Source: an uncultured Gammaproteobacteria bacterium (GTDB taxonomy: Bacteria > Pseudomonadota > Gammaproteobacteria > UBA4575). Taken from it: a stretch of 64,000 bases of DNA. Location of the stretch: positions 1,205,501 through 1,269,500 of the forward strand of contig OX638335.1 in the NCBI GenBank assembly GCA_951812785.1, written 5' to 3'. The notes under the pieces are model-generated. The model did no database searches and was not told the origin of the DNA. It was given only the letters and a program-made list of their open reading frames with translations. The position numbers and the translations under genes were made by a program. The stretch's first letter is position 1, and the number at the start of each line of letters is the position of its first letter. Positions 1 through 64,000 of the stretch are shown one piece after another.

Positions 1-1134
1 AAAAAGAATTGACGAATATTGAAGGTAAGGTAACTCCATGTGTGCTGGTGGCGGATTCTGAAAATGAATAAATGCACCCAATGATTGCGAGTAGAGCATA
101 TCGTTACTCGGACCACCCTCTTCCCAACTATAGAATCTCCTGGTTTTATAAAATGACGTCATGCGATAAAGATTTTCTTCGTCGTCAATAGCAACTACAA
201 ATTCAGGTTTATACTTTTCATAGCGTTGCAAATCTAAATAAAATTTATGCCCCTTGCTATTAGAAAAAACCACGAAACGGCCTTGTTTATTTTCTGGCAA
301 GTGATCTCGATATTTAACCAAATTAAACGCTTTATACTGCTTAAGAGGCCATTGCTTTAGAAGGTTCAGATCATAAGCATAAAACGCTTTCAAAATTCGA
401 CGTATGTCATGATCCACCTGACGCGTTTCTATGAATTCGCTTCGTTTAAAAAACTCACGATTATCCACTATAGGATGCTGCCATTGAGACTCTGCTTTAA
501 ATTCAATTTTATAAACTGGATTTATTTTTCCATTAATTAGAAATGAAACCATATGAGGCAAAACAGGATGGGATATCAATCCATTGCCGTCATCTGCCAG
601 CATGGTGGCCCAAACCCATTGTTCACTCTTCCTGATATCTGATGCCAGACGTCTAGCAGAAAAGACATTTTCTGCTAAGTCATTAATATCACTCACTACA
701 AGTGTTTTTGGAATAGCAACGTTTTCAGTAAGGCTGACACTGGCCTTCGCTTGCAAAAGGACCAATGCCGCTATTTGATTATTATCCTGCTTGGTTAATG
801 CACCCAGTAATGCTTGCGAAGAATCTTTATCTGCTAATATTAATAGCTGCTTATTGGCGATTTGAGCTCTAGACAAAGCACTTTGAATAGACTTGCGCAT
901 ACATGCAGCGCTGTTAGCTCCGCTTTTACCAACGCATAGATCAGCAAATTCTAATGACAGATCTACTTTTTCCCATTGATCAACCAACTTGATTTGATCA
1001 ACACTTTGACCAGCAAATACTAATACTAATGCACGACCAAGAATATTTTTTTGCGGAAGCTCATAAAGGTAATAACCAATGCCAGCTATAACTAATACCA
1101 GTACAAACATTATATATAAAATAGAATTTTTCAT
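1..1134 (-). CDS. Membrane-anchored protein of unknown function, C-terminus cut off by the window edge
   Basis: An uninterrupted minus-strand reading frame of 378 codons starts with ATG at 1134 and is still open at base 1. The N-terminus (MKNSILYIMFVLVLVIAGIG) is a single hydrophobic segment after one Lys, so it is a signal anchor or uncleaved signal peptide; the rest would lie in the periplasm. No catalytic motif or family is recognised. The region includes an Ala/Leu-rich part (about residues 85-120) and a Trp/Tyr-rich part towards the visible end. It is divergent from the lipoprotein gene at 1328 with about 190 bp between them. The reading is solid because the frame is long and unbroken; the function is unknown. 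Confidence 0.8.
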   Translation of the reverse strand, partial: MKNSILYIMFVLVLVIAGIGYYLYELPQKNILGRALVLVFAGQSVDQIKLVDQWEKVDLSLEFADLCVGKSGANSAACMRKSIQSALSRAQIANKQLLILADKDSSQALLGALTKQDNNQIAALVLLQAKASVSLTENVAIPKTLVVSDINDLAENVFSARRLASDIRKSEQWVWATMLADDGNGLISHPVLPHMVSFLINGKINPVYKIEFKAESQWQHPIVDNREFFKRSEFIETRQVDHDIRRILKAFYAYDLNLLKQWPLKQYKAFNLVKYRDHLPENKQGRFVVFSNSKGHKFYLDLQRYEKYKPEFVVAIDDEENLYRMTSFYKTRRFYSWEEGGPSNDMLYSQSLGAFIHFQNPPPAHMELPYLQYSSILF

Positions 1135-1327
1135 TCTTAAAAATCAATAAAACACTATAGAACAGGCTCATTGTAACTTAATAGTATAAGCAAATAAGTT
1201 AGTACTACAAATGAATAAATAAACGTATCAATCTTGTTTATGAAAATGAAATTTAGATAAACAAGTTATAATCCCTCGCAAATGCGAATTTTTAGCACTT
1301 TATTAATTTCATCAATATAATACATAT

Positions 1328-1780
1328 ATGACAAATAAACATACTAGCAAAAAATTAGTGCAATGGTTACTTTTTACTTGTCTCGCGGTGAGTTCATGCA
1401 GTGATAAACACAATCGGGAAATTGCAGAGAATATTAATTTGGAGTTTGAATTAACTTATCAGTATGTCGTTAAAAACATGCCTGTAGAAATTGATTATTC
1501 AAAAAACTTCTCGATTATTAAAAAAAATAATAAGGATGCATTTACTTCAATTGCATATACATGGCACTCAATATCACTTGATGCATGCAAGCTAACTAAT
1601 GGAAATAGTCACGAATCCAATAAAACAAGCTATGAGAAAATGATACAGAAATCAACGACAAATAATCATCTCACCAAAACAGTAATAGATAGCGATCGCC
1701 TGTGCTTAGCCACTATATATTTTGATAACTGGTCTAATATCCAGAATATGTTGTCATTAAGTTACCCAGGCTTTAAGTAA
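1328..1780 (+). CDS. Small predicted lipoprotein, function unknown
   Basis: A 150-residue protein with a lipoprotein signal peptide: basic start (TNKHTSKK), hydrophobic stretch (LVQWLLFTCLAV) and a lipobox-like VSSC with the candidate lipidated Cys near residue 24. The mature part is hydrophilic and Asn/Lys/Ser-rich with several Cys, and no known domain is visible. The lipobox puts it in the cell envelope, probably the outer membrane since no Asp follows the Cys. Upstream DNA is very AT-rich. It is divergent from the membrane protein at 1134. The gene is likely real because of the coherent signal peptide; no function can be given. Confidence 0.65.
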   Translation: MTNKHTSKKLVQWLLFTCLAVSSCSDKHNREIAENINLEFELTYQYVVKNMPVEIDYSKNFSIIKKNNKDAFTSIAYTWHSISLDACKLTNGNSHESNKTSYEKMIQKSTTNNHLTKTVIDSDRLCLATIYFDNWSNIQNMLSLSYPGFK

Positions 1781-1959
1781 CCTATTGTCAGCTGGTCTAT
1801 TCATTTGAATTGAGACTTATATTCTCTATTTCTGACATTTATGCTGAAAAAATAATACTAATGCAGAAATTTTAAGCCTTTTTTGACATAGATCAAGGCA
1901 TTTAGAAATAATTTTAATTTTATGCTGAAAGTTTCTACTGCAATCGAGATGATTTCAAC

Positions 1960-2232
1960 ATGTCTTACACCGTTGTATTATTAGATCGCGCTGGCAATGC
2001 ATCTCCACCACTGCCATGTGACATTCACTGCAATAGTACTGAATTAGAAATTGATGCAGAGCTATCTTATAAATATATCAATAGTTCACACACAGCTCAT
2101 ATCATGGATAAAAATGAAGTTGCAAGCAAACATTCTGTGTTGGGATATAGCTTTCTTGGTGAAGCTGTTATCAACAACGTCAGTGCATCACGCTACGGGA
2201 AATATATATTAGCTATAAGCATAGCGAGTTAA
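1960..2232 (+). CDS. Hypothetical 90-residue protein
   Basis: The ORF starts with ATG at 1960 and ends four bases inside the 3' end of the convergent RuBisCO-like gene. The protein (MSYTVVLLDRAGNASPPLPC...) contains two closely spaced Cys in a PCDIHC motif and ends in a mildly hydrophobic stretch. I recognise no family. There is no clear Shine-Dalgarno sequence, so this is a plausible but unproven gene. The convergent arrangement with a 4-bp overlap is compact and gives some support. Confidence 0.4.
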   Translation: MSYTVVLLDRAGNASPPLPCDIHCNSTELEIDAELSYKYINSSHTAHIMDKNEVASKHSVLGYSFLGEAVINNVSASRYGKYILAISIAS

Positions 2233-3800
2233 TCAACGACAATTGGTTTATCTCGATCGCGGTCAACAATGCAGTAAAATCCAAATGGCTCAGCATTGAA
2301 ATTCTTTAACTGATGAATTGCCATAGGTTTTATATATAAGACATCATTTTTCTTTGCGATGTATTGCTTATCACCAACAACCACTTCACCTTCACCGCGC
2401 ACCACGATAATCACATGGGTATGCTGATGCATTTCCTTACTTGAAAAGCCATTTTGGGTCACTTCGAAATAACGCAGATCAAATTTAGATTTCTCTCCAC
2501 TCTGACCAACTAATTCAACTCTACGAATACCCTCAAATGAAATATTGTTAGTTTTTTTGTAATTAACACTTTCTCTACCTAACCAGTTAAAATCATCAAA
2601 CTCTATATACTCAAGCAATGAGCTAGTTGATCTAGCATCATATTCACATGCTGAAATAGATTGTATTTTTCCAGTCATTGTAATTGTTTCAGGAAATTCC
2701 TCTAATATTTTTGCTTTAAAATCACGCGTTGACTCAGATAGTTTCTCAGAATGCTCTAACAAGGAGCCACCCAACAGCAATACTGAATCTTTTTGATACC
2801 ATTGACACATTTCATCTAGCTGTGAATACTGCATACCGCCGGCAGGACAAGGAAAAGCAGACTTTAAATTTGCTAATGGCCTGTGCAATTCATCTGCTAT
2901 CTTTTTACAATCATGCTCTTCAAACTGGAATCTACCCCCTGTATTTGGAAATACTGAAATATCGACACCAGCCAACCTGAATAAAAATCCATATAACAAG
3001 TGATGACTCATACCGTCATTGGGAGCCACACAATAGCTTCCAGTAAATGATGGATGGGCCATATAAATAAGGTTGTACTTAGAAGCCAACCCTCTTGCTG
3101 TATCCAATCCAATAATCAATGGCGCCAATAACACACCTTGCACCCCCTGACTCTTAATCCATTCAAAATACATTTCTATTTTTTCATAAGGAGCAGATAT
3201 GAATGGGAAGTAAAGACAATGTTTACCAGTCTTGTCTTCTGCTTTTTTAACTGCGTTTAAACATAATGCCACTCTATGTTTAAACTCCTCAAAACTACCA
3301 ATTAGATTTTGATCATCTTTAATAATATCTCCACCACCTAAAGCAAACTCATAAGCAAGATCTGCAAATTTCTCATCACTATAGCCTCGTGGTTTTAATG
3401 CGGTTGCTAACAATGGTCTTTCATACACGCCTAAACACTCGCGTACCCCATCAACACCAAATCCAGGCCCAGCGAAAGGTGCAAGTAGCTTGTCTGGAAG
3501 ATCCACACCGATACACTTAACATTCTGATACATAGAGACATTGCCAAAACATAAGTTAATTAGCTGATTATATTGTTGACTTAATATTTCTTCAGGATAA
3601 CTAAGCGTAATTGTAAATTTACCAGTGTGATTGCTCACTGGAATAATTTGTTCAATTCTGCCAACAAATTTAGTTTCTATTTCAGGTGTAATCAAAGACT
3701 CAGGCGTTTCAACACTCTGTTCTATTGCAATTTTTCTTGCAAGATCAGATACATCTGCTTTATCTGAAATGACTTGGTATGTAACAGCAATATCTGACAT
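2229..3800 (-). CDS. RuBisCO-like protein (form IV) fused to a C-terminal cupin domain
   Basis: 523 residues. Residues 1 to about 400 are a RuBisCO-like protein: the N-terminal alpha/beta domain, then a barrel with TALKPRG (Lys136, equivalent to RuBisCO Lys175), GGGDIIKDDQ (Lys161, the carbamylated Lys201 position, and Asp163) and FPNTGGRFQF typical of form IV proteins. The usual Glu of KDDE is Gln164, so bona fide carboxylase activity is not expected. Residues about 405-523 are a cupin with HQHTH at 458-462 and a late His at 496. In Rhodospirillum rubrum a separate RuBisCO-like isomerase and a cupin methylsulfurylase act successively in the methylthioadenosine-isoprenoid shunt, turning methylthioribulose-1-phosphate into methylthioxylulose-5-phosphate and then DXP. 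I infer that this chain combines both steps. No other methionine-salvage gene lies nearby. Confidence 0.88.
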   Translation of the reverse strand: MSDIAVTYQVISDKADVSDLARKIAIEQSVETPESLITPEIETKFVGRIEQIIPVSNHTGKFTITLSYPEEILSQQYNQLINLCFGNVSMYQNVKCIGVDLPDKLLAPFAGPGFGVDGVRECLGVYERPLLATALKPRGYSDEKFADLAYEFALGGGDIIKDDQNLIGSFEEFKHRVALCLNAVKKAEDKTGKHCLYFPFISAPYEKIEMYFEWIKSQGVQGVLLAPLIIGLDTARGLASKYNLIYMAHPSFTGSYCVAPNDGMSHHLLYGFLFRLAGVDISVFPNTGGRFQFEEHDCKKIADELHRPLANLKSAFPCPAGGMQYSQLDEMCQWYQKDSVLLLGGSLLEHSEKLSESTRDFKAKILEEFPETITMTGKIQSISACEYDARSTSSLLEYIEFDDFNWLGRESVNYKKTNNISFEGIRRVELVGQSGEKSKFDLRYFEVTQNGFSSKEMHQHTHVIIVVRGEGEVVVGDKQYIAKKNDVLYIKPMAIHQLKNFNAEPFGFYCIVDRDRDKPIVVD

Positions 3801-4218
3801 TAGAAAATTTCCTTAATTTCTTGAATATCTACTTCTCAACTAGATAGTAGGTAAAAAATCACGATCGAATGAGTCGGTAGACCTAAAAAGTGAAAATTAA
3901 GTTTTACCGATAACCCAAGTAACCACACTAACATTTGGTATCTTGTTATGGAGACAGTATATACAGACTTTGAATAAGCAAAAATCAAACGCAAAATAAC
4001 TAAAATAGTTTCAGATCCAGTTTCTATTGGCGGCGCAGGTTAAGCTGTAGATACTATATTACTCAGATCTCTTCTTGATACATCTCAAGAGAGATTATGA
4101 ATAACATTATAATGCATCTGATTCATATACAATCAATTCTAAATCCATACTAAATTATTTAAAAGTATGTCAAAATTATGGTCAACAGATTTGACTTAAA
4201 TTCAGCAACAGCTATATA
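3801..4218. other. AT-rich intergenic stretch, no gene seen
   Basis: About 420 bp between the start of the RuBisCO-like gene and the decayed membrane-protein gene. No ORF with a credible start, no tRNA and no clear hairpin terminator was found. The promoter of the RuBisCO-like gene should lie at its left end, reading leftward. Confidence 0.5.
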
Positions 4219-4746
4219 ACTAAAAAAGGGTCACTTCATCATGCATTAGCCACTCTATTGTTACTCACTTCCGCTTCGTTATTTGCTGATGATATCTACG
4301 TCTCTAAAGAAAAAAATCAATACAATACCAGGCAAGAAAGCCTGTTTGGTGGAAGATTAGATAATTTTGTTGTTCAGATTAACTTGGCTTCATATCACCC
4401 TGGTCATACTAGTGAGTACAATCAATTTAATCGTGGCATCGGCATCGAATATCATTATGACTCTTTCTTCTTAGCTGGCGGTTACTTCTGGAACAGTTTA
4501 TATTGAGATAGTTTTTATGCTGGCGCGGGCAAAGAGTTTACTTTTGGTGATGTAGAGTGGATAGGCCTAGGCGCAATCGGGGGATTAATTACTGGATACA
4601 GTGATGGGCAGAAACCCAGGCCCGCGTTAATTCCTTATCTATTTTTCACCACAGGTAGATGCACTTTAAAAGTGCACTACCTTCCCGAAATAGATGAAGT
4701 CGAAGACGATGCATGTGGCTTCACATTAAGAATCAAGTTTGATTAG
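4219..4746 (+). pseudogene. Decayed envelope protein gene: lost start codon and internal TGA
   Basis: One reading frame runs from about 4219 to TAG at 4746 with a single in-frame TGA at 4504-4506. It opens with a good signal peptide, KKGSLHHALATLLLLTSASL then FADD, but the codon where ATG is expected (4219-4221) is ACT; a TTG at 4258 is the only nearby start and would cut the signal peptide. The two halves fit together across the stop: aromatic and Gly-rich strands alternate on both sides, as in small outer-membrane beta-barrels. It is therefore read as one gene with two point lesions rather than two ORFs. The family is not recognised. Sequencing error is possible for either lesion. Confidence 0.55.
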
Positions 4747-4841
4747 CACTATAATTCGCATCTAAACACCACAAATCTCTATCTAGCTACACTCTCGAAT
4801 TGTTATGCTTGCATCTTAAATATTAGATGCAAGGTATACAC

Positions 4842-5189
4842 ATGGACAATCAAGAAACTCTATTTACAAAAATTATTAATCGAGAAGTTCCTGCAAAAAT
4901 TATTTACGAAGATGATCTCTGTATTGCTTTCAGAGATATCAATCCTCAGGCACCGCTACACGCACTACTAGTTCCCAAACAAGTCCTCCCCAAACTCTCT
5001 GACAGCTCACAGCAAGAGCAATCATTATTAGGCCATTTAATGTTAACTACAGCACTGATTGCCGAGCAGCAGGGCTATGCAGATGCATTCAGGGTTGTTG
5101 TCAACAATGGTGAAGATGCTGGGCAGACAGTGTTTCACCTACATATACATATCATCGCAGGACGAGAGTTAAGTTGGCCCCCTGGCTGA
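4842..5189 (+). CDS. HIT-family (HinT-like) nucleotide hydrolase
   Basis: 115 residues with the histidine-triad motif HLHIHIIAG at 99-107. HinT-type proteins hydrolyse nucleoside phosphoramidates and adenylylated substrates, in the cytoplasm as dimers. The length and the typical N-terminus (FTKIINREVPAKIIYEDD) match bacterial HinT. ATG at 4842 is chosen because AAGG lies 7 bases upstream; an in-frame ATG at 4827 has no such site. The gene is convergent with the NhaD antiporter gene, with only about 20 bp between the stops. Confidence 0.92.
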   Translation: MDNQETLFTKIINREVPAKIIYEDDLCIAFRDINPQAPLHALLVPKQVLPKLSDSSQQEQSLLGHLMLTTALIAEQQGYADAFRVVVNNGEDAGQTVFHLHIHIIAGRELSWPPG

Positions 5190-5209
5190 CTCAAGCAGCA
5201 AGTATATTT

Positions 5210-6682
5210 TTAGAACAAAGCTTTATTGATTATAAAGTGCACCCAAATGCTGGCTACGTAACCTAGGGCAATCGCCCAGCTCCACTTCAGATGAGAAAAG
5301 AAGGTGTATACCCCTCTGGCCTGCCCCATTATAGCAACACCTGCAGCCGAACCTATAGACAACATCGAACCACCAACGCCTGCGGTCAATGTCACTAACA
5401 GCCAATGCCCCTGACTCATTTCTGGTTCCATAGCCAGGACAGCAAACATCACTGGGATATTATCAAATAAAGCTGACAGCACTCCAACGAAAATATTTGC
5501 GCTTGTAGCTCCCATCCCTTCATACATTACTTGAGAAACTATCGCCAAGTAACCCAGAGCACCAAGCCCACCAACACTCAAGATAACCCCATAGAAAAAC
5601 ATCAGAGTATCCCACTCTGCACGTTCAACTGCTTTAAAAATATTATAATGTTCGTTGACTCTCAGTGAATGGCTATTAGTAATTTCTATTACTAGCGCTT
5701 CATCTTCTAACTCTTGTAATGCTTCACCTTTGTGATTTACATGATCTCTTCGTTTCAAATAATAACCAAATATTTTAAGCAAACCTAAACCTGTCATCAT
5801 TCCTAAAACCGGTGGCAAATGTAAGAAGTTATGCGCGCATACTGCCATGCTTATAGTGCATACAAATAACAACACCACAACCCAAGCTCCGTGCCTCAAC
5901 TTTATCTCTTCAAGCAAACCCTGAGGTTTTTCTTTAGACACAAAGATACTCAAAATTACTGCAGGAATTAACCAATTAACTAACGAAGGCACAAACAACA
6001 CAAAAAAATCTTGGAATTGAATAATTCCTTTTTGCCAGACCATTAATGTAGTGATGTCGCCAAATGGGCTAAACGCACCTCCCGCATTTGCTGCCACCAC
6101 AATATTGACACAACTAATACTAACAAACTTTATATTATTTCCACCCACCGCCATAACCACAGTTGCCATCAATAATGCTGTTGTTAAATTGTCAGCTACT
6201 GGCGACAACACAAAAGAAACTAAACCTGTTGCCCAGAAGATACCGCGCAGTGAAAATCCGCGTTTTAATAACAAAACTCTTAACCAATCAAAAATACCAC
6301 GCTCGTGCAAGGTATTAATAAAAGTCATTGCCGCAAGCAAGAACAGAAATAACTCAGCAAACTCTAGAATATTGTGTCGAACAAGAGTCTCGGGCGTACC
6401 CATGTCGCCATGAGACTTATAAACCAAAGCCACAATAAGCCAAACTATTCCGGCTGCAATCAACATTGGCTTTGATTTTCTAAGATGCAATTGCTCTTCG
6501 AGAATTACCAGCAAGTACGAAAATCCAAAAACACCAAGAGCAACAATTGAAGCACAATGAGTAGTAAAGTTTTGAATAGCATGCATACCCTCTTCTGCCA
6601 AGGATAGAGAAGGCATACAAAATAGAATCAATAATAATGAGACGCGAATTTTATGAATCAAATACACATAACTATTATTCAT
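5210..6682 (-). CDS. nhaD: NhaD-type Na+/H+ antiporter
   Basis: 490 residues, strongly hydrophobic, with about a dozen membrane segments. It starts with a cleavable-looking signal peptide (ending SLSLAEE), as is usual for the NhaD branch of the ion transporter superfamily. Conserved stretches include SPVADNLTTALL, NAGGAFSPFGDITTLM and LSALFDNIPVMFAV, all typical of NhaD. It should exchange cytoplasmic Na+ (or Li+) for protons across the inner membrane and supports life in saline or alkaline surroundings. A hydrophilic cytoplasmic loop rich in Glu lies around residues 310-350. It is transcribed alone. Confidence 0.9.
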   Translation of the reverse strand: MNNSYVYLIHKIRVSLLLILFCMPSLSLAEEGMHAIQNFTTHCASIVALGVFGFSYLLVILEEQLHLRKSKPMLIAAGIVWLIVALVYKSHGDMGTPETLVRHNILEFAELFLFLLAAMTFINTLHERGIFDWLRVLLLKRGFSLRGIFWATGLVSFVLSPVADNLTTALLMATVVMAVGGNNIKFVSISCVNIVVAANAGGAFSPFGDITTLMVWQKGIIQFQDFFVLFVPSLVNWLIPAVILSIFVSKEKPQGLLEEIKLRHGAWVVVLLFVCTISMAVCAHNFLHLPPVLGMMTGLGLLKIFGYYLKRRDHVNHKGEALQELEDEALVIEITNSHSLRVNEHYNIFKAVERAEWDTLMFFYGVILSVGGLGALGYLAIVSQVMYEGMGATSANIFVGVLSALFDNIPVMFAVLAMEPEMSQGHWLLVTLTAGVGGSMLSIGSAAGVAIMGQARGVYTFFSHLKWSWAIALGYVASIWVHFIINKALF

Positions 6683-6817
6683 TAGCGGTACTCTTGTTTA
6701 TCGGCCAATAGGCAACAGCCTGGAAAACCAGGCATATGAGCGTTACTACTGATGTGCTTAACCTCAAACAGCATCAATGCAACATGCACACATAAACAAG
6801 TGTAATAAAATTGCCGA

Positions 6818-7243
6818 TCAATGAGACTTTTTATCTAACCAGGCAATTAAGCTTTGAATTTTATTAGGTTCTGGTGATTTATCTTTCAATACTTGCAAAC
6901 TGTAACGCAGCTCATGAATAAAATTTTCATACGACTCGATTCTATCTCGCTGATAAGAGAGTTGCTTATTAGCTTTAGATAACATTTGTCGCAATTCAGT
7001 TTTAGTTAATTCATGTGAGAGTTTTGCAGTTGCATGTTGTAACGAGCTATCTTTAATTTTATTCACCCAGATAATCATATCTGCATCATCAGAGCTAACA
7101 TTCGGGTGTAATTCTGTTAAATCGTCAATATGTACCATCCCTCTAACCGATGGTAATCGACCAGTATCAATTTCCGACTGCAAGTCACGAGCTGATATCC
7201 CTACCAAGGTGGCAGCTTTATGCACTGTGACAAATCGTCCCAT
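6818..7243 (-). CDS. Small HTH plus coiled-coil protein, probable DNA-binding
   Basis: 141 residues. Residues 1-45 (VTVHKAATLVGISARDLQSE) look like an excisionase or MerR-type winged helix: a short helix-turn-helix with a hydrophobic turn. Residues about 75-125 are a Lys/Glu/Gln-rich coiled coil. It is therefore probably a small regulator or nucleoid-associated protein, but no specific family is recognised and no target is apparent. It is transcribed leftward, alone, upstream of a roughly 1.1-kb gene-poor region. Confidence 0.6.
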   Translation of the reverse strand: MGRFVTVHKAATLVGISARDLQSEIDTGRLPSVRGMVHIDDLTELHPNVSSDDADMIIWVNKIKDSSLQHATAKLSHELTKTELRQMLSKANKQLSYQRDRIESYENFIHELRYSLQVLKDKSPEPNKIQSLIAWLDKKSH

Positions 7244-7516
7244 GTTATTCCTTAGTAAGTCTAAATATAAGAATCAGTAAGCAACCATAATACGCATGTT
7301 TATTTCGGCAAACACCAATTTAAAAACCCAAAGGCGCGCAATATGAGATTCAGCCGCCGCGCATGTTTGCATGATTAATTCATGCACGATGAAATCATAA
7401 AAACGCTATAAAATAAGTAATGAGTTATCAATACTTACTTGCGCTGCAAGCAGTTAGCGCATACAGTGAAAGTGTTGCAGAAAATAATAATAAATTTTAA
7501 GAATAAGAGATTCATC

Positions 7517-7603
7517 ATGCCCATAACTATTAATCCAATCATTGCATTATTAGTACTTGTCATTAGTGTAAGTGTGTTTTTACGTTCACATAAAAATCAA
7601 TAA
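7517..7603 (+). CDS. Possible 28-residue single-span membrane microprotein
   Basis: ATG at 7517 opens a 28-codon frame, MPITINPIIALLVLVISVSV followed by FLRSHKNQ and TAA. It is one hydrophobic helix with a positively charged C-terminus, as in small bacterial membrane proteins. A purine-rich AAGAATAAGAGA lies about 7-14 bases upstream and could serve as a weak ribosome binding site. The evidence is only this coherent topology, so expression is unproven. Confidence 0.35.
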   Translation: MPITINPIIALLVLVISVSVFLRSHKNQ

Positions 7604-8301
7604 TATAGAAGATAATATCAACCTATTTTCTAGATAAAATTCCAATTGCTATCAAACCTTACCAGAGTTGAAATATAGTGACAGCTTTTTAGCCAAATCG
7701 TCTCTACATTTACTCGAAATGTGTTTTCCAATAAACCCAAAGACTATTCCACCACTCTGATATATGGCTTATCAGCACAAATACGCGAATCATTTTTGCC
7801 GTACGGCCGTGATCAATCACAAACACTAGCTGTATTTCCTCCTCCCAACATATGCTTATTTAGGAACAAAATCGATAAACACTCTACAAAAACTAATATT
7901 GCCAAGTTTACACCACTCTAGCTGTTTACAATATAAATGACATTTTCTGAGGCAGGACGCTAATAAGGTGGCGCTCCATATTTTTTCTTATTAACATAAC
8001 TAATTGACATACATATAATACCTTGAGACGAGAAAACCTTATCAAAATATACTTCAAACTGAAGAGTTCACAGGATAGATTGTCGACTGCTTCACCTATC
8101 CAGCATGATTACTTTCAACACCTCACATAAGATTATGTTAAATAGTATGTATTTCAACCTAATATTCTGTAAATAAACTTCAAATCAACAATCATAGTCC
8201 TCGATTGATATTAAACCTTGGTATCTGCCACATTTTTACTTAAAATAGTCGTGAATTATCGAAGTAGCAGAATTTACGCTTAAACATTAGCTTACGCGAA
8301 C

Positions 8302-8332
8302 TTGCACTATCTTTGATATTTTGTTGTACAAT
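8302..8332 (+). promoter_or_regulatory. Possible sigma-70 promoter of the Lpp-like gene
   Basis: TTGCAC at 8302-8307 and TACAAT at 8327-8332 are separated by 19 bp, slightly longer than optimal. The transcript would start about 30 bases before the GGAG ribosome binding site and the ATG at 8371. The assignment rests on sequence match only. Confidence 0.4.
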
Positions 8333-8370
8333 AAAAACCTAATATATTTAAAACTTCGGAGTTATAAAAA

Positions 8371-8688
8371 ATGCAAGACAAGTTATTGAAATCTCTTCAA
8401 GCTCTCGCTATGGCTGGTACCGTAGCATTCGCGGCCGGTTGTACTGTTACAGGCACAGAAGAAGTTGCTGATGTTGATCCACTCGCAGAAGTGCGTGAAA
8501 TTGCAAACGAAGCTCTTCGCACAGCTAACACCGCTGCATTCAATGCTGCTTCTGCAAAAGACGCGGCTCTTTCGGCTCAAGAAGCTGCTGCTGCTGCACA
8601 AGAAACTGCTACTACTGCACAAGCATGCTGTGATGCTAATTCACGTCGCATGAATGTTATGTTTCAGGATTCAATGAAAGGCAAGTAA
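8371..8688 (+). CDS. Lpp/OprI-like alanine-zipper lipoprotein
   Basis: 105 residues. The lipoprotein signal peptide ends in the lipobox FAAGC with the lipidated Cys near residue 24. The mature part has Ala-rich heptads (ANTAAFNAASAKDAALSAQE), the alanine-zipper pattern of Lpp and OprI, and ends in Lys, the residue that Lpp-type proteins use to join peptidoglycan. It carries two adjacent Cys (ACCDAN), which could form disulfides. CGGAG lies about 10 bases before ATG. It is followed by a strong terminator and faces a YkuD L,D-transpeptidase gene, the enzyme class that attaches Lpp to the wall. Likely an abundant outer-membrane to wall tether. Confidence 0.85.
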   Translation: MQDKLLKSLQALAMAGTVAFAAGCTVTGTEEVADVDPLAEVREIANEALRTANTAAFNAASAKDAALSAQEAAAAAQETATTAQACCDANSRRMNVMFQDSMKGK

Positions 8689-8708
8689 TTTCAAAATCGA
8701 TATAACAA

Positions 8709-8740
8709 TAAAAAAGCCCCTTTAAAAGGGGCTTTTTTAT
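8709..8740 (+). terminator. Rho-independent terminator, bidirectional type
   Basis: AAAAAAGCCCC and GGGGCTTTTTT flank a TTTAAAA loop to form a stem with a GC core and T tract. It sits between the convergent Lpp-like and L,D-transpeptidase genes, and the A tract on the other side allows use in both directions. Confidence 0.9.
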
Positions 8741-8762
8741 TGGAATTTTTTATTTCTCTAAC

Positions 8763-9692
8763 TTATTCATCATCTCTAAGAGACATTAAAAAAGGTACAC
8801 CACTCTTTTCTCTCGCCTCCTGGTAACCTTTTTCCCAAAGTATTTTATAGTTTTCTTGCTCTTTCTTTTTAGTTTGAGCTAACACTAATTGGACAAACTC
8901 AGTTAGGTTTCTAGAAGAGGCTCGCTCTTGTTCTTCAATTTCTGAATGAGTTTCAACATAAAGTTTATCGTCACGCCAACCAACCTTGTAAGGCTGATTG
9001 ACAATGGCGATAGGCGTATTCACTTTTACGCTTTTAAATAACTTTTCAATACCAGTAGGATGTAAGCGAATACAACCATGAGTCACTCGCATACCAATAC
9101 CTTCTGGTACGTTGGTACCATGGATCAGGTAACCAGCTAACGCTAAGCCTATTTTATACTCCCCTAAAGGATTATCTGGTCCAGGCGGGACAATTTTTGG
9201 TAATGGATCATTATTTTCTTCGTGCTCTCTGCGTATTGACTCAGGCGGATACCAATTAGGCTTGGCAGTTTTTGAAGTGACACGTGTAAAGGTAAGCGGC
9301 GTTTTCCACTCGTCATCTTTACCAACGCTAACAGGGTAAGTAGAAACACTTGCAACATTATTAGCAGTACCGTGGAATTGATACAACCTCAATTCTGCAA
9401 GATTTATAACTACACTCTGCCTTTCAACATTTGGTAAGACGTATTGGGTAGGAATAATTATTTGTGTATCTTGTTCAGGAATCCACGGATCAACATCAGG
9501 ATTGGCATCTACCAGTTCATTAAATCCGGTTTGAAATGTTTGTGCCAATTGTAAAAAGTTATCTCCCTCTTGAATAGTATGTATTGAAATATTGCCAATA
9601 ACATCCTCACCAGGTGGATAACTATAGGTTTCAGCAACAGTCGAATCCATCAGTAGCATTAAAGGAAGTACTAATACTCGCGATATTTGCAT
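8763..9692 (-). CDS. L,D-transpeptidase of the ErfK/YbiS type with LysM domain
   Basis: 309 residues. A signal peptide occupies residues 1-20. A LysM-like region (about 38-82, starting IHTIQEGDNF) should bind peptidoglycan. The YkuD catalytic domain has HGTN at 191-194 and THGCIRL at 204-210 with Cys207 as nucleophile. In enterobacteria such proteins join the C-terminal Lys of Lpp to meso-diaminopimelate or make 3-3 crosslinks. Its convergent neighbour encodes an Lpp-like lipoprotein ending in Lys, a likely substrate (inferred). The C-terminal 60 residues are charged and helical. Confidence 0.9.
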   Translation of the reverse strand: MQISRVLVLPLMLLMDSTVAETYSYPPGEDVIGNISIHTIQEGDNFLQLAQTFQTGFNELVDANPDVDPWIPEQDTQIIIPTQYVLPNVERQSVVINLAELRLYQFHGTANNVASVSTYPVSVGKDDEWKTPLTFTRVTSKTAKPNWYPPESIRREHEENNDPLPKIVPPGPDNPLGEYKIGLALAGYLIHGTNVPEGIGMRVTHGCIRLHPTGIEKLFKSVKVNTPIAIVNQPYKVGWRDDKLYVETHSEIEEQERASSRNLTEFVQLVLAQTKKKEQENYKILWEKGYQEAREKSGVPFLMSLRDDE

Positions 9693-9710
9693 TATCTTTT
9701 TCCTATTGAA

Positions 9711-11075
9711 TTAATTTGCCACCGCAACATTAACTGCCTCCTCCATCACCTCTAACACCAAGTCAATTTGCTCAGGTTCTATTATATAGGGCGGCATAAA
9801 ATATAAAACGTTGCCCAGTGGTCTGAGTAATATATGCTTACTAAGCGCATGCTTATAAGCTTTTAATCCTCTGCGTTGCTGCCAAGGATGTGGTGTTTTA
9901 GCTGCTTTATCCTCAACCATCTCTACAGCAAAAATCATCCCGGTTTGGCGCACTTGGCCTATATTAGGATGATTCTCAAAACGCTGGCCATTTTCTTTTA
10001 TTCGTTGAATCAGGTTTTTATTCCTTTGGATAGTATCTCTGTTATGAAATATGCTCAACGTCGCTAATGCAGCAGCACATGCTAATGGATTCCCTGTATA
10101 TGAGTGTGAGTGTAGGAAACCACGCATTGTTTCGTAATCATCATAAAATGCATCATATATTTGATTAGTTGTTAATACGACAGATAACGGCAAATAACCA
10201 CCAGTCAACCCTTTTGATAAGCACATAAAGTCTGGAGATATATTAGCTGGCTCACAGGCAAACATAGTGCCTGTTCGCCCAAAGCCAACCGCAATCTCAT
10301 CGGCAATCAAATGAACATTATATTTATCGCAAGCTGCACGTAATAAGGTTAGATACTTTGCATCATACATGCGCATGCTTCCAGCACATTGAACTAGCGG
10401 CTCAACAATTACAGCACTAATTTCTTCGTGATGTTCGCTTAATGTCTCTTCCATATATGTAAACATACGTAGAACATAATCTTCTGTTTGCTCACCCGGC
10501 TCCATGTTGTAACTATCAGCACCTGGTACGGTAATAACATCCAACAGCAATGATTTATACGTATCTTTATATAACGCAACATCACCGACAGACAAAGCGC
10601 CTAAAGTCTCGCCATGATATGAATTTTGCAAAGTGACAAATTTCTTCTTTTTTGGCTTACCTATATTTTTCCAATAATGAAAGCTCATCTTCAACGACAC
10701 TTCAACAGCAGAAGAACCATTATCAGCATAAAAGCACTTTTGTAATGGCTCTGGTGTTATTTCAACTAGTTGTTCAGATAAATGAATAATAGGTTGATGC
10801 GAAAAACCCGCAAGTAACACATGCTCTAATTGCTGCGTTTGTTTAGCTATTGCGGCTCCTATGGTTTGATTAGCATGACCGAATATATTCACCCACCAGG
10901 AACTAATGGCATCAATATATTTATTACCATCAAAATCTTCTAACCATACTCCTTGCCCTCTCGCTATAGGAATAATTGGGAATTGCTCATGATCTTTCAT
11001 TTGCGTACACGGATGCCATACGTGTGCAAGATCTCTTGCTACTAAATCATCAGTTACTAAAGAATTTTCTTTCAT
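9711..11075 (-). CDS. bioA: Adenosylmethionine-8-amino-7-oxononanoate aminotransferase
   Basis: 454 residues, full length for BioA. A class III PLP aminotransferase: HVWHPCTQMKDHE at the N-terminus is typical of BioA, the PLP-contacting Asp is in IADE (Asp259) and the Schiff-base Lys is in LSKGLTGG (Lys288). It transfers the amino group of S-adenosylmethionine to KAPA, giving DAPA, the penultimate intermediates of biotin synthesis. No other bio gene is in the window. It lies 18 bp downstream of nothing but the msrQ fragment region, and precedes the L,D-transpeptidase on the same strand with 18 bp between them. Confidence 0.95.
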   Translation of the reverse strand: MKENSLVTDDLVARDLAHVWHPCTQMKDHEQFPIIPIARGQGVWLEDFDGNKYIDAISSWWVNIFGHANQTIGAAIAKQTQQLEHVLLAGFSHQPIIHLSEQLVEITPEPLQKCFYADNGSSAVEVSLKMSFHYWKNIGKPKKKKFVTLQNSYHGETLGALSVGDVALYKDTYKSLLLDVITVPGADSYNMEPGEQTEDYVLRMFTYMEETLSEHHEEISAVIVEPLVQCAGSMRMYDAKYLTLLRAACDKYNVHLIADEIAVGFGRTGTMFACEPANISPDFMCLSKGLTGGYLPLSVVLTTNQIYDAFYDDYETMRGFLHSHSYTGNPLACAAALATLSIFHNRDTIQRNKNLIQRIKENGQRFENHPNIGQVRQTGMIFAVEMVEDKAAKTPHPWQQRRGLKAYKHALSKHILLRPLGNVLYFMPPYIIEPEQIDLVLEVMEEAVNVAVAN

Positions 11076-11150
11076 AGAAAATACTCATCTCAAAAAATAT
11101 AAATGAAAGTTGTTGTTACAGACCTATGCTCAGACCCTTGTTATTATTGG

Positions 11151-11743
11151 CTATTGAATGGGGTTTGCACGTGCAAGTACACGATAACCCAGCAATACTG
11201 TAAGAATTGAAGCATAGATAATTGGTTCAAATAAGTCTGATTTCACCAGCCACCAGAAATGCAGTATAGCAAGAATTGAAATCACATAGATTAATTTATG
11301 CAGTTTTACCCAAGTGGTTTGAAGTTTTCTTTGCATTGCATTAGTGGAAGTAATGGCTAATGGCAAAAGCAATACAAAAGCGGCAAAACCTGCTATGGTA
11401 TAGGGACGGTCTTTAATATCATCCACAATTACTAACCAGTCAAACCATTGGTCCAATATAACATAAATCAATAAATGACATAGAAAAAGCTAAGCATGCC
11501 GAATAACCGCCGCAAATGAATTAACTCATTTATTTTAAATAATTTACGCGCTGGACTTATTGCTAGCGTTATCAACAATAAACGTAATGCCCATTCTCCA
11601 GTAATGTGAGTGATCTCTTCAATGGGGTTAGCACCTAAAGTATCGTTATAAAATTGTCTTACAGCAATTAATAATGGTGATAGAAAAAGCATCAGTAAAG
11701 GCAGCTTGATCAAATTACTATTGAATTTGATGCCAATACTCAT
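11151..11743 (-). pseudogene. msrQ: MsrQ (YedZ) heme membrane protein, frameshifted
   Basis: Two overlapping minus-strand frames give one protein. The first (11468-11743) encodes a signal and the first spans up to RRLFGMLSFFYV; the second (upstream-open at about 11477, to 11151) continues HLLIYVILDQWFDW, KDRPYTIAGFAAF, STNAMQRKL and the C-terminal spans. MsrQ is the b-type heme partner of the periplasmic methionine sulfoxide reductase MsrP. Compared with E. coli MsrQ about two residues plus a frame are missing just before the conserved His in HLLIY. MsrP is not adjacent. A small deletion or a sequencing error would both explain it; the second part has only a TTG start of its own. Confidence 0.8.
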
Positions 11744-11800
11744 AAGAATACACTTAGCAAAATTTCAATGGATTTAGAACACAAAGACTGGTGATGAAAA

Positions 11801-13219
11801 CTAGTAATGTATTGCTCGTCCGTCAAGATCTAATGCTGCTTCGTGCATGCCTTCAGCTAAAGTGGGATGTCCATGTATGGTCCGAGCTAAATCTGCTGCT
11901 GTTAATTCAGATTCGATAGCAACTACAGCTTCAGCAATTAATTCAGAGGCACTTGGCCCTATAATATGCACACTAAGTAACCTGTCGGTATTTGCATCGG
12001 CTATAAACTTTATCATACCTTCTGTATCACCCATGGCTCGTGCTCGACCTAATGCCGTAAATGGAAATGATCCGGTTTTATAGTCCACATTATCAATTTG
12101 CAGTTGTTGTTCAGTATCGCCAACCCAAGCTATTTCTGGCCAAGTATAGATAATCCAAGGTATTGCAGCATAATTAACATGGCCATGTTGATTTGTAAGT
12201 TGTTCGGCTACTGCCACTCCCTCTTCTGATCCTTTATGAGCAAGCATTGCACCACCAATCACATCACCAATAGCATAAATTCCTTCAATATTAGTTTTCC
12301 ATTGAGCATCAACTTCTACGAATCCTCTGGAATCTTGAGCTAGACCTAAATCACTTAAACCTAAGTTTTCAGTATTAGCGACTCTGCCAATCGCAACTAA
12401 CAGACAATCCACTTCTGTTTGGGATTCACCTTCAGCGCCTAATACAGTAACAGTCACAGATTTTTTGTTCTTGATAACAGCTTGTACTTTGCTATTAAGT
12501 TGAACATCAAATCCTTGCGACAAAATTATTTTACTTGCTTGCTTAGCAACATCTTTATCAACCATAGGTAAAAATTGATCTTCAGCTTCCCATATAGTGA
12601 CTTTAGCACCTAATCGGCTCCATACGCTCGCCATCTCAAGACCAATCACACCAGCACCTATCACACCAAGATGACCAGGAACTTTCCCAAGTTCTAATGC
12701 AGCACTTGAATCTATTATTTGTTTTTGGTCAACAGATAAAAAGCCTAGCTCAAGTGGTTTTGAACCTGTGGCTATAACAATCGATTCAGCCACTAGTACT
12801 TGATCGCCATCACTCTTTGTAATATGAACTTCTTTAGCAGATTTTATTGAAGCAATACCATGCACAAAAGTTACTTTGTTTTTTTTCAACAACCCTTTCA
12901 CGCCAGTTGTTAATGTTTTAACAATTTTATTTTTTCTCTGTAGCATTTTAGCTATATCAATATCACATTCTTTTGTGGTAATCCCATGAACAGCTGCATA
13001 ATTAGTGAGAAACGAATAGTGATGGCTGGAATCAAGCAATGCCTTTGAGGGAATACATCCAACGTTAAGACAAGTGCCACCAGGACTAGGTTTGTTATTT
13101 TTATCGGACCAAGCATCAACACAAGCAACGGTTAAGCCTAATTGTGCACATCTAATCGCACACACGTAACCAGCAGGACCAGCGCCAATTACGACAACAT
13201 CAAAATTAGATTTTTTCAT
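11801..13219 (-). CDS. lpd: Dihydrolipoyl dehydrogenase (E3)
   Basis: 472 residues, full length. FAD-binding GAGPAG near residue 12, the redox-active disulfide GGTCLNVGC (Cys50 and Cys55), the NAD-binding GAGVIGLE and a C-terminal HGHPTLAE with the catalytic His. It reoxidises dihydrolipoamide on SucB with NAD+ as acceptor. It lies two bases downstream of sucB in the order sucA-sucB-lpd, so it is the E3 dedicated to the 2-oxoglutarate complex and perhaps shared with other lipoyl complexes. Confidence 0.97.
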   Translation of the reverse strand: MKKSNFDVVVIGAGPAGYVCAIRCAQLGLTVACVDAWSDKNNKPSPGGTCLNVGCIPSKALLDSSHHYSFLTNYAAVHGITTKECDIDIAKMLQRKNKIVKTLTTGVKGLLKKNKVTFVHGIASIKSAKEVHITKSDGDQVLVAESIVIATGSKPLELGFLSVDQKQIIDSSAALELGKVPGHLGVIGAGVIGLEMASVWSRLGAKVTIWEAEDQFLPMVDKDVAKQASKIILSQGFDVQLNSKVQAVIKNKKSVTVTVLGAEGESQTEVDCLLVAIGRVANTENLGLSDLGLAQDSRGFVEVDAQWKTNIEGIYAIGDVIGGAMLAHKGSEEGVAVAEQLTNQHGHVNYAAIPWIIYTWPEIAWVGDTEQQLQIDNVDYKTGSFPFTALGRARAMGDTEGMIKFIADANTDRLLSVHIIGPSASELIAEAVVAIESELTAADLARTIHGHPTLAEGMHEAALDLDGRAIHY

Positions 13220-13221
13220 AT

Positions 13222-14421
13222 TTACAAATGCAACAATAGTTGAATCGGGTCCTCAATAATTCTTTTAACATGACTCAAGAACAGCACTGCCTCACGACCA
13301 TCAATAATTCGGTGATCATATGACAATGCCATATACATCATTGGCGCAATTTTTATCTCATCACCCTCTACAATTGGTCGCTTTTCTATTGCATGCATAC
13401 CCAAGATAGCACTTTGTGGCGGGTTTATAATAGGCGTTGATAACATAGAACCGAACACACCACCATTAGTAATCGTAAAGGTTCCACCAGTCAGTTCATC
13501 AATAGACAGTTTATTCTCACGCGCTTTAGCGGCAAGCTTATTAATTTCCAACTCAATTGATGACAATGATTTAGCATCTGCATTACGTACAACAGGAACG
13601 ACTAAACCTCGCTCAGCACTGACAGCAATACCGACATTAATGTATCGATGATAAACAATATCACTTCCCTCTACTGATGCATTATACACAGGATATTCTT
13701 TTAATGCTTCTATCGCTGCCAATACAAAAAATGACATAAACCCAAGCTTAACGCCATGCTGCTCAAGAAATTTATCTTTATTTTTTGATCTAATAGAGAG
13801 GATTTGGCTCATATTAACTTCATTAAAGGTAGTTAACATGGCATATTCTTGCTGAGCAGCCACTAAACGATCTGAAATTTTCTTCCTCAAGCCACTCATG
13901 GGAACGCGTTCAATCTCATTATTGCGATTAGCTACATCAATAGAAGATTGGGATAAATTCGACTGCTGATCTTTGGAATACGCTACCAATACATCTTGCT
14001 TAGTAATTCGATTGTTTTTCCCTGTGGCAGAAATACTTGCTATATCAACGTTTTTTTCTTCGATTAACTTTCTAACAGATGGGCCGGTTTTCTTATAATT
14101 ATCAGATTTGTTATTCGCATTATTTTCAGAAACCACTCCTTTATCATCAGAGTCCAGCTGATTATTTTGAGCTATATTTTGACTGGACTCACTTAACTGG
14201 CCGATTACTTCATGACTGTTAACAATCTCATTCTCATCTTTGATAATTTTTTCTATCACACCAGTCGCTGGAGATGGAATTTCCAACACAACCTTATCAG
14301 TTTCTATTTCAACCAAGGTCTCACCTTCATCAACATGATCGCCAACTTTTCTTATCCAGGTGCTAACCGTACCTTCACTAATAGACTCAGAAAATTCAGG
14401 AATTTTTATATCAATATTCAA
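13222..14421 (-). CDS. sucB: Dihydrolipoyl succinyltransferase (E2 of 2-oxoglutarate dehydrogenase)
   Basis: 399 residues. One lipoyl domain (1-77, lipoylated Lys43 in ETDKVVLE), a hydrophilic Asn/Ser-rich linker (78-110), a subunit-binding domain (about 112-148) and the catalytic domain with SYDHRIIDGREAV near the C-terminus, where His and Asp are catalytic. It forms the core of the complex that makes succinyl-CoA in the TCA cycle. The linker is unusually rich in Asn and Asp. It lies 24 bp after sucA and 2 bp before lpd, so it is in one operon. Confidence 0.97.
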   Translation of the reverse strand: MNIDIKIPEFSESISEGTVSTWIRKVGDHVDEGETLVEIETDKVVLEIPSPATGVIEKIIKDENEIVNSHEVIGQLSESSQNIAQNNQLDSDDKGVVSENNANNKSDNYKKTGPSVRKLIEEKNVDIASISATGKNNRITKQDVLVAYSKDQQSNLSQSSIDVANRNNEIERVPMSGLRKKISDRLVAAQQEYAMLTTFNEVNMSQILSIRSKNKDKFLEQHGVKLGFMSFFVLAAIEALKEYPVYNASVEGSDIVYHRYINVGIAVSAERGLVVPVVRNADAKSLSSIELEINKLAAKARENKLSIDELTGGTFTITNGGVFGSMLSTPIINPPQSAILGMHAIEKRPIVEGDEIKIAPMMYMALSYDHRIIDGREAVLFLSHVKRIIEDPIQLLLHL

Positions 14422-14445
14422 TGTATTTCCTTGGATTGATAATTA

Positions 14446-17301
14446 TTAACTAACGCTTTTAAGTTTTACACTTTTGGTTTTACTTACAAGACCCAATGCT
14501 TCGCTCACCAACTGAGTTTGTTGAAAGCGATGTAATTGCATATAACCAACAGCAGGCGATGCAGAATAATCCCTACCCGCATACTGTAGCGATTGATTAG
14601 GGTAAATACAATCAGCTAAATTCTTACGCGATTGCATATAAAACCAGGCACCTTGATTTCTAGGTTCCTCTTGTACCCAAATTATATCAGCGACATGTTT
14701 GAATTTAGCAAGTTGTACTTTTATCTCTTCTTTAGGGAATGGATATAACTGCTCAATTCTAATTATTTCTATATTTTCTAACCCATTCTTTTGCTTTTTC
14801 TCTAGCAGGTCGTAATAAACTTTTCCTGTACAAAACAGTAATCTTGTCACGTTTGCAATATCAGCTTCAGCATAAGTTGTAATAATTTGTTTAAATCCTT
14901 CTTGCTTGAACTCACTTAATTGTGAAGTCGACTGAGGATGACGAAGCAAACTCTTTGGTGTTAACGCTATCAGCGGTTTTCTATAAGGACGTAACATTTG
15001 GCGGCGTAGTAAATGAAAGTGTTGTGCCGGAGTAGTTGGCACACAAACCTGCATGTTTTCTTCTGCGCATAATTGCAGATACCTCTCCATACGTGCCGAT
15101 GAATGTTCAGGGCCCTGACCATCATAACCATGCGGCAAAAATAATACTAAACCACAGTATCGTTGCCATTTAACTTCTGAAGAACTTAAAAATTGGTCAA
15201 TAATCACTTGAGCATTATTCGCAAAATCACCAAATTGAGCTTCCCATATAACTAATGAATTTGGCTCAGATGTCGCATAGCCCACCTCGTATCCCAACAC
15301 CGCTGCTTCAGACAACAAACTATTAATAGGCAAAAATTGCGCCTGATCTTGGTTTAAATATCTTAATGGAATATACACGTTGCCATTATCTTGATCGTGG
15401 AAAGCACAGTGTCTATGTGTAAATGTTCCGCGCACACTATCCTGCCCTGATAAGCGAACAGGATAACCTTGTTCAAGCAAAGAACCGTATGCAAGCATTT
15501 CTGCAAAACCCCAATCAACAGGAAGCTCTCCTATTGTCATACGCTTGCGTTGATCTATAATTTTTTTGACATTTTTATGTAAGGAGAAATCTTCAGGCAC
15601 TGAAGTAACCACTTTACCTATCTGCTGAATAATATCCTGACTTATCGTAGTGTCTGCTTTATCTCTCCAATGAGTCCCTTTAAACGGGCTGTAATCAACC
15701 ACATGCTTTGAACGACTACGCCGCGCAATTTCAGAACAGACTGGCTTACCTTTGTTTAACTTATCAATATAATCTTTTTCGATATCTTCATACACACCAC
15801 TGACAACCACTCCCCCTTCCAATAGTTGCTGGTAATAGGTTTCATCGACGCGCTCTTTATTACGTATTCGCTGATACATTAAAGGTTGTGTAATCGCAGG
15901 CTCATCTGACTCGGAATGGCCATGACGACGATAGCAAATCATATCAATCACAATATCTCGCGCATATTTCATGCGGTAATCCATCGCCAACTGAGTAACA
16001 AATACTACTGCCTCTGGATCATCACCATTGACATGCAAAATTGGCGCTTGCACCATCTTCGCCACATCTGTGCAATACAATGTCGAACGTGAATCTAATG
16101 GATCACTTGTGGTAAAACCAATTTGGTTATTAATAACAATATGAATTGTGCCACCGGTCGTATACCCCCTAGTGCTTGATAGATTAAGTGTTTCCATCAC
16201 TACACCTTGACCTGCAAATGCAGCATCACCGTGAATAAGCACTGGAATAACTTGTTGGCGTCGTTTGTCTTGACGCCTCTCTTGGCGCGCTCGCACGGAA
16301 CCTTCTACAACCGGATTAATAATTTCCAAGTGAGAAGGATTAAAAGCCAGCACCGCATGGATAGGTCTCTTATTAGTTTTTAAATCAATCGAAAAACCCT
16401 TATGATATTTAACGTCACCTGAACTAATCTCTAGATCAACATTACCTTCAAACTCTTCGAATAAATCACGCGGGCTTTTGCCCATAATATTGACTAATAC
16501 ATTAAGCCGACCACGATGTGCCATACCGATAATCGTTTCTTTCACATTATGATCACCAGCACTTTGTATAAGTGTGTCTAACAAAGGAATAAGACTAGTG
16601 CCACCTTCCAAAGAGAATCGCTTTTGGCCGATATATTTTCTATGCAAGTAAGTTTCTAGTGAATTAGCTGCTATCAATCTGGCCAGGATGCGTTTCTTTT
16701 TCTCTGAGCTCAGCTTTAAACCCACATAATTAGCTTCCAAGTACTTCCTTAACCATTGTTTCTGTTCAGGGTCAGAAATATGTTCTGTTTCCGCCCCTAT
16801 GCTTCCACAGTAAGTCGTTGACATAAGATTAATAATCGAACTTAACGATTGCTTATGATGGGTATCTTGTTCCCATATGAAAAATTCTTCATCCAAGTCA
16901 GCTGATGTTAAGCCGTGATATTCGGGGTTAAGCAAATCAATTTGAATTCGACCATCAGCATAAAGTGGATCGATATCAGCTTGACGATGACCTAAACTTC
17001 GATAAGCACGAATTAAACGTAAAACAGTTCTTTGCTTTTCTTGATGCTGCTGCTCAGCATTTGAATGCTTAGGGTAAAAATCAAATATTTGCGCATTATT
17101 ATCGCGTTGTTCGCTAACAAGGTTTTCTCTTACGCTTTGATGCAAGTCATATAGCTTAATATCTTTGCTAACATCTAACTCACTAAAATAGTGTTGCCAA
17201 GATTGGCTTACTGAAGTGTGGTCTTGTATATATTTTTGATATAGAGATTCAATATATTCAGCATTGGCACCATAAATATGTTGGTGGTTTTTATGGTTCA
17301 T
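14446..17301 (-). CDS. sucA: 2-oxoglutarate dehydrogenase E1
   Basis: 951 residues, typical of E1o. The N-terminal segment has the E1o-specific YIQDHTSVSQSWQHYF. The thiamine diphosphate region includes GMAHRGRLNVLVN and GDAAFAGQGVVMETLNLS, then a transketolase-like domain with HGYDGQGPEHSSAR. It decarboxylates 2-oxoglutarate and transfers the succinyl group to the lipoamide of SucB. It is the first gene of sucA-sucB-lpd. sdh and sucCD genes, which often neighbour it, are not in the window. Confidence 0.97.
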   Translation of the reverse strand: MNHKNHQHIYGANAEYIESLYQKYIQDHTSVSQSWQHYFSELDVSKDIKLYDLHQSVRENLVSEQRDNNAQIFDFYPKHSNAEQQHQEKQRTVLRLIRAYRSLGHRQADIDPLYADGRIQIDLLNPEYHGLTSADLDEEFFIWEQDTHHKQSLSSIINLMSTTYCGSIGAETEHISDPEQKQWLRKYLEANYVGLKLSSEKKKRILARLIAANSLETYLHRKYIGQKRFSLEGGTSLIPLLDTLIQSAGDHNVKETIIGMAHRGRLNVLVNIMGKSPRDLFEEFEGNVDLEISSGDVKYHKGFSIDLKTNKRPIHAVLAFNPSHLEIINPVVEGSVRARQERRQDKRRQQVIPVLIHGDAAFAGQGVVMETLNLSSTRGYTTGGTIHIVINNQIGFTTSDPLDSRSTLYCTDVAKMVQAPILHVNGDDPEAVVFVTQLAMDYRMKYARDIVIDMICYRRHGHSESDEPAITQPLMYQRIRNKERVDETYYQQLLEGGVVVSGVYEDIEKDYIDKLNKGKPVCSEIARRSRSKHVVDYSPFKGTHWRDKADTTISQDIIQQIGKVVTSVPEDFSLHKNVKKIIDQRKRMTIGELPVDWGFAEMLAYGSLLEQGYPVRLSGQDSVRGTFTHRHCAFHDQDNGNVYIPLRYLNQDQAQFLPINSLLSEAAVLGYEVGYATSEPNSLVIWEAQFGDFANNAQVIIDQFLSSSEVKWQRYCGLVLFLPHGYDGQGPEHSSARMERYLQLCAEENMQVCVPTTPAQHFHLLRRQMLRPYRKPLIALTPKSLLRHPQSTSQLSEFKQEGFKQIITTYAEADIANVTRLLFCTGKVYYDLLEKKQKNGLENIEIIRIEQLYPFPKEEIKVQLAKFKHVADIIWVQEEPRNQGAWFYMQSRKNLADCIYPNQSLQYAGRDYSASPAVGYMQLHRFQQTQLVSEALGLVSKTKSVKLKSVS

Positions 17302-17389
17302 GCTATTTCTACTTTATCTTTATTTGAATAGTTAGATTTTATATTTTTAGCCAAATAGAAAGCAAGCAACGCAAATTAAGACAAAGTAG

Positions 17390-17734
17390 TTACATCGTGT
17401 GTGTTGGCCTGTCCGCCTGTAGTGCACCACCTAATAGTGCTTCAATTTTTGTGCGTGTCTCGCCATTATCCTGGCTACTAAATTGGACACCAATTCCTGC
17501 TGTTCTGTTCTCTTGAGAACCCTGAGGGGTAATCCATATAACCTGCCCTGCTACCGGAATCCTTTCAGGATCTCCCATTAAAGTCAGCAACATGAACACT
17601 TCTTCACCCAAATTAAAATTCTTCTTGCTGGGAATGAATAGCCCGCCATTCTTTACAAAAGGGATATATGAAGCATACAACGAGCCCTTATCCTTAATCG
17701 CAAGGGAAATAATTCCTCTTCCAGTGTTAGCCAT
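17390..17734 (-). CDS. PilZ-domain protein
   Basis: 114 residues, matching the short PilZ proteins of the holB-pilZ arrangement in Pseudomonas and relatives. Visible are GGLFIPSKKNFNLGEEVFML and the C-terminal GIGVQFSSQ. The c-di-GMP-binding RxxxR at the start is not present (only one Arg near residue 6), as in the type IV pilus assembly PilZ that does not bind c-di-GMP. It probably acts in pilus biogenesis, though no pil gene is in the window. It follows holB by 28 bp on the same strand. Confidence 0.85.
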   Translation of the reverse strand: MANTGRGIISLAIKDKGSLYASYIPFVKNGGLFIPSKKNFNLGEEVFMLLTLMGDPERIPVAGQVIWITPQGSQENRTAGIGVQFSSQDNGETRTKIEALLGGALQADRPTHTM

Positions 17735-17762
17735 ATACCTATTGTCTTATCATCTCTTTAAT

Positions 17763-18758
17763 TCAAACTGAGTGTTTAATCGCCAGTTTGTGAGTACGTA
17801 TCAACAATGATTCTGTAAATAAACGTCGATTTAGGTTGTTATCGAAAACTCTTTTACGCTCTAGCACCAACTCCCAGAACTCCAACAATAAAGGTACTTG
17901 CATACGTGGAGCCAAGGCAAGTAATGACCGATAAAAGTCCGGATTTTCGAGCGTTATTGGGTTTTCAGCACCTTTAATACGCAATAAATCAACAATCACC
18001 GCCTGGATACACTGAAAACACTGTAAGAATGGGATCAATTCAATTCTCGCAGCAATTTCAACCGGATCAGAATTGGCTTCAAGCACCTCTAAAAATCCTT
18101 GTACTATCAATATACGTTGATCTAGCAACTCTGTTTCATGATATTGCATAGCTTGTAGTGGCGCGCCCTGCGCTATTCTGAGCAATGGTTCCCATTCAAC
18201 AGCATCACTAGAAGTACTCTGCAACCATGCCAGTGCCTTCTCCTGAGTAGGTGAGTGAAAAGGCACAAATTGGCAACGGCTACGTATCGTCGCTGGTAAT
18301 TTGAGCGGAGTGCCAGTCACCAGGATTATTATCGTCTCTTCAGGCGGCTCTTCTAAAGTCTTCAACAATGCATTAGCAGCACTTGTGTTCATGCTGTCGG
18401 CATACTCTATCAGTGCTACTTTTTTAGAATCGAAATGTCGCGTGAGGTGTAGTTTTGATATCAGCTCACGAATCGCATCTATCGAAATTGTATTCTTATC
18501 CTCCTCCGGCACCACATGCACCAAGTCAGGATAAGTCTTTGCTTCTATTAGCAGACAATGCTTACACTCACCGCATGCTGCCCCCGACTCAGTTTGCTGC
18601 AGACATAAAATTGCCGCAGTTATGCTTCTAGCAAAATGATGTTTGCCAACGCCTTCTGGCCCACTCAACAAGATTGCATGAGGCAAGGAATCCGAACTAA
18701 TCATTCGCGTGAAGTAATCCCACTGCTCATGCTGCCATGGATACAATTGATTATTCAT
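17763..18758 (-). CDS. holB: DNA polymerase III delta' subunit
   Basis: 331 residues from ATG at 18758 (MNNQLYPWQHEQWDYFTRMI). This start overlaps the tmk stop by 8 bp; the longer frame upstream runs through tmk and lacks homology. Degenerate Walker A GPEGVGKH at 33-40, four zinc-ligand Cys (52, 62, 65, 68) and the SRC-like motif TIRSRCQFV. Delta' is part of the clamp loader that opens the beta clamp. Its place between tmk and pilZ is standard in gammaproteobacteria. Confidence 0.94.
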   Translation of the reverse strand: MNNQLYPWQHEQWDYFTRMISSDSLPHAILLSGPEGVGKHHFARSITAAILCLQQTESGAACGECKHCLLIEAKTYPDLVHVVPEEDKNTISIDAIRELISKLHLTRHFDSKKVALIEYADSMNTSAANALLKTLEEPPEETIIILVTGTPLKLPATIRSRCQFVPFHSPTQEKALAWLQSTSSDAVEWEPLLRIAQGAPLQAMQYHETELLDQRILIVQGFLEVLEANSDPVEIAARIELIPFLQCFQCIQAVIVDLLRIKGAENPITLENPDFYRSLLALAPRMQVPLLLEFWELVLERKRVFDNNLNRRLFTESLLIRTHKLAIKHSV

Positions 18759-19380
18759 TAAGCAACTCATCAAGTTTAATACGAATAGATTCTTGAACTT
18801 CTTCAACTGAAAAAGTTGCATCAACTGTAAATACACGCTGCGGATTTTTATTCGCAATAGTCAGATAACCATCTCTAACTCTTTTGTAAAAATCCATTTC
18901 TTCATTCTCAAAACGGTCTTGGTTACCGCGCTTGGCAACACGATCCATACTGACTTCTAATGTCACATCCAGCAGTAACGTTAAATCTGGAGCAAGCTCA
19001 CCTATAGAAAAATTCCTAAGCACATCTATACGCTTCAAATCAATCTCACGGCCGTAACCTTGATACGCATAAGTAGCATCATAAAAACGGTCACACACCA
19101 CCCACTTACCTGCATTTAGTGCCGGTTCAATAGTTTTTTTTACATGCTCAATGCGTGCTGCAAACATCAGCATCAGTTCTGTATCCATATGCATACTGGG
19201 CAGCTCATTATCCAGTAACACTGCGCGGATTTTTTCACTCACTAAAGTACCGCCAGGCTCTCTAGTGTTCACTACTTCAATTTGCTTACTCTGCAAATAA
19301 GAGACAACAAAATTTAATTGGGTACTTTTACCTGAGCCTTCAATACCCTCTAAACTTATAAAGCGCCCTTTCACGTTCAT
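18751..19380 (-). CDS. tmk: Thymidylate kinase
   Basis: 209 residues. P-loop EGIEGSGKST at 11-20, TREPGGT (DR/E-P-G substrate motif) near 40 and the lid DRFYDATYAYQGYGRE. It phosphorylates dTMP to dTDP. The start overlaps the mltG stop by 4 bp (ATGA-type coupling) and its own stop overlaps holB by 8 bp, so the three are co-translated. Confidence 0.96.
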   Translation of the reverse strand: MNVKGRFISLEGIEGSGKSTQLNFVVSYLQSKQIEVVNTREPGGTLVSEKIRAVLLDNELPSMHMDTELMLMFAARIEHVKKTIEPALNAGKWVVCDRFYDATYAYQGYGREIDLKRIDVLRNFSIGELAPDLTLLLDVTLEVSMDRVAKRGNQDRFENEEMDFYKRVRDGYLTIANKNPQRVFTVDATFSVEEVQESIRIKLDELLNE

Positions 19381-20366
19381 TTCTTTAGCTGATACTTGCG
19401 TACTGCAGCAAGATGTTCTTCATAGATTTTTGAAAAATAGTGAGTGCCATCATTTTTTGATACAAAATATAAATCGCCAGAAATTTTAGGGTGCAATACT
19501 GCACGAATTGCAGCTTTGCCGACCAACGCAATCGGCGAAGGCGGCAACCCTCGACGTGTATATGTATTATATGGGTTATCTGTTTGTAAATGCTCACGTG
19601 TTAGATTGCCGTCAAACGCTGCGCCTAAGCCATAAATTACAGTCGGGTCAGTCTGCAAAGGCATCTTCTTGTTAAGGCGCGATATAAACACACCGGCAAT
19701 AATTGGGCGCTCAGACTCTACGGAAGTTTCTTTTTCAACAATTGAAGCGAGTATCAATGCTTCATAAGGGCTGGAGACAAAAGACTCTTCACTTCGATTT
19801 GGCCATTCTTTATCTAGAAAGTCACGTAGCAGATTATGACTTTGCCGAATAATATCAATGTCTCTAGTTCTCGCTGTAAATGTATAGGTATCAGGAAGAA
19901 ACAAACCCTCTAAACTGTCTTGAGCAATATTTAATTCTGACTTGATAGCATCAACATCATCTATGACACGAATGATTTTTGGATGATCTTGCAGCTGTTG
20001 ATAAAAATCCTGGAAACGCTTTCCCTCCATAACAGTTAGTTTATATTGCACAGTATTGCCTTGCACCAGATCATCCAGAATCTGCGCAGGCGATTGCATC
20101 AAGTTAAATCGGTATTCGCCTGATTTTATTTTTTGGGTTTTTTCCTCATACATCGCAAGCAATTTAAAGTACAGCGGGCGAACAACAAATCCAGCTTCAA
20201 CAAGACGCTGACTGACTTGATTAAAAGTAGCACCTTGATCAATCTCAATTTCCACTACTTTATTTTTATCGCTAATAGGATTATTCACATAACGTTGAAT
20301 TTTATGTGCGAATATACTTGCCGCAATAATGACTGCAATCAGTAGCATTGAAAATGTTTTCAACAT
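19377..20366 (-). CDS. mltG: Endolytic murein transglycosylase MltG
   Basis: 329 residues. One N-terminal membrane span (residues 4-22), then a LysM-like domain and the YceG/MltG catalytic domain with ILASIVEKETSVESERP (catalytic Glu in EKE) and LQTDPTVIYGLG. It cuts nascent peptidoglycan strands and fixes glycan length at the inner membrane. The order pabC-mltG-tmk-holB matches E. coli. Confidence 0.96.
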   Translation of the reverse strand: MLKTFSMLLIAVIIAASIFAHKIQRYVNNPISDKNKVVEIEIDQGATFNQVSQRLVEAGFVVRPLYFKLLAMYEEKTQKIKSGEYRFNLMQSPAQILDDLVQGNTVQYKLTVMEGKRFQDFYQQLQDHPKIIRVIDDVDAIKSELNIAQDSLEGLFLPDTYTFTARTRDIDIIRQSHNLLRDFLDKEWPNRSEESFVSSPYEALILASIVEKETSVESERPIIAGVFISRLNKKMPLQTDPTVIYGLGAAFDGNLTREHLQTDNPYNTYTRRGLPPSPIALVGKAAIRAVLHPKISGDLYFVSKNDGTHYFSKIYEEHLAAVRKYQLKK

Positions 20367-20370
20367 AAAT

Positions 20371-21192
20371 TTAGATTGGATATAGCTTTGTCAACGATGA
20401 GTTAGCTTCTCGCATTATTGTCGAAACAGCTTTGCTTACCAGATAAGTTTTACCTTCAAACTTAGTTACCGGCCAGATACCCACTACGCTATTACAGACG
20501 AATATTGATTGCGCATTTTGTAATTCAGACAACTGAATATCTTTTTCAACACATTCAATTTCTGCATGAAAACAATTTCTCATTACCCATTGACGCATCA
20601 CACCCAGTACCCCCGAGTTCTCTAGCTTAGGCGTTATCCATTGCTGATTAGACTCAATGAAGACGTTTGTCATTGTGCCTTCAACCACACGACCATCATT
20701 GGCTAGCATGATGCCTTCTTGAAATTCTTTTCCCCATTCGCTACGTGCCATTACTTGATCAAGATGATTCAAATGCTTAATTCCTGCTAGCTGTTTATTA
20801 TCTGGCAATAGGTATTCACATTTTGTTAGCGAAATACCTTGACGATAATAATCGACAGGAATGCCTGGAAGATCATCACGATAAATAATTCGCGTACTGG
20901 TGTTATCTTGCTTATCGAATGAGTAACCTCGATTACGAACACCTCTTGTAATAATAACTTTAACGACACAGTCATCTTGCCTGGCAACTTCGCGGATATC
21001 CGCCAGTATAGTTGGCAATTCCTGTTTGGCTAAACCTAAACGCTTGCAGCCATTCTCTAAACGCTGCGTATGACCTGCCAGTAAAACAGGTCTACCTGCT
21101 TCACATAAAATAGTTTCAAAAACACCATCGCCATATAACAGGCCCCTATCGGCAATTGAAAGAACATCACTTGGTAGTCCATTAACCAACAT
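20371..21192 (-). CDS. pabC: Aminodeoxychorismate lyase
   Basis: 273 residues of the class IV PLP aminotransferase fold. RGLLYGDGVFETI at the N-terminus and AGIKHLNHLDQV with the conserved Lys are typical of PabC; GTMTNVF follows. It releases p-aminobenzoate for folate synthesis from 4-amino-4-deoxychorismate. A branched-chain aminotransferase is excluded by length and gene context: fabF upstream and mltG downstream. Confidence 0.92.
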   Translation of the reverse strand: MLVNGLPSDVLSIADRGLLYGDGVFETILCEAGRPVLLAGHTQRLENGCKRLGLAKQELPTILADIREVARQDDCVVKVIITRGVRNRGYSFDKQDNTSTRIIYRDDLPGIPVDYYRQGISLTKCEYLLPDNKQLAGIKHLNHLDQVMARSEWGKEFQEGIMLANDGRVVEGTMTNVFIESNQQWITPKLENSGVLGVMRQWVMRNCFHAEIECVEKDIQLSELQNAQSIFVCNSVVGIWPVTKFEGKTYLVSKAVSTIMREANSSLTKLYPI

Positions 21193-21342
21193 ATCGATAC
21201 ACCTGTATTATGTTATTAACATTATAATTTAAGCAGGATGGTAATGTAATCGAGCAGACGAGTCGATGTATTGCTGACAATTGATGCCAGCAATACATAC
21301 TTAAATTTAATTGATTAACGTGCCGAACTGAAAATACAGTGG

Positions 21343-22584
21343 CTAGATTTTCCTGAAGGCAAGCGTACCGTTAGTGCCACCAAATCCGAAAGAATTTGAA
21401 ATAGCGATATCAATAGATATATCACGCGCCTGATTAGGAACATAATCTAAATCACAAGCAGGATCTGGCGTTGTGTAGTTTATTGTCGGTGGTGCGACTT
21501 GATGATGAAGTGCCATCACTGAGAACAGCGCTTCTACGCCACCAGCAGCGCCTAACAAGTGACCTGTCATTGACTTAGTGGAACTGACCGCCACTTTATA
21601 AGCATGATCACCTAATGCTGCTTTCAAACCCTCTGTTTCTGCAATATCACCAGCAGGTGTTGAAGTACCATGAGCATTCACATAACCGACATCTTCAGGG
21701 TTGATACCAGCATCTTTAAATGCATTTTTCATACATTTAGCTGCGCCAACACCACCAGCAGCAGGTTGAGTCATATGGTGTGCATCACTGCTCATTCCAT
21801 AACCAACCAACTCACAATATATTCTAGCCCCACGCGCTTTTGCTGTTTCATACTCCTCAAGAACCAATACACCTGCTCCGTCTCCAAGGACAAAACCATC
21901 TCGTTCTTTATCCCATGGTCGACTGGCTGTTTCAGGATCATCGTTATGAGAGGAACATAATGCTCTTGCAGCAGCAAAACCACCAATACCAAGATGGGAT
22001 GTGGCCATTTCAGCACCACCCGCAATCATGACATCAACATCGCCATATTGAATCAGCCGTGCGGCGTCTCCAATGCTATGAGTTCCAGTCGCACATGCAG
22101 ATACGAGTGAATAGTTTGGCCCACGTAACCCATACATAATGGAAAGGTTACCTGACACCATATTAACGATATTAGAAGGAACGAAAAAAGGTGAGATCCT
22201 TTTAGGGCCATTTTTCATAAAGCTTGCATAGCTTTTTTCAATCCCGGGCAATCCACCGATACCTGAACCGATAGAAACACCAATACGATCAGCATTTTCC
22301 TCAGTAACCTCTAAGCCCGCATCCTCAATCGCTTGCGCACCCGCGCCAATCCCATAATGGATAAACGGATCCATTTTTTTCTGGTCTTTCTTGGGGATGT
22401 AGTCCTCGGCGTTAAAACCTTGGACTGCACCTGAGATTTGCACAGTAAATTCTGAGGCATCAAACACATCAATTTTCGAAATGCCGCTGTTTCCAGCACA
22501 TATATTTTGCCAGGCGGTTTCCACTGTAGATCCTACGGGAGAAACAATACCTAGACCTGTTACAACAACTCTTCTAGAAGACAC
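21343..22584 (-). CDS. fabF: 3-oxoacyl-ACP synthase II
   Basis: 413 residues. The nucleophile Cys is in [16 protein letters not shown], and the two catalytic His are in [11 protein letters not shown] and [15 protein letters not shown], the Cys-His-His triad of KAS II. It elongates acyl-ACP with malonyl-ACP and sets the ratio of unsaturated to saturated chains. It is preceded by acpP with a gap of 60 bp. Confidence 0.97.
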
Positions 22585-22644
22585 GGATAGTGGTATTTAT
22601 AAAGTATTTGGGGATATCTATTGCAATTAATTATTTAGTAACGC

Positions 22645-22878
22645 TTATTTATGTGCGTTTACGTAATCAATTGCTTGTTTAACTGTCGTGATTTTCTCTG
22701 CTGCTTCATCAGGAATTTCACATTCAAATTCTTCTTCTAGCGCCATGACTAGCTCGACAGTGTCTAAAGAATCAGCACCTAAGTCATCAACAAATGAAGC
22801 AGCTTCTTTAACTTCTTCTTCACTTACGCCAAGTTGTTCTACAACGATCTGTTTCACTCGTTCTTCAATATTGCTCAT
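22645..22878 (-). CDS. acpP: Acyl carrier protein
   Basis: 77 residues, very acidic. The phosphopantetheine attachment site is [12 protein letters not shown] with Ser37. It carries growing acyl chains. It lies between fabG and fabF, as usual; the roughly 200-bp gap on the fabG side may hold its own strong promoter. Confidence 0.98.
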
Positions 22879-23076
22879 TTAATAAAATCCTCAAAAGATA
22901 TAATTTTGTGTGGGAGGAGAAGGGCCGCCATTGTAGTGAAAAGTTTATTCGCAATCTAGTCATTAATAAGGTTTATATTTTAGCCTGATCTTGCGAAGAA
23001 ATTACGCATTATTTGTTTTATATAACATACAGTTATAAGATATACTTAATGTGATAATATAGTTTTAATCAGGCTC

Positions 23077-23817
23077 CTACTCCATATGCATACCACCATT
23101 TATATGCATGGTTTGACCTGTAATATAGGCAGAATCATCCGATGCCAGGAATTTAACCGCCTTAGCAATATCTTCTACTTCTCCCAATTTACCCATGGGA
23201 ACACCCGTTAATATTTGCTGTTTTTGCTCATCAGTAAGCTCACTCGTCATATCAGTCGCAATAAATCCAGGTGCCACACAGTTGACTGTCACTCCTCGAT
23301 TTGCCACTTCACGTGCCAGTGATTTAGTGAACCCCACCATGCCTGCTTTGGTACTCGCGTAGTTAGCCTGTCCAGGATTACCCGTTGTTCCAACCACGGA
23401 TGAAATATTAATAATACGGCCAGCACGGCTTTTCATCATCCCGCGCAAACAAGCTTTACTTAATAAGAATACTGAACGTAGATTAGTCTCGTACACTTCT
23501 TCCCACTGTTCTAACTTCATTCTCATCAATAAAGTATCGCGTGTAATTCCAGCATTATTAACAAGAATATCCACACTGCCAAACTGCTCATTGATGTCAG
23601 ACAGACATTGATCAATCGACTCACTATTGCGTACATCTAACACCATGCCAACACCGTCAATCCCTGTCTGCTTCAAGTAGTCAGTAATATTATTTGCACC
23701 CTTCTCTGAAGTGGCCGTACCAATCACTTTGGCACCATTTTTACCCAACTCAATCGCAATACCTTTACCAATACCACGGCTTGCGCCGGTAACTAATGTG
23801 ACTTTTTTATCTAACAC
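23077..23817 (-). CDS. fabG: 3-oxoacyl-ACP reductase
   Basis: 246 residues, short-chain dehydrogenase fold. NADPH-binding GASRGIGKG near residue 12, NNAGITRD, and the catalytic Ser, Tyr and Lys in INISSVVG and YASTKAG. It reduces 3-oxoacyl-ACP. It starts two bases after the fabD stop. Confidence 0.97.
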   Translation of the reverse strand: MLDKKVTLVTGASRGIGKGIAIELGKNGAKVIGTATSEKGANNITDYLKQTGIDGVGMVLDVRNSESIDQCLSDINEQFGSVDILVNNAGITRDTLLMRMKLEQWEEVYETNLRSVFLLSKACLRGMMKSRAGRIINISSVVGTTGNPGQANYASTKAGMVGFTKSLAREVANRGVTVNCVAPGFIATDMTSELTDEQKQQILTGVPMGKLGEVEDIAKAVKFLASDDSAYITGQTMHINGGMHME

Positions 23818-23819
23818 GG

Positions 23820-24758
23820 TTATTCCTCAATAATCTTTAATGCAGTTTCAAGTGACTTATTATCACAGACACATACTGATTTAAGCGATTTATCAATACG
23901 CTTATGTAGACCTGAAAGCACTTTACCAGGGCCCATTTCAATTAAACATGTTGCTCCAGCTTGTTTAATTGTTGCGATGGTATCCACCCAACGTACCGGC
24001 GAATGCAGTTGTGCTTGTAGCGCCGATGTCAACTCATCAGTATTTTGCGGTGCTGCTAATGTCGCATTTTGAATAATAGACACTGTTGGCAAGTCAAATT
24101 CAACCTCGGCTAATGCGCCAGCAAACTTTTCTGCGGCCGGTTTCATCAAACTTGAATGTGCAGGGACTGAAACAGGTAATTTTAATGCACGCTTTGCGCC
24201 CTGCTCTTTTGCCAGATCAATTAACTTGTCTACTGCTTCACTGTGACCTGCTACCACCACTTGGCCTGGCGCATTGTAATTAACCGCTTCGATAACTGCG
24301 CCATCAACGCTGATCGACTGGCATAACTCATCCAGCGCTTGATCTTCCAGGCCCAATACTGCCGCCATTGCACCAGTGCCAGCGGCCACAGCATTTTGCA
24401 TAAATTCACCTCGACGACGTGCAAGAATAGTAGCATTATGAAACGTCATCGCACCCGCACACGTAAATGCAGACACTTCTCCAAAACTGTGTCCAGCCAT
24501 AATAGTCGCATTGCGTTCAGTTGAATCAGCCCAAATTTTTGATATGGAATCGCTGGCTGCCAACATGACTGGCTGAGTATTCTGGGTTTGATTTAAGTCT
24601 TCTGCCGGACCTTCTTGAACCATTCTCCATAAGTCAACGTCTATTGCATCAGAGGCTTCTTGATAACATTCTTTGACAATAGAAAAACTTTCAGAAAGCT
24701 CTTTAACCATGCCTACTGATTGAGACCCTTGACCAGGAAAAACAAATGCAAATTCCAT
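23820..24758 (-). CDS. fabD: Malonyl-CoA:ACP transacylase
   Basis: 312 residues. FVFPGQGSQSVGM at the N-terminus, the nucleophile Ser in MAGHSFGEVSAF and the catalytic His in VSVPAHSSLM. It loads malonate onto ACP. It is the first gene of fabD-fabG-acpP-fabF-pabC-mltG-tmk-holB-pilZ; the fabH, plsX and rpmF genes that usually precede fabD are absent, and infA is divergent there instead. Confidence 0.97.
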   Translation of the reverse strand: MEFAFVFPGQGSQSVGMVKELSESFSIVKECYQEASDAIDVDLWRMVQEGPAEDLNQTQNTQPVMLAASDSISKIWADSTERNATIMAGHSFGEVSAFTCAGAMTFHNATILARRRGEFMQNAVAAGTGAMAAVLGLEDQALDELCQSISVDGAVIEAVNYNAPGQVVVAGHSEAVDKLIDLAKEQGAKRALKLPVSVPAHSSLMKPAAEKFAGALAEVEFDLPTVSIIQNATLAAPQNTDELTSALQAQLHSPVRWVDTIATIKQAGATCLIEMGPGKVLSGLHKRIDKSLKSVCVCDNKSLETALKIIEE

Positions 24759-24938
24759 ATTTATTCTCTATTTTGTATTGATATTATAATTTTCTTACTA
24801 CGATCACGCACACATCATGTGTAGTCACATTATATTTAGTGCTGTTTGTTATAGTGTTTTTAGCACCCATCTAGCCACTAATTGGCTCAAAACCAGTATT
24901 TTCTCATCTTGCCGCCAGAAAAACCTTGTTTTACCTGA

Positions 24939-25205
<267 letters not shown>

Positions 25206-25211
25206 ATGCAA

Positions 25212-27467
25212 TTAGCTTTGCTGCTCATCTGATATTTCCAAGTGCAGTTTACCTTCTTGCACTGTCACCCTTACCGTTCCACCTTTTGCTAAACCCCCAA
25301 ACAGGATTTCCTCTGAGAGTGGGCGTTTAATATGTTCTTGTAAAACGCGAGACATAGGTCGCGCTCCCATCTGCGGATCATGTCCTTCATCGCCTATCCA
25401 CAGTCGCGCATCTTCATCTACGATTAGATCAACTTTCTTTTCACTCAACTGACTCTCCAGCTGAGCAATAAATTTATCAACAACACTACCGATGGTAGAT
25501 TTATCCAATCCTTCAAATTGAATAATGGCATCAAGACGGTTACGAAATTCTGGCGTGAACATGCGCTTAATAATTTCCATCCCATCGCTGGAATGATCTT
25601 GAGTAGTAAAACCAACGGTTGAGCGACTAATTTCTTGCGCACCCGCATTTGTCGTCATGACTAAAATAACATTCCGGAAATCAACCTGACGCCCATTAGC
25701 ATCGGTCAATGTTCCGTGATCCATCACTTGTAACAACAAGTTAAATACATCGGGGTGTGCTTTTTCAATTTCATCTAGCAGCAACACACAATGTGGCGCT
25801 TTTAGAACAGCATCGGTTAACAAACCCCCTTGATCGAAACCGACATAACCTGGAGGCGCACCAATCAATCTTGAGACAGTATGTCTTTCCATATACTCAG
25901 ACATATCAAAACGGATTAACTCTATGCTTAACGCGGTTGAAAGTTGTCGCGTCACTTCCGTCTTACCTACCCCTGTTGGCCCTGCAAACAAAAATGACCC
26001 AATAGGTTTTTCATCGTCACCCAAACCAGAGCGTGACATCTTTATAGACGTTGCCAACGTAGTAATGGCTTGGTCTTGACCATAGACCACTAATTTTAAA
26101 TTGCGTTCTAAGTTCTTCAACAACTCAGTATCACTGTGCGATACCTTCTTAGAAGGAATACGTGCAATCTTTGCAATAATTCCTTCGATATCTTTAACTG
26201 TAATAGATTTTTTGCGTGATTTAGCAGGTTTCAACATTACTGCTGCTCCCGCTTCATCAATGACGTCAATTGCCTTATCTGGCAGAAAACGATCAGTGAT
26301 ATAACGCTCCGAAAGTTCTGCCGCCACCTTTAAAGCTTTATCTGTATATTTTACTTGGTGGTGATTTTCAAATTGACTACGGATACCTTTAAGAATATGG
26401 AAAGTTTCATCAACTGATGGTTCAGACACTTCAATCTTTTGGAACCGCCTCGCCAGTGCTCGGTCCTTTTCAAAGATACCGCGATATTCTTGATAAGTAG
26501 TCGAACCGATACATTTCAATTCAGAAGTAGCCAGCTGAGGCTTAATAAGATTAGATGCATCCATTACACCACCTGATGCAGCACCCGCACCAATAATCGT
26601 ATGTATTTCATCAATAAATAAAATAGCGCCCTCTTCAACGGACAGTTGCTTAAGCACTCCCTTCAAACGTTTTTCAAAATCACCACGGTATTTCGTGCCT
26701 GCGACTAAGCCACCTAGATCTAACGAATAGATAACACTGTCTTTTAAAACATCAGGCACTTCACCATCAACAATCTTTTTTGCGAGACCCTCGGCAATCG
26801 CGGTTTTGCCCACACCTGCTTCACCCACTAACAAAGGATTATTTTTTCTACGACGACATAAAATTTGCATGGTGCGCTCAATTTCATGTGCACGACCTAT
26901 TAGTGGATCTATTTTCCCTGATTCCGCCAACGCATTAAGGTTCGTTGCATACTTTTCTAATGGCTTAGCATCCTGCTCTTGATATTCACCATCAGGAGCT
27001 ATTTCAGGTGACATCTCTCCACCCTCTTCCTCAGAGATTTTGGATATACCATGAGAGATAAAATTCAGCACATCTAAACGTGCGACATCATTTTTAGTCA
27101 GCAAATACACCGCATGTGATTCCTGCTCACCATATATCGCGACAAGCACATTGGCACCGGTGACTTCTTTTTTACCCGAAGACTGCACATGAAACACTGC
27201 ACGTTGTAACACGCGTTGAAAGCCTAATGTGGGAGTCGTCTCACGCTCCTCATCGTCATTAAGCAGCGGAGTATTTTTATCAATGAATACATTTAACTCA
27301 GACCTCAGTGCTTCAATATTAGCACCACAGGCCCGCAAGATTTCTACGGCTGAATTATTGTCCGTTAACGCAAGCAACAAATGCTCAACCGTCATGAATT
27401 CATGACGGTTCTCTATGGCTGCCTTAAACGCTTCGTTTAAGCTTGATTCTAAATCTTTAGATAACAT
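25212..27467 (-). CDS. clpA: ATP-dependent Clp protease ATPase subunit ClpA
   Basis: 751 residues. An N-terminal Clp-N repeat (1-145), a first AAA+ module with Walker A GEAGVGKTAI and Walker B ILFIDEIHTI, a second AAA+ module with GPTGVGKTEV and VLLLDEIEKA, and a C-terminal D2-small domain. It unfolds substrates for ClpP. clpS lies directly upstream (39 bp), forming clpS-clpA. Confidence 0.97.
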   Translation of the reverse strand: MLSKDLESSLNEAFKAAIENRHEFMTVEHLLLALTDNNSAVEILRACGANIEALRSELNVFIDKNTPLLNDDEERETTPTLGFQRVLQRAVFHVQSSGKKEVTGANVLVAIYGEQESHAVYLLTKNDVARLDVLNFISHGISKISEEEGGEMSPEIAPDGEYQEQDAKPLEKYATNLNALAESGKIDPLIGRAHEIERTMQILCRRRKNNPLLVGEAGVGKTAIAEGLAKKIVDGEVPDVLKDSVIYSLDLGGLVAGTKYRGDFEKRLKGVLKQLSVEEGAILFIDEIHTIIGAGAASGGVMDASNLIKPQLATSELKCIGSTTYQEYRGIFEKDRALARRFQKIEVSEPSVDETFHILKGIRSQFENHHQVKYTDKALKVAAELSERYITDRFLPDKAIDVIDEAGAAVMLKPAKSRKKSITVKDIEGIIAKIARIPSKKVSHSDTELLKNLERNLKLVVYGQDQAITTLATSIKMSRSGLGDDEKPIGSFLFAGPTGVGKTEVTRQLSTALSIELIRFDMSEYMERHTVSRLIGAPPGYVGFDQGGLLTDAVLKAPHCVLLLDEIEKAHPDVFNLLLQVMDHGTLTDANGRQVDFRNVILVMTTNAGAQEISRSTVGFTTQDHSSDGMEIIKRMFTPEFRNRLDAIIQFEGLDKSTIGSVVDKFIAQLESQLSEKKVDLIVDEDARLWIGDEGHDPQMGARPMSRVLQEHIKRPLSEEILFGGLAKGGTVRVTVQEGKLHLEISDEQQS

Positions 27468-27506
27468 TATCTTTGTCTAATTTCCGCTTCTTCTCTTTAT
27501 TCTTCG

Positions 27507-27830
27507 CTACTCAGCCGCTTCCATGTCACACAGCAGAGGGTGATTATTTAATCGCGCATATTCCTTAACCTGAGATACTTTGGTTTCAGATACCTCGCGC
27601 GTAAATATCCCACACACACCCTTTCCGTGCGAGTGCACATTGAGCATGACTCGAGTTGCCTGTTCACGTCCCATACTGAAAAAACTTTCCAATATATGGA
27701 CCACAAACTCCATCGGTGTGTAGTCATCATTTAACAGCACCACCTTATACATGGGCGGTTGTTTGATCTTAGGACGAGTTTCTTCGACTACTAATCCATC
27801 ATCGTTTTGATATTGGTTATCACTCGACAT
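27507..27830 (-). CDS. clpS: ClpS adaptor protein
   Basis: 107 residues. The core [20 protein letters not shown] and the later [11 protein letters not shown] are typical of ClpS. It delivers N-degron substrates to ClpA. It shares an operon with clpA. Confidence 0.96.
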
Positions 27831-28041
27831 ATTAATAATGCATAGTTACTTTTAAGTTAATCACATTATAAGATTCTTACTATAGATTCTAATATTCCAT
27901 TAGACTAGGTTTCGTCCCCGTGAACAGAATAAATGCCCAGATTGTAGTACGAAACCTACTACTACAGCATAAAAAAGCAATAAGATTAACCTAAAAAAAA
28001 TATTAAATAATTTAAATAACCAACTGAATAATAAAGACTAT

Positions 28042-28500
28042 ATGCCATCCACATCACATATTACTATAGCCTCTATCATCGAACGCGATGGTAAATACTT
28101 AATGGTGAGAGAATTAGCCAATGGTCTTGAGGTTTACAATCAACCTGCGGGGCACTGGGAAGTCGACGAAACACTAGAAGATGCTGCAATACGTGAAACG
28201 CTGGAAGAAACCGCTTGGGAATTTATCCCCGACTCATTCACAGGCATATACCGCTGGAAACATCCTGAAAAACCCGATGTTTATTTACGTGTCACCTTTT
28301 CTGGTCGAGTTGGCAGATTTTTCCCTGATCAACCCTTAGACAATGGCATCCTAGAAGCGCTTTGGATGACGCGAGAAGAAATCGCCGCCCTACCTGAAAT
28401 CAAACGTCGCAGTGCCATGGTTCTTCAAAGTATTGACGACTACGAGAAAGGCCATCGTTGCGATTTAACCATGTTGAGTGACGTGATAGAAACTTGGTAA
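28042..28500 (+). CDS. nudJ: NUDIX hydrolase, NudJ-like
   Basis: 152 residues. The NUDIX box runs from GHWEVDETLEDAAIRETLEE onwards, with the metal-binding REtlEEtaw core. Length and position before mnmA match NudJ (HMP-PP and nucleotide pyrophosphatase) in E. coli. The substrate is not determined by sequence alone. Confidence 0.85.
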   Translation: MPSTSHITIASIIERDGKYLMVRELANGLEVYNQPAGHWEVDETLEDAAIRETLEETAWEFIPDSFTGIYRWKHPEKPDVYLRVTFSGRVGRFFPDQPLDNGILEALWMTREEIAALPEIKRRSAMVLQSIDDYEKGHRCDLTMLSDVIETW

Positions 28501-28630
28501 GCTGGACCTAGTTAAATATAGGCTTACTCTGGGTAACAAGGCCTCACACAGACGGCTTAAACGCTAATATTCGGCGTATAAATTCGCCCACAAATACCCA
28601 TAGACAACATTAAAATAATACTGTAACTAT

Positions 28631-29719
28631 ATGTCATTAAAACATATTGTTGTTGGGCTATCAGGCGGTGTCGACTCCGCTGTTGCCGCTCACCTGCTAA
28701 AAGCTGATGGTCACAAAGTAGACGCAATTTTCATGAAAAATTGGGAAGAAGATGACTCCGATGAGTATTGTTCCGTATCACAAGACCTCGAAGATGCAGA
28801 AAGAGTCTGCGAACAATTAGATCTTCCCTTACGCACAGTCAACTTCTCTTCTGAATATTGGGACTGGGTATTTGAATACTTTTTAGCTGAACACAACGCT
28901 GGAAGAACACCCAATCCAGATATCTTATGCAATACCGAAATCAAGTTTAAGGCATTTTTAGAATTTGCTACCAAATTAGGTACTGAAAAAATCGCCACCG
29001 GCCATTACGCACGCTGCGTATTCTCAGATCATTATTATCAATTACTCACGGCTTCAGATAGCAATAAAGACCAAAGTTATTTTTTGCATGGGCTCAACCA
29101 GCAACAACTGGGCAAATCGTTATTTCCACTTGGGAATTTAAGTAAACCTCAAGTGAGGCAGCTTGCCGAAGAGCTGAATCTACATATTCACAACAAGAAA
29201 GACAGCACCGGCATTTGCTTTATAGGCGAACGCAAATTTCGCGATTTTCTTGAAAAGTATATTGATAATAATCAAGGAGATATAATTGATATTGAAGGTA
29301 ATATAATAGGTTCACATCAAGGTACAACCTTCTTCACAATCGGTCAAAGACAGGGGCTAGGCATTGGCGGTGTATCAACGGCCAGCGAACAACCCTGGTA
29401 CGTAGTAGATAAGAGACTAGAGACTAACCAACTCGTGGTGGCCCAGGGCTCTGATCATCCTGCACTGTTCAACAATAGCCTTATTATTGAAAAAATGCAT
29501 TGGATAGACCGTCCTTACAACCAATCTATTAGCTCCATTCAAGCTAAAATACGTTATCGTCAGTCACATCAAGATTGCCATGCGCTGGAACTCGATAATG
29601 GGCAATGGCAACTCAATTTTGACCAAGCTCAACGCGCCGTCACACCGGGTCAATATGCCGTGTTATACGACAAGCAGCATTGTCTTGGTGGTGGCATAAT
29701 CAGTCATCGCATCAATTAA
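28631..29719 (+). CDS. mnmA: tRNA-specific 2-thiouridylase
   Basis: 362 residues. The P-loop SGGVDS is at 11-16, and the two catalytic Cys are in PDILCNTEIKF and STGICFIGER. It thiolates U34 of tRNA-Lys, -Glu and -Gln using sulfur from IscS and TusE. It is followed after one base by hflD, the normal order. Confidence 0.97.
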   Translation: MSLKHIVVGLSGGVDSAVAAHLLKADGHKVDAIFMKNWEEDDSDEYCSVSQDLEDAERVCEQLDLPLRTVNFSSEYWDWVFEYFLAEHNAGRTPNPDILCNTEIKFKAFLEFATKLGTEKIATGHYARCVFSDHYYQLLTASDSNKDQSYFLHGLNQQQLGKSLFPLGNLSKPQVRQLAEELNLHIHNKKDSTGICFIGERKFRDFLEKYIDNNQGDIIDIEGNIIGSHQGTTFFTIGQRQGLGIGGVSTASEQPWYVVDKRLETNQLVVAQGSDHPALFNNSLIIEKMHWIDRPYNQSISSIQAKIRYRQSHQDCHALELDNGQWQLNFDQAQRAVTPGQYAVLYDKQHCLGGGIISHRIN

Positions 29720-29720
29720 T

Positions 29721-30367
29721 ATGAACAACACAGAATATACAAATAAAACTATCGCCCTGGCCGGCATGCACCAGGCTTTATCACAGGTGCAACAAATCGC
29801 TTGGAATGCACAATATGACTACAACCAAATTGATGTGTGTTTAAGCAGCTTATTTTCTAGAGACCCTGACAGCTATATCGATGTTTATGGTTCCATCAAC
29901 AATATAAAACCTGGATTAAGCGCGCTGCGTACAAGCCTTACCAACAAGCATGACAAACAGGCATGACAAACAGGCATGACAAACAGGCATTAGAGCGTGC
30001 TCGTTACATGATCAATCTAATGATGTTATCTAAAAATATCAGAGATAATAAAGAGTTAGGAAAACAAATTGGAACGACTCTTAGCTTATTAGAGGAGGAC
30101 GCTGGCAACCTTCAAGATCAACGCGATTACATCATAGAACGCATTGCCCAACTTTATCAGAATGCCATTAGCCCGCTGACACCACGAGTGATTGTCTATG
30201 GTGATCCTCAGATTTTAAAAGATGATGCCAATGCTGCTGCCATACGCGCAATGCTGTTTACTGGTTTACGTGCCGCACTACTCTGGTATCAGGCTGGCGG
30301 TAGCCAACTTAATCTACTGTTAGGCAAATCCAAATACCTGAAAACTATCAATCAAATCCTAAACTAA
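29721..30367 (+). pseudogene. hflD: HflD-like lysogenisation regulator, split by a 13-bp tandem repeat
   Basis: Frame one (29721-29966) and frame two (from 29963 to 30367) together make an HflD protein of about 205 residues. The breakpoint is three tandem copies of GCATGACAAACAG (29948-29986). With one copy the frame reads NKHDKQALERARYMINLM without a break; three copies add 26 bp and shift the frame; four would restore it. The upstream ORF stop and downstream ATG overlap as ATGA (29963-29966), so restart by coupling is conceivable. HflD acts on the inner membrane face and lies between mnmA and purB in most gammaproteobacteria; here acnB follows. Function is lost or switched unless coupling works. 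Confidence 0.85.
29948..29986 (+). repeat. Three tandem 13-bp repeats inside hflD
   Basis: Units GCATGACAAACAG at 29948-29960, 29961-29973 and 29974-29986, all identical, followed by a partial GCAT. The unit is not a multiple of three, so each gain or loss changes frame. Such repeats are typical of slipped-strand mutation. Confidence 0.97.
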
Positions 30368-30381
30368 GTCGACTCTACTTC

Positions 30382-30411
30382 CTGAAATTTTTCCTCAAGA
30401 TCCGCTATAAT
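30382..30411 (+). promoter_or_regulatory. Probable sigma-70 promoter of acnB
   Basis: A perfect TATAAT at 30406-30411 with CTGAAA at 30382-30387, an 18-bp spacer. The start of transcription would be near 30418, leaving a leader of about 70 bases before the TTG start of acnB. Confidence 0.55.
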
Positions 30412-30491
30412 CGGCGGCTCACTTATAACAACCTATTTCAAGTGCCAGCAAGGAAGCTGAGCTGACACTTAACATTTGTGGAGAAAATACC

Positions 30492-33113
30492 TTGTTAGAC
30501 GCTTATCGCAAACATGTAGAAGAACGTGCTGCCCTGGGAGTTATCCCTCAGCCATTATCACCAGAACAAACGGCTGATCTAGTCGAGTTACTTAAAAACC
30601 CACCCGCAGGCGAAGAAGAGTTTATTCTTGATCTATTAGTAAATCGCATCCCCGCCGGGGTTGACCAGGCGGCCTACGTGAAAGCGGGTTTCCTCGCGGC
30701 AATTTCAAAAGGTGACGCTTCATCTCCGCTAATCAACAAAGTTAAAGCGGTTGAACTATTGGGCACTATGCTGGGTGGTTACAATATTTCCCCACTGATT
30801 GATGCATTAGACGACGAGTCACTTGCTCCCACCGCCGTTGAGGCACTGTCACATACGTTGCTGATGTTCGATGCTTTTTATGACGTCGAAGAAAAAATGA
30901 AAGCAGGCAATGCCCACGCTAAAAAGATTATTGAATCATGGGCGAATGGCGAGTGGTTTACCAGCAAGCCTGAGCTAGAAGAAAAAATTACTGTCACTGT
31001 TTTTAAAGTCACTGGCGAAACGAATACTGATGATCTATCCCCCGCGCCAGATGCCTGGTCTCGTCCTGACATCCCATTGCACGCGGTTGCGATGCTAAAA
31101 ATGGCGCGTGATGGTATTACGCCTGATGAACAAGGCAAAGTTGGCCCAATCAAACAAATAGAAGGATTAAAAGAAAAAGGACACCCACTGGCTTATGTCG
31201 GTGACGTTGTTGGCACGGGTTCTTCACGTAAATCGGCCACCAACTCTGTGCTGTGGCATATGGGTCGTGATATTCCTTGTATTCCTAATAAGCGCGATGG
31301 TGGTTATTGCCTGGGTGGAAAAATTGCACCTATCTTCTTTAACACCATGGAAGATGCTGGTGCGCTGCCTGTCGAATGTGATGTGACCAACCTAAATATG
31401 GGTGACGTAATTGACATCTATCCTTACGAAGGCGTGATTAAAAACAATGCCACTGGTGAGACACTTTGTGAGTTCAGCCTCAAAACAGACATCCTACTCG
31501 ACGAAGCACGTGCTGGCGGTCGAATTCCTCTCATCATTGGCCGTGGTTTAACCACGCGCGCACGTGAATCTCTAGGTGTGGGTTCAACGGATCTATTCCG
31601 TATTCCTCTGCCTGCTCAAGATACTGGTAAAGGTTATACGCTTGCGCAAAAAATGGTTGGTGTCGCTTGTGGTACTGATGGCATTCGCCCGGGTACTTAC
31701 TGCGAACCCAAAATGACTACCGTAGGTTCACAAGATACAACAGGGCCCATGACACGCGATGAATTAAAAGACCTAGCCTGTCTTGGTTTCTCGGCCGACT
31801 TAACCATGCAGTCTTTCTGTCATACCGCAGCTTATCCTAAGCCCATTGATGTTGGCACTCATCATACATTGCCTGATTTCATTATGAATCGCGGTGGTGT
31901 CTCACTACGTCCTGGTGATGGTGTGATTCACTCTTGGTTAAACCGCATGTTACTTCCCGATACCGTGGGTACCGGTGGTGATTCACATACACGCTTCCCG
32001 ATTGGTATTTCATTCCCCGCAGGTTCAGGCTTAGTCGCCTTTGCGGCAGCCACCGGTGTCATGCCTCTGGATATGCCTGAATCCGTACTGGTTCGTTTCA
32101 AAGGTGAAATGCAGCCGGGTATTACGTTGCGAGATCTAGTGAACGCGATTCCTTATAAAGCAATTGAATTAGGTCTGCTAACTGTGGAGAAAAAAGGTAA
32201 GAAAAATATCTTCTCTGGTCGCATTCTTGAAATTGAAGGCTTACCAGATCTTAAAGTAGAACAAGCATTTGAATTATCAGATGCCTCTGCCGAACGTTCT
32301 GCAGCGGGTTGTACGATTAAGCTAGATAAAGAACCCATCATTGAATATCTAAATTCTAACATCGTCATGTTGCGTTGGATGATTGCCAATGACTACGGTG
32401 ACGCACGTACATTAGATCGTCGTATCAAAGCCATGCAGAAATGGCTGGAAAACCCGGAATTAATGGAAACCGATGCCGATGCCGAATACACGGAAGTCAT
32501 CGACATTGATATGAATGAAATTAAAGAACCTCTTCTTGCTTGCCCTAACGACCCAGATGATGTGAAAACACTGGCGGATGTTGCGGGCGCACCTGTGGAT
32601 GAAGTGTTCCTGGGTTCATGTATGACAAACATTGGCCACTTCCGTGCCGCAGGTAAATTGCTTCAGTCTTATGGCGGTACTATTCCAACAAGACTTTGGG
32701 TTGCCCCCCCTACCAAGATGGATGAAAGCCAATTGTCGGATGAAGGTTACTACAGCATTTATGCGGCAGCTGGTGCACGCACTGAAATGCCAGGGTGTTC
32801 GCTTTGCATGGGTAACCAGGCACGTGTAGAAGCAAACTCTACAGTTGTTTCAACCTCAACACGTAACTTCCCTAATCGTTTAGGTGATGGTGCAGATGTT
32901 TATTTATCTTCAGCAGAAATTGCAGCAGTCGTTTCCATTCTTGGGAAAATCCCTACCTACGAAGAGTATATGGAGTTCGCGGCACAAATCGACCCAATGG
33001 CGGATGACATTTATCGCTATCTAAACTTTGACGAGATTGAAGACTACACAAGGAAGGCTGCCGAAGCAGATGCAAAACTGGTCGACATACAAGTCAGGGT
33101 CGTTAACGGATAG
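30492..33113 (+). CDS. acnB: Aconitate hydratase B
   Basis: 873 residues, full length. It begins with TTG at 30492 (read [16 protein letters not shown] as in other AcnB proteins); GGAG lies about 8 bases before. The N-terminal HEAT-like domain precedes the swivel domain, which is the AcnB-specific order. The 4Fe-4S cluster Cys are in [10 protein letters not shown] and GCSLCMGNQ. It isomerises citrate to isocitrate in the TCA cycle and can act as an iron-sensing RNA binder when the cluster is lost. A terminator follows. Confidence 0.98.
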
Positions 33114-33131
33114 ATATAAAATTTCCGTTTT

Positions 33132-33163
33132 TAAAAAAGGCGAACAAATGTTCGCCTTTTTTG
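33132..33163 (+). terminator. Rho-independent terminator after acnB
   Basis: AAAAAAGGCGAAC and GTTCGCCTTTTTT form a long stem with an AAAT loop, followed by T residues, 20 bp after the acnB stop. Confidence 0.92.
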
Positions 33164-33232
33164 TATCAACAGAATAGAACCTCAACATTAAACCTAATAC
33201 TTACCTTGCCATTCGCGCGGTAACATTGTTCT

Positions 33233-33967
33233 ATGCATTTCAATAAAATTATCGTCATTGGCAGTCTCTTCGTGATATTGGGCGAAGTGTTTTTCACTAC
33301 CATGGGGATGATCATTAAAACCCTTGGCGAAAACATACCTAGTTACCAATTAGTATTTTATCGCAATGTCTTTGCGGTCATCGTGCTTGCACCTTTTTTA
33401 TTTCGTCAGCGTTTAACGCATGTAAAAACAAAACGCATTGGCATGCACTTAATACGTTCAGCCTCAGGTTTGCTAGCCATGTATTGTTTCTTCTACGCAC
33501 TCGCAAATATTGAACTCGCCAACGCCATGCTATTAAAATTAACCGGCCCAATCTTCATCCCAATCATTGCCACATTATGGATACACGAAAAAGTATCGTT
33601 AAAAACATATTTTGGTATCGCATTAGGTTTTATTAGGTGTCATTGTTTTTCTTGATCCCAGCGCAGAAATACAAATTGCTTCTGTGATCGGCTTAATTGG
33701 TGGTGCACTAGCCGCAGGTGCTAAAGTAGCTATTCGTAAAATGTCAGACACCGAACCTACAGCACACATCGTGTTTTACTTTGCATTGTTTGGTGCATTA
33801 TTTAGCGGCATTCCTATGCTGACGAATGAAACGTATTCGCCTAACAACCAAGAATGGTTATTACTGATTGGAATGAGTGACCAACGAATAATGTATTTGT
33901 CGGTGCTGCGTTGATTATTACGGCAGGGTTGGTGATTTTATATAGTAAGAAACCACCTACCGCCTAA
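33233..33967 (+). pseudogene. EamA/DMT-family transporter, frameshifted and internally deleted
   Basis: Frames at 33233-33655 and 33684-33914, then a short third frame to TAA at 33967, give one EamA transporter: five spans, then FLDPSAEIQIASVIGLIGGA, then the end FVGAALIITAGLVILYSKKP. The first break is near 33640 (GFIRCHC versus the expected GFIGVIVFLDP). The second falls after LLIGM and lacks about 60 residues covering spans 8-9. It would export metabolites if intact. A similar C-terminal remnant lies at 46213. Three lesions make a true pseudogene more likely than sequencing error. Confidence 0.85.
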
Positions 33968-34088
33968 CCAGCCTACTCACGCACAAAGTGCATTGAGACC
34001 ACTTTCGTCCAAACAATTGCAATTGTTATTAATTAATTTTACAGTAATTTCATGAGCTTATTAATCAAACTCAATATAATTCTAGAAA

Positions 34089-34138
34089 TATTATACGTCA
34101 CCGAGACCACTTTAAAGTGGTCTCGGTGACGTATAATA
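34089..34138. repeat. 50-bp perfect palindrome
   Basis: Two 25-base arms with no spacer: the left arm includes GTCACCGAGACCACTTT and the right arm AAAGTGGTCTCGGTGAC. The sequence GAGACCACTTT recurs once more at 33995-34005. It has no T tract on either side, so a simple terminator is unlikely. It could extrude as a cruciform or serve as a recombination or replication signal. It ends 24 bases before the next gene's start. Confidence 0.95.
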
Positions 34139-34161
34139 ACTGTTATGTTTTGAGGGAAACT

Positions 34162-35037
34162 ATGCAAACTTCTAGGCAACCAACAATTAATAATCGCCAG
34201 AAGATAGATGTTTCATCTCTGTCAATGGATAAAGATGACTTACGTCGCTTTTGCGACATCCTGCAAGAAAGAGTGAATTCGGCAGCGGAATTTGAAGTTA
34301 ATTTGTTCCAGCAGAATGAGCAAACTGATGAGCAATACCAGCAGAATATAGCAATCTTACGAGAGTCTTTTGAGTTAAGGATTACAATTACAGGTATAGG
34401 TGGCAAGGAACTATGGGGCTCAATTGGGGAGGTTTTCGGCTCGGTCAACTTCCCCGAGCAGGTGAAATCTTTATACGTAGAAAGCGAATCCACTTTAAGG
34501 CACGTACATAACTATTACCCACATAATTCGTTCACGATTTTCTTAGATTTTAGCAAGCCAAAAGTTTTTGATTTGTCAATTATGCCTCACCAAGGTACGC
34601 CTAATGAGTCAAATGTTGAAGTCAAAGGCTATGATGCAATATGGGTCAATGGGGTTTTCACTGAGCTAAAAAAATTCATTGATGATAGGCCCTCTACACT
34701 TTCTATCGTCCACAGCCATGGTGTCTATGACGTCTTACAGTTGGTTTTAGGATTCCCATTATCATTCTGGGTTTGCAGTAAATTTTCTTCGTCTATAGAA
34801 ACTGGATTCGGTAATGGCAATGCATTTGTAATTAGCGCTTTGTATTTATACGCTTTTGTAGCAACTCTTTTCCTATCCAGAATCCTATTTCACTACTTGC
34901 GGTGGGTCTGTCCATTGGTTGAGTACCGATATAAAAATAATGCAATGCTAATACACCGCACGCTATTTGGGGCATTGACTTTAGGTTGGCTAGGTCAATT
35001 CTTATACGATTTTGGAAAATGGCTGCTCAAAACCTAA
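34162..35037 (+). CDS. Cassette-encoded protein with two C-terminal membrane spans, function unknown
   Basis: 291 residues from ATG at 34162 (MQTSRQPTINNRQ), chosen because GAGGG lies 6 bases before; an earlier start at 34117 would fall in the palindrome. Residues 1-195 are soluble and hydrophilic, with an Asp/Glu-rich N-terminal region; two hydrophobic spans follow at about 205-265, and the C-terminus carries one more short hydrophobic stretch. No domain is recognised. Its stop codon lies in the left end of an attC-like site, the layout of an integron gene cassette. Cassette genes are often unique, which agrees with the lack of recognition. Confidence 0.75.
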   Translation: MQTSRQPTINNRQKIDVSSLSMDKDDLRRFCDILQERVNSAAEFEVNLFQQNEQTDEQYQQNIAILRESFELRITITGIGGKELWGSIGEVFGSVNFPEQVKSLYVESESTLRHVHNYYPHNSFTIFLDFSKPKVFDLSIMPHQGTPNESNVEVKGYDAIWVNGVFTELKKFIDDRPSTLSIVHSHGVYDVLQLVLGFPLSFWVCSKFSSSIETGFGNGNAFVISALYLYAFVATLFLSRILFHYLRWVCPLVEYRYKNNAMLIHRTLFGALTLGWLGQFLYDFGKWLLKT

Positions 35038-35106
35038 CAAGCGCATGCAGACGGACCTCATCAGGCGCTACGCGCTTGCCTTGGCCGCTGATGCGAGGCG
35101 TTAGGC
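35032..35106 (+). repeat. attC-like integron recombination site
   Basis: Left core ACCTAAC (35032-35038) and right core GTTAGGC (35100-35106) are near-complementary. Inside them CGCATGCAG and CTGATGCG pair with one unpaired G on the left, as attC sites have an extrahelical base. The stop of the preceding ORF lies in the left core, also usual for cassettes. No integrase gene intI and no second attC were found. Confidence 0.65.
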
Positions 35107-35131
35107 TACCCAAAATAAGATAGGAAAATAT

Positions 35132-35595
35132 ATGAATTGGATCGCTGAATTACAAGATATAAATTATATAGCTGTAGCAATTGCGACAATTACAAGCTAT
35201 ATCCTTGGGTTTACTTGGTACCATTGGACAATTTTGGTGAGGCGTGGGCAAATGTTTTAGGCATCACGAAAGAGGAAGCTGACAATACCGAAGGTCTTGG
35301 AGGTGCTTTTATCATGTCTTTAATTTCAGGACTAACAAAAGCCTTATTTGTCGCCATACTTATGGCAGCAATAAATATATCTGGTATTTTTAATGGAGCA
35401 TTTTTTGGGGTAGTAGTTGCAGTCGTATTTATTTTTACACCATTAGGTTACTACAATGGTTTTGCTCGTACACCTTCAAAACTAACATTAATAAATTCAG
35501 CACATAGCATTGTCGAACTTGCTCTAATTGGTGCAATTATTCAGAATAAAGGGGTCAAAGCCACTGCTGTCTGTAATAGTTCAGACCCGATCTGA
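35132..35595 (+). pseudogene. DUF1761-family membrane protein, frameshifted
   Basis: The ATG frame from 35132 reads MNWIAELQDINYIAVAIATI then LGFTWYHW; after about 35230 the frame changes and continues FGEAWANVLGITKEEADNTE and three more spans to 35595. This is the DUF1761 layout (MNW start, WY, GEAW and four spans). A single T missing from the run ATTTTGG would explain the break. The function of the family is unknown. As the second gene after an attC-like site it may be an integron cassette. Its last codons run into the IS481-like end at 35577, so the original C-terminus may be lost. Confidence 0.7.
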
Positions 35596-35602
35596 CAATT
35601 AG
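35577..35602 (+). repeat. IS481-type end, left direct repeat flanking CRISPR-Cas
   Basis: TAGTTCAGACCCGATCTGAC plus AATTAG, identical to 44837-44862 in the same orientation and to 51302-51327 in inverse orientation. It ends three bases before the first CRISPR repeat. Confidence 0.95.
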
Positions 35603-35605
35603 TTA

Positions 35606-36700
35606 GTTTCAATCCACACGCCCGTATAGGGCGCGACCTAAGCGAGCAGATGCTGGACGATATTCACCAGTAGTTTCAATCCACACGCCCGTATAGGGCG
35701 CGACTTTATCAGCAATGACTATGATGAACATGGAGGGAGTTTCAATCCACACGCCCGTATAGGGCGCGACCGCACGAAGGTAACTGCTGGATCTATGATG
35801 ATGCGTTTCAATCCACACGCCCGTATAGGGCGCGACTGCGTACGAGACGCGCTGAGGGCGCGTTATAACCGTTTCAATCCACACGCCCGTATAGGGCGCG
35901 ACTCGCAGCTGACTTAGAGCCCGCAGATTTATGCATTGTTTCAATCCACACGCCCGTATAGGGCGCGACAGTTTAAACATATCAAACGATGCAATACGAC
36001 CAACGTTTCAATCCACACGCCCGTATAGGGCGCGACCACTCACATTTTTAGATAAAATCAGCGCATCGTTGTTTCAATCCACACGCCCGTATAGGGCGCG
36101 ACCAATAATTTTTTTTAATGTGCGGTGCTGGTTGGTGTTTCAATCCACACGCCCGTATAGGGCGCGACGCGGTACTCGTTAAAAATTCTGATTAGCGACA
36201 GATGTTTCAATCCACACGCCCGTATAGGGCGCGACATCTCGAGTCAAAAAGGCAAGATAAATCTGATGCGTTTCAATCCACACGCCCGTATAGGGCGCGA
36301 CCCAGATATCGGAGCCGATGTGCCGAGTGGCAGTGGTTTCAATCCACACGCCCGTATAGGGCGCGACCCAGATATCGGAGCCGATGTGCCGAGTGGCAGT
36401 GGTTTCAATCCACACGCCCGTATAGGGCGCGACGTGCTGCGGCAGAAAAAGAATTAGCAGAAGCAGCAGTTTCAATCCACACGCCCGTATAGGGCGCGAC
36501 TCGCTCAATATTATCTACGTACCACCTTTTACCAGTTTCAATCCACACGCCCGTATAGGGCGCGACCTCACACCAACACCACTGCTGAGCGGTGTGAAAT
36601 TAGTTTCAATCCACACGCCCGTATAGGGCGCGACAAGTACGTGACAACGCGCTAGTGTGTGAGCACGCGTTTCAATCCACACGCCCGTATAGGGCGCGAC
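35606..36700 (-). CRISPR. Type I-C CRISPR array, 17 repeats and 16 spacers
   Basis: A 32-bp repeat, identical in all 17 copies as read by eye. On the plus strand it starts GTTTCAATCCAC and ends GGGCGCGAC. Repeat starts: 35606, 35673, 35739, 35805, 35871, 35938, 36005, 36071, 36137, 36204, 36270, 36336, 36402, 36469, 36535, 36603, 36669. Spacers are 34-36 bp. Transcription is leftward: the minus-strand repeat ends in ATTGAAAC, the type I-C 5' handle, and contains the CGCCC-GGGCG stem; the cas genes are on the same strand to the right. Spacers at 36302-36335 and 36368-36401 are identical. No degenerate terminal repeat is present at the trailer end, where an IS end follows after three bases. Confidence 0.99.
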
Positions 36701-36875
36701 CGCCACATTGTAACTGCTTGAACATAAAATACAAAATGCGTTGCCCGCGCTAGCCAGCGTAGAAGGGGGTATTTTCGGAGAGGACCTGCGACAAACGATA
36801 AACAATAGCGCTTTGGAACAATGTGTTACGAGTTCGCTAACGCCCCTGGGTTTTGCTGAGCACTCAAGGTTGGCG
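36701..36875 (-). promoter_or_regulatory. CRISPR leader region
   Basis: 175 bp between the cas2 stop and the leader-proximal repeat. By orientation it must contain the array promoter and the integration-adjacent leader sequence. I see no clear consensus promoter by eye. New spacers should be added at 36700. Confidence 0.7.
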
Positions 36876-37169
36876 TTACAAAATCAGGGGGGAGCCGAGA
36901 ATGTCAGGGGCGGGTTTTGCACCGTGGTGTTCGACCTTGCTTTGCCATTTGGCACCCAACCGATAAAAGCGCAAACTATCTTCGTTTTCATCGTAAATGT
37001 TGAGTAGGCTTTCTTTCAACATTACCCATTGATCAGGAGTGATTTCGCACTCGAAAACAGAGTTTTGCACACGTATCCCATAATCCAGACAAGTTTTGCT
37101 GATGTGACGAAGGCGTTTTTGACCGCCTGATGATACCACGCTGACATCGTAAGCTATGAGAACCATCAT
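36876..37169 (-). CDS. cas2: CRISPR-associated Cas2
   Basis: 97 residues. It opens MMVLIAYDVSVVSSGGQKRL, the Cas2 first strand with the conserved Asp8, and has the RVQNSVFEC strand. With Cas1 it forms the spacer-integration complex. It lies 7 bp after cas1 and is the last cas gene before the leader. Length fits the short Cas2 of type I-C. Confidence 0.96.
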   Translation of the reverse strand: MMVLIAYDVSVVSSGGQKRLRHISKTCLDYGIRVQNSVFECEITPDQWVMLKESLLNIYDENEDSLRFYRLGAKWQSKVEHHGAKPAPDILGSPLIL

Positions 37170-37176
37170 TTTTGCA

Positions 37177-38196
37177 CTACCTCGGAAAAAACGGTGGGTA
37201 GGATGCCAAATCGTTGCGTAAAAATTTCGCCAGCAACGCAGCCTGGGTGTGGGCTAACAGACCGATGGGCATTTTTTCCTGAAGAAAAGGATGGACAATT
37301 TGCTCCTGCCTTTTTTCCTGCCAGGCGGTCAATACAAGTTTTCTGGTCTCGTCATCCATACGTATTGCCCCGCTGGCTTCCTCAAGAAAACCTGTTGCCT
37401 TTAGCTGTTTGCGATTAATCAGGGTAAGCACAAAGCGGTCGCATCGCCATGCCCGGAATTCTTCCAGCAGGTCGAGCGCCAAGCTCAGCCTTCCGGGACG
37501 GTCTGTGTGCAAGAAGCCAGCATACGGATCAAGCCCAACCCCTTGCAAGGCCGATGCAATTTCATGGGTCATCAGGCTGTAGCTGAAAGACAGCAAGGCA
37601 TTAACGGCATCTGTTGGCGGGCGGCGAGTACGACCATTGAACGTGAAAGCAGCGCGTTGTTCAAGCGAAATCAGATGCTTAAAAACGGCAAAATACCTCG
37701 CTCCTGAATCACCCTCAATGCCTCGCAGCCTATCCAGAGTCGTCGTATGTGAGACACGCCGTAGGGCGCCTGCCAGTTGTCGAGCAGTTTGCTTCAATTG
37801 ATCGTTGTTACCGTGATTACGTAGTTGACGCAAAAGTACCTGTCTCGTATTCGCCAGCTTGGCACCAATAAAAAGGCGTGCGAGCCCCTCTGGGGATTGA
37901 TCCGCAAATCGATATTGCGCGCGCCGCAGCAAGACATTGCCGCTTTGCGGGCCAATTATCCGGGCCTGGAATTTCCCAAAGCTAGTGAAGAAGGCCAATT
38001 CAATCCCTTGTTCTCCGCAACTCGCCATTAACGCGGGAGAGACCATCACCTGACCAAAACAATAGATGCTATCAAAGGCGTGGAAGGGTGCCTGAAACGC
38101 TTTTTTGCCTCCTTGCTCGACCACCAGGGTCTCGCGTTCTTTATGGAGATAGCTACCGTCGGTGGTGATATAGAGATTATTCAGCAGCTTCTTCAT
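37177..38196 (-). CDS. cas1: CRISPR-associated Cas1 integrase
   Basis: 339 residues from ATG at 38196 (MKKLLNNLYITTDGSYLHKE). This start overlaps cas4 by 20 bp; the upstream part of the frame has no Cas1 homology. Typical Cas1 stretches are NALLSFSYSLMTHEI, GLDPYAGFLHTDRPGRLSLA and DLLEEFRAW, which contain the metal-binding His and Asp/Glu of the active site. It integrates spacers with Cas2. Confidence 0.96.
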   Translation of the reverse strand: MKKLLNNLYITTDGSYLHKERETLVVEQGGKKAFQAPFHAFDSIYCFGQVMVSPALMASCGEQGIELAFFTSFGKFQARIIGPQSGNVLLRRAQYRFADQSPEGLARLFIGAKLANTRQVLLRQLRNHGNNDQLKQTARQLAGALRRVSHTTTLDRLRGIEGDSGARYFAVFKHLISLEQRAAFTFNGRTRRPPTDAVNALLSFSYSLMTHEIASALQGVGLDPYAGFLHTDRPGRLSLALDLLEEFRAWRCDRFVLTLINRKQLKATGFLEEASGAIRMDDETRKLVLTAWQEKRQEQIVHPFLQEKMPIGLLAHTQAALLAKFLRNDLASYPPFFPR

Positions 38197-38827
38197 GGCA
38201 AGCGAACAGGGCTTCGGAAAAGCGAGTCGAGGTGTCCTTAAGTTTAGGGCGACATCGGTCCAGAAAAGAACAGCCTTTGCAGCCTGGGGTGTATTCAGCG
38301 TGTGGCAGGTGTCCGGCAGCCAGCAGAGCGCGGGTCTGCTCAATCACTTCACGGGTATATGCTCGAAGCGGATCATTCATCTCCACCCATTCTCGTTTGC
38401 GTACTTGCCAATACCATAGCGCCGCCTTGGATATCATAATCTCTCGCATTTCTTCTAAACAGAGCACCTGAGCGCACAGCTGCACCCGGTCACAGTCCGA
38501 AATCTTGGATTTTCCATGTTTATATTCAACTGGAGTGAGCGCAAATGGTTTCTGTTTTACCTCAAGCAGATCAAGTTTGCCGACGATGCCGAGAGATTCA
38601 GAACAGACCTGCACGCCCCGTTCGGTGCGTAATCCCCTTCGCGTTTCAGCATCTGTTGAGTGCACACGCTCGTGCAACTGATCGCCATGTGCCGTTAGAT
38701 AATTGGCATCCCAGACGCGTTCGATATGGATGTAGGCACACTGGCGTGGGCAGAATACGTAATGTTGCAGGGCGGAAATCGGAACAATCTGTTCATCGAA
38801 GAGCATGCTCTTGTCTGTCGTGATCAT
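38177..38827 (-). CDS. cas4: CRISPR-associated Cas4 exonuclease
   Basis: 216 residues. The 4Fe-4S Cys are in YVFCPRQC and in CKGCSFLDRC; the RecB-like nuclease core includes GKLDLLE and PVEYKHGK (D and ExK). It trims prespacers and helps select PAMs for Cas1-Cas2. A second, truncated cas4 with the same N-terminal motif, SALQHHVFCPRQ, is at 62186. Confidence 0.95.
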   Translation of the reverse strand: MITTDKSMLFDEQIVPISALQHYVFCPRQCAYIHIERVWDANYLTAHGDQLHERVHSTDAETRRGLRTERGVQVCSESLGIVGKLDLLEVKQKPFALTPVEYKHGKSKISDCDRVQLCAQVLCLEEMREIMISKAALWYWQVRKREWVEMNDPLRAYTREVIEQTRALLAAGHLPHAEYTPGCKGCSFLDRCRPKLKDTSTRFSEALFACHEEAAE

Positions 38828-38859
38828 ACCGAAAGATCAAACCCCTGATTTTGGATAAG

Positions 38860-39721
38860 TCAGATCCTTTCGATGATCTCAATCCCCATCGGCATAGATT
38901 CTTTTTCAACCTTGATTTCATAGTCAGTAAATGAACGCGCCACCGTAGACTGATCACGCTTTTTAATAACCACTAGATCAAAGAGTGTGTGTGACGGGGC
39001 TTTCCCCAACTTACTGTCATGTTTGAACACGATCAATCTTCGTGATGTCATGCTGCCTGCGGGTCTAGCAGCCGACTGATCAAATTGAAAGGCGTTTTCC
39101 AGTGACTGGAAAAGTAACTCAAGGTCATTGTTATCAAAGCCGGTTCTGGGCAAGGAAGGGGTTGACGAAGCCATAAGCACGGTACAGGCCGTAGGGAACC
39201 GTAAATTTACGCCCCATGGTGCGTTCCTTTTCCTGGTCTTTTTCGTTAGTCACAGAAGAACGGGTGATGGCATGCTCGCTGGAAACGATAGGGTCAATGG
39301 AGCGAGAAAAGGATAGTTGCACCGGCCCACGCACCTGTCCGCAATTGACACCAGTAGACATCACAGCGCCGAACGCTCGCACATCATAATAGTGTTTGCA
39401 CATCCACGCAGTGGCTTTCTCTTTAATTTCTGCCTTAACTTTTTTGGACGGTTCTTCACCAATCTCTGTGTAGGCTTCTTCGTGCTGCTGATTATGCACG
39501 ACACCTTCTGTAAAGTAGATTGCTTGTCCCTCAACCTGTTCACTAGTCATGGCGACAAAGTTGCGAATCTTGCGCTTCAGGCAGACATCGGTCACCAGAC
39601 CTTGACCGGTTTCGGCATCTACCCGCGGCAGGTTTCCGGCATCGGGGTCACCGTTGGGGTTGGCGTCCTGACAGTCGAAAAGATAGATAAAATCATAACG
39701 ATGGTTGATAGCAATGCTCAT
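38860..39721 (-). pseudogene. cas7: Cas7 (Csd2) backbone subunit, frameshifted
   Basis: ATG at 39721 starts the frame two bases after the cas8c stop. It reads to [11 protein letters not shown] and then stops at 39134; the rest of Cas7 ([20 protein letters not shown] onwards) is in another frame ending at 38860. The break is at about 39145-39150, where CAGAACCGG would be in frame with one A fewer or two bases more. The N-terminal part has the [15 protein letters not shown] and CLKRKIRN motifs of Csd2. Cas7 forms the crRNA-binding backbone of Cascade; without it interference fails. Sequencing error, true decay or programmed shifting are all possible. Confidence 0.92.
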
Positions 39722-39723
39722 GG

Positions 39724-41607
39724 TCAAAGGTCCTTAATAGTATCTTTATTCAAAGGTGTTTCTTCGGTTCCGCTGGCCGGATCATCAGCTTGTTTACCCT
39801 TGGGGATGAAAAAATACTGTCGCTGATGGTAATAGCCAATGGCAAACAAGCCTTGGTCTGCCAGCCCCAATTGACTTGGATAATCATCCAGCAAGACATG
39901 AATGGATTGTACAAGCTGTTCACGGGAAATTTTGACTGGTGTTTCCAGCTTGGCCAGATGATGTTGATAGGTTCGCAAAATGCGCGGAAAAACGCTTCCC
40001 GGCGTTGCCGAGGCACTGCTGTAATAGCGTTCCCGTAGCCCGGCGTTAATTTCTCGGCCAAGCGCGTCTTCCTGGGTTTTTTGCAGGGCGGCAAACAGAC
40101 GCCCCAACAAATAAGCTGGGTCAGTACGTTCCGTATTCAGGCTCATATCAATTGTCCTCTTAAGATTCCGTGTCAGCACCGCCTTGAGAATAGCAGCTTT
40201 CAGGTAAGTGATCTTCTCTCCGGCGCGAATTCGGGTAATGATACCATTCAACAAGGTCATCGGGTAGGGAGTCCCCTGAAGAATGGCGTGCATGAGTTGC
40301 CCACCGAGTATCGGGGAAATATCATCCTTTCGGGCCGTTTCGGCCAGCAAGCGCTCGGCGGAAGGAAACTCCGGTTCATGGTAGCGATCGGCATCGGGAT
40401 GACGATAGAGTGCCAGCAATTCGAAATGCCCTCGCAGCCGCTCGAGTAATTCCCGAATGGTACACACATGCCAGAAACGCACTGCAAGGCGGCTTTTGTT
40501 GCCAGACAACCCAAGGATATAAAACCGGGTGTCGGGGTCATCTTCAAGTACATCGAAACCCCCTCCGCCACCTCGGCGTAACGTGTTAAGGAAGGCGTCG
40601 AGTCTGTCTTGCATTAGGCCATCTTCTTCTGTGTTCAATTCTCCATCTGCTTCTTTAACATCAACATCGCCCCTAAAAAACGAAGCGAACAGGCTTTCCG
40701 TTTTTGTCGCACGTTCCGTCCAGAAAACCGTGGTGGCATCACCAATCTTCATGCGGTGGCGCTTGTTTTGCGGGCCATCCAACAGGGCATTCAGGGCCTT
40801 GCCGTAATGGGATACCACCGTCGTTGCCACTGGCGCGTTGTAGGATTGATCTTTGGCGTAGGATTCAAAAGATGGCTGATTAAAAGAGGCCAGCTTGGCT
40901 CCGCTAGGTGCGGCCCCGGCCACACCTTTCACGGCCGGTTCATGTAATCGGGCAATGGTGTCTTGCCTGCCGGTTGCTAAACAGATACCCGTTTGCTCTT
41001 TCGTCATGCTTACCTGTCTATTTTTTTCATACCACTGTTTGAATGCTTCGGTATCGTGGACGTATTCCCTGCTCGCAATGATACGGAAAACGCCATTGCC
41101 AGTGGTGGCGAAATTATCAAGCTTTGCTATCCATTGCGCGTTAATATCACTGGGATTCCACTGTTCCAGGAACCGGCAAACAGCACTGAATGGAGGCGTA
41201 TTGATTTGATTTTCCAACGCCAGATGATGTTTCCGGGTAGCAGTAAAGGTTTCCTGTGCTCGCTTCTGTTTTTTGCCCGTCTCTTCCGTGTTGCTGAGGT
41301 CAGGTGTTTTGTAACCAAGCAAATACCCGGCATTATCCCAAAGCGTACAAGGATTGATGCCGGAACCCGAGGGTTTGGTTTTACCCGGCACGGGTACCTG
41401 CATCAGTCTGTGGGTTGTGTTGGTTTTTCCAGATTTGAGCGTTGTGGCAACCGGCTGTCGGGCATCTTGGATATCATGCAGGTAACCGTCCTCTTCCAGC
41501 ACGATACAAAAGCTGACTTTCTGGATCGACCAGCCAGTTGGTGCAATGCCGTACTTCTCATCTCCGATAAGTCGGTCATAAAGCGTGTTCAGTGCAGGCA
41601 GGATCAT
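39724..41607 (-). CDS. cas8c: Cas8c (Csd1) large subunit
   Basis: 627 residues, slightly longer than the family's usual 570-600. The start [16 protein letters not shown] and the [10 protein letters not shown] region are typical of Csd1. In Cascade I-C it recognises the PAM and supplies the small subunit from an internal start. It begins two bases after the cas5c stop and is followed two bases later by cas7. The C-terminal end is hydrophilic and Asp/Lys-rich. Confidence 0.94.
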
Positions 41608-41609
41608 AT

Positions 41610-42293
41610 TCAGGTGACCGTCAGTTCGACCGGTGGTACTTCAATGATGCCTTTTTTCATTTCCGCGCGGAAAAAGTGTGCAGTAGTATCCCTGACTTCT
41701 TTCGTATCGGGATCCTGATCGTACGCCAGGTCATGCAACATAAATCCAAAGTCCTTGTCGCGTTCGCGCTCATCAAGTTTACAGGTAGGCATTTCGTGCT
41801 CAACCAGACTAAAATCTGCTGGAAACTCGCGACAACCCAGATAAGGGTGGTGAAAGTACTGCCCAAGCCTCGCCCGGCGCATGAATATATCCAAGTGTTT
41901 GCCCGCGCAGACCTGTTCGGCGTATTCCTCACCGCCTGGCTCAAAACGGCGAGATAGAACAATAAAGTGCGCCTCAATAGCATAAGCGACATCGCGCAAT
42001 ACCAGTGAGGCACGCTGCTGGCGTTGGTCAGTGACATTGATGCGGTCTGGTTTATCTGTCGCTGGAATTTTGTTGCTGATTTCGTTGCGCCGAATGCTGG
42101 TAAAACGAATCGGCTTAAGCACATGAATCTTGTCAATGACCCAACGTATTTGAGGCTTCCAGTATATCGCTTCCAGCACCCCGCGCGCTGCCGAAGGGGT
42201 CATGACGTCATAAGATACGCGTTCTGCTTTCATCTCCGGGCGGGTAAAACAGGCGAGCTCGCCCCACACATGTAATTTTATGCCATACGCCAT
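41610..42293 (-). CDS. cas5c: Cas5c (Cas5d) crRNA-processing nuclease
   Basis: 227 residues from ATG at 42293 ([20 protein letters not shown]), 13 bp after cas3; the longer upstream frame runs through the cas3 end and lacks homology. In type I-C this protein replaces Cas6 and cuts the repeat. Conserved features include [20 protein letters not shown]. It remains bound to the 5' handle of the crRNA. Confidence 0.95.
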
Positions 42294-42306
42294 TTTCGCA
42301 ATATAT

Positions 42307-44682
42307 CTACCATATCGAATCCCGCAGCGCGAGTATAACATCTTCTTTGGTATGCAATCCATACTCTGGCGAGTAATGCGATGTACATGCCAAAACGAAA
42401 AAGCGTTCATCATGCAGTGAATAAAGCACACCCGCATCCCTTAATTGGCGATGCTGCCACTCGGGTATATTGACCGTATACCGCTGTAACTTTCGTGCGA
42501 TGGTGCGTAACTTCTGGGGATCGTGGGCGTTCTCTAACTCCTTAGCTAAGCGCGGTGCCCCCTCGTATGGGACAAGAACCGGCAAGGAGTGATCATCATC
42601 GATCAGGTGGAAGTTTTGTGCGCAAGTCCTGAATTTAAAGCGTAGAAAATCCTCTTCTCGGGTGATTTTGCTTGGCCAGCAACCGAGAATGTCTTTGTTG
42701 TCTGTATGAGACCCATTCTTCCAATAATACAAGCGGAAATATTCTTCGATGCGATCCAAACCAAGCGGATCTCCGACTGTTTGACTCAACACCTCGCCAG
42801 CGGTTTCAGCACTGTTGCGGATAATCCCTGGCGGTGCGGATTCATCTGGTGTGAAAATAATCATCTGCCCACCTGGACTGCCTTGGCGCTGCGTTAGCGT
42901 GCCTTCCCTATCGCAACGACCGGCCGCTTGGGCGATGCTGTCCAAGCCAGCCATGGCGCGATACACAACCGGGAAGTCGATGTCTACTCCCGCCTCAATC
43001 AATTGAGTGGCAATCAGGCGAACGGGCTTTCCGGCCTCTAAGGCATTCTTGATTTCAGCCAGCCTGCTCTTGCGGTGTTCCGGACACATCAACGTCGAAA
43101 GGTGATAGCGGTGATCATCATCAGGCAGAAGATCAAACACTTCTCTGGCGTGCCGCCGCGTATTGACAATGCACAAAACTTGGCGGTGTTCAGCTAGTTT
43201 GGCGGCCAGCGTAACGTTGTTAAGGCGAGTTCGCAGATTTTCGCATTTGACTCGCCTCAAGGCCCGATAAAACTTGCCTGGATCAGGAATGATTTCTTTG
43301 GGTTGTTCGATGCCAATGCTGAATTCAGCATTACTTTCAATGGCAGGTTGGGTGGCAGTGCAAAGTACCACCGATGTGCCGTAACTCTTGACCAGTTGTT
43401 CCAGTGTACGCAAACAGGGATCCAGGTATCCCACCGGAAGGTTCTGGGCTTCGTCCAGAATGACAACAGACCGGGCAATATTGTGGAGTTTGCGGCAACG
43501 GGAAGGTCGATTGGCATGCAGCGATTCAAAAAATTGCACATTAGTGGTGACGATAATGCGGGCATCCCAGTTCTCTGCCGCTAACCGAGACCAGGTACTT
43601 TGCTTATCTTCGTCCGCGCCGAAATTAGAATGATGTTCAAGTACAACCTCGGGGCCAAACTGTGCCAGCGCCTCTCTAAATACCTTGGCGTTCTGTTCGA
43701 TGATGGAGGTATAGGGTATGACATAGATGACCCGGCGCAGGTTGTGCTTGCGAGCATGAGCCAGCGCAAACGCCAATGAAGATAGCGTTTTACCACCTCC
43801 GGTGGGCACCGTCAGACTAAAAAAGCCGGGTTGTTCAGGCGCTGCTTGCAGACACTTATTGTAAATTTGTTCGCGTATTTGATTGACAGGGGACCTCGCC
43901 GCCTTGTTTTGCAGGGCAATGATGTACATTTTCAGGCTTTTTTCAAGCTTGAGCATGGGCGGCAAGCATTTTGTTCTCGCTGTTTTTTTTTCAGGTGACA
44001 TAAAGGATTCAGTCGCCAGAAAGTCGGCATCCACGAGCGTGGAAAAGAGCATGCGCATAAAGAAAGACAGGTTAAGCCCTTCGTGTTTACCGCCTGTACA
44101 TAGGATTCTCTCGTTTAATTCGCTCGAGAAATTGAGCAGTGATTCAGGTGCGTTGCCTTGGTAGGCAGGGATATCTTTTTTTAGTCGGCTCTCCAGAGAT
44201 GCCTCTGAGGCTGCTGCGATACCGTCGGCAAGCCCTGCATGGTGTCCGGCGATCAGATAGCTAAATAAATAGCCGTAATTTTCAATTGTCTTGTGAGCAT
44301 GTTGTGCGCCAGCAGTGGCATGATCAACCCTACCCTTGATTTCGCCTTCGTGAGATCCACTACCTGGTTGCCGGATATAATCTTGAAACGCATCGGAATA
44401 CTTACCAAGGTCGTGCCAGAGACCTACCAGAGAACCCCATGCACGGACGCTCTCTGCACTGTGCAGGTCTCTCGCGAACATGTCCTCTGCAAAGCCTGCT
44501 GACCAGTAGGCCACTTTGTTCAAATGGCCATGGTCTGGTTTGAATGTTTTGCAATGCTCACAAGTGAGCATTGAACACTCGTCCGCGTTCTGCCCCAACG
44601 GTGTAAATAATGGCTCCCATTCATCCTCGGGAGATACGCCGCTATTGAGCTGAGGCTTGCTGTGGGCAAAATAGCGTTTCAT
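42307..44682 (-). CDS. cas3: Cas3 helicase-nuclease
   Basis: 791 residues from ATG at 44682 ([20 protein letters not shown]). An N-terminal HD nuclease ([12 protein letters not shown] with His90-Asp91), a superfamily-2 helicase with Walker [13 protein letters not shown] and Walker [12 protein letters not shown], and motif [11 protein letters not shown]. It is recruited to R-loops made by Cascade and degrades the target strand. It is the first gene of the leftward cas operon. Confidence 0.96.
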
Positions 44683-44836
44683 TAGGTAAAGCCTTGAATT
44701 GATTTTGGGAATTATTATTGGTGAATAGTAGCGCCTGAACAGTTGAATTTGCAAGAAGAGCAGCATAAAGTTTCATTCAATCTCATCGAAGTAATGGTTC
44801 TAAAAATGGGGAAAGGTCAGCATCAATAATTGTAGT

Positions 44837-44862
44837 TAGTTCAGACCCGATCTGACAATTAG
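44837..44862 (+). repeat. IS481-type end, right direct repeat flanking CRISPR-Cas
   Basis: Identical over 26 bp to 35577-35602 in the same orientation. The match to the inverse copy at 51302-51327 continues for about 70 bp more, up to roughly 44937. Confidence 0.95.
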
Positions 44863-45422
44863 CAATCCGCAAGGGTTGCAAACAAGAGAGTTACCCGTTT
44901 TGATAAAGGTGTTGAAATCTTTAAATCAAAACTAAAAGAAAGATATTGCTCGTGTGGTGTTAGCACAAGTTTTTCTCTACCAAACGCATTTTCTAGATAA
45001 CTAGACCATTCATATTCGCCGGGTGTTTTCATCATGTCAGCCGTTACTAGGTTTAACTCTATATAACGCATACATGTAAATAAATATTTCTCGCTATCAA
45101 CTAAACTTGCTTTAAATCGACTTTCCCACAGTGTGCCACAACGACCAAATTGGTAATTAATGTAAGGAACATAATGTCTACCAACATACTGCATTGCCAA
45201 ACTAATTCCTTGTTGAAATTTTGGCGTTATTATCAAATGCACATGATTTGTCATTACTACATAGGCATACAAAAGACAGTCGTAACGATTAAGTGCTTCA
45301 CTTAAGCATTGAAGGTAAGCTTGATAATTTTCACGTTCAAAGAATATTGGCTCGCGATTGTTACCTCGTTGAATAATATGGCATGAAACACTAGGCAGGA
45401 AAAAACGAGGTTTTCGAGGCAT
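44859..45422 (-). CDS. REP-associated tyrosine transposase (RAYT), IS200-like Y1 fold
   Basis: 187 residues. MPRKPRFFLPSVSCHIIQRG, then the HUH motif VMTNHVHLIITP and the catalytic region YIELNLVTADM. RAYTs act on REP palindromes in their genome and do not normally move as an IS. The last about 25 residues (DLKISTPLSKRVTLLFATLA onwards) are encoded by a segment also present upstream of the IS481 transposase at 51237-51300, so the native C-terminus has been replaced by an IS end. Confidence 0.87.
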   Translation of the reverse strand: MPRKPRFFLPSVSCHIIQRGNNREPIFFERENYQAYLQCLSEALNRYDCLLYAYVVMTNHVHLIITPKFQQGISLAMQYVGRHYVPYINYQFGRCGTLWESRFKASLVDSEKYLFTCMRYIELNLVTADMMKTPGEYEWSSYLENAFGREKLVLTPHEQYLSFSFDLKISTPLSKRVTLLFATLADC

Positions 45423-45522
45423 CTATATTTTTAAACATAGTTAAAAATATAGATTAGCAAGAACAACTACAAAACCTGGTTAAAATCGCACTTATCTACC
45501 TTAAAAAGGGCCTTGACTCCTT

Positions 45523-45918
45523 TTACTGGGAAACTGAGCTTAATTTTAAATGTTTAGAAAAGGGAATGAAGTCTCTGTCTGTGTAAAGTAGCGGTAACTT
45601 TTCTTCTATACAGAATGTGGCAATAATTATGTCCGCTGTCTTTCTAATAGTAATTCCCTTTTTCCTGAGTTTCCGATAGTGATTGGCAGCCTTAAGTGCA
45701 AGTTGTGTGCTTAGCATATTGTATTGGTGCAACCTAGCCAGACATTTTTTGGTGGTGTTCTAGTCTTTATCCAAATGAAAACCGCGTAATATTTCAAGAG
45801 CTATGAGGTCTCCAATAGCTACTTCTTGTTTGCCTAAGGCAATGTCTAAAATATTGGTTTCGGGGGTATTTTTACCATTAAAATAATCAATCCAGACACT
45901 GGTATCAACAATTATCAG
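45523..45918 (-). pseudogene. vapC: VapC-type PIN-domain toxin with lost start and nonsense codon
   Basis: One frame of 131 codons reads IIVDTSVWIDYFNG, then AIGDLIALEILRG, an in-frame TAG at codon 53 (45760-45762) and continues to KTADIIIATFCIEEKLPLLY TDRDF. The PIN-domain acidic residues (Asp in VDTSVW, Glu in LEILRG, Asp in TADIII and TDRDF) are kept. The position of ATG is CTG (45916-45918), overlapping the vapB stop. Two lesions suggest a dead toxin whose antitoxin remains. Confidence 0.8.
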
Positions 45919-46109
45919 TTATCAGTTCTCATATCATCAAGGTCACCTTCCCACTTAAGCTTACCTCTAAGGTTGCGTATGCTTTCTTGTTTTTTTAGTC
46001 TTATCAGGGTATTAAGTCCTTTTTCTACAACCTCTTTATTGGTTTGCAAACCAGTAGCCTTAAGAGCGTCCGCCATAAGCTTGTCGTCAATCACTATGTT
46101 TGTTCTCAT
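45915..46109 (-). CDS. vapB: VapB-type antitoxin
   Basis: 64 residues. The N-terminal RTNIVIDDKLMADALKATGL is the ribbon-helix-helix of the VapB (type II) antitoxins of this subfamily, and the C-terminus (LRGKLKWEGDLDDMR) is the toxin-binding tail. It should neutralise and co-repress vapC, which is broken just downstream, so it is now an orphan antitoxin. Confidence 0.88.
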   Translation of the reverse strand: MRTNIVIDDKLMADALKATGLQTNKEVVEKGLNTLIRLKKQESIRNLRGKLKWEGDLDDMRTDN

Positions 46110-46212
46110 GTTGACCTATGTGTATTAAACGTTAATATAATACACATTTTGGGTCAAAAATATAACAAGCGCAAACGCTCGGATCAATTTTACGCTGCGC
46201 TTCAAATTGCCC

Positions 46213-46278
46213 GGTGTTGCAGGCGTTATTACTGCAGGATTAGTGATTTTATACCGCAAGAAGAAGCTCTCTTCATAA
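46213..46278 (+). pseudogene. C-terminal remnant of a second EamA transporter
   Basis: GVAGVITAGLVILYRKKKLS then S and TAA: 22 codons that match the end of the EamA pseudogene at 33914 (VGAALIITAGLVILYSKKP) but are not identical at DNA level. No start or upstream part exists. A segment just before it (46165-46208, AACAAGCGCA...TGCGCTT) resembles half of an attC site. Confidence 0.55.
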
Positions 46279-46466
46279 AAATGTAATTCTCTTAGCTTGA
46301 AAATACCGTCTACGTTTCATATTTAGAGAACGTATTGCTCGATAGAACTGAGTCAAAAATAGTAATAAGCCCGCGACCTTACAAGTCGGTCAGACACAAT
46401 GCCTAAAAGCTGCGTCGTTCGTTCCTTACTATGCAGAGTCTCGTCAGTGAATTTGTCATTATGGCT

Positions 46467-46739
46467 CTAGTATTGATCGTAATGGCCACCTATAGCGAAT
46501 ATATAAATGGACGTGTCATTGAATCGATATATTAATCGGTCTTTTTGCGAGATTCGTCGAGACCAAAGTCCTGACAGATTATGTTTGAGTGGCTCAGGCC
46601 TACCTAATCCAGAGGTCAAATCTTCAGAGCGAAGCACTTCCTTGAGCAATTTACGGAGTGCTTTGTGCAATTGTGTGTCCTGCTCACGCAGCTTTTCGTA
46701 TTTCTCCCAGGTATTACCTTCAAACACCAGTGATTTCAT
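46467..46739 (-). CDS. yoeB: YoeB-family toxin
   Basis: 90 residues, full length for YoeB/Txe. Conserved ALRKLLKEVLRSEDLTSGLG, PEPLKHNLSGLWSRRIS and a C-terminal RLIYRF...HYDQY, including the catalytic Arg and His-Tyr. It cuts mRNA on the ribosome. It overlaps yefM by 20 bp on the same strand. Confidence 0.95.
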   Translation of the reverse strand: MKSLVFEGNTWEKYEKLREQDTQLHKALRKLLKEVLRSEDLTSGLGRPEPLKHNLSGLWSRRISQKDRLIYRFNDTSIYIFAIGGHYDQY

Positions 46740-46992
46740 TCAGTTCGTTATCTGTTGGTCTATATCCATTGTCATTACTATGTGTGTTCAGCGAATTTGC
46801 TATCTGTTGCATCAAATCACTATTTTGCAAAACGTAAAGGCTTTCCTGTTCGCGTTCCCAGTCTTCAGCACTCATCACGACAAAAGCCTCGCCCGCTCGG
46901 CGTGTTACCTTAATCGGTTCATGGGCACTAATTGCTTGTTCTACAAAGCTTCTCAGGTTGTCTCTAAACCGGTTTACGCTAATTGTTTCCAT
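46720..46992 (-). CDS. yefM: YefM-family antitoxin
   Basis: 90 residues. METISVNRFRDNLRSFVEQA and KVTRRAGEAFVVMSAEDWE are the Phd/YefM DNA-binding domain; the C-terminus is the disordered toxin-binding tail. It binds YoeB and its own promoter. It is the first gene of the pair. Confidence 0.95.
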   Translation of the reverse strand: METISVNRFRDNLRSFVEQAISAHEPIKVTRRAGEAFVVMSAEDWEREQESLYVLQNSDLMQQIANSLNTHSNDNGYRPTDNELNEITGV

Positions 46993-47056
46993 TTTTCACC
47001 TATTTATGTACTGTATTCCCGTACAATTGTAGTTGCGTTAGCTATAGCAAGTCAAA

Positions 47057-47270
47057 TCACTCGGATGCAGCTTGGTGATTCTCCAGATTTAACCCATACG
47101 CAAGCACCATAGAACAAACAACTTTCTCGCTGAATTGATCGTCAAGCGCATCAAGAACAAAACTTCTTCAATAGAATCATCTTTATGATATGCAACCCCG
47201 GTATAGAGGTTTGTTCTGATTCAAACTTTATGGGCTCTTTGATACCACGCAAAATATTTTTACAGATTTA
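47057..47270 (-). pseudogene. Degenerate coding remnant, unknown
   Basis: On the minus strand three frames join into one plausible protein: ILRGIKEPIKFESEQTS, TGVAYHKDDSIEEVLFL and DALDDQFSEKVVCSMVLAYG ending NLENHQAASE and TGA at 47057. Each junction is a frameshift. No family is recognised. This is weak evidence, based on protein-like composition only. Confidence 0.3.
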
Positions 47271-47301
47271 ATAGTGAATACTTACTCTTTGGTTATCAAG
47301 T

Positions 47302-50151
<2,850 letters not shown>

Positions 50152-50152
50152 T

Positions 50153-51332
50153 CTGTAGTAGCTCAGACCTGATCGTACCGTTACCGGTTATTGATAGGAG
50201 TCTGTCAGTTTAGATGTGAGCTAAATTCTTTTCAGCCCAAATCAATTTACCATCCATTAACCTGTCCATGGGTGTGCTACCACCGCCCATGTTGCCTTGA
50301 TGAGTGCGTTCATTGTGATCAGTTTCTATCCAGTTGTCTTGATCTTGTTGTCAATCCTCCCTGGTTGAGTACCGTTTTTTCCTGAAGGTAATTTGATAAA
50401 ACTCATTCAGAATGGTTTTATCAAAGCGCTCACAGGTGCCATGGGTTTGCGGTGATCAATGTCGTTAATGGCCAGGTATCACCGATCGTCATGATGCTCC
50501 ACGCGCCCACAAGATTCTGTGCCTCTGTCGGTTAAACTACGTAGCATCGGCAAGGCATGCTTTTCAAAAAACGGTAGCACCTCATCAAAGAGTAGGTCTG
50601 CGGCGGTAATCGGCGTCTTAGTCGTGTAGAGTGCCGCAAAGGCGATCTTGCTGTAGGTGTCTACGAACGTTTGCTGGTATAGCCGACCAACACCTTTGAG
50701 GTGGCCTAGGTAAAACGTATCCTGGCTGCCTAAGTCACCAGGATGTGCCGTGTCAATCTCACCACAGGCCTCGTCATCCTGTTTCTCAAGGGCGGCGATC
50801 TGTGCATCGCTTAAGATAATGCCATCCTTGGCAATTTCTTCTTCGAGTGCTTTGAGTCATTTCTTGAAGTGCTCTAGAGTATGGCGCAGCCAAACGCAAC
50901 GCACACCGCTACCAGCGATCAACACACCAGTTCATTGCTGCTTCGATGTCGCCCAACCGCGGGCTGTTCAATCGCTGACGTAACCCCTGCATGTGCTGTG
51001 GGTTCATCCACACGGTTTTTAACATCGGCTGTTCTACGACTCTTGTCAATCCGTGAGTCAATGCCACCTTCTTCAACCCGCTGTTGATAACGATAGAATG
51101 TGTCTCGCGACACCCCCATGACTTGACAGGCGCTAGATACGTTGCCCAGTTCTTCTGCTAAGTTGAGCAAGCCCGCCTTGTGTTTAATGATTGGATTGTT
51201 AGTATGAAGCATGAGAGTTACCTGCCTTTTTGGTTTGATTTAAAGATTTCAACACCTTTATCAAAACGGGTAACTCTCGCTTTTGCAACCCTTGCGGATT
51301 GCTAATTGTCAGATCGGGTCTGAACTATTACA
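50153..51332 (-). mobile_element. Degenerate IS481-family insertion sequence
   Basis: It abuts the purB stop. The left end CTGTAGTAGCTCAGACCTGATC and the inverse of the right end match at 18 of 22 positions. The minus-strand transposase is broken: an N-terminal helix-turn-helix frame (50919-51212, LLNLAEELGNVSSACQVMGV) is followed in other frames by the DDE core, including TFYLGHLKGVGRLYQQTFVD and LRSLTDRGTESCG. So it is a dead copy. Its right 95 bp are shared with 44837-44937. Confidence 0.85.
51302..51327 (-). repeat. IS481-type end, inverted copy
   Basis: Reverse complement of the 26-bp direct repeats at 35577 and 44837. Confidence 0.95.
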
Positions 51333-51415
51333 AATTATCGCTTGCTAAACATTAAAAATCAGTCGATAAGACAGCTAGGGACAGGTATCAAACGTCTTCA
51401 AACAGGAATAACAGT

Positions 51416-52963
51416 ATGACCAGTATGCAACAACGCGCCGAACTGCAACGCCAAATCTGGCAAATTGCCAACGATGTGCGCGGCTCTGTGGATGGCTGGG
51501 ACTTTAAACAATATGTTCTCGGCACGCTGTTTTATCGCTTTATCAGTGAAAACTTTGCCAACTATATAGAAGGTGGAGATGAAGGCATTAACTATGCTGA
51601 GCTTGAAAACCATGTAATCACCGGTGACATCAAAGACGACGCCATCAAAACCAAAGGCTATTTTATTTACCCAGGCGAACTGTTCAGCAATGTATCCGCA
51701 AATGCCAACAACAACGAAAATCTAAACACCGACTTAGCCGCTATTTTTGCCGCCATCGAAAGTTCGGCCAGTGGCTATCCATCTGAAGTCGATATTAAAG
51801 GGCTGTTTGCGGATTTCGACACCACCAGCAACCGTTTAGGTAATACCGTAAAAGATAAAAACACCCGTTTAGCGGCTGTATTAAAAGGCGTAGAAGGTCT
51901 TAATATTGAACAGTTTGAAGAGAATGAAAACGACCTGTTTGGTGATGCCTACGAATTTTTAATCTCAAATTATGCCGCCAATGCCGGTAAATCCGGGGGC
52001 GAGTTTTTCACCCCGCAACACGTCTCTAAGCTTATCGCCCAGCTTGCCATGCACGGGCAAACCAGCGTCAATAAAATTTATGATCCCGCCGCCGGTTCTG
52101 GCTCGCTGTTGCTGCAAGCCAAAAAGCACTTTGATGCCCATATCATCGAAGACGGCTTCTTTGGCCAGGAAATCAACCACACCACCTACAACCTTGCCCG
52201 TATGAATATGTTTTTGCACAACATCAACTACGACAAGTTTAATATGATGTTAGGTAACACGCTAATAGCCCCTCACTTTGGCGATGATAAGCCCTTTGAT
52301 GCCATTGTCTCTAACCCGCCGTACTCGGTAAAATGGATTGGCTTAGACGACCCAACCCTGATTAACGATGATCGTTTTGCACCCGCCGGTGTACTAGCCC
52401 CTAAATCAAAGGCCGACTTTGCTTTTGTGCTGCATGCTTTGAGTTACCTATCCAGCAAAGGCCGCGCAGCGATAGTCTGCTTCCCCGGTATTTTTTACCG
52501 TGGCGGTGCCGAGCAAAAGATCCGCAAATACCTTATCGATAACAACTATGTTGAAACGGTGATATCTCTGGCGCCTAACTTGTTTTTTGGCACCACCATC
52601 GCGGTGAATATTCTGGTGCTGTCCAAACACAAAACCGATACGACGACCCAGTTTATTGATGCCAGCGGTGAGGGGTTCTTTAAAAAAGAAACCAACAATA
52701 ACGTCATGCTCGATAAACACATCGAAACCATTGTGGCCATGTTCGATAGCAAAGACAATGTCGAGCACGTTGCCCAATCAGTGGCCTATGAAAAGATAGC
52801 CGAGAACGATTACAACTTATCCGTAAGCTCTTATGTGGAGGCTAAAGATACCCGTGAGGTGATTGATATTACTCAGCTTAATGCCGAGCTTAAAACGACT
52901 GTTGCGAAAATCGATCAACTGCGTATGGATATTGATGCCATTGTTGCGGAGATTGAAGCATGA
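51416..52963 (+). CDS. hsdM: Type I restriction-modification methyltransferase subunit HsdM
   Basis: 515 residues. An N-terminal HsdM helical domain ([20 protein letters not shown]) and an N6-adenine methyltransferase core with motif [12 protein letters not shown] and the catalytic NPPYSVKW. It methylates adenine in the site chosen by HsdS. AGGA precedes the ATG. Its stop overlaps the hsdS start as ATGA. Confidence 0.96.
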
Positions 52964-54162
52964 GGGAGCTGAGTTACATGGAAAGGCTGCTGGGTGGTGC
53001 TGAGGTTAGTTGGCTACCATTAGGTGAAGTGACACAATATGAACAGCCCACTAAATACCTTGTAAAAACAAAAAACTATGATGATGCGTTCGAAACGCCT
53101 GTTCTGACGGCAGGTAAAACTTTTATTCTTGGATACACAGATGAAACTAACGGAATTAACAAGGCATCAGAGGCACCTGTAATCATTTTTGATGATTTTA
53201 CAACGGCTAGTAAATGGGTTGATTTTGACTTCAAAGCCAAATCATCAGCAATGAAAATGATCACGTCAAGTGATGATACTAGGTGCATTCTAAAATATGC
53301 TTATTATTGGATGAATGCTCTACCTAGTGATCTAATTGATGGCGACCATAAGCGTCAATGGATTAGCAATTATTGCAACAAAGAAATCCCAATCCCATGC
53401 CCAGAAAACCCAAAAAAATCACTGGAAATCCAAGCCGAAATCGTCCGTATTTTGGACGCATTTACTGCGCTTACCACCGAGCTTACCACCGAGCTTACCG
53501 CACGTAAAAAACAATACAACTACTATCGCGACCAGTTGTTGAGTTTTGAAGAAGGGGATGTAGAGTGGAAAACGTTGGGGGAGGTGGCGGAGTATTCTAA
53601 AGCGCGCATTAGCTTTGGGGAACTTAATGAAGCTAACTATGTAGGTGTTGAAAATCTTTTACAAAATCGTTTAGGGAAAACTAAATCTACTCGTGTACCA
53701 GAGCAAGGAAATCTTACTCAGTATGGCGATCAGGACATTTTAATTGGCAATATTCGCCCTTACTTAAAAAAGATATGGCACGCAGATCGAATTGGTGGAA
53801 CAAATGGTGATGTACTTGTTATTCATATAACGGATAAAGCTGTAAACCCTCGATATTTGTATCAAGTTTTAGCAGATGACACATTTTTTGAGTACAACAT
53901 GCAAAATGCCAAAGGCGCAAAAATGCCTTGAGGAAACAAAGATAAGATAATGGGATACCCAGTCCCCATCCCCTGTCCGGACAATTCAGAAAAATCACTT
54001 GCAGAGCAAAAACGCATAGTCGCCATCCTGGAAAAATTCGACACTCTAACCAACTCCATCAGCGAAGGCCTGCCCCGCGAAATCGAACTACGCCAAAAAC
54101 AATACGCCTATTATCGCGATTTACTATTGAGCTTCCGTAAGACAGAAGAGGTAGCGGCATAA
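52960..54162 (+). pseudogene. hsdS: Type I specificity subunit HsdS with an internal nonsense codon
   Basis: 401 codons including an in-frame TGA at codon 324 (53929-53931, [19 protein letters not shown]). The matching first repeat motif, WISNYCNKEIPIPCPENPKK, shows that the C-terminal half belongs to the same protein. A CGA-to-TGA change is the simplest cause. Two target-recognition domains lie at about 20-160 and 205-320, joined by a central helix starting with LTTELTTELTARKK, equivalent to the TAEL repeats of EcoR124-type (type IC) HsdS proteins. Truncation removes the second conserved helix, so the product may be a half-subunit that could still dimerise. hsdR is absent. Confidence 0.9.
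53469..53492 (+). repeat. Two 12-bp repeats (TTEL codons) in hsdS
   Basis: GCTTACCACCGA at 53469-53480 and 53481-53492, then a partial third copy. In-frame repeats of this sort change the spacing between the half-sites recognised by EcoR124-type enzymes. Confidence 0.9.
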
Positions 54163-54736
54163 TGGGATTTGATTCAGGCATTCATCATCGCCGATCAATT
54201 CGATTACAAGGATATGATGATTCTCAAACAGGTGCGTATTTTGTAACCATTTGCGCCCAACATCGGGAATGTTTGTTTCGCGACATTACCGATGGAAATG
54301 TGTGGTTAAATGATGTAGGACAAATGATTGAGCGATGGTATCGGGAATTGGCATATAAATTCCCCGATATTCAATGCGGTGATTTTATATGCATGCCCAA
54401 CCATGTCCATTTTGTCGTGATAAACGTAGGGGCAGACCTGCGTGTCGGTCCGAATGACGGCAAAAATGGGGAATTCTCAACACGGGCGAACACACAGGTT
54501 CGCCCGTACCGAGGATTGTGCAATGGTTTAAAACCATGACAACCAATGCGTACATTGATGGTGTCAAACATCATTATTGGAAACCATTTTACAAACGATT
54601 ATGGCAACGTAATTATTATGAGCATATTGTCCGTAATGAGGCTGATTTAAACCGTATTCAACAATACATTAAAAACAATCCTGCCCTCTGGCAACAGGAT
54701 GCATTGCACCCGAAGCAGGCAGAACAACATGGTTGA
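54162..54736 (+). pseudogene. RAYT-like transposase with palindromic insert and frameshift
   Basis: The first frame (54162-54539) has MGFDSGIHHRRSIRLQGYDD, the HUH motif FICMPNHVHFVVI and then VGADLRVGPNDGKNGEF; the second (about 54515-54736) continues IVQWFKTMTTNAYIDG and NEADLNRIQQYIKNNP. The joining region (54425-54517) contains an inserted segment with ACGGGCGAAC and GTTCGCCCGT arms, a kind of palindromic insert known in several transposases. Its ATG overlaps the hsdS stop (TAATG), so it is translationally coupled. Confidence 0.8.
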
Positions 54737-55675
54737 TCATATTAAGCCAAATCTAAGCCTGCAAGACCAAACCACGGAATTTCTGCTATATACCGCGCCC
54801 AATGGCGAGGTAAAGATTGAGGTGCTGTTAAGTAATGAAACCCTTTGGCTGACGCAGGCGCGCATGGCGGCACTGTTTGGTGTGCAGCGGCCAGCGATTA
54901 CCAAACACTTAAGAAATATCTTTGAAAGCAATGAGTTAAAAGAAGATGTGGTGTGTTCCATTTTGGAACATACCGCTGAACACGGGGCCATTCCGGGGAA
55001 AAAACAAACTCAAAACGTAAAATACTACAACCTCGATGCGGTAATCTCAGTGGGGTATCGCGTCAACTCTAGTCAGGCAACCCAGTTCCGTATTTGGGCG
55101 ACCCAGCGAATCAAAGAATATATCACCAAAGGCTTTGCCATGGATGATGAGCGCCTTAAAAACGGTCAGTACTTTGGTAAGGATTACTTTAAAGAGCTGC
55201 TGGAACGGGTGCGTTCTATTCGCGCCAGTGAACGGCGGATCTATCAACAGATTACCGATATCTTTGCTGAATGCAGTATTGATTACGACCCCAACTCTGA
55301 AACCACGCGTTTGTTTTACGCGCATGTGCAAGATAAGTTTCATTTTGCCATTACCGGCCATACCGCGGCAGAAATTATTTCACTGAAAGCAGACGCCAGT
55401 AAGCCCTTGATGGGCATGACGACCTATAAAAATGCACCTGATGGTCGGGTGCTGAAGTCAGATTCAACCATTGCCAAAAATTATTTAGCTGAGGCGGATA
55501 TTAAAAAGCTAGAACGTGCTGTGTCGGCTTTCTTTGACTATATCGAAGGGATTATCGAGCACCGTAACAGCTTCACTATGGAGAGTTTTGCTGAAAGCGT
55601 GAACAAGTTTTTGACTTTTAATGAGTATCAGGTTCTGGAAGGCTTCGGGAATATCAGCCGAAAGCAGGCGAAGGA
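54729..55675 (+). CDS. RhuM-family protein, C-terminus fused to an integrase remnant
   Basis: The ORF starts at ATG 54729 (MVDHIKPNLSLQDQTTEFLL) and runs to 55988. Residues 1 to about 315 are a RhuM (virulence-associated) protein, with LWLTQARMAALFGVQRPAIT, SVGYRVNSSQATQFRIWATQ and the end VLEGFGNISRKQA. The remainder is tyrosine integrase (next feature). RhuM genes often lie between hsdS and hsdR; their function is not settled. Its start overlaps the RAYT end by 8 bp. The missing hsdR and the integrase join show that the type I operon was cut here. Confidence 0.85.
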
Positions 55676-56499
55676 CGACGTTGATCCCATCGAGGCGCGA
55701 CAGACCGATCCGGAGAAGACACCCACCTTTACCACTTGCGCCGCCCGTTACATCCGTGCCCATCGCCGGGGTTGGAAGAACGCCAAGCACGCCCGGCCTG
55801 AGATCGGCAAGAAGAAGGTGGACACTGTCACCACTAAAGACATTCTGAAAATCCTCTCTCCCATCTGGACCACCAAGACAGAAACCGCCAAGCGGGTGCA
55901 AGGCCGGATTGAAAACATCCTCGACTATGCCGCCGCCCACAGATACCGCGATCCCTTGAACCCCGCCTGCTGGCGTTGCAGTTTCTGATTCTCACCGCCA
56001 CCCGTACCAGCGAGGTGCTACAAGCCCAGTGGAATGAAATCGACCTGGAGGCCGCTGTCTGGACCGTACCCGCCGAACGGATGAAGGTCCGGCGTTGATA
56101 CATCGGGTTCCCCTCTCCGTTGTCGCCGTGAGCATTCTGGAGGCTCTGCCTTGCATCACGGGCAATCCCCATCTCTTCCCCGGCGCGCGCCATGGCCGCC
56201 CCTTGTCCAATATGGCGTTGTTGCAACTGATGCGCGGCATGGGGTACGGCGTGGCCGGCAACCGGGGTGACTACGTGCCCCACGGTTTCCGTTCCAGCTT
56301 CCGCGACTGGTCCGGCGAGGTCTCCAGCTTCCCGCGAGACATGGCGGAAATGGCCTTGGACCATGTCATCGAAAACAAGGTGGAAGCGGCCTATCGGCGC
56401 GGCGACCTGTTCGCAAAGCGACGCAAGATGATGCAGGAGTGGGCCGACTATGTGAACATGCAGCAGGCTGAAGTGATCCCGCTCAACAAACACACCTGA
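55676..56499 (+). pseudogene. Tyrosine integrase remnant (CP4-57/DUF4102 type)
   Basis: In frame with rhuM, DPIEARQTDPEKTPTFTTCA and WTTKTETAKRVQGRIENILD are the arm and core-binding part of a P4-like integrase. After NPACW the frame shifts (55965-56097: LALQFLILTATRTSEVLQAQ, which holds the first catalytic Arg), then again, and 56095-56499 gives HGFRSSFRDWS and MALDHVIENKVEAAYRRGDL with the second Arg. The N-terminal 70-80 residues and pieces between frames are missing. GC content rises sharply here, marking the left limit of the foreign element. Confidence 0.88.
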
Positions 56500-56746
56500 C
56501 CCACCCAGGGGTGCCCCACGCGCAGCGACCCGCCGGGCGGGGAAGTTCCGATAACTCGAACTCGACCAGACAAACAGGACAACCTGCGCCATTACGGTAC
56601 TCGGCGGTAAATCGGTCACGGGGAAACTCTCGTTGCGCGTTGTAGGGTTCCTCAATGGCCGTCACTCGTTCCAGCGGTATTCAGCCGCTATCGTCTATAT
56701 TACGATAATTTTTGACCCTAAATCGGTTCGCTGTGAGCTTCACGGT

Positions 56747-59425
56747 CTATTTCTTTTCCGTATGATCATGCGGCCCTAAAAAACGCTCACCATTGAAGTG
56801 AATAAGATGGGTAGGCGCATCCGCGCACCAAACTTCCGTTTCCCATGATATTTCGCTCAGATATCGGCCCATGATCGCTCGATCAGGAAACGCAGTTACA
56901 TAAACTAGTCCGGCTTTTGATCCCGCGAATAGCTCCGCTAGTTCATTGTGCCGCTTCGCATCGACAGGGCCATGACTGGTGACAGATTCAACGAGCAATA
57001 GCCAGTCTTTCTCGACAAAATACAGAACCACGTCCGGCATTTTGCCGTGTTGATCGACCGTCACGCCAAGGGACGCGAGCCGCTCTTCCTCAAAATAGCC
57101 AATCTTCGAGCCTGTATCGCCGACATAGATCACTTCCGAATTGGGTGCGAATCTTGGTGCAAATTCCGTAATGATTTGCTTGATTAACTCGCTGTGCGCC
57201 CCGGGCGTTAAAGTGATCTCCTGACCTTCGGCAACTTGAACCGGAATCATCTGCATTTCACGGTGTTTTGCCCATTTCGCCGCAAGCGTTTCCTGTCCCT
57301 CCAAATATTCGGTTAGCGTCGCTTCCCACGAATCAGTCCCGAAAGTTTGAATAACTTCGAATGCCTCTTGGCTGATCTGATAACAAGCTTTTGGGCTATT
57401 TACAGGGCGCGTCGGTTCGTCGGGATTGTAGAGCGCGATTCCGGCCTCAACGAACTGGTGCATGGTTTGACGACGGAAAGTCTCGCGGGTATTTGGAGCA
57501 TATTCTCGACCATAGTGCTCGCGGCAGTAATCCATGATCGGCGTGATACCCATCAACGGTTTTTCCAAACTGTCCCAAGTGCCAGAAGGCTTAAGATCAA
57601 GAATTGCCAACAACGTCAGGGCTGATCTTTCGTTCTGCAGCCCTCTCGGCATACCTAGGGCACGTACAATTTCTAACGCCTCGTCTATTTTGCGTTGCGC
57701 GAGTAATGGATTTTCGTCATCGGCCATGTGTGCTAATTCCCCCTCAATTAGGTTGTCGGTCTCCTGTTGGGAGAGTGTTGCGCCACGGGTCGATTTTCCA
57801 ATGCGCTCAAGCGTTTCCCTGTCTGGATAATTTAGTGATCGTAAGTCGGTCGCGTTGACCTGAGTATGCCCGTTGAATTGCCGGAAAAACCGATCAACGA
57901 GGCTGCTGTTCAAATACACGCACAAGCCTGCGGCAAGCGACTTCGAAAACCCTTTCTGATTGACATGATATACATTCAAATGATTCTCAAAGCCGATTAG
58001 CTCACTCTGCAAACTAGATGAGTACATCGAAGCCACTACCCGCCGCGCTTCCTCTTTCGAGGTAAAGCGTTTTGTGACAACGAAATGGCCTTTGTTATTC
58101 CATAGCCATTTTCGGGTGTTGTCGTTTACTTCAATGGCGTTCGACTTCTTCATGGCTTTGGGCCATTCGAGTACACCGCCCTTAAAGTGCGCCGCATACA
58201 AAAGTGGGGCTGTGTGTTCGTTGGGTTCAGCGCGTAAATCATCCTTAAGCCGAAAATCTACCACTGGCCCTGTCGATAGCTCTAATCCAAGATCGGCAAG
58301 CGTCGTTGTGAAGCTCGCCATACGATCAACAATGCTCTGCTCAAGATCATTGGCAGCAATGTACAAAAACATGTCGGAATCGTTGGGATTCAGCACTGCC
58401 GCGTAGTTAACGACGCGTTGAGTCATGTCTGTTGCCGTGCATTCCTGTGAGCTTGCGTCAAAATGAAAATCTCCGCCTCTGCTAGTGGTGATTCGCACTT
58501 TTGATGGCTTCGCGCCCTTCACAGCATGGATGATTATGTTTTCCTGCAAGACTTTATCGCCTTTAAAGGCGTGATTTCGTTTCTCGAAAATATGAATGTG
58601 CAGCAGTCCCATCATCGAGAAAAACTGTTCTCTAAAGGGCTTGAAATACGGCCCATTGCAGAAAGATCGCGGCACGATCGCCACCATCTCCCCGCCATTT
58701 CGCAAACGCTCCGCGGCAAGGAACATGAAGCCTGTGTACAGATTCGATGTTTCAATTCCGGCCTTGCGCAAGGCCGCTCGATGCCCCGATCCCGCGTTAA
58801 TCTTCTTGTAAGGCGGGTTCATAATGACGTGGGTAAACTCATCTTTCGAAGCTTTTTGCCCGCGAAAAATATCAATCTGATGATTGTCTGAATGACTTAG
58901 GATAAAATCGTTCGTTCGTATTTCGCTGCTCGCCGCTATGTCTGCGCCTGCGCATTGCGTCTCAGCCTCGCCCAACGTGCTCGACAGATAATCGAGCAAC
59001 ATAGGTTCGATCTCGTAGCAGATTAGCGAAGCCGATTGTGGTTTCTCCAAGCGGTTGCAGAGCATTTCGACAAAGGCGGCTGTTAATGAGCCTACACCCG
59101 CCCCTGCATCCAGTAGCCGAATGTCGTCGCTTGCCTCAGAAAACAAACTCGCCATGAAATGACCAATCGGCGCGGGGGTCATATATTGGCCGATGGCTGT
59201 TCTCTTTTTCGGATCAAGTTTTAGCGATGCGTCAACTCGATAAAATTCGGTTGTTTCGGTGACGGCCTGGCGAGTTATCCGAGAAATCGACACATCGTGT
59301 TGCTGGGCAAGGCGAACCAATTCGGCGTGTTCATCTTCACGCAGATTTACAGTTACTTTTGTCGCCTTCAAAGCATCCTCATCCGAATCAAAAAAACCTG
59401 AGCATCGTGCATCAAAATGCTGCAC
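56747..59425 (-). CDS. Single-chain restriction-modification enzyme: RHH, N6-adenine methylase and BsuBI/PstI-type endonuclease
   Basis: 892 residues from GTG at 59425 (read as MQHFDARCSG). Residues 22-58 resemble a ribbon-helix-helix DNA-binding domain (KVTVNLREDEHAELVRLAQQ). The methyltransferase has motif I LLDAGAGVGSL at 104-114 and NPPYKK at 203-208. A target-recognition-like region fills the middle. The last about 150 residues resemble BsuBI/PstI endonucleases: GDTGSKIGYFEEE, MPDVVLYFVEKDWLLLVESV and TSHGPVDAKRH. BsuBI and PstI recognise CTGCAG; whether this one does is unknown. AAGGA lies upstream, and the start follows the HsdM-like remnant stop by 7 bp. Confidence 0.85.
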   Translation of the reverse strand: MQHFDARCSGFFDSDEDALKATKVTVNLREDEHAELVRLAQQHDVSISRITRQAVTETTEFYRVDASLKLDPKKRTAIGQYMTPAPIGHFMASLFSEASDDIRLLDAGAGVGSLTAAFVEMLCNRLEKPQSASLICYEIEPMLLDYLSSTLGEAETQCAGADIAASSEIRTNDFILSHSDNHQIDIFRGQKASKDEFTHVIMNPPYKKINAGSGHRAALRKAGIETSNLYTGFMFLAAERLRNGGEMVAIVPRSFCNGPYFKPFREQFFSMMGLLHIHIFEKRNHAFKGDKVLQENIIIHAVKGAKPSKVRITTSRGGDFHFDASSQECTATDMTQRVVNYAAVLNPNDSDMFLYIAANDLEQSIVDRMASFTTTLADLGLELSTGPVVDFRLKDDLRAEPNEHTAPLLYAAHFKGGVLEWPKAMKKSNAIEVNDNTRKWLWNNKGHFVVTKRFTSKEEARRVVASMYSSSLQSELIGFENHLNVYHVNQKGFSKSLAAGLCVYLNSSLVDRFFRQFNGHTQVNATDLRSLNYPDRETLERIGKSTRGATLSQQETDNLIEGELAHMADDENPLLAQRKIDEALEIVRALGMPRGLQNERSALTLLAILDLKPSGTWDSLEKPLMGITPIMDYCREHYGREYAPNTRETFRRQTMHQFVEAGIALYNPDEPTRPVNSPKACYQISQEAFEVIQTFGTDSWEATLTEYLEGQETLAAKWAKHREMQMIPVQVAEGQEITLTPGAHSELIKQIITEFAPRFAPNSEVIYVGDTGSKIGYFEEERLASLGVTVDQHGKMPDVVLYFVEKDWLLLVESVTSHGPVDAKRHNELAELFAGSKAGLVYVTAFPDRAIMGRYLSEISWETEVWCADAPTHLIHFNGERFLGPHDHTEKK

Positions 59426-59432
59426 TTTTCAA

Positions 59433-59995
59433 TTATTCCTTTGAGAGACGCGCCGCAGGCGTGTCCGAAAAAAACATTTCTCCGCGGTTGCGGATGACGT
59501 TATGGCATTGGTGCAGCAGGTCAGGGAATTCCTTTTCCTTGAAGGAGCGGAGCTTGGAAAATAGTTCCTCAATGTCCTTGTCGGTGGTGGCATCACCGTG
59601 GGGGATGTTTTCTATCTCTTCTGTGTAGCCTGGCACCTTAGTCTTTACTTTACGCGCCAGTATTTGGTTTCCCGCGAGTTGTGGGTAACGAAAAACGGCG
59701 CACCGCAAATGCGAGCGTAGTTTTCACCTTGGCCGTAATCCTGTGGCTTAATGGTGGTGACGTTATCGGCCTTGTCCTGCTCCGTTCGCCAGATGACGAA
59801 ATCCGCTCGGGCAGAGGCGGACCCTCTCCCGGTAAGGTCCAATTCTTCCGCGATTTGATCCGTGGTAAATCCATACTCGTTGACCAGCACAAGCAAGTAT
59901 TCCTGCCGGACGGTCTCTTCCGGGGTTTCCACCAGCCATTTACTACGGATGTGACTCCAGATTTTTCCTTTTGGCTCATCCCGTTTTATTTTCAA
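59433..59995 (-). pseudogene. N-terminal remnant of a type I-like N6 methylase with HSDR_N domain
   Basis: Frame one (59645-59995) reads MKIKRDEPKGKIWSHIRSKW, VRQEYLLVLVNEYGF and ARADFVIWRT; frame two (59433-59708) continues PGYTEEIENIPHGDATTDKD and DLLHQCHNVIRNR. In the family the HSDR_N domain continues after FVIWRT with a strand carrying the ExK of the nuclease; here about a dozen residues are missing (DKADNVTTIKPQDY), so the catalytic ExK is deleted. The methylase part after VIRNR is absent. It ends 7 bp before the restriction-modification gene. Confidence 0.75.
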
Positions 59996-60010
59996 GGTGC
60001 TTATTTTTCT

Positions 60011-60187
60011 TTAATATCCCTGCTTGGATTTTTCAACGGGTATCCCTTTCTTGTCGCAGTAATCCATGATCAGCACCGCCACCATGTTGGCGATGGAACG
60101 ATACTCTTGCTCCGCTGCCGTGCGCAGCGCCTCTTTCAGTGCCGGTTCGATGCGAAAGGTCAGCGTGGTGGTCTTGGTTGTGGCCAT
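60011..60187 (-). CDS. Small ribbon-helix-helix protein
   Basis: 58 residues from ATG at 60187 (MATTKTTTLTFRIEPALKEA). One CopG/Arc-like beta strand and two helices (LRTAAEQEYRSIANMVAVLI), then a short basic tail. Probably a DNA-binding autoregulator. Three TACTGTA-like sequences lie just upstream (next feature). The ORF overlaps no other gene; a longer frame on the same strand is not needed. Confidence 0.85.
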   Translation of the reverse strand: MATTKTTTLTFRIEPALKEALRTAAEQEYRSIANMVAVLIMDYCDKKGIPVEKSKQGY

Positions 60188-60210
60188 GGCTCCCCTCGGT
60201 TCTGACGATC

Positions 60211-60238
60211 TACTGTAAATATACTGTAATGTACTGCA
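60211..60238. promoter_or_regulatory. Three helically phased TACTGTA-like sites, possible operator
   Basis: TACTGTA at 60211, TACTGTA at 60222 and TACTGCA at 60232, spaced 11 and 10 bp. They lie 24 bp upstream of the ribbon-helix-helix gene start on the other side of a shared intergenic region, the usual position for an RHH operator. Confidence 0.5.
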
Positions 60239-60289
60239 ACATCCCATATCATCCAAGGGATTCAGAACAATACGGCTCAGGAGGGACGC

Positions 60290-60574
60290 ATGGCCCGGCA
60301 CTACTCCACCAGGAACTGCTTCCGGCAGATACCCAATGCCCTGCTGGCCCGCTATTTCCATGAGCGGAAGCTGTTCACCGATCTGGACTTCGCGGCCATG
60401 AAGGAAACCAAGCCGGATGCGCTGTTTGACGCCTGGCTCTACCTGCCCAAGGAACAGCGCAAGCCGATGGATGCCGAGTTTCAGGACATCTTCGATCTGA
60501 GCTGCGAGAAGGGGTTCCGAGCCATCATCGACGAGGCCCGCTGGCTGCAACCAGGCGACCCTCAAGGCTTCTAA
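60290..60574 (+). pseudogene. Truncated element-encoded protein of unknown function
   Basis: 94 residues: MARHYSTRNCFRQIPNALLA, ETKPDALFDAWLYLP and EKGFRAIIDEARW. It resembles the N-terminus of a longer conserved protein of integrative elements; from RWLQPGDPQGF onwards it is joined out of frame with the start of the following small membrane protein. A deletion junction near 60543-60560 is inferred. Confidence 0.55.
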
Positions 60575-60706
60575 ACGCTCCCGTAATGTTACCGGCTTGG
60601 CCGCCCGTATCAAAGCGGTCATCGTCGCCCTGGCGCTGTGGGGACTGCTCCCCGTGGCCGTGGCGGACGGGCTGATTAACCTGGGAGGGCTGCGCGATGA
60701 TTGACG
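60560..60706 (+). pseudogene. Small single-span protein with lost start
   Basis: The frame NQATLKASKRSRNVTGLAAR then IKAVIVALALWGLLPVAVAD and a short tail to TGA at 60706 encodes one hydrophobic helix. No ATG, GTG or TTG starts the sequence where expected (TGCAACCAG). It lies just before the primase gene and overlaps its start by about 10 bp. Confidence 0.5.
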
Positions 60707-61533
60707 CCCTCTCTAACTTCCGCGATGCGATCCGCGCCAGCGGGCTGGAGCCGCCCGACGTGATCGAGCCCGGCAAGCTGCACCGTTTCCCCGGCAGCGG
60801 CAAGCGCCCGAGCAACCGGGCCGGATTGTGCCTGTTGTTTGACGACCGGCGAGGCGGTTGTTTCGGTGACTGGTCTACCGGCCTCTCCGAGACCTGGCAG
60901 GCGGAAAGGGACAAGTCCTGTTCAAGAGTCGAACGGGCAGCGTTCATGCGCCGGGTGGAAACCGCGAAACAACAGGCCGAGACGGAACGCCAACAACAGT
61001 ATGCCGATGCCACTGCAAAGGCCTTATCGGTCTGGCATGCAACCATGCCAGCGAATGATGATCACCCCTATCTTGTACGCAAGGGAATTACGGCCAATGG
61101 GGCGCGCTTGCATCAAGGGGCACTGGTTATCCCGGTTCGGCCAGGTGGGTGAGGTTCACTCCCTGCAATTCATCAAGGATGATGGCCACAAGCGATTCTT
61201 GAACGGCGGGCAGATTGCCGGCGGGTATTTCAGTATCGGCGCTAACGAGGGGGCGGATGCGTTGTTTATTGCCGAGGGATTCGCCACGGGCGCAACCCTT
61301 CACCAGGCGACGGGCTATCCGGTCGCGGTTGCGTTCAACGCGGGCAATCTGGAGCCGGTGGCCATTGCCATGCGCAAACAATCGCCCGGGCTATCAGTGG
61401 CAAGGTTGCCGTGCCGAGCTTCGGAGATCAGCGTTCGGCTGGCGTGACGGACTTTAACGACATGGCGGCATTGCTTGGACTTGAGGCGGTCGCCACGGCC
61501 ATTCATGAGGCAATCACACCAGGACAGTACTGA
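60697..61533 (+). pseudogene. TOPRIM-type primase remnant, frameshifted and internally deleted
   Basis: Frame one (60697-61152) reads MIDALSNFRDAIRASGLEPP and a zinc-finger-less primase front, up to GALVIPVRPG. An extra T near 61149 shifts to VHSLQFIKDDGHKRFLNGG and the TOPRIM core GADALFIAEGFATGATLHQA, then AVAFNAGNLEPVA. After RKQSPG the C-terminal part (VAVPSFGDQRSAGVTDFNDM) is in a third frame, with the TOPRIM Asp-x-Asp segment absent. Such primases replicate phage satellites and integrative elements. Confidence 0.8.
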
Positions 61534-61535
61534 CG

Positions 61536-62186
61536 ATGGCGTATGGCCCGAACCGCTTCCCCTGACAGCCAAGATCGATCCCGAACCCTATCCCCTGGAT
61601 ACGCTGCCGAAGACGCTACGCGCCGCCGTGGAGGAAGTCCGCGCTTTCACCAAGGCACCGACGCCGCTGGTGGCATCCAGCGCCCTGGCGGCGTTGTCGC
61701 TGGCCGTGCAGGCCGAAGCTGCCAAGCCGCTGATCAGGGATCATATGGCGGCAAAGGAAGCCTGGGAGGCGAAACACGGCGGCATCAAGGACAAAATCCG
61801 CCAGCTTTCAAAGCCGGGAAAACCCTCACACGAACAGGAAGAGGCCCTGCGCGATCTGGCGCATGACAAACCGTCACCGCCACAGGTGCCCCGATTAATC
61901 TATGCCGACGCCACCCTCCGGAAGCCCTGAAATGGAACCTGGCCAAAGGCTGGCCGTCTAGTGACGTGGTATCGAGTGAAGCGGGGCTGGTGTTCGGGGC
62001 GCATGGCATGGGCAAGGATTTGGTCATGCGCAATCTAGCCACCCTGAACCGGCTTTGGGATGGTGCGGATATTGCCACCGAGCGGCGCACCAGCGAATCC
62101 TTCACGGTGCACGGGCCCGGCTGACCATCGCCTTGCAGGTACAGGAAGCCACTCTGCGCAGTTTCTTTGACCGTTCCGGCGGGCCT
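61536..62186 (+). pseudogene. DUF3987 primase/helicase remnant truncated at a cas4 junction
   Basis: The frame within 61475-61930 gives DGVWPEPLPLTAKIDPEPYP, then TPLVASSALAALSLAVQA joined to EAAKPLIRDHMAAKEAWEAK. About 40 residues that normally contain the nucleotide-binding GERKS are missing. Further frames continue ALKWNLAKGWPSSDVVSSEA, GAHGMGKDLVMRNLATLNRL and LTIALQVQEATLRSFFDRSG, then stop abruptly. The sequence switches to cas4 at about 62187. The gene forms the right edge of the GC-rich element. Confidence 0.8.
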
Positions 62187-62241
62187 GACGCGGGCAGAAT
62201 ACGTGGTGTTGCAGGGCGGATATGAGCACATAATCATCCAT
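62187..62241 (-). pseudogene. cas4: cas4 fragment of a second type I-C locus
   Basis: ATG at 62241 begins MDDYVLISALQHHVFCPRQA, matching the N-terminus of the first Cas4 (VPISALQHYVFCPRQC). After this motif the reading frame continues into the reverse strand of DUF3987, so only about 18 codons survive. It lies 53 bp downstream of the second cas7. cas1, cas2 and any array of this second locus are absent from the window. Confidence 0.9.
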
Positions 62242-62293
62242 AAGATAGTAAAAAAATTGCGCCAGTGTCTTCGTGTTTGTGTATTCGGTAGAC

Positions 62294-63136
62294 CTAAAAG
62301 CCATCTATTTCGTTGGGAACAAGGCCATCCAGCGGCTGCAATTCATAACTCGCATCTGGCCCAACCTTTAGGCTGCCATGCACCTTGGCGGATGAGTATT
62401 GGCCAGCCTTGGAGCTATGCTCCCACCAGATGACTTTTTCTATATTCATGGAGCCTTCCGGTCTGGCCGCAGATGCATCACCTTCAAACAATCTTGGCAA
62501 TATCTCTTTGATGACCTCCGCATCATCGTTGCTGAAGCCGGTTCTTTCCGCCAGTTGTGGGGTGATAGCCCCAAAAGCCGCATACACAGCTTTGTCAACC
62601 CGATGTTTCATCCCCATGGTGTCAGATGCCTTCTTTGTGCCATCGCCTTCTCCGCTGACACTCTTGGTGATCTGGGTACTGGTAACACTTACTGGTTCGA
62701 TACTGAACGCAGACTGAATGGTGACCGGACCGCGAATGGGGATGGATACGCCTTGTCCTTTTGCTTTGCCTTGATAGGCAAATATCTGACCAAAACTTCG
62801 CACATCAAACCACTTTTCACAGCATCTTCCGGCAATTTCTTCGGGGGTTGATTTTTTGTTGTCAAATGCGGTTTTGCCCAATCCGTGTTTTTCAGATTCT
62901 GCTCTTGCCTTGAGGCTCGGCATTCCATCGGTTTTCTTTTCATCTGATTGAACAAATATGGGATAGTCGGATTCCTGTAGACGATCCCGGATTTTGCGTT
63001 TTAGACAAACGTCGGTTATTTCCCCAAAGCCCTGGTAATCCACGCGAGGGCGGTTTCCGTTCAAAGGGTCGCCATTAGGATTGGCGTTTTTCACAGTGAA
63101 AATAATCGCAAAGTCGATCTTGTTTTGCAGACCCAT
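62294..63136 (-). CDS. cas7: Second Cas7 (Csd2), type I-C
   Basis: 280 residues from ATG at 63136 (MGLQNKIDFAIIFTVKNANP), five bases after the cas8c stop, with GAGGAA upstream. NGDPLNGNRPR and CLKRKIRDRLQ are the Csd2 motifs. It is intact, unlike the first Cas7, and clearly different in sequence, so it represents a distinct I-C lineage. Longer frames upstream overlap cas8c and are not used. Confidence 0.95.
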   Translation of the reverse strand: MGLQNKIDFAIIFTVKNANPNGDPLNGNRPRVDYQGFGEITDVCLKRKIRDRLQESDYPIFVQSDEKKTDGMPSLKARAESEKHGLGKTAFDNKKSTPEEIAGRCCEKWFDVRSFGQIFAYQGKAKGQGVSIPIRGPVTIQSAFSIEPVSVTSTQITKSVSGEGDGTKKASDTMGMKHRVDKAVYAAFGAITPQLAERTGFSNDDAEVIKEILPRLFEGDASAARPEGSMNIEKVIWWEHSSKAGQYSSAKVHGSLKVGPDASYELQPLDGLVPNEIDGF

Positions 63137-63140
63137 GTTG

Positions 63141-64000
63141 TTATTCCTCTGTTGGTTCTTCTGATTCATCGTTATCGGCTTTTTTGCGTAGTGCCAGGCG
63201 TTGGCAGTGGAAGCTAAGTAGAAATTCGGGGCTGAGTGGATCAGACGATGTGAACTCATGCGGGTCAAAGGCACTCATGATTTCATCCAACTCTTTCTTT
63301 CGATTTTCCAGAAAACCGCCCCGACTACTTTGCAATTGCAGCATATAGGGGTTGAGTTGTTTGTAGATAGTCTGCCAAGTTTCACTGGGTCTATCGGAAA
63401 AGCGCTGCATCAACCGCTCAGCGGTTGTCGGTCTCTTGACGTTAGCAAGGTGCAACGCGAGTTGTTCGATTTTTTCTGCTACCGCCAGCAGACGACCAAA
63501 CAAATAATCGCGTGACTGGTTTTCTCGGTCGAGTGACATGGAAAAATTCCTCCTTTCCCCCGGTTTCGGATGACGTCGGTAATACCCTCGATACAGTGAA
63601 CAGGCAATGCCCAGGTTTCGTTCCCAGTATTCAGTGCTGGCTGGATTGCTTGCCTTGGCTACCGCCAAACGCAAAAGATCATCCGGTAACGGCCTGCCTT
63701 CTACAATACAGGGTAATAATCGTTCTTTCACGCTTTTTTCCAATGCGGGACTACTTTTATCTCCATAACAGACTTCGAAAATGTGCTTTGGAGAGGGTGC
63801 GCCGGGCACCCAGCGGGCTGCACTGTTGGCTTTTCCGGCTTGCCCTTTTTCCGAGTTCACCAAGCGTTGTGGCCAGGCAAATTCTTCATGCCAAAGCTCT
63901 ATCATATTAAGATATTCACAAGCCATAAAGTCGCGGTAGTAGGTTACCGCCATCCGACCAGGTGTGGCGGAATCCAACGCCATGATAACGATGCTATCTG
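63141..64000 (-). CDS. cas8c: Second Cas8c (Csd1), N-terminus beyond the window
   Basis: The frame is open to the right edge (DSIVIMALDSATPGRMAVTY then YRDF). The C-terminal 286 residues contain RVAVT-type Csd1 features such as ALDSATPGRMAVTYY and FLLSFHCQRLALRKKADND near the end. It runs into the second cas7 with a 4-base gap. cas5c and cas3 of this locus are expected to the right. Confidence 0.93.
   Translation of the reverse strand, partial: DSIVIMALDSATPGRMAVTYYRDFMACEYLNMIELWHEEFAWPQRLVNSEKGQAGKANSAARWVPGAPSPKHIFEVCYGDKSSPALEKSVKERLLPCIVEGRPLPDDLLRLAVAKASNPASTEYWERNLGIACSLYRGYYRRHPKPGERRNFSMSLDRENQSRDYLFGRLLAVAEKIEQLALHLANVKRPTTAERLMQRFSDRPSETWQTIYKQLNPYMLQLQSSRGGFLENRKKELDEIMSAFDPHEFTSSDPLSPEFLLSFHCQRLALRKKADNDESEEPTEE

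Follow-up and report, generated by a model that had tools for sequence, protein, structure and literature searches.

The question raised by this locus is whether one gene of the window (the whole stretch of 64,000 nucleotides analyzed here) encodes, in a single polypeptide, two proteins that act one after the other in the MTA-isoprenoid shunt, namely a RuBisCO-like protein (RLP) and a cupin. The sequence-only reading had placed a single 523-residue frame at positions 2229 to 3800, with K136, K161, D163, Q164 and an HQHTH stretch as landmarks, and both the coordinates and the residue numbers were found to be right, HQHTH lying at residues 458 to 462. The frame runs from ATG to TAA with no stop between the domains. 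It lies on the minus strand (3800 to 2229), which had been left unstated; the plus strand of the same interval is full of stops. By direct reading, a Shine-Dalgarno-like AAGGA (3810 to 3814, minus strand) was located 9 bases before the ATG.

All parts of the gene are given on the minus strand. Residues 1–365 (2706 to 3800) make up the RuBisCO-like domain, residues 366–400 (2601 to 2705) a fast-evolving linker, and residues 401–523 (2232 to 2600) the cupin domain. Using Pfam, RuBisCO_large was matched at residues 116–351 (9.6e-24) and Cupin_2 at residues 446–511 (9.3e-10), both above cut-off. The AlphaFold2 model, for which 26 own or related sequences served as input, had a mean pLDDT of 88 and consisted of two well-folded domains separated by a stretch predicted to be disordered (residues 377–398, pLDDT < 50). 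Ratios of pN/pS, calculated according to Nei-Gojobori and rough because synonymous sites are near saturation, were 0.13–0.16 for the RLP part, 0.22–0.34 for the cupin part and 0.42–0.89 for the linker. Purifying selection acts on both domains.

The fusion is read here, with a probability of roughly 80% as judged from sequence, as a bifunctional enzyme. The N-terminal RLP domain would isomerize 5-methylthioribulose-1-phosphate (MTRu-1P) to 1-methylthioxylulose-5-phosphate (MTXu-5P), acting as an MTRu-1P 1,3-isomerase (an RLP of the DeepYkr type), and the C-terminal cupin would act as an MTXu-5P methylsulfurylase, removing the methylthio group at the expense of a thiol reductant to give methanethiol and 1-deoxyxylulose-5-phosphate (DXP). 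In Rhodospirillum rubrum, the thiol reductant is glutathione. DXP would enter the MEP pathway, while methanethiol could return to methionine, in the shunt by way of O-acetylhomoserine sulfhydrylase; a sulfur by-product of polyamine synthesis would in this way yield methanethiol and an isoprenoid building block for quinones and cell-wall carriers. We infer that the fusion would be of benefit by holding two consecutive activities close together and in a 1:1 ratio.

For the cupin domain, the leading relatives of solved structure in phmmer searches were 3ibm (2e-26), 3kgz (5e-17) and 3jzv (8e-16), the unrelated cupins following at 1e-6, about nine orders weaker than 3jzv. The structure 3jzv is named Rru_A2000, which is the characterized MTXu-5P methylsulfurylase of R. 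rubrum (PMC4958253). No grouping with unrelated sugar isomerases was observed, in keeping with the methylsulfurylase role that had been suggested for the domain. Cupin motif 1 (His-x-His-x-His) is formed by H458, H460 and H462 (2415 to 2429) and is invariant in the fusions, Rru_A2000, 3kgz and 3ibm. The motif 2 histidine, H496 of an HQ pair (2313 to 2315), was identified from the alignments, and a conserved cysteine, C510 (2271 to 2273), lies in GFYCIV; together with the motif 1 histidines, these residues are invariant in every aligned fused and unfused member. Pfam matches of the cupin to AraC_binding and mannose-isomerase families were attributed to generic cupin overlap, and an unrelated isomerase or regulator was rejected on the ranking against solved structures.

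A shifted activity of the fused cupins is possible in view of their position in the unrooted cupin tree, where a long branch leads to a 100/100 clade made up of the fused ones, next to the unfused methylsulfurylases. The fused proteins also depart from the unfused group at sites that the latter conserves, for example with GFYCIVD in place of GFLCMVN. In that event the isomerase step would have been kept, while the cupin would have drifted to another thiol-ether sugar phosphate, to the sensing of a regulatory metabolite or to a purely structural part. Such drift is considered improbable, given that the metal-site histidines and the conserved cysteine are all invariant, that the pN/pS of the cupin part remains low at the values above, and that the unfused homologues are encoded directly beside an RLP gene.

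The best solved relative of the RLP domain was the Rhodopseudomonas palustris RLP 3qfw (5e-65 in phmmer, the next at 7e-36), to which the fold was also matched by Foldseek with a TM score of 0.93 by target length. R. palustris has two RLPs, of which RLP1 (RPA2169) was assayed and isomerizes MTRu-1P with a kcat of 1.3 per s (PMC5893883). Because 2qyg is rlp2 of R. palustris, 3qfw should be RLP1 by elimination. In the RLP tree, a split supported at 99/98 separated 27 shunt-type RLP rows, including 3qfw and the fusion, from seven others (RuBisCO, MtnW and other RLPs). The isomerase proposed beforehand is thus a good fit, as the domain groups with 3qfw in a clade to which neither RuBisCO nor MtnW belongs. 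In the LKP motif, the catalytic lysine K136 (3393 to 3395; RuBisCO K175) is invariant among the fusions and also present in 3qfw. The metal-site motif K161-D162-D163-Q164 (3309 to 3320) aligns with RuBisCO K201-D-D203-E204; K161 and D163 are likewise invariant among the fusions, and the position of E204 is taken by Q164 here and by His in 3qfw.

The NCBIfam model with the best E-value was of the MtnW type (NF007095, 3.5e-55), and classical methionine salvage does include a cupin-type dioxygenase (ARD/MtnD), with MtnBD fusions known (PMC3698126). The protein could accordingly be imagined as a condensed enzyme of classical methionine salvage, in which an RLP part acting as DK-MTP-1P enolase (MtnW), or with some other RLP activity, is joined to a dioxygenase-like cupin. 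This is deemed very unlikely: the scores reached less than half of the curated MtnW cut-offs (187 of 409 and 136 of 513.6 bits), MtnW falls outside the RLP clade in the tree, its motif is KDDE and not KDDQ, and the relatives of the cupin are methylsulfurylases rather than ARD. A RuBisCO identity was rejected along with MtnW, both being placed outside the clade; the curated cut-off for RuBisCO form III was missed as well (146 of 497 bits), with the E204 equivalent replaced by Q164.

The fused frame was found in nine genomes of three gammaproteobacterial families, with identities of 38–80%. Besides the genome of the window, the carriers are G002, G003, G004, G008 and G010 of the same family, G165 and G276 of a second and G078 of a third; G005 is a probable further carrier, whose contig stops before the cupin part. 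In the class sample, five of 369 genomes held the fusion, that of the window included, whereas in the phylum sample the latter was the sole carrier. Conservation extends over the whole length of the frame in the eight other genomes, and the fusion is real, far beyond chance. Relatives had been singled out in advance as the place where a stop missed between the domains would come to light, and none was found. An artefact of assembly or annotation, with two separate proteins actually being made, can be dismissed as scarcely credible: RLP and cupin frames overlap by 4–11 bases in related genomes, so that altering one base could, on paper, turn two genes into one or one into two, but the open fused frame with its similar linker length recurs in all nine genomes, and the fusion genes of four same-genus species are identical in length at 1572 bases. 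A single origin of the fusion would agree with the cupin tree, in which the fused cupins constitute one clade; the RLP tree gave G078 no resolved position.

Unfused gammaproteobacterial homologues of the RLP and the cupin are encoded by neighboring genes, and the frames overlap in four of the six pairs. The RLP stop and the cupin start share an ATGA in G089 and G278, the overlap amounts to 11 bases in G218 and to about 4 in G330, and the genes abut or nearly so in G108 and G229. Starting from such an arrangement, a minor alteration could be enough to produce the fusion. Since the unfused homologues lie directly beside the RLP gene, the pairing of the two predates or parallels their fusion. Shunt-type RLP genes without an adjoining cupin were also observed, directly after genes for a split transketolase/DXS-like enzyme, in G194 (L052, 9030 to 11146; C-terminal half only) and G248 (L053, 8035 to 11197; both halves). 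The RLP product possibly has a different fate in these two genomes, and the dxs of G248 itself is in pieces in different frames.

With respect to known systems, the R. rubrum shunt (Rru_A1998 RLP and Rru_A2000 cupin) involves the same two families in sequence, and the cupin of the fusion is directly homologous to Rru_A2000; mtnA and dxr are shared with the genome of the window. In R. rubrum, however, the two proteins are separate, and in place of a clear MTA phosphorylase the genome of the window has an S-methyl-5′-thioinosine (MTI) phosphorylase and an MTA-deaminase-like enzyme. The closest solved RLP, 3qfw (by elimination RLP1 of R. palustris), is not fused to the cupin RPA2170 and has KDDH where the fusion has KDDQ. 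Unfused pairs of the Halorhodospira type (G089, G218, G278 and the pair of cupin 3ibm, which we take to be the H. halophila protein) resemble the fusion in that, among the gammaproteobacterial relatives, the RLP gene overlaps or adjoins the cupin gene, but the two are not joined, and the cupins fall in a clade separate from the fused ones. H. halophila has been named as having both genes (PMC4958253). Tetrahymena MtnBD and MtnAK are likewise fusions of consecutive methionine-salvage enzymes (PMC3698126, PMC6302742), although of different enzymes, in a eukaryote and in an oxygen-dependent salvage route. That the chemistry of the fused protein would be carried over from R. rubrum and R. palustris is the best-supported interpretation (PMC5893883, PMC4958253), set against an identity to the characterized proteins of about 30–40% per domain.

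The sequence-only reading knew of no described fusion of these two proteins, and in the open-licence literature no description of an RLP-cupin fusion was found either. Provisionally, the fusion is therefore regarded as new as a joined form of an already known pathway. It provides independent, evolutionary evidence that RLP and cupin act on one and the same intermediate of the pathway. Predicted to convert MTRu-1P to DXP on a single chain, it could also serve as a test object for effects of proximity or channelling and for the replacement of DXS.

The steps on either side of the bifunctional enzyme are encoded in the genome of the window, with a nucleoside phosphorylase and mtnA upstream and dxr downstream. 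The MTAP-family gene scores over the curated cut-off as MTI phosphorylase, and mtnA adjoins a TRZ/ATZ hydrolase gene of the MTA deaminase type. Given these three genes, MTA would be processed via methylthioinosine to MTR-1P and on to MTRu-1P. Both mtnA and the MTAP-family gene were present in 29 of 29 genomes tested, also in relatives without RLP, so the pathway can be complete but their linkage to the RLP is not shown by this. No HMG-CoA reductase was found in the genome of the window by a targeted search. Both an intact dxs and dxr are present there, and the shunt is consequently unneeded for DXP in this organism.

One relative differs in this respect. The gene order xseB-ispA-dxs-folE2 of the genome of the window was compared with that of the unfused relative G089 (contig C2, about 147443 to 149211; L092), in which xseB, ispA and folE2 are adjacent and no dxs stands between the latter two. 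G089 retains dxr, mtnA, an MTAP-family gene and the overlapping RLP-cupin pair, and no HMG-CoA reductase was found in it; the RLP-cupin pathway may be its only source of DXP. A published survey proposed the shunt as a possible stand-in for Dxs in five species (PMC10663253), and the clean loss between intact neighbors makes G089 a concrete place to test such a replacement. G002, a single-contig genome of the same genus as the window, lacks ispA, dxs, folE2 and also bamC, four genes that adjoin in the genome of the window. One missing block, whether a real deletion or an assembly hole, explains this pattern, and the absence of dxs from G002 was discounted as evidence for dependence on the shunt.

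The substrate channelling between the two sites that the sequence-only reading proposed is conjectural. A fixed tunnel is not favored by the flexible linker, with its 22 residues of predicted disorder (377–398). The relatives of both domains are likely oligomeric, and such assembly would cluster the active sites. It is rather doubtful that the RLP site hands MTXu-5P straight to the cupin site and that, in addition, the pathway is the sole DXP source in some relatives (the unfused G089 and possibly the fused G002). If so, channelling would hide MTXu-5P from the cytosol and pull the reversible isomerization forward, and isoprenoid synthesis in such relatives would hang on the recycling of a polyamine by-product instead of on DXS.

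Finally, the surroundings of the fusion gene were inspected. No operon with pathway genes was found at the locus, the neighbors in the window being unrelated (a HIT protein, a CitMHS transporter and an aminotransferase), and neither a SAM riboswitch nor any other Rfam element reached the gathering threshold in the window or at eight fusion loci. In G165 (L048, 10908 to 13494), the fusion gene adjoins bacA/uppP on the opposite strand, which encodes undecaprenyl-diphosphate phosphatase, an enzyme of isoprenoid carriers; this may be chance. At positions 4258 to 4743 of the plus strand of the window, a protein is cut by an in-frame TGA at 4504, reflecting either a pseudogene or a sequence error; its same-genus counterparts, which belong to no Pfam family, are conserved and 172–189 residues long.

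Follow-up and report, generated by a model that had tools for sequence, protein, structure and literature searches.

How does a gene closed by an integron-type attC site come to lie between eamA and a CRISPR-Cas locus, in a neighbourhood that holds no integrase? The locus is found in the stretch of 64,000 nucleotides analysed here (the window), which belongs to a genome assembled as a single contig of 2,158,385 bases (2.16 Mb). The best explanation, to which we give a probability of roughly four in five, is that the gene and its attC are the remnant of an integrase-less cassette array downstream of eamA, whose cassettes a chromosomal integrase, since decayed, probably used to move in trans. 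This reading is built on the structure of the attC site, on a right cassette edge marked by homology, on further attC sites and an IntI relic elsewhere in the genome, and on the cassette-like genes that two sister species have at this locus.

The attC site and its cassette

The attC site occupies positions 35032–35106 of the forward strand, as read from its sequence, its fold and comparison with shuffles. Its R'' core, ACCTAAC (35032–35038), and its R' core, GTTAGGC (35100–35106), conform to the consensus pair RYYYAAC and GTTRRRY and are complementary at six of seven positions; the crossover is expected between G35100 and T35101. The TAA stop codon (35035–35037) of the preceding gene lies inside R'', as in gene cassettes. 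Folding of either strand gives the attC layout, with paired cores, unpaired spacers of 2–4 nt, inner arms and a terminal stem, and the inner arms carry three single bulged (extrahelical) bases.

The plain fold scores of the site are only moderate. The z-score is −2.29 for the top strand and −1.97 for the bottom strand, with equally good folds in 2 and 6 of 200 shuffles, respectively, and it drops to about −1.1 when some 13 flanking bases are included on each side. The cores by themselves are not enriched either, the pattern RYYYAAC-N40..70-GTTRRRY matching the genome 76 times against 84 for a reversed control. With cores and arm pairing combined, a strict scan was passed by none of 60 window shuffles, and in a graded scan the site scored 11.5, a value that none of 100 shuffles reached (best shuffle, 10.4); it was also the only place in the 64-kb window scoring at least 8. 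The thresholds of the strict and graded scans are not blind, because both were written once the site was known. A scan of the window against Rfam returned no family at gathering score. An earlier note on this DNA had pointed to the matching cores, the paired arms with an unpaired base and the stop codon in the left core, and had made its reading depend on the fold; coordinates, fold and shuffle scans now agree with it, and we conclude that 35032–35106 is a genuine integron attC site closing a gene cassette.

The cassette measures about 958 bp (34143–35100, forward strand), with a left edge that we infer at G34142|T34143. Its gene (34162–35037, forward strand) encodes a protein of 291 residues with a helical C-terminal part, probably a membrane protein, for which no family in Pfam, NCBIfam or PADLOC exceeded the cut-off. 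The structural model of the protein is poor (mean pLDDT 61.7), and no PDB match was better than E 0.24. Its peptide patterns were searched in a collection of 84,980 species, each represented by a single genome, an approach that brings only close relatives within reach. Of the 80 stretches that matched, three held relatives of the protein, in a Francisellaceae bacterium (75% identity), Candidatus Scalindua (66%) and Vibrio variabilis (64%). The protein was absent from the 37 other relatives searched and from the viral contigs and plasmids searched.

The three distant copies mark the right edge of the cassette. DNA similarity to the Francisellaceae copy spans 34133–35044, starting ten bases ahead of the proposed left edge, and that to the Scalindua and Vibrio copies starts within the gene (34181 and 34185, respectively), ends at 35041 and 35042, and so bears on the right edge only. 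Given these ends, all three copies stop matching 3–6 nt beyond R''. Each of them, elsewhere in the bacteria, is again a gene ending in attC-like DNA or a relic of it: behind the Francisellaceae gene comes an attC-like site with a scan score of 7.2 (L047, 5871–5931), directly behind the Vibrio gene (L049) an attC-like stretch of 126 nt and behind the Scalindua gene (L048) a decayed attC-like relic, the latter two judged by eye. The graded scan, at a threshold of 7.5, listed none of the three. The earlier proposal that the upstream gene is a cassette thus gains independent evidence from homology that ends just past R'', and on these sequence comparisons the 291-codon gene and its attC form a cassette unit. 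The Vibrio cassette resembles that of the window in the protein family it encodes and in the attC-like DNA directly behind the gene, but its attC, which we take to be VCR-like, is longer, of another sequence type and recognised by eye. In the sister genome G001, an attC (L092; G001:C67, about 1591–1652) differs from that of the Francisellaceae copy at 2 of 55 positions and lies behind a different gene.

Other attC sites and an integrase relic

The earlier note had called the site isolated. This holds for its neighbourhood, no other place in the window scoring 8 or more, but not for the genome, in which nine attC sites (eight of them strong), the window's included, were counted at six places. 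The further sites lie at genome positions 85255, 85847 and 86482; 433952; 556753 and 559687; 579691; and 762951, with 86482 the weakest of the nine. Among the genes beside them, HigA, ParD, Phd and GmrSD matched over the cut-off, and RelE and BrnT below it. A second core pattern, TAACAA-N-RCGTTA, was not enriched (30 matches against 45 in reversed controls and, in another run, 21 against 78); only arm pairing separates attC sites. Ranked by arm pairing, six members of the 30-match set (559687, 556753, 85847, 433952, 1240535, which is the window site, and 762951) exceed all 5,776 mispaired arms. Scoring of the 21-match set came later, was limited to three sites chosen by eye and had no separate background; it gave 10.3 (85255 and 579691) and 8.8 (86482). 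Three candidates falling within the tail of mispaired arms, at 556036 (1.45%), 1251663 (1.75%) and 2026714 (2.4%), were left out of the count. In plain folds, z is −3.6 at 433952, −2.2 at 579691, −1.9 at 762951, −1.1 at 2026714 and −0.6 at 556036.

At 763 kb, the cassette sits in an insert of 873 bp that all four sister genomes lack at the corresponding point, and it was therefore either gained in this lineage or lost in the others. Because the insert begins about 190 bp ahead of its cassette and continues for some 60 bp behind it, it does not represent a clean single-cassette insertion, and its attC has no core pairing in the plain fold.

The statement of the earlier note that no integrase is present also stood: there is no intI-like match near the locus, and nowhere in the genome does an IntI exceed the family cut-off. 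The search elsewhere in the genome that it had proposed yielded only a C-terminal IntI relic of 24 residues at 560304–560378, about 680 kb from the window attC. The relic is 67% identical to one IntI, matches three of the six IntI sequences compared and none of the other three, and has only 8 residues in common with the genome's own Xer-type protein. It is also identical at 12 of 23 positions to the end of a broken intI, interrupted by three stops (E 1.9e-68), in the sister species G004. Each of the two adjoins an aminotransferase gene and a VWA-type gene, the same pair as judged by eye, and the lineage therefore once had a chromosomal integron there. The sister genomes are drafts, in which an intact intI could be hidden. 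The integron remnant also contains a perfect inverted repeat of 57 bp (L016, 7980–8036; G000:C1:557980-558036), which has an attC-like core at each end and is possibly an attC that lost its asymmetry.

The locus behind eamA and its possible origins

The same spot was compared in the sister species. In G003, eamA is followed by a gene with an attC-like spacer behind it and next by a TIR-domain gene that matches models of phage defence, and in G004 by a run of about eleven one-strand genes with five or six attC-like spacers. These spacers are of another sequence type than the window's. At its threshold of 7.5, the graded scan picked up neither these nor those of the distant copies, so that most were judged by eye; one G004 spacer fits a pattern search, with an arm score of 8.2. 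In G002 there is no cassette after eamA and the leader described below is missing too, and in G001 there is none as far as the gapped contig shows. Cassette-like genes are thus found at the eamA spot in three of the five genomes of the genus, namely the window genome, G003 and G004. The eamA gene itself (33233–33970) is damaged in the window, with a frame change near 33630 and an internal deletion near 33870, and is intact in G002, G003 and G004.

This distribution bears on the strongest alternative, in which a secondary (attG) site after eamA received one lone cassette and an array never existed here in the lineage. We regard this as a possible account while leaning against it. It agrees with the one good attC in the neighbourhood, with the single attC sites that also occur at 434, 580 and 763 kb, and with the G|TT at the proposed left edge. 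It does not predict that two sister species would have cassette-like genes and attC-like spacers at the same locus, nor that a DUF1761 gene would begin, in the manner of a second cassette, 25 nt behind the attC. A relative having the leader without a cassette, that is, an empty site, was not found, and insertion at a secondary site is for that reason unproven here. The earlier note had offered two origins, cassettes inserted at a secondary site or the remains of an integron; integron remains do exist, but they lie elsewhere in the genome, at 560 kb, and what is seen behind eamA appears to be a distinct integrase-less array. The two options are not exclusive.

The DUF1761 gene (35132–35595, forward strand) is frameshifted, its first frame ending after 42 codons and the DUF1761 part lying in the frame 35215–35595. 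It may be a second cassette that lost its attC; no second attC was found for it, and an insertion-sequence end has taken the place of its 3' side. The DUF1761 part was absent from the plasmids and viral contigs searched and had a single weak match, at 35% identity, among the 37 other relatives.

On the other side of the cassette, the leader contains a promoter-like module read by eye (TTGCAA, 17 nt, TACAGT; 34017–34045, forward strand), which has a counterpart in G003 and another at position 2034124 of this genome, and a perfect 50-bp palindrome without a loop (34089–34138), which ends 4 bp before the proposed cassette edge. Module and palindrome both have sequence counterparts in G003, those of the palindrome being imperfect. 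A conserved hairpin ahead of the cassette was considered and rejected, the fold being strong only in this genome (z −11.2, against −2.1, −0.6 and −1.1 for three counterparts). The motif WAACWGTTA occurs in the leader at the first cassette of three loci (the window, L081 and L077); about 1.7 matches are expected per strand in 64 kb, further matches occur elsewhere, and the motif is absent upstream of four other first genes. We think it improbable that the genus keeps integrase-free cassette docks, one after eamA composed of promoter-like module, dyad and WAAC-W-GTTA junction and a similar one at 763 kb, at which cassettes moved in trans by a distant integrase would be received and expressed, in effect attI-like sites without intI.

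A promoter-like leader directly ahead of the first cassette would also suit an eamA locus that is itself the original integron, having lost its intI, with the 560-kb relic stemming from another integron. This is a shade less probable still: no intI-like match lies near the locus, and the relic and the broken intI of G004 both adjoin the aminotransferase gene, at another locus.

Downstream, the 33-bp insertion-sequence end (35570–35602), which we take to be IS481-like, has six other exact copies in the genome. The copy at 83 kb precedes a transposase-like ORF, of which a longer copy matches a winged-helix domain over the cut-off and an integrase core below it. Next to the window's insertion-sequence end, as neighbours outside the cassette, are a CRISPR array with 17 exact 32-bp repeats (35606–36700, reverse strand) and cas2, cas1, cas4, cas7, csd1 (cas8c), cas5 and cas3 (36876–44766, reverse strand), presumably of type I-C. 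Two successive spacers of the array (36302–36335 and 36368–36401) are identical, one repeat-spacer unit having been duplicated exactly. A second set of Cas7- and Cas8c-like genes, apart from the locus at 36.9–44.8 kb, was recognised by eye close to the window's right end (62294–63983). Two toxin-antitoxin-like pairs, with VapB- and YoeB-type matches, lie between the cas genes and fumC (45523–46109 and 46467–46992).

Were the doubtful attC-like candidate beyond the cas genes (46160–46231, forward strand; genome position 1251663) a second attC, in the same orientation as the first, the CRISPR-Cas locus could be cargo between the sites at 35032 and 46160. The candidate was judged doubtful, as its fold is no better than that of shuffles (z −0.14), it ranks within the 1.75% tail of mispaired arms, and an eamA-like 3' relic overlaps its right arm; the CRISPR array, moreover, abuts the insertion-sequence end instead, and we consider cargo very unlikely. 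This possible relic (46213–46263), 71% identical over 17 residues (E 0.11), would be what is left of an eamA-like gene at its 3' end. Least likely of all is that a hairpin such as a terminator resembles an attC by chance. A fold z of only about −2 and cores not enriched alone speak for this reading, but it is at odds with a graded score that no window shuffle reached, with attC-like DNA at the same place in the gene's distant relatives, and with the lack of a T run behind the hairpin.

In the array remnant that we favour, the integrase of the lineage would have been sited near 560 kb, from where it most likely acted on cassettes in trans. Recombination would have joined the folded bottom strand of the attC at a G|TT behind the promoter-like leader, which may drive the gene, and the cassette would have entered the eamA locus through its folded attC, either alone or within an array. 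The integrase would then have decayed to its short relic, and the insertion-sequence end and the CRISPR-Cas locus would have replaced the 3' side of the array. The cassette, now presumably fixed, would be the last clear piece of a small array.

Relation to known integrase-less sites

A single attC without an integrase is called a SALIN and a cluster of them a CALIN (PMC12690207), and integrase-less attC sites arise by off-target insertion, by loss of intI or by rearrangement (PMC8618304). The window site corresponds to a SALIN in having one attC with a cassette gene and no integrase in its neighbourhood, where the attC is single, the 46160 candidate being doubtful. It differs in having been called by structure and homology, not by IntegronFinder, and in lying in a genome that also has attC clusters and an IntI relic. 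The likeness to a CALIN comes from the sister species, which show cassette-like runs at the same locus without intI, whereas in the window one good attC is left and the 3' side consists of the insertion-sequence end and the CRISPR array.

In this genome the cassettes have outlived their integrase and are fixed at six places of a single contig, and four sister genomes are at hand, so that the fate of stranded cassettes, and the question whether they favour certain chromosomal spots for landing, are open to direct comparison. Insertion of cassettes at attG sites was reportedly described by Loot et al. in Nat Microbiol in 2024. Single cassettes at scattered chromosomal places are common to that process and to this genome, but the window cassette has no empty site in a relative, so the use of an attG site is not demonstrated for it. 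A repeated, integrase-free landing place within one genus is only suggested by these comparisons. The window site belongs to the already known SALIN/CALIN kind and illustrates well, though not for the first time, how integron genes become stranded in a bacterial genome.
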